From Flavobacterium sp. (GTDB taxonomy: Bacteria; Bacteroidota; Bacteroidia; Flavobacteriales; Flavobacteriaceae): a stretch of DNA of 10,000 nucleotides. Where the stretch lies: positions 1-10,000 of the forward strand of contig NZ_JAIWOF010000036.1 of NCBI RefSeq assembly GCF_020217025.1, written 5' to 3'. The notes beneath the pieces were generated by a model. The model did no database searches. It was not told the DNA's origin and worked only from the letters and a program-made list of their open reading frames with translations. The position numbers and the translations under genes are program-made. This document shows, one piece after another, positions 1 through 10,000 of the stretch (within the stretch, counting starts at the first letter, position 1; each line of letters begins with the position of its first letter).

Positions 1-48
1 CAAAAATCCGAACAATAAAGCAATATATAAGTAAAGTTTCTTTTTCAT
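1..48 (-). CDS. N-terminal fragment of a membrane or exported protein downstream of DUF58 (partial, off left edge)
   Basis: Only the first 16 codons are inside the window (MKKKLYLYIALLFGFL): a lysine-rich start followed by a hydrophobic stretch, as in a signal peptide or membrane anchor. The ATG lies 5 bases after the TAA of the DUF58 gene on the same strand, so the two are almost certainly co-transcribed. In Flavobacteriaceae, moxR-DUF58 pairs are usually followed by a small membrane or exported protein and then by BatA/BatB VWA membrane proteins, so this is probably the next member of that operon. The fragment is too short to name a family. Confidence 0.6.
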   Translation of the reverse strand, partial: MKKKLYLYIALLFGFL

Positions 49-53
49 TTTTC

Positions 54-920
54 TTAATTACGCGCTTTAAAATAACCTAATAATTTGGTTACATAGCTTT
101 CATCAACTCTCGAACTAATCGTACCCGCTCCACATTTTGAAAAAATATCCTTGAAATAATTTACGTTTTCACGATAGTATTTTTCATAATCCATTCGCAC
201 TTTATTGGATGTGGTATCAACCAAAAGTATTTCGCCTGTTTCGGCATCTAGCATATTTACTACTCCAATGTTTGGAATGCTTTCTTCTCTTTGGTCAAAC
301 ACTCGAATTCCAGTTACATCATGACGTTTTGAAGCGATTTTCAGCGTGTGTTCGTAGTCTTTCACCATGAAATCGGAAATTAAAAACACAATGGCTTTCT
401 TTTTCAAAACACTTGATAAATATTTCAAAGCTTGCGATAAATCGGTTTTTTTGCTTTTCGATTCGAATTCGATTAACTCGCGAATGATTCGTAAAACGTG
501 CGATTTTCCTTTTTTAGGCGGAATAAACAATTCGATTTGGTCCGAAAACAAAAGCAAACCTATTTTATCATTATTTTGAGTCGCCGAAAACGCTAATGTG
601 GCAGCGATTTCAGTAATCATATCGCGTTTTAACTGATTTTTTGTACCAAAACTTTCCGAACCTGAAATATCGACCATCAACATCATGGTTAATTCGCGTT
701 CTTCTTCAAATACTTTTACGAAAGGCTCGTTGTAGCGTGCCGTTACATTCCAATCGATAGCTCTTACGTCATCACCATATTGGTATTGGCGCACTTCAGA
801 AAACGTCATCCCGCGTCCTTTAAAAGACGTGTGATATTCTCCCGAAAAGATGTGATCACTCAATCTTCGGGTTTTGATTTCAATTTTTCGAACTTTCTTT
901 AGAATTTCTTTGGTATCCAT
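54..920 (-). CDS. DUF58 domain protein with VWA-like fold (Bat/MoxR operon)
   Basis: A 288-residue protein of the DUF58 family, the usual partner of MoxR AAA+ ATPases. The family signature is clear at about residues 44-62 (RQYQYGDDVRAIDWNVTAR). It is followed by a VWA-like domain with the metal-site motif DISGS at 84-88, a strand containing GLLLFSD near 121-127, and FLISDF at 179-184. No transmembrane segment is seen, so it is probably cytoplasmic or peripheral. The length is normal for the short bacteroidal form. It lies 78 bp downstream of moxR on the same strand, and the next gene begins 5 bp after its stop. MoxR/DUF58/Bat operons are thought to act in metal insertion, complex maturation or envelope stress; the exact function is not established. 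The ATG at 920 sits just after a 7-bp tandem repeat rather than a Shine-Dalgarno site. Confidence 0.93.
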   Translation of the reverse strand: MDTKEILKKVRKIEIKTRRLSDHIFSGEYHTSFKGRGMTFSEVRQYQYGDDVRAIDWNVTARYNEPFVKVFEEERELTMMLMVDISGSESFGTKNQLKRDMITEIAATLAFSATQNNDKIGLLLFSDQIELFIPPKKGKSHVLRIIRELIEFESKSKKTDLSQALKYLSSVLKKKAIVFLISDFMVKDYEHTLKIASKRHDVTGIRVFDQREESIPNIGVVNMLDAETGEILLVDTTSNKVRMDYEKYYRENVNYFKDIFSKCGAGTISSRVDESYVTKLLGYFKARN

Positions 921-925
921 TTTTA

Positions 926-960
926 AAAGGTAAAGGGTAAAAGGTAAAAGGTAAAAGACA
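926..960. repeat. Tandem 7-bp repeat (AAAGGTA) in the leader of the DUF58 gene
   Basis: Four consecutive 7-bp units are seen on the plus strand: AAAGGTA, AAGGGTA, AAAGGTA, AAAGGTA. A decayed fifth unit (AAAGACA) follows. On the coding strand these read as TACCTTT units ending 5 bases before the DUF58 ATG, so they occupy most of the translation-initiation region. A role is not evident. Confidence 0.75.
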
Positions 961-1000
961 CTTTACTAATGCCTAATCACTATTCCCTAATCACTTTTTT
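961..1000. repeat. Dispersed intergenic repeat with two CCTAATCACT units
   Basis: The moxR-DUF58 gap contains CCTAATCACT at 972-981 and again at 986-995, 14 bp apart; the second copy runs into a T-tract that overlaps the moxR stop codon. The same CTAATCACTTTTT sequence recurs at 3101-3113 in an unrelated gap, which marks it as a dispersed intergenic repeat rather than an operon-specific site. Confidence 0.6.
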
Positions 1001-2003
1001 AAGGTACTTCAACTTCGTTAACAATTCTGCTAATAATGTCTTCTGTGGTTACATTTTCGGCTTCAGCTTCGTAGGTGATTCCGATTCTGTGACGTAATAC
1101 ATCGTATACTACAGCACGAACGTCTTCTGGAATTACATAACCTCTACGTTTGATGAAAGCGTAACATTTAGCAGCGGTTGCTAAGTTGATACTTCCACGA
1201 GGCGAAGCTCCGAAACTGATTAATGGTTTTAGACTTTCTAATTTATATTTTTCTGGATAACGCGTTGCGAAAATTAAATCTAAGATGTATTTTTCGATTT
1301 TTTCGTCCATGTATACTTCACGAACGGCTTCTTGTGCTCTTAGAATTTGGTCTAACGAAACCACTTCATTTACTTTTTCGTAAGCACCTTTTAAGTTTTG
1401 ACGAATTACCAAGCGCTCGTCTTCCATTTTTGGATAATCGATAACCACTTTCAACATGAAACGGTCAACTTGTGCTTCTGGTAATGGATAAGTTCCTTCT
1501 TGGTCAACAGGATTTTGCGTTGCCATTACTAAGAACGGTTTGTCTAACTTAAACGTTTCATCACCAATGGTTACTTGCTTTTCTTGCATGGCTTCTAACA
1601 AAGCAGATTGCACTTTTGCTGGCGCACGGTTAATCTCATCAGCTAATACGAAGTTGGCGAAAATAGGTCCTTTACGAATGGTAAAGTCGTTTTGTTTGAT
1701 GTTATAAATCATTGTTCCAACTACATCGGCTGGCAATAAATCGGGTGTAAACTGAATACGGCTGAATGAACCGTGAACGGCTTGAGAAAGCGTATTAATG
1801 GCTAAGGTTTTTGCTAATCCAGGAACTCCTTCCAATAAAATATGTCCTTGACCCAACAAACCTATTAATAATCGCTCGACCATGTGTTTTTGACCTACGA
1901 TTACCTTATTCATTTCCATTGTAAGTAAGTCTATAAAAGCACTTTCTCTTTCAATCTTTTCATTAATTGCTCTAATGTCTAAGGTTGATGTATTTTCTTC
2001 CAT
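999..2003 (-). CDS. moxR: MoxR family AAA+ ATPase
   Basis: A 334-residue chaperone-type ATPase of the MoxR (AAA_3) family. The Walker A motif is GVPGLAKT at 59-66 (K65, T66). Walker B is FVLADE at 118-123. Sensor 1 is ATQNP at 161-165. The arginine finger is in EAQVDRF at 176-182 (R181). Sensor 2 is SFGASPRG at 263-270 (R269). The C-terminal AAA lid covers about 270-330. All catalytic residues are present and the length is normal. MoxR ATPases are thought to remodel or load cofactors into VWA-containing partners; the DUF58 gene downstream is the expected partner. The ATG at 2003 begins MEENTSTLDI, and the gene is divergent from the aldo/keto reductase across a 176-bp gap. No convincing -33/-7 promoter pair was found for it. 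Confidence 0.95.
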   Translation of the reverse strand: MEENTSTLDIRAINEKIERESAFIDLLTMEMNKVIVGQKHMVERLLIGLLGQGHILLEGVPGLAKTLAINTLSQAVHGSFSRIQFTPDLLPADVVGTMIYNIKQNDFTIRKGPIFANFVLADEINRAPAKVQSALLEAMQEKQVTIGDETFKLDKPFLVMATQNPVDQEGTYPLPEAQVDRFMLKVVIDYPKMEDERLVIRQNLKGAYEKVNEVVSLDQILRAQEAVREVYMDEKIEKYILDLIFATRYPEKYKLESLKPLISFGASPRGSINLATAAKCYAFIKRRGYVIPEDVRAVVYDVLRHRIGITYEAEAENVTTEDIISRIVNEVEVP

Positions 2004-2179
2004 TTTATGATTGTATTTGGCGGTGTGAAATTAACAACATTTTTTAACACTGCAAATTGAAATTTTTTTTAGTTTTAACTTGTTAACATTGCGTTAAAAA
2101 TGCATAAAAAAGGTTGATTTTATGAGTGTTTTATGATTCTATTTTATAATTTTAAGAAAAAATTAAAAACACAACAAAT

Positions 2180-3052
2180 ATGTCAGTACAATTATCCCCT
2201 ATTATTGCTGGAGTTATGAATTGGGGTGTTTGGGATAAAAACCTAAATACCAATGAGTTTACTCACTTAATTAATTTATTCATAGAAAACGGAATCACCA
2301 CTTTTGATCATGCCGATATTTATGGAGGTTATACAACAGAGGCTTCATTTGGAAAAGCGCTTTCTGAAAGTAAGATAGATCGCAAAAAAATTCAATTAAT
2401 TACCAAATGTGGCATTCAATATGTTTCAGAAAACAGACCTAATAATTCAATTAAACATTACGAATATTCGAAAGATTATATTATTTGGTCTGTCGAAAAT
2501 TCGTTGAAAAATTTACAAACCGATTATTTGGATGTTTTTTTACTTCACCGCCCAAGTCCGTTAATGCAAGCTGATGAAATTGCGGAAGCGGTTTCGAAAT
2601 TAAAAGCAGATGGAAAAATTCTATCTTTTGGAGTTTCTAATTTTACGTCATCTCAAACCGAATTATTGCGTCAGAAAACGGATGTTTCTTTTAATCAGGT
2701 ACAATTTTCCGCAACGCATCATGAAGCTATGTTAGATGGAAGTTTCGATTACATGCAAATCCACAATATCAAACCGATGGCATGGAATCCGTTAGGAACC
2801 GTTTTTAGGGAAAATACCGACCAAACTTTTAGATTACGTCAACTTTTGGCTAAGTTAGTTGAGAAATATCACATTGGTTCTGATATTATTTTATTGGCTT
2901 GGATTATGCAACATCCTGCTGGAATTTCTCCAGTGGCAGGAACGGTTAATTCAGGAAGAATTCAGCAATTGATGAAAGCAAAATCGTTAGTTTTAGACAA
3001 GCAAGATTGGTTTGCTATCTGGACAGAAAGTATGGGGCATAAAGTGCCTTAA
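2180..3052 (+). CDS. ydhF: YdhF-type aldo/keto reductase
   Basis: A 290-residue NAD(P)H-dependent oxidoreductase of the aldo/keto reductase superfamily (TIM barrel, cytoplasmic). The catalytic tetrad is in place: D43 and Y48 in TFDHADIYGGY, K76 in LITKCG, and H123 in LLHRP. GVSNFT at 151-156 and the substrate-loop segment PMAWNPLG at 199-206 are family hallmarks. DHADIYGGY, the KCGI stretch, HRPSPLM and a C-terminus ending in VP recall E. coli YdhF, so assignment to that subfamily is fairly secure; the physiological substrate is unknown. The ATG at 2180 is followed directly by the conserved N-terminal strand. The gene stands alone, with a long hairpin after its stop. Confidence 0.93.
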   Translation: MSVQLSPIIAGVMNWGVWDKNLNTNEFTHLINLFIENGITTFDHADIYGGYTTEASFGKALSESKIDRKKIQLITKCGIQYVSENRPNNSIKHYEYSKDYIIWSVENSLKNLQTDYLDVFLLHRPSPLMQADEIAEAVSKLKADGKILSFGVSNFTSSQTELLRQKTDVSFNQVQFSATHHEAMLDGSFDYMQIHNIKPMAWNPLGTVFRENTDQTFRLRQLLAKLVEKYHIGSDIILLAWIMQHPAGISPVAGTVNSGRIQQLMKAKSLVLDKQDWFAIWTESMGHKVP

Positions 3053-3063
3053 AAAGAGTAATT

Positions 3064-3116
3064 AGTGAAAAGTGATTAGTAAAAAGTCCATTTTTTTATG
3101 CTAATCACTTTTTACT
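3064..3116. repeat. Long intergenic hairpin built from AGTGATTAG-type repeat
   Basis: Bases 3064-3079 and 3101-3116 form a 16-bp inverted repeat with one G-U pair (core AAAAGTGATTAG / CTAATCACTTTT). Inside the loop, TAAAAA at 3080-3085 can pair with TTTTTA at 3093-3098, lengthening the stem. It lies just after the aldo/keto reductase stop and ends 20 bp before the next ATG. It could act as a weak bidirectional terminator, but its GC-poor stem and its match to the 961-1000 repeat suggest a dispersed element. Confidence 0.65.
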
Positions 3117-3136
3117 TGTAACCATTTACTAAAAAA

Positions 3137-4276
3137 ATGATCAACAAGCGCTTACTTATCAAAAATCTCTTAGCTCATCATGATGAGAACAGTTTTTATG
3201 ATAAGAAGCGCCAGTTGAATTTACACACTAAAGAAGGAAAAGCAAAATTCTTAAAACACATTTGTGCACTTTCCAATTCTAATCCAAGTAACAATTCTTA
3301 TATTGTGGTGGGTGTGGAAGATGAAACCAATGAAATCGTTGGGGATGATTTTTTTGATGATAGTAGGATTCAGAATTTAGTAAATGCCTTTTTAGAAAAT
3401 CCGCCAAAAATTCAGTACGAAAATGTGCCTTTTCCGAACCTTCCAAAAGATAAAGTGGTGGGATTAGTGACGATTAAACCGAAATCAAAAAATTCATATT
3501 TCAAAAAAGGTATTCACACCATTGAAGCAAACTCCTATTTCGTAAGAAAAGGGAGTAATACTTCGCCTACGACTGACAAAATTCCGTATTCGAAACAAAA
3601 TGTGGAAACGGTTATTAGTATTGAAAATAGCTCTCGTAATAGCATTGAACATACCTTAGAAAGCGTTTTAGATTTCATCAACAATCGCCATAAAGATTTG
3701 CCTTCAAAATACAAAGTTTTTAAAGAATTATTTGTGGTTTGTTGGGCTGGAAATAAGAAAAAAGTTCGGGATAAAGAGTATTATTCTAGAGTGGATATTG
3801 AGTTGGTCAACGAACAGGTAAAACTGTTTTATTCGGCTTTAGACGAGGTTAGTATTGACTATGATGAAAGTAGTTTTTCGATTACCGAATACATTTCACT
3901 TGGATTAAATGATAAAACGAGTTATTATCCGTTTGAAAAAGTAACCTTAACTTTTTTTGACAATGGTTATTACAAAATAAATTCAGAAATGTTATTTGAA
4001 CCACCGCAATACAACCGAAAAATGTTGTATCATATTTACAATTCCAATTTGGTACTATTAGGAAAACTTCAAAAAGGATTACTATTAAACGATTCTGAAA
4101 AGCGAGATTTGGAGAACTTACCTCACATTATGATGATTTGCTATTTGAATGGTTTTGATGAAGCAAAGCAAAAATTAATTGATTCAAAACCGTACTTAAA
4201 ATTACTTGAAAATCCTTTAATCTACGTGTCTTTTAAAGAAGTGATGCGGATTTTAAGAAAAATGAAATACGACTAA
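3137..4276 (+). CDS. AlbA_2 (Schlafen-type) domain protein, function unknown
   Basis: A 379-residue protein whose N-terminal part (about 17-147) resembles the AlbA_2 domain, known as the putative DNA-binding domain of divergent AAA_4 proteins and related to the Schlafen core. The features seen are the ENSFYDKKRQL block at 17-27, the SYIVVGVEDETNEIVGDD strand-turn at 54-71, a following helix with NPPKI at 88-92, and SYFVRKGSNTSPTT at 133-146. The C-terminal part (about 170-379) shows no motif I recognise and has no Walker motifs, helicase or winged-helix segment. AlbA_2 proteins bind nucleic acid and some Schlafen relatives are RNA nucleases; whether this one cleaves anything cannot be told. 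The gene converges on the small membrane-protein gene, and the two stop codons overlap by 4 bp. Confidence 0.8.
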   Translation: MINKRLLIKNLLAHHDENSFYDKKRQLNLHTKEGKAKFLKHICALSNSNPSNNSYIVVGVEDETNEIVGDDFFDDSRIQNLVNAFLENPPKIQYENVPFPNLPKDKVVGLVTIKPKSKNSYFKKGIHTIEANSYFVRKGSNTSPTTDKIPYSKQNVETVISIENSSRNSIEHTLESVLDFINNRHKDLPSKYKVFKELFVVCWAGNKKKVRDKEYYSRVDIELVNEQVKLFYSALDEVSIDYDESSFSITEYISLGLNDKTSYYPFEKVTLTFFDNGYYKINSEMLFEPPQYNRKMLYHIYNSNLVLLGKLQKGLLLNDSEKRDLENLPHIMMICYLNGFDEAKQKLIDSKPYLKLLENPLIYVSFKEVMRILRKMKYD

Positions 4277-4500
4277 TACAATTTTTTATTTTTTATAAAA
4301 AGTATCAATGCCAAATAGGAAACGAAAAGAAAAACACCTAAAATGTAAATCAGTTCAAATTGCGCATGATATCCAATACATTTAGATAAAAATGTACTAC
4401 TTTCAAAAAACAATGTGTTGTATGTTAAATCGGCTACAGTATATAGCCAAACCAAACTCAGAAACAACAAAAACAGCAAGATTTTAGTATATAGTTTCAT
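4273..4500 (-). CDS. Small two-helix membrane protein
   Basis: A 75-residue protein with two strongly hydrophobic stretches, about 5-22 and 48-70, joined by a polar loop (23-47) and ending in the basic tail KNKKLY. This suggests a hairpin inner-membrane protein. No family is recognised. The stop (TAG) overlaps the convergent AlbA_2 gene by 4 bp. The ATG at 4500 follows AAAAAGG. The 5' region carries a -7-like box and, 19 bp further upstream, a copy of the 35-bp element that also precedes the lipoprotein gene at 7735, so it is probably controlled together with the signalling cluster on its right. It could be an output or an accessory protein of that two-component system; this is inference. Confidence 0.7.
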   Translation of the reverse strand: MKLYTKILLFLLFLSLVWLYTVADLTYNTLFFESSTFLSKCIGYHAQFELIYILGVFLFVSYLALILFIKNKKLY

Positions 4501-4525
4501 CCTTTTTATTATTTAAATTACAATG

Positions 4526-4533
4526 TAAAGGTA
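4526..4533 (-). promoter_or_regulatory. Candidate -7 box ahead of the small membrane protein
   Basis: On the minus strand the sequence reads TACCTTTA, seven of eight matches to the Bacteroidota -7 consensus TAnnTTTG. It lies about 25 bp before the ATG at 4500 and exactly 19 bp downstream of the repeated 19-bp core. No TTG is present at the normal -33 spacing, as would be expected for an activator-dependent promoter. The same arrangement is seen at 7796-7841. Confidence 0.5.
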
Positions 4534-4552
4534 AGGACGCTTTTTGGTTGGG

Positions 4553-4587
4553 TTGCTGTAGTTTTTCTGCACATTTTGTTAAAATTT
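4553..4587 (-). promoter_or_regulatory. 35-bp repeated element, copy 1 (candidate operator)
   Basis: The core TTGCTGTAGTTTTTCTGCA (plus strand, 4553-4571) is identical to 7823-7841. Similarity continues over the next 16 bases, giving 31 of 35 identical positions, and then stops. The core holds a direct repeat, CTGTA at 4556 and CTGCA at 4567, with an 11-bp period of about one helical turn. It lies between the response-regulator stop codon and the small membrane-protein gene. The adjacent response regulator is the obvious candidate to bind it, but this is inferred from position only. Confidence 0.6.
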
Positions 4588-5246
4588 CATATTAAGCCTC
4601 TTTTTTTTGCTTCTTTAATAATGTCTTCGTCAGAACCTTTTTCAATATTAAAAAACTCTTTTATATGGGCTTTTCTTTTGTCGATGGCACTCAATGTAAT
4701 ATTAATATGCTCTGGCATGTTTTTGGTTTTTATGCCTTGCGCCAAAAGCGTTATAATTTGTTGGTAATACTCATCTAACAAAAACTCATTTGCCATTAAT
4801 TCATTAATGTTTTGTTGCACTGTGCGACTTTTATATTTATCACCATTCATAATTTGATTAAATGCAGTTAAAAGTTCTTGGGCAGAAAAATCACTTTTAA
4901 CTAAGAAGCCTTCGGGTTCAATTTCTCTATGAATTTTATACAATAAAAAGGCTTCAACATGTGATGTTAGAATTATAATTTTAGTTGTAGGCATGTAATT
5001 CCTAACTAATCTTGCTAAATCATGTCCGGAATAAATTTTTTGTTCTGGAAAGGCTGGCAAACTCAAATCGATAAAAACCACATCGTAAGCGGATAGGTTT
5101 TGATTATCAGCTATTAAATAATAAGCGCTTTCGCAATTATAAGCTGGTGTAACATTAATTTCACAATCCAAATCGTTAAAAGAAAGAATGCTTTTATATC
5201 CTTCTATCATGGAAGGATGGTCATCAATCATTAATACATTTAGCAT
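4587..5246 (-). CDS. Response regulator, NarL/LuxR type
   Basis: A 219-residue two-component response regulator, counted from the ATG at 5246. The N-terminal receiver domain (about 1-130) has the acidic pair D8-D9 (LMIDDHP), the phosphoacceptor D60 in VVFIDLSLP, the switch residues T94-S95 in IILTSH, and K117 in FLVKSD. The C-terminal part (about 158-219) is a divergent LuxR-type helix-turn-helix (ITLLAQGIKTKNMPEHINI, then a recognition helix near 185-200). It is encoded 24 bp downstream of the sensor kinase and is surely its partner. An in-frame TTG at 5258 would add four residues (METK); the ATG is preferred because MLNVLMIDDHP is the usual family start. It should be a cytoplasmic DNA-binding transcription factor; its likely targets are the two copies of the 35-bp element flanking this locus. 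Confidence 0.93.
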   Translation of the reverse strand: MLNVLMIDDHPSMIEGYKSILSFNDLDCEINVTPAYNCESAYYLIADNQNLSAYDVVFIDLSLPAFPEQKIYSGHDLARLVRNYMPTTKIIILTSHVEAFLLYKIHREIEPEGFLVKSDFSAQELLTAFNQIMNGDKYKSRTVQQNINELMANEFLLDEYYQQIITLLAQGIKTKNMPEHINITLSAIDKRKAHIKEFFNIEKGSDEDIIKEAKKRGLI

Positions 5247-5270
5247 TTTAGTTTCCAAAATTCTTATTTT

Positions 5271-7277
5271 TTATAATTTAACTTTTAAAGATACTTTAGT
5301 TCCTTTATTTATCTCAGATGAAATCTTTATTCGTCCGTTTATTGATTCTGCTCGACTTTCCATATTTTTTAGTCCAATTCCTGATTTTAATTTTGAAACC
5401 TTAAAACCAATACCATCATCCTTTATAGACAAATATAAAAAACCTTCATCAATGCTTAAACTCAACGAAATCATTGAAGCATTAGCGTGTTTGTTGATGT
5501 TATTTAACGATTCTTGAATAATTCTATAGACATTCATTTTTATTAAAGCAGAAATCATTTCAATCGTCTCGTCAGGAGTTATTACAAATTCGCATTGGGT
5601 TTGATAAGTTTCTTTTTGATTCTGAATCAATTGCTCTAAAATACTTCTGTAATTGCCCTTGTTGAGAAAGGATTCGAAATTTAATTCATGAGCAACCGTT
5701 CGTATTTCGCTTTCGACACTTTGAATTTTATCTATATATTCAATACTTCTTTTTATAACGGTTTCATCAGGTTTTTGAGTTAAAGCAAACAAATTGAATC
5801 GAATGCTAGCCAATTTGTTTAGAATGTTATCATGAAGATCTTGTGAAATTCGCAACTGTTCTTTCTTTTTAGCTTCTTCTAACTCTTCTTGTTTGTCAAG
5901 CATCAATTTATAAATCTCTTCATTTGTCTTCTGCTGTTCTTGACTAAATAATAATTCTCTATGCTTACTTCTTTGATAAAGGATAATATAAAACAATATC
6001 CCAAAAGAAATAACAAGCAAAGAAGAAATCAAAATAATTCGAAAACGATTTGAAATAGCTTCTTTCTCTACAATAATTTCATCTGTTTCAAATTCAATTC
6101 TTGCTAATTTATTTCGTGTTAAGCGCTCTTGTCGCTGTAAACTATCGCTAATTTTTATATATTCCTTAGCGTATTTTAAACCTTCTTTAGGTTTTAATTC
6201 AGTGTAGAAATCAAGTGTTTGTAAAAGTTCTTTATTGTACTTCGACTCTTTAGCTAAACGATTGGCTTCTTCGTTGTACTTAAGCGCAATTATAGTGTCA
6301 TTTTTAGATAAAAAATATTCAACAAGGTGAACTCTAATGTTTATTTTACTGTAAATATCATCGATTTCATCTCCAAGATCTAATGCTGTTTTAAATCCAC
6401 TCAATCCTTCGTTTTTATTAATTTTGAAACGAGAATACGCATAATTATCAACTAATGAAATGTATAATACCGGTTGCATTTCTTTGAGATTATTAATTTT
6501 TAATCCTTCTGCAAAAATTTCACCAGCTTCTTTAAACTTACCTAAATTTAAATATACAAAACCAATATTATTTATGGCTTGAGCTTGTAAAATAGGCTTG
6601 TAATTTTCATTCTTTATGTTCTTAATTTGTGATAAGGATTTTTGATGATATTCTAATGCTTTTTCATAATTTCCTAATCCAGATAATGAAATTCCTAAAT
6701 TTACAAAACACTCATAAATCAACTCTTGATCTTTAATCTCGGTGGCAACATTTAAAACTTTAACCGTCTCTATCTCACTACCTATAAAATCTTTTTCATA
6801 GGATAAAATATAGGCTTTATGTAATTTTGTACTTGCTAAATTAGGCTTGTCATTTAAATTTTCATATTTCTTTTCAGCCTCTAAATAATAATAGTAAGCA
6901 CTATCATTTTTTGAAGTAGAAAAATAATAATCTCCTAAATAATATTCTGCTCTTGCAATATTTAGTGAGTCCTTTTTAGATTTAGAAATTTCTAAAACTT
7001 TATTTGTTATTTCTTTATATTTCTCATATTCTAAAACTCCAAAATAGCGATTGGCTATTTTAAAATAGTTCTTTATTTTTAGTGAGTCGGAATAATTTGA
7101 ATTGTCAATTAGTTGCTCTATCGAATCGATAAATTTCAAACGAGTGACTTTATCCAAATTAACATTTGAACTATTTTCAAAATACGCATCTAATTTTTTT
7201 TGATCTATAGCCCTATCCTCATTTGAATTACATCCAATGAGAAAAAAGAGACCAAATAAAATTATAACCTGTTTCAA
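5271..7277 (-). CDS. TPR-containing sensor histidine kinase, NarL/DegS type (HisKA_3)
   Basis: A 668-residue sensor kinase. It begins with a lipoprotein-type signal ending in LIGC (C16), followed by a long helical region with tetratricopeptide-like repeats (about 60-380; clearest near 187-260, e.g. NLGISLSGLGNYEKALEYHQKSL), one transmembrane helix at about 413-434, and a coiled-coil linker (440-475). The HisKA_3 domain carries phospho-acceptor H482 in DLHDNILNKL. The HATPase_c domain has an N-box (IIQESLNNINKHA, 586-598), DDGIGF at 620-625 and GIGLKNM at 633-639. All catalytic motifs are intact. The TPR region should face the periplasm and act as the sensor, plausibly for a peptide or protein. 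The start is TTG at 7277, because TAA lies directly before it in frame and the signal peptide requires this start. The partner regulator gene follows after 24 bp; two small exported-protein genes precede it. Confidence 0.93.
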   Translation of the reverse strand: MKQVIILFGLFFLIGCNSNEDRAIDQKKLDAYFENSSNVNLDKVTRLKFIDSIEQLIDNSNYSDSLKIKNYFKIANRYFGVLEYEKYKEITNKVLEISKSKKDSLNIARAEYYLGDYYFSTSKNDSAYYYYLEAEKKYENLNDKPNLASTKLHKAYILSYEKDFIGSEIETVKVLNVATEIKDQELIYECFVNLGISLSGLGNYEKALEYHQKSLSQIKNIKNENYKPILQAQAINNIGFVYLNLGKFKEAGEIFAEGLKINNLKEMQPVLYISLVDNYAYSRFKINKNEGLSGFKTALDLGDEIDDIYSKINIRVHLVEYFLSKNDTIIALKYNEEANRLAKESKYNKELLQTLDFYTELKPKEGLKYAKEYIKISDSLQRQERLTRNKLARIEFETDEIIVEKEAISNRFRIILISSLLVISFGILFYIILYQRSKHRELLFSQEQQKTNEEIYKLMLDKQEELEEAKKKEQLRISQDLHDNILNKLASIRFNLFALTQKPDETVIKRSIEYIDKIQSVESEIRTVAHELNFESFLNKGNYRSILEQLIQNQKETYQTQCEFVITPDETIEMISALIKMNVYRIIQESLNNINKHANASMISLSLSIDEGFLYLSIKDDGIGFKVSKLKSGIGLKNMESRAESINGRIKISSEINKGTKVSLKVKL

Positions 7278-7295
7278 TTAAAATAATTTACTCAT
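7278..7295 (-). other. Five-codon upstream ORF (MSKLF-stop) abutting the kinase TTG start
   Basis: ATG at 7295 opens MSKLF and ends in TAA at 7280-7278. The kinase TTG follows as the very next codon in the same frame. Either this is a leader peptide with re-initiation at TTG, or the TAA is a nonsense change in a kinase that originally began at this ATG: reading through would give a normal 22-residue lipoprotein signal. Confidence 0.45.
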
Positions 7296-7298
7296 AAA

Positions 7299-7306
7299 CA
7301 AAAATA
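7299..7306 (-). promoter_or_regulatory. Possible internal -7 box ahead of the kinase gene
   Basis: The minus strand reads TATTTTTG, a full match to TAnnTTTG, in the 46-bp gap between the 58-residue protein and the kinase. Transcription would begin near 7292, removing the MSKLF start and leaving a short leader before TTG. No TTG lies at -33 spacing, and T-rich matches arise by chance, so this is tentative. Confidence 0.3.
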
Positions 7307-7323
7307 CTATTTAAAGATAATAA

Positions 7324-7500
7324 TTAATCCTTTTTTATAATAATAATAGGTGTTCGCGAATTAATTGCACTTTCAACTTTAATTTTTTCTGTTTTTTCAA
7401 TTTTATAAGTCATAACTTTTTCAATTGAATCTTTCTCTACATTATTTGACATCGTGGACAAAAAGATAGAGCTTACTATTAACACTACTATTGTTTTCAT
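7324..7500 (-). CDS. Small exported protein or peptide precursor, 58 residues
   Basis: ATG at 7500 to TAA at 7326-7324 encodes 58 residues: a short hydrophobic signal-type start (MKTIVVLIVSSIFLSTMS), then a lysine- and glutamate-rich charged middle, then the hydrophobic-basic tail TPIIIIKKD at 50-58. The tail closely matches that of the 71-residue lipoprotein encoded 19 bp upstream (TPLVIVIKKD), while the middles differ. DNA around the two stop codons is also alike, which supports an old tandem duplication. There is no lipobox cysteine. The gene lies between the lipoprotein and the TPR kinase on the same strand and is probably co-transcribed. No known family is recognised; a peptide signal or a ligand of the kinase is one possibility. 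Confidence 0.7.
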   Translation of the reverse strand: MKTIVVLIVSSIFLSTMSNNVEKDSIEKVMTYKIEKTEKIKVESAINSRTPIIIIKKD

Positions 7501-7519
7501 TTCTTTAATATTTTAAAAA

Positions 7520-7735
7520 TTAATCTTTTTTAATTACTATAACTAAAGGCGTTCCATCTTCCGTAGTTGTAGCATTCTGTGTTTCTGTTAAATCTCCTTC
7601 CTTGGATTGTTGATTTCGGATATTTTCTGTTACTTTTACACTTTCTTCAAGTGCAGCATCGTACTCGTCTGTTGTGCATGAAAAAAGAGTAATTCCTACT
7701 AATGCTAAAGCGAATAATTTAACTGAATTTTTCAT
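7520..7735 (-). CDS. Small lipoprotein, 71 residues, possible peptide precursor
   Basis: A 71-residue protein with a clear lipoprotein signal (MKNSVKLFALALVGITLFSC; lipobox LFSC, C20). The mature part begins TTDEYD, and the acidic residues soon after the cysteine resemble the lipoprotein export signal of Bacteroidota, so surface exposure is possible. A low-complexity, Thr/Glu/Gln-rich stretch (about 33-60) follows, then the tail DGTPLVIVIKKD at 60-71. The tail recurs in the next gene. This is the first gene of a minus-strand cluster with the second small protein, sensor kinase and response regulator. Its upstream region has a full-match -7 box and a copy of the 35-bp element. No known family is recognised. 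Confidence 0.8.
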   Translation of the reverse strand: MKNSVKLFALALVGITLFSCTTDEYDAALEESVKVTENIRNQQSKEGDLTETQNATTTEDGTPLVIVIKKD

Positions 7736-7795
7736 AAGATTTTGATTTTAAAGGTTTTGTTTATTTGTTTACAATGGGTTTATTAACTTGAAATA

Positions 7796-7803
7796 CAAAA
7801 TTA
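7796..7803 (-). promoter_or_regulatory. -7 box ahead of the small lipoprotein gene
   Basis: The minus strand reads TAATTTTG, a full match to the Bacteroidota -7 consensus TAnnTTTG, about 60 bp before the ATG at 7735. It lies exactly 19 bp downstream of the repeated 19-bp core at 7823-7841. No TTG occurs at normal -33 spacing. This is the likely promoter of the peptide-kinase-regulator cluster. Confidence 0.55.
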
Positions 7804-7822
7804 GATACACTGCAAAAATTAA

Positions 7823-7857
7823 TTGCTGTAGTTTTTCTGCATATTTTTCTAAAAATT
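7823..7857 (-). promoter_or_regulatory. 35-bp repeated element, copy 2 (candidate operator)
   Basis: This copy matches 4553-4587 at 31 of 35 bases, with a perfect 19-bp core. CTGTA at 7826 and CTGCA at 7837 repeat with an 11-bp period, and a further CTGCA lies at 7810. It sits in the divergent gap between the lipoprotein gene (minus) and the metallophosphatase (plus). The shared orientation and 19-bp distance to a -7 box point to control of the minus-strand lipoprotein gene, although an effect on the plus-strand gene, whose ATG is 20 bp away, cannot be excluded. Confidence 0.6.
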
Positions 7858-7877
7858 GAATCAAATTATATTTAATT

Positions 7878-8612
7878 ATGAGAAAATTCGTACTAGGAGA
7901 TATTCATGGTGGATTAAAAGCCATTCACCAAGTTTTAGAAAGAGCCGACGTTACTAATAATGACACTTTGATTTTTCTTGGTGACTTTGTAGATGGTTGG
8001 AGCGAATCGCCAGCAGTTTTGAATTTTTTGATTGCATTACAAAAAAAACAACCTTGTATTTTTATTCGTGGAAATCACGATGAACTTCTATTAGACTGGC
8101 TATTAGGTAATAACGAAAATATTGATAAAAAATTGTGGTTTCAACATGGTGGAGAAGCAACTGTAAAATCATATCAAAATATTGACTCGGAAACGAAAGA
8201 GAAACATATTCGTTTTTTACAATCGCTTCAAAATTACTATTTAGATGATGAAAACCGATTGTTTATTCATGCTGGTTTTACGAATATGAAAGGCGTAGAA
8301 TACGAATATTTCAAACCACTTTTTTACTGGGATAGAACCCTTTGGGAAACCGCCTTAGCTCTTGATCCGAATCTTTCTAAAGATGCTATCACTTATCCAA
8401 ATCGGCTAACAATTTACAAAGAAATTTACATCGGGCATACTCCTGTTACCAAAATAAATGAAAGTATTCCTGTGAATAAAGCTTGTGTGTGGAATGTAGA
8501 TACTGGTGCCGCATTCAAAGGAAAACTCACGATAATGGATATTGAAACCAAAGAATTCTGGCAAAGTGATGCTTTACCTGAGTTATATCCCAACGAAAAC
8601 GGAAGAAATTAA
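7878..8612 (+). CDS. Calcineurin-like metallophosphatase (PPP-type serine/threonine phosphatase)
   Basis: A 244-residue cytoplasmic metallophosphoesterase with every dimetal-site motif of the PPP/Ap4A-hydrolase group: GDIHG at 7-11 (D8, H10), GDFVDG at 35-40 (D36), GNHDE at 65-69 (N66, H67), HAG at 131-133 (H131) and GHTP at 186-189 (H187), followed by NVDTGAAF. The length is typical of bacterial PrpA/PrpB-like protein phosphatases and of symmetrical Ap4A hydrolases; the sequence alone does not decide between them. The ATG at 7878 puts the first metal motif at residue 7, as usual. Its neighbours give no clue to the substrate. The barrel-protein promoter begins 8 bp after its stop. Confidence 0.93.
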   Translation: MRKFVLGDIHGGLKAIHQVLERADVTNNDTLIFLGDFVDGWSESPAVLNFLIALQKKQPCIFIRGNHDELLLDWLLGNNENIDKKLWFQHGGEATVKSYQNIDSETKEKHIRFLQSLQNYYLDDENRLFIHAGFTNMKGVEYEYFKPLFYWDRTLWETALALDPNLSKDAITYPNRLTIYKEIYIGHTPVTKINESIPVNKACVWNVDTGAAFKGKLTIMDIETKEFWQSDALPELYPNENGRN

Positions 8613-8619
8613 AAAATTG

Positions 8620-8627
8620 TATCTTTG
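8620..8627 (+). promoter_or_regulatory. -7 box of the outer-membrane barrel gene
   Basis: TATCTTTG fully matches the Bacteroidota -7 consensus TAnnTTTG and lies 24 bp before the ATG at 8652. It also settles the start: an in-frame TTG at 8625 falls inside this box and would lie upstream of the transcript. No clear -33 TTG is present. Confidence 0.6.
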
Positions 8628-8651
8628 TATGATAATAAAAAATCGAAATCT

Positions 8652-9149
8652 ATGAAAAATATTCTGACGGTAATATGTTTGTTTGTTACAATTCAAATGG
8701 CAAATGCGCAAGTTTTTAAAGGAAAAGGAGATACAAAATTTCAAGTAGGAGCCAACATTCAGGAAAAAGGAACAGGAATAATTGCTACTTATGATAGAGG
8801 AATCGGCACAAATATGTCGTTTGGTTTTACTTCTTTATACTTATTAGGAATTGAAGAAGTAGCAGGCGAAAAACCAAATTTTGATGACCGTTTTGATTTA
8901 AGAGCTCGTTTTAGTGCCAATATTGCAGATGTTTTTGGTATCGAAGAAAAAGTAGATATTTATCCTGGATTAAACATTGGAATTAAAAATTTTGGATCAC
9001 ATTTAGGGGCTCGTTATTTTATTACAGATGGTTTTGGACTTTACTCTGAAATTCAATTTCCAATAGCTCATTACGATAATAATCCAGAAGGATTTGAAAA
9101 ATACAACAATCAGTTTAACTTCTCTATTGGTGCAAGTTTTAATCTGTAA
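8652..9149 (+). CDS. Small outer-membrane beta-barrel protein (DUF6646-like)
   Basis: A 165-residue exported protein. The N-terminus is a standard signal peptide (MKNILTVICLFVTIQMANAQ) with cleavage after Q20. The mature part alternates polar and hydrophobic residues in short strands with glycine- and aromatic-rich turns (KFQVGANIQ, MSFGFTSLYLLG, DLRARFSAN, LGARYFIT, FGLYSEIQFPIAH) and ends with the strand FNFSIGASFNL, as expected for an eight-strand-type outer-membrane barrel. The GKGDTKFQVGANIQ start resembles a flavobacterial family I recall as DUF6646; that name should be treated as tentative. Function is unknown. It has its own -7 box upstream and an intrinsic terminator downstream, so it is probably a single-gene transcript. 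Confidence 0.88.
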   Translation: MKNILTVICLFVTIQMANAQVFKGKGDTKFQVGANIQEKGTGIIATYDRGIGTNMSFGFTSLYLLGIEEVAGEKPNFDDRFDLRARFSANIADVFGIEEKVDIYPGLNIGIKNFGSHLGARYFITDGFGLYSEIQFPIAHYDNNPEGFEKYNNQFNFSIGASFNL

Positions 9150-9171
9150 ACCATTATTTGAATTTATTTTT

Positions 9172-9203
9172 AAAGCAACTTCATAAAAAAGTTGCTTTTT
9201 TTT
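9172..9203 (+). terminator. Intrinsic terminator after the barrel gene
   Basis: A 10-bp perfect stem, AAAGCAACTT (9172-9181) with AAGTTGCTTT (9189-9198), encloses a 7-base loop and is followed by a T-run through 9203. It lies 22 bp after the stop codon at 9149. Confidence 0.85.
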
Positions 9204-9224
9204 ATGCTGTTTTGTTACAATTTA

Positions 9225-9232
9225 TACCTTTG
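9225..9232 (+). promoter_or_regulatory. -7 box of the PhnA-domain gene
   Basis: TACCTTTG fully matches TAnnTTTG and lies 35 bp before the ATG at 9268, just downstream of the terminator. A -33 TTG at the usual distance is not evident. Confidence 0.55.
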
Positions 9233-9267
9233 CTTCAAATTATTTATTTACGTAAAATCCATTCAAA

Positions 9268-9843
9268 ATGAGTGTAATAGAAAAAAAACTGAAAGACCGC
9301 AGTGGTTCAGTTTGCGAAATTAGTGGTGCCGAACATGATTTAGTTGTGTACACGTTACCACCTCACACTGCAGAAAGCTTAGAACATTCGGTTTTAGTTG
9401 CAAAACATTTAAGAGACCAAATTGAAAATCCAGAAACCATGAATGAAAACGATTGGAGAGGATTATCAGAAAGTATGTGGAACGAACATTTGCCAGTTCA
9501 AATTTTATCTTGGAGAATGTTAGCCCGTTTGAAAAACAACGACTTGCTTGACATGATGTACTTAGATGAAGAAGCCTTAGAATGGGCAAAAGCAACAGGC
9601 GAAGGCGCAGAAGAAGACGAAAATAAAATTGTACATAAAGACAGTAACGGCGTTATTTTACAAGATGGCGATTCGGTAGTGTTGGTTAAAGATTTAGATG
9701 TTAAAGGTGCTACTTTTACTGCAAAACGTGGAGCTGCAGTACACAACATTAAATTAGCTTGGGACGACGCTAACCTTATTGAAGGTAGAGTGGAAAACCA
9801 AAGTATTTATATTTTGACGCAATACGTGAAGAAAACGAAGTAA
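9268..9843 (+). CDS. PhnA-domain protein (YjdM-related)
   Basis: A 191-residue protein with the PhnA domain at the C-terminus (about 124-190): DSNGVILQDGDSVVLVKDL, VKGATFTAKRG, the IKLAWDD strand and IEGRV ending in TQYVKK, an SH3-like barrel as in E. coli YjdM. Residues 1-115 are the extension found in the longer form, with ESMWNEHLPVQILSWRML (68-85) and DLLDMMYLDEEALEWAKATGEG (92-113). The short proteobacterial form starts with a four-cysteine zinc ribbon; here only C16 (SVCEISGAE) remains, so no zinc ribbon is expected. The PhnA name is historical and does not mean phosphonoacetate hydrolase; the function is unknown. It has its own -7 box. Confidence 0.9.
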   Translation: MSVIEKKLKDRSGSVCEISGAEHDLVVYTLPPHTAESLEHSVLVAKHLRDQIENPETMNENDWRGLSESMWNEHLPVQILSWRMLARLKNNDLLDMMYLDEEALEWAKATGEGAEEDENKIVHKDSNGVILQDGDSVVLVKDLDVKGATFTAKRGAAVHNIKLAWDDANLIEGRVENQSIYILTQYVKKTK

Positions 9844-9848
9844 TTTTT

Positions 9849-9868
9849 AATGTGCCAATGTGGTAATT
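9849..9868. repeat. Short AATGTG intergenic repeat
   Basis: AATGTG at 9849-9854 and 9857-9862 are separated by CC and followed by GTAATTA. This short repeat immediately after the PhnA-domain stop resembles the simple intergenic repeats elsewhere in the window. Two copies only, so chance is not excluded. Confidence 0.35.
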
Positions 9869-9913
9869 AAAAAAAGCCAAACGTTTTAAATGAATTAAAT
9901 TACTAATAATATC

Positions 9914-10000
9914 ATGAAAAAGATAATTTTAGGTTTGGCTACCATATTATTTATTTTATTCTTTTTAAGAAATTACACAAAGACAAGAGAAGATAATATT
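9914..10000 (+). CDS. N-terminus of a membrane-anchored or exported protein (partial, off right edge)
   Basis: Twenty-nine codons from the ATG at 9914 are visible and open to the window edge: MKKIILGLATILFILFF followed by LRNYTKTREDNI. A lysine start, a hydrophobic helix of about 15 residues and a basic flank suggest an N-terminal membrane anchor. No family can be named. It lies 70 bp after the PhnA-domain gene on the same strand, with no terminator between them. Confidence 0.55.
   Translation, partial: MKKIILGLATILFILFFLRNYTKTREDNI

Follow-up and report, generated by a model that had tools for sequence, protein, structure and literature searches.

A five-gene locus on the minus strand of the 10,000-nucleotide stretch of Flavobacterium DNA analysed here (the window) is, in our judgement, likely to belong to a family of two-component systems for peptide signalling in the Flavobacteriaceae. 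Two small exported proteins, a TPR-HisKA_3 kinase, a NarL-type regulator and a two-helix protein form a conserved module (Table 1), a gene similar to that for the two-helix protein lying at the same place in relatives. The preliminary description of this DNA had proposed a peptide-sensing circuit of five genes; all five minus-strand open reading frames are present, and the observation is confirmed and understates the content of the locus. The intergenic gaps that it gave as 19, 46 and 86 bp hold, but the kinase-regulator gap is 12 bp, becoming 24 bp only if the regulator begins at an internal ATG at 5246. We computed the kinase-precursor pairing, the selection on repeat units and tails, the predicted sensor fold, the operator, its spacing and its coordinated switching.

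Table 1. Features of the candidate peptide-signalling locus in the window.
Feature	Position	Strand	Remarks
Operator box TGCAGAAAAACTACAGCAA of the peptide-kinase-regulator operon	7823..7841	-	imperfect palindrome TGCAG-A5-CTACA; within 35-nt repeat 7823-7857
TAATTTTG, -7-type promoter element	7796..7803	-	exactly 19 nt downstream of first box
71-aa lipoprotein, candidate peptide-signal precursor 1	7520..7735	-	lipobox FSC; segment after the Cys conserved, linker variable; ends in GTPLVIVIKKD
58-aa signal-peptide protein, candidate precursor 2	7324..7500	-	tail RTPIIIIKKD
Sensor histidine kinase, 668 aa	5271..7277	-	TTG start; lipobox, TPR sensor, internal TM helix, HisKA_3, HATPase_c
NarL/RcsB-type response regulator, 223 aa	4587..5258	-	receiver and divergent LuxR-type HTH
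Second exact copy of TGCAGAAAAACTACAGCAA, before last gene	4553..4571	-	within 35-nt repeat 4553-4587
TACCTTTA, -7-type element	4526..4533	-	19 nt downstream of second box
Two-helix membrane protein, 75 aa	4273..4500	-	own box promoter

Homologous kinases were found in 151 of 249 sampled Flavobacteriaceae genomes. Absence of the small genes beside orthologous kinases, which the preliminary description had named as a finding that would count against it, did not occur in these relatives: a small signal-peptide gene lies directly upstream of 119 of the 125 testable kinases versus 21 of 292 control genes, signal peptides being called with a hydropathy rule of our own making and no dedicated predictor. 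Six kinases lack the upstream gene by this filter; among them, locus L079 has two small genes farther off (325 and 555 bp); at one kinase of L135 a small gene is present but was rejected by the filter. Other HisKA_3 kinases, used as a further control, had the small gene in neither of the only two usable loci.

The likeness between the tails of the two window proteins also stands, both tails being kept in all six loci readable for both small genes (the window, L015-L018 and L022, from the first search of relatives); the match is therefore not one of chance. As judged from sequence comparison, both tails evolve under constraint, with pN/pS values of 0.36 and 0.32 versus 0.77 in the lipoprotein linker (nine sequences), and both small genes are under purifying selection. 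The 71-aa protein has 62 database homologues; when 60 homologues of the lipoprotein are compared, residues 21-34, which follow the lipid Cys, prove better conserved than the tail, of which the pattern P-(hydrophobic)4-K-[KR]-D is retained. Neither the two window proteins nor five precursors of relatives are covered by a Pfam or NCBIfam family, all matches falling far below cutoffs. A role of the tail in PDZ binding or in type IX sorting was dropped, since it is too short and, to our knowledge, does not resemble either motif.

Exact repeats are present in 37 of the 119 precursors and absent from the other 82. In 27 tandem sets the unit copies differ almost only synonymously (pN/pS 0.084), and most repeats reach the C-terminus as their end, as is expected of a multi-copy peptide precursor. 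The unit is 13-18 residues long in 26 of the 27 tandem precursors, often terminating in D after basic residues. Indeed, the mature protein of many relatives is little more than three to six near-identical units under protein-level selection, and tandem gene copies have one tail in common. The precursors are envelope-directed, with a lipobox in many.

The kinase opens with the lipobox LIGC (C16), which its sequence suggests is followed by a TPR sensor (residues about 20-405) and a single internal transmembrane helix (about 412-434). Pfam detected TPRs, HATPase_c and Response_reg at the locus, with HisKA_3 in the window kinase just under its cutoff (22.9 bits versus 24); H482 of HisKA_3, N593, D620, G622 and G624 are invariant among 36 sequences. 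The kinase matches VraS and DesK, and the regulator matches RcsB, VraR and NarL over receiver and HTH; a HisKA_3 domain with its His, HATPase_c and a linked receiver-LuxR HTH regulator make this a HisKA_3/NarL-type two-component system. The predicted sensor fold matches peptide-bound LGN and Rap/NprR. Across kinase-precursor pairs, sensor divergence and tail divergence are correlated, which linkage in inheritance can partly explain: r is 0.66 for the catalytic domain alone, which keeps a partial correlation of 0.20. No single sensor segment stood out in a sliding-window correlation.

A 19-bp box, absent from the preliminary description, lies before the operon and again before the last gene, which therefore seems to have its own promoter. 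The 35-nt repeat around the box is 89% identical between the two promoters; with up to 3 mismatches allowed, shuffled sequence would be expected to give 0.01 matches to the box. Downstream of the first copy stands TAATTTTG, which we take to be a -7-type element on the Bacteroidota consensus. Further copies of the box, each set at a constant distance from a -7 element, define a small regulon; in sister species a different operator has been swapped in coordinately in its place. A shared operator repeat is plain by eye at L022; the shared-operator search did no better than shuffles at L138 and L139 and was without success at L140. In F. cucumis a 31-bp operator, sought at up to 3 mismatches, was found at its own two promoters only, with no wider regulon.

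The box or the swapped operator precedes the operon, an M43 protease gene and genes for exported lipoproteins. In the window's clade the box also precedes a candidate sRNA, and abortive-infection candidates stand at boxes with two mismatches, as do all of the better-matching abortive-infection genes, those that PADLOC matches clearly. Genes for a protease, for bacterial weapons and for candidate anti-phage functions seem to be under the control of the circuit in this bacterium. Some targets are toxin-like or abortive-infection-like and several have no match to defence or toxin genes; at 1e-3, PADLOC returned nothing for the whole L280 (662 aa), L281 (703 aa) and L276 (526 aa) proteins or for both L277 genes. 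Weak PADLOC matches for portions of the L281 and L276 genes and for the L275 gene (mads_8, 0.0049; TmtA, 2.8e-5; GajB, 0.0017) were not counted. We also rejected the defence-type core promoter as a general Flavobacterium element, since it occurs in 3 of 199 genomes, each of which also carries the box. The operator sites of genomes G169 and G018 showed no sign of the candidate sRNA. Rfam gave no window match at gathering score, and an E-value search of three sRNA loci gave five matches, all under gathering scores, which we took as chance. In a consensus fold of five sRNA sequences, two-sided changes affect 1 of 57 pairs and the covariation term is unfavourable; the structure of the sRNA is therefore not demonstrated.

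We propose that the small genes encode Sec-exported precursors, here a lipoprotein and a signal-peptide protein and in many relatives tandem-repeat proteins, whose C-terminal units, about 10 residues in the window proteins, would be the ligands. The periplasmic TPR superhelix of the kinase would bind the released or still attached unit in an Asn-lined groove, and binding would alter the kinase's phosphorylation of its NarL-type regulator. The regulator would then bind the palindromic operator adjoining the -33 position and activate transcription from the -7 element 19 nt downstream. Its regulon would take in the peptide operon itself, giving positive feedback, together with the two-helix protein, the secreted M43 protease, the small RNA and exported toxin/immunity-like lipoproteins; abortive-infection genes are less sure targets. 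In this scheme we infer the export route, processing, binding, activation as the direction of control and cell-to-cell transfer. As its peptides would need a way across the outer membrane to leave the cell, the loop may be purely cell-internal.

The earlier suggestion that the small proteins or their tails are kinase ligands survived these computational tests, because of the near-universal pairing, the selected tandem precursors, the C-terminal repeat ends, the TPR-receptor fold and the sensor-tail covariation; processing, binding and transfer remain the inferred part of it. An ordinary two-component system beside spurious small open reading frames is barely credible: such frames are readily called by chance and a small gene also precedes 21 of 292 control genes, but the purifying selection in both small genes, the 62 homologues and the 119/125 pairing speak against it. 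Alternatively, the small proteins could be co-regulated cargo of the kinase operon and not ligands, the TPRs, which bind many partners, sensing something else. We think this improbable given the directly upstream position in 119/125 cases, the sensor-tail covariation and the strong constraint on the units, although ligand binding by the TPR sensor is putative.

Less improbable, though still unlikely, is an envelope-status sensor in which the kinase has the small exported protein as its partner in the periplasm, much as with CpxP- and RseB-type modulators. Its tail, lying in the TPR groove, would hold the kinase in one state until envelope proteases removed it or phage or toxin attack titrated it, with no free pheromone and nothing passing between cells. 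The precursors are indeed envelope-directed, many with a lipobox, the conserved post-Cys segment of the window lipoprotein suggests that this protein is more than a tail carrier, and the toxin-like and abortive-infection-like targets fit an attack response. However, mature proteins consisting of little beyond three to six near-identical selected units, and tandem gene copies sharing one tail, are the design of a multi-copy precursor and not of a folded modulator.

The peptide-signalling family is probably an undescribed chemical language; among open-licence papers other than preprints, we found no description of this kinase-precursor family nor of a peptide system in Bacteroidota. We are evenly poised on the fuller reading, a Flavobacteriaceae-wide quorum-sensing or kin-recognition language of Sec-exported, often multi-copy precursors, periplasmic TPR receptor kinases and diverging pherotypes, which in the window's clade would set the timing of abortive infection against phage, of polymorphic-toxin-like weapons, of a secreted protease and of a small RNA. 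If true, Bacteroidota would gain a peptide signalling system with many receptor-ligand pairs readable from genomes and ligands predicted closely enough for synthesis and testing; such signalling would be linked to interbacterial weapons, perhaps phage defence, and a common, uncharacterised class of TPR sensor kinases would be explained. The operator swap is a natural experiment in regulator-operator co-evolution.

In the RRNPP receptors Rap, NprR and PlcR, a TPR superhelix binds a short re-imported peptide, released by cleavage of a small, exported precursor whose gene neighbours that of the receptor. The analogy drawn earlier holds for the fold, a TPR superhelix of Rap/NprR type, and for the adjacent small exported precursor, though its gene lies upstream of the receptor gene; it fails for the cytoplasmic receptor with HTH or Rap-type output, because the TPR region lies between a lipobox and the membrane helix in a protein whose output is a histidine kinase. 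Sensing would then be periplasmic, in a Gram-negative host, and re-import unnecessary. AgrBDCA and ComCDE, the Gram-positive three-component peptide quorum-sensing systems, likewise group the genes for precursor, sensor kinase and regulator at a single locus and have regulator boxes at several promoters. The operon promoter here carries the box 19 nt from its -7 element, where autoinduction of their kind is putative. Whereas their receptor is polytopic, this kinase has one internal transmembrane helix and a large TPR sensor, and its precursors are Sec proteins, some of which have tandem units. The multi-copy secreted precursor recalls yeast alpha-factor, in which several near-identical copies of one short peptide are carried, but that system belongs to a eukaryote, relies on Kex2-type processing and signals through a GPCR. 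Within Bacteroidota, PorA-PorXY-SigP offers an exported protein proposed to relay a surface signal to a two-component system (PMC7712824), although PorA carries a type IX CTD and a FimH-like domain and is not a short repeat peptide precursor. FimS/FimR of Porphyromonas gingivalis likewise includes a Bacteroidota histidine kinase, whose periplasmic sensor is predicted to have eight TPRs; two of its six critical residues are Asn, and its signal is unknown, its authors suggesting a polypeptide (PMC11053733). The portion of that account available to us mentions no small peptide gene, and the NCBIfam FimS model matches our kinase weakly (E 0.014, 13.6 bits, cutoff 600); if true, the circuit proposed here would hint where to seek the signal of FimS-like sensors.

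All five minus-strand ORFs of the preliminary description are present in the sequence as described; Pfam supports the receiver domain, the TPRs and HATPase_c among the window's proteins, with HisKA_3 slightly below cutoff. Kinase and regulator are 12 bp apart when the regulator is read from a TTG, and 24 bp apart when it is read from the next ATG. Absent from that description was an exact 19-bp repeat, TGCAGAAAAACTACAGCAA (the box), one copy of which lies 5' of the first small gene and the other in the 86-bp gap 5' of the last gene; because the exact box stands at both places, the locus looks like a four-gene operon plus a fifth gene with a separate promoter. Convergent to the module is a gene for an SLFN/AlbA_2-DUF5929 protein, which holds the same position in several relatives (L038, L045, L047, L059, L264, L269).

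Of the genomes sampled, 170 of 199 from the genus have kinase homologues at E up to 1e-60, and 151 of 249 from the family, spanning 142 of 235 genera, have them at 1e-50; in a phylum sample they occur in 29 of 296 genomes, all 29 belonging to Flavobacteriaceae. Neighbourhoods were taken for 160 kinases chosen among the highest-ranking matches and therefore not sampled at random; filtering to below 90% identity left 130, of which 125 had at least 330 bp of upstream sequence. A small signal-peptide ORF whose end falls at most 300 bp upstream precedes 119 of the 125 (median distance 89 bp), among them 37 of 37 kinases from other genera; the same filter applied to other genes in the same loci was positive for 21 of 292, several being kinase fragments. 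Loci L157-L209 alone, a set overlapping the 125, gave 53 of 53. The window's genome has a second kinase with its own small protein, and elsewhere three TPR kinases stand in tandem, each with a small exported protein that differs from the others, which makes the locus a natural experiment on one-to-one specificity. Our search of open-licence papers listed no description of this kinase-precursor family.

Both tails of the two small proteins, from which the candidate ligands had been proposed, are kept in all six loci with both genes readable (the window, L015-L018 and L022), and pN/pS over nine sequences indicates constraint on them (0.36 and 0.32, against 0.77 for the lipoprotein linker). Among lipoprotein homologues (62 found, 60 aligned), conservation is highest in the post-Cys segment and lowest in the linker; tail and linker identities are close (0.71 versus 0.66), and the tail pattern P-(hydrophobic)4-K-[KR]-D is retained, its final D invariant in register. 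The kinase of one MAG is split into two ORFs, possibly by a frameshift or assembly error. F. sasangense has the small genes on one contig and the kinase on another, both at contig ends adjoining what by eye is transposase-like sequence, as if an insertion element separated the second small gene from the start of the kinase.

The 119 upstream proteins measure 46-154 aa and vary in design: some are single-tail lipoproteins, some loci carry several small genes with an identical tail (in L140, TDPIIIPKKD on six genes and NPILIIKND on one more), and other precursors are little beyond a signal peptide and tandem units. A strict tandem rule selects 27 of the 119, three of them in other genera; L126 holds one more outside the 27. 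An exact 8-mer is repeated in 37 precursors (none in 200 shuffles), leaving 82 with no exact repeat, and the last repeated 7-mer reaches the final residue in 27 of the 37 and stops at most one residue short of it in 30. Between copies of the same tandem set, pS is 0.366 and pN 0.031 over the 27 sets, 13 of which have zero nonsynonymous difference; what selection preserves is therefore the peptide unit rather than the DNA. Such repeat anatomy is expected of a precursor that would give several copies of one peptide.

Five exact box sites and three with one or two mismatches occur in the window's genome; at up to three mismatches it has 13, against four for the reversed pattern, and five relatives at up to two mismatches have 40 against three. 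Within the genus the exact box is confined to 4 of 199 genomes, whose kinases share 100, 89, 87 and 64% identity with the query; another five have one or two one-mismatch sites each. Across 44 distinct, partly orthologous sites, a TAnnTTTG-like promoter element (five or six of six positions matched) lies exactly 19 nt 3' of the box in 29, the runner-up offset having 9; for the 31 exact-box sites the figures are 22 and 4. The putative operator is changed in sister species: in F. cucumis both promoters carry TACAC-A5-GTGTA in place of the box, and two genomes with kinases of 68 and 65% identity (G169, G018) have TACAGAAAATCTGTA at eight and six sites, with zero reversed-pattern matches, in both cases 5' of the peptide operon, the two-helix gene, an M43 protease and exported lipoproteins. 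That the target set switches operator together argues strongly for a single regulator that binds it, the simplest candidate being the linked one.

Besides the peptide-kinase operon and the two-helix gene, the box precedes a secreted M43 metalloprotease (PF05572, 1.5e-12 in the window's genome), a PKD protein bearing a type IX sorting tail (L282) and exported lipoproteins, one with a Tox-MPTase3 domain (L284, 6.8e-8) and several with small secreted paralogues (DUF6705) encoded after them. Five box-preceded exported proteins (L283-L286, L211; 409-612 aa) differ in their C-terminal parts, and one to three genes for small secreted proteins come after each, with DUF6705 in L211, L283 and L285; the set resembles a family of polymorphic toxins and immunity proteins. 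In six genomes, including the window's, the box precedes a conserved stretch of ~210-226 nt, ending in a terminator, that is a candidate regulatory sRNA: it has no ATG ORF of at least 35 aa and no Rfam match at gathering score, and contains two GGGG-containing stretches, in most TTTAAGGGGTTAAA and TTTAGGGGTAAAT. As the downstream genes are listed, many targets are no defence or weapon gene by any match; sites C72 and C199 of the window's genome lie at contig ends, their target genes outside this tally.

Three defence candidates stand behind two-mismatch boxes, a class that includes chance sites (three reversed-pattern matches in five genomes). Box variant TACAGAAAATCTACAGCAA and one core promoter are common to the AIPR gene, PDC-M49A and an LRR-Roc-COR GTPase of eukaryote-like architecture, which favours these as real targets; the same core also follows four exact boxes and one one-mismatch box. 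AbiP2 is without it and is the weakest candidate. PADLOC gave no match for exact-box genes with that core (the NA37 protein of L213; genes of L056/L280 and L060/L212) nor, at 1e-3, for the large operator-preceded genes of L280, L281, L276 and L277 (662, 703, 526 and 372 aa), candidate new defence genes judged solely by what they occur together with.

Coordinates and matches of features in the window and in loci of relatives
Feature	Locus	Sequence or match	Remark
Box, two copies	window 7823-7841, 4553-4571		
SLFN/AlbA_2 + DUF5929	window 3137-4276		
Split kinase	L018:1969-3976	204 and 453 aa	MAG
F. sasangense contig ends	L014:1-340, L057		
Second kinase, window's genome	L210 (G000:C238)	tail GDPFPPKPKG	
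Three tandem kinases	L135 (G078:C1:709000-720300)		
Tandem unit	L131	IIGGNATGGNMKLD	x6
Tandem unit	L097	AAGSGSTGGNVRLD	x5
Tandem unit	L169	SSTDGDDVPTDTRD	x6
Candidate sRNA	L003:1243-1468, L042:1552-1763, L049, L055, L058, L061		box promoter, strong terminator
AIPR/AbiU gene	L278, window's genome	PF10592 2.8e-30; AbiU 8.7e-24	two-mismatch box
AbiP2 reverse transcriptase	L215	3.4e-194	two-mismatch box
PDC-M49A	L218	2.9e-295	two-mismatch box
LRR-Roc-COR GTPase	L217:1078-3174	COR-A 1.1e-39; Roc 4.5e-30	two-mismatch box, defence-type core promoter

Of the readings considered, a periplasmic two-component system that senses peptides, with positive feedback, is the one best supported; the analysis shows anatomy, selection and pairing, together with a predicted fold and an operator logic. 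The small exported precursor would be processed and its peptide bound by the periplasmic sensor of the kinase; the linked regulator would act, with positive sign, at the promoter of its own operon; and the peptide may travel extracellularly, where the main rival, a purely cell-internal envelope sensor, would confine the circuit to the cell. The regulator of the proposed peptide-sensing system can be aligned with RcsB, VraR and NarL across its receiver and HTH.
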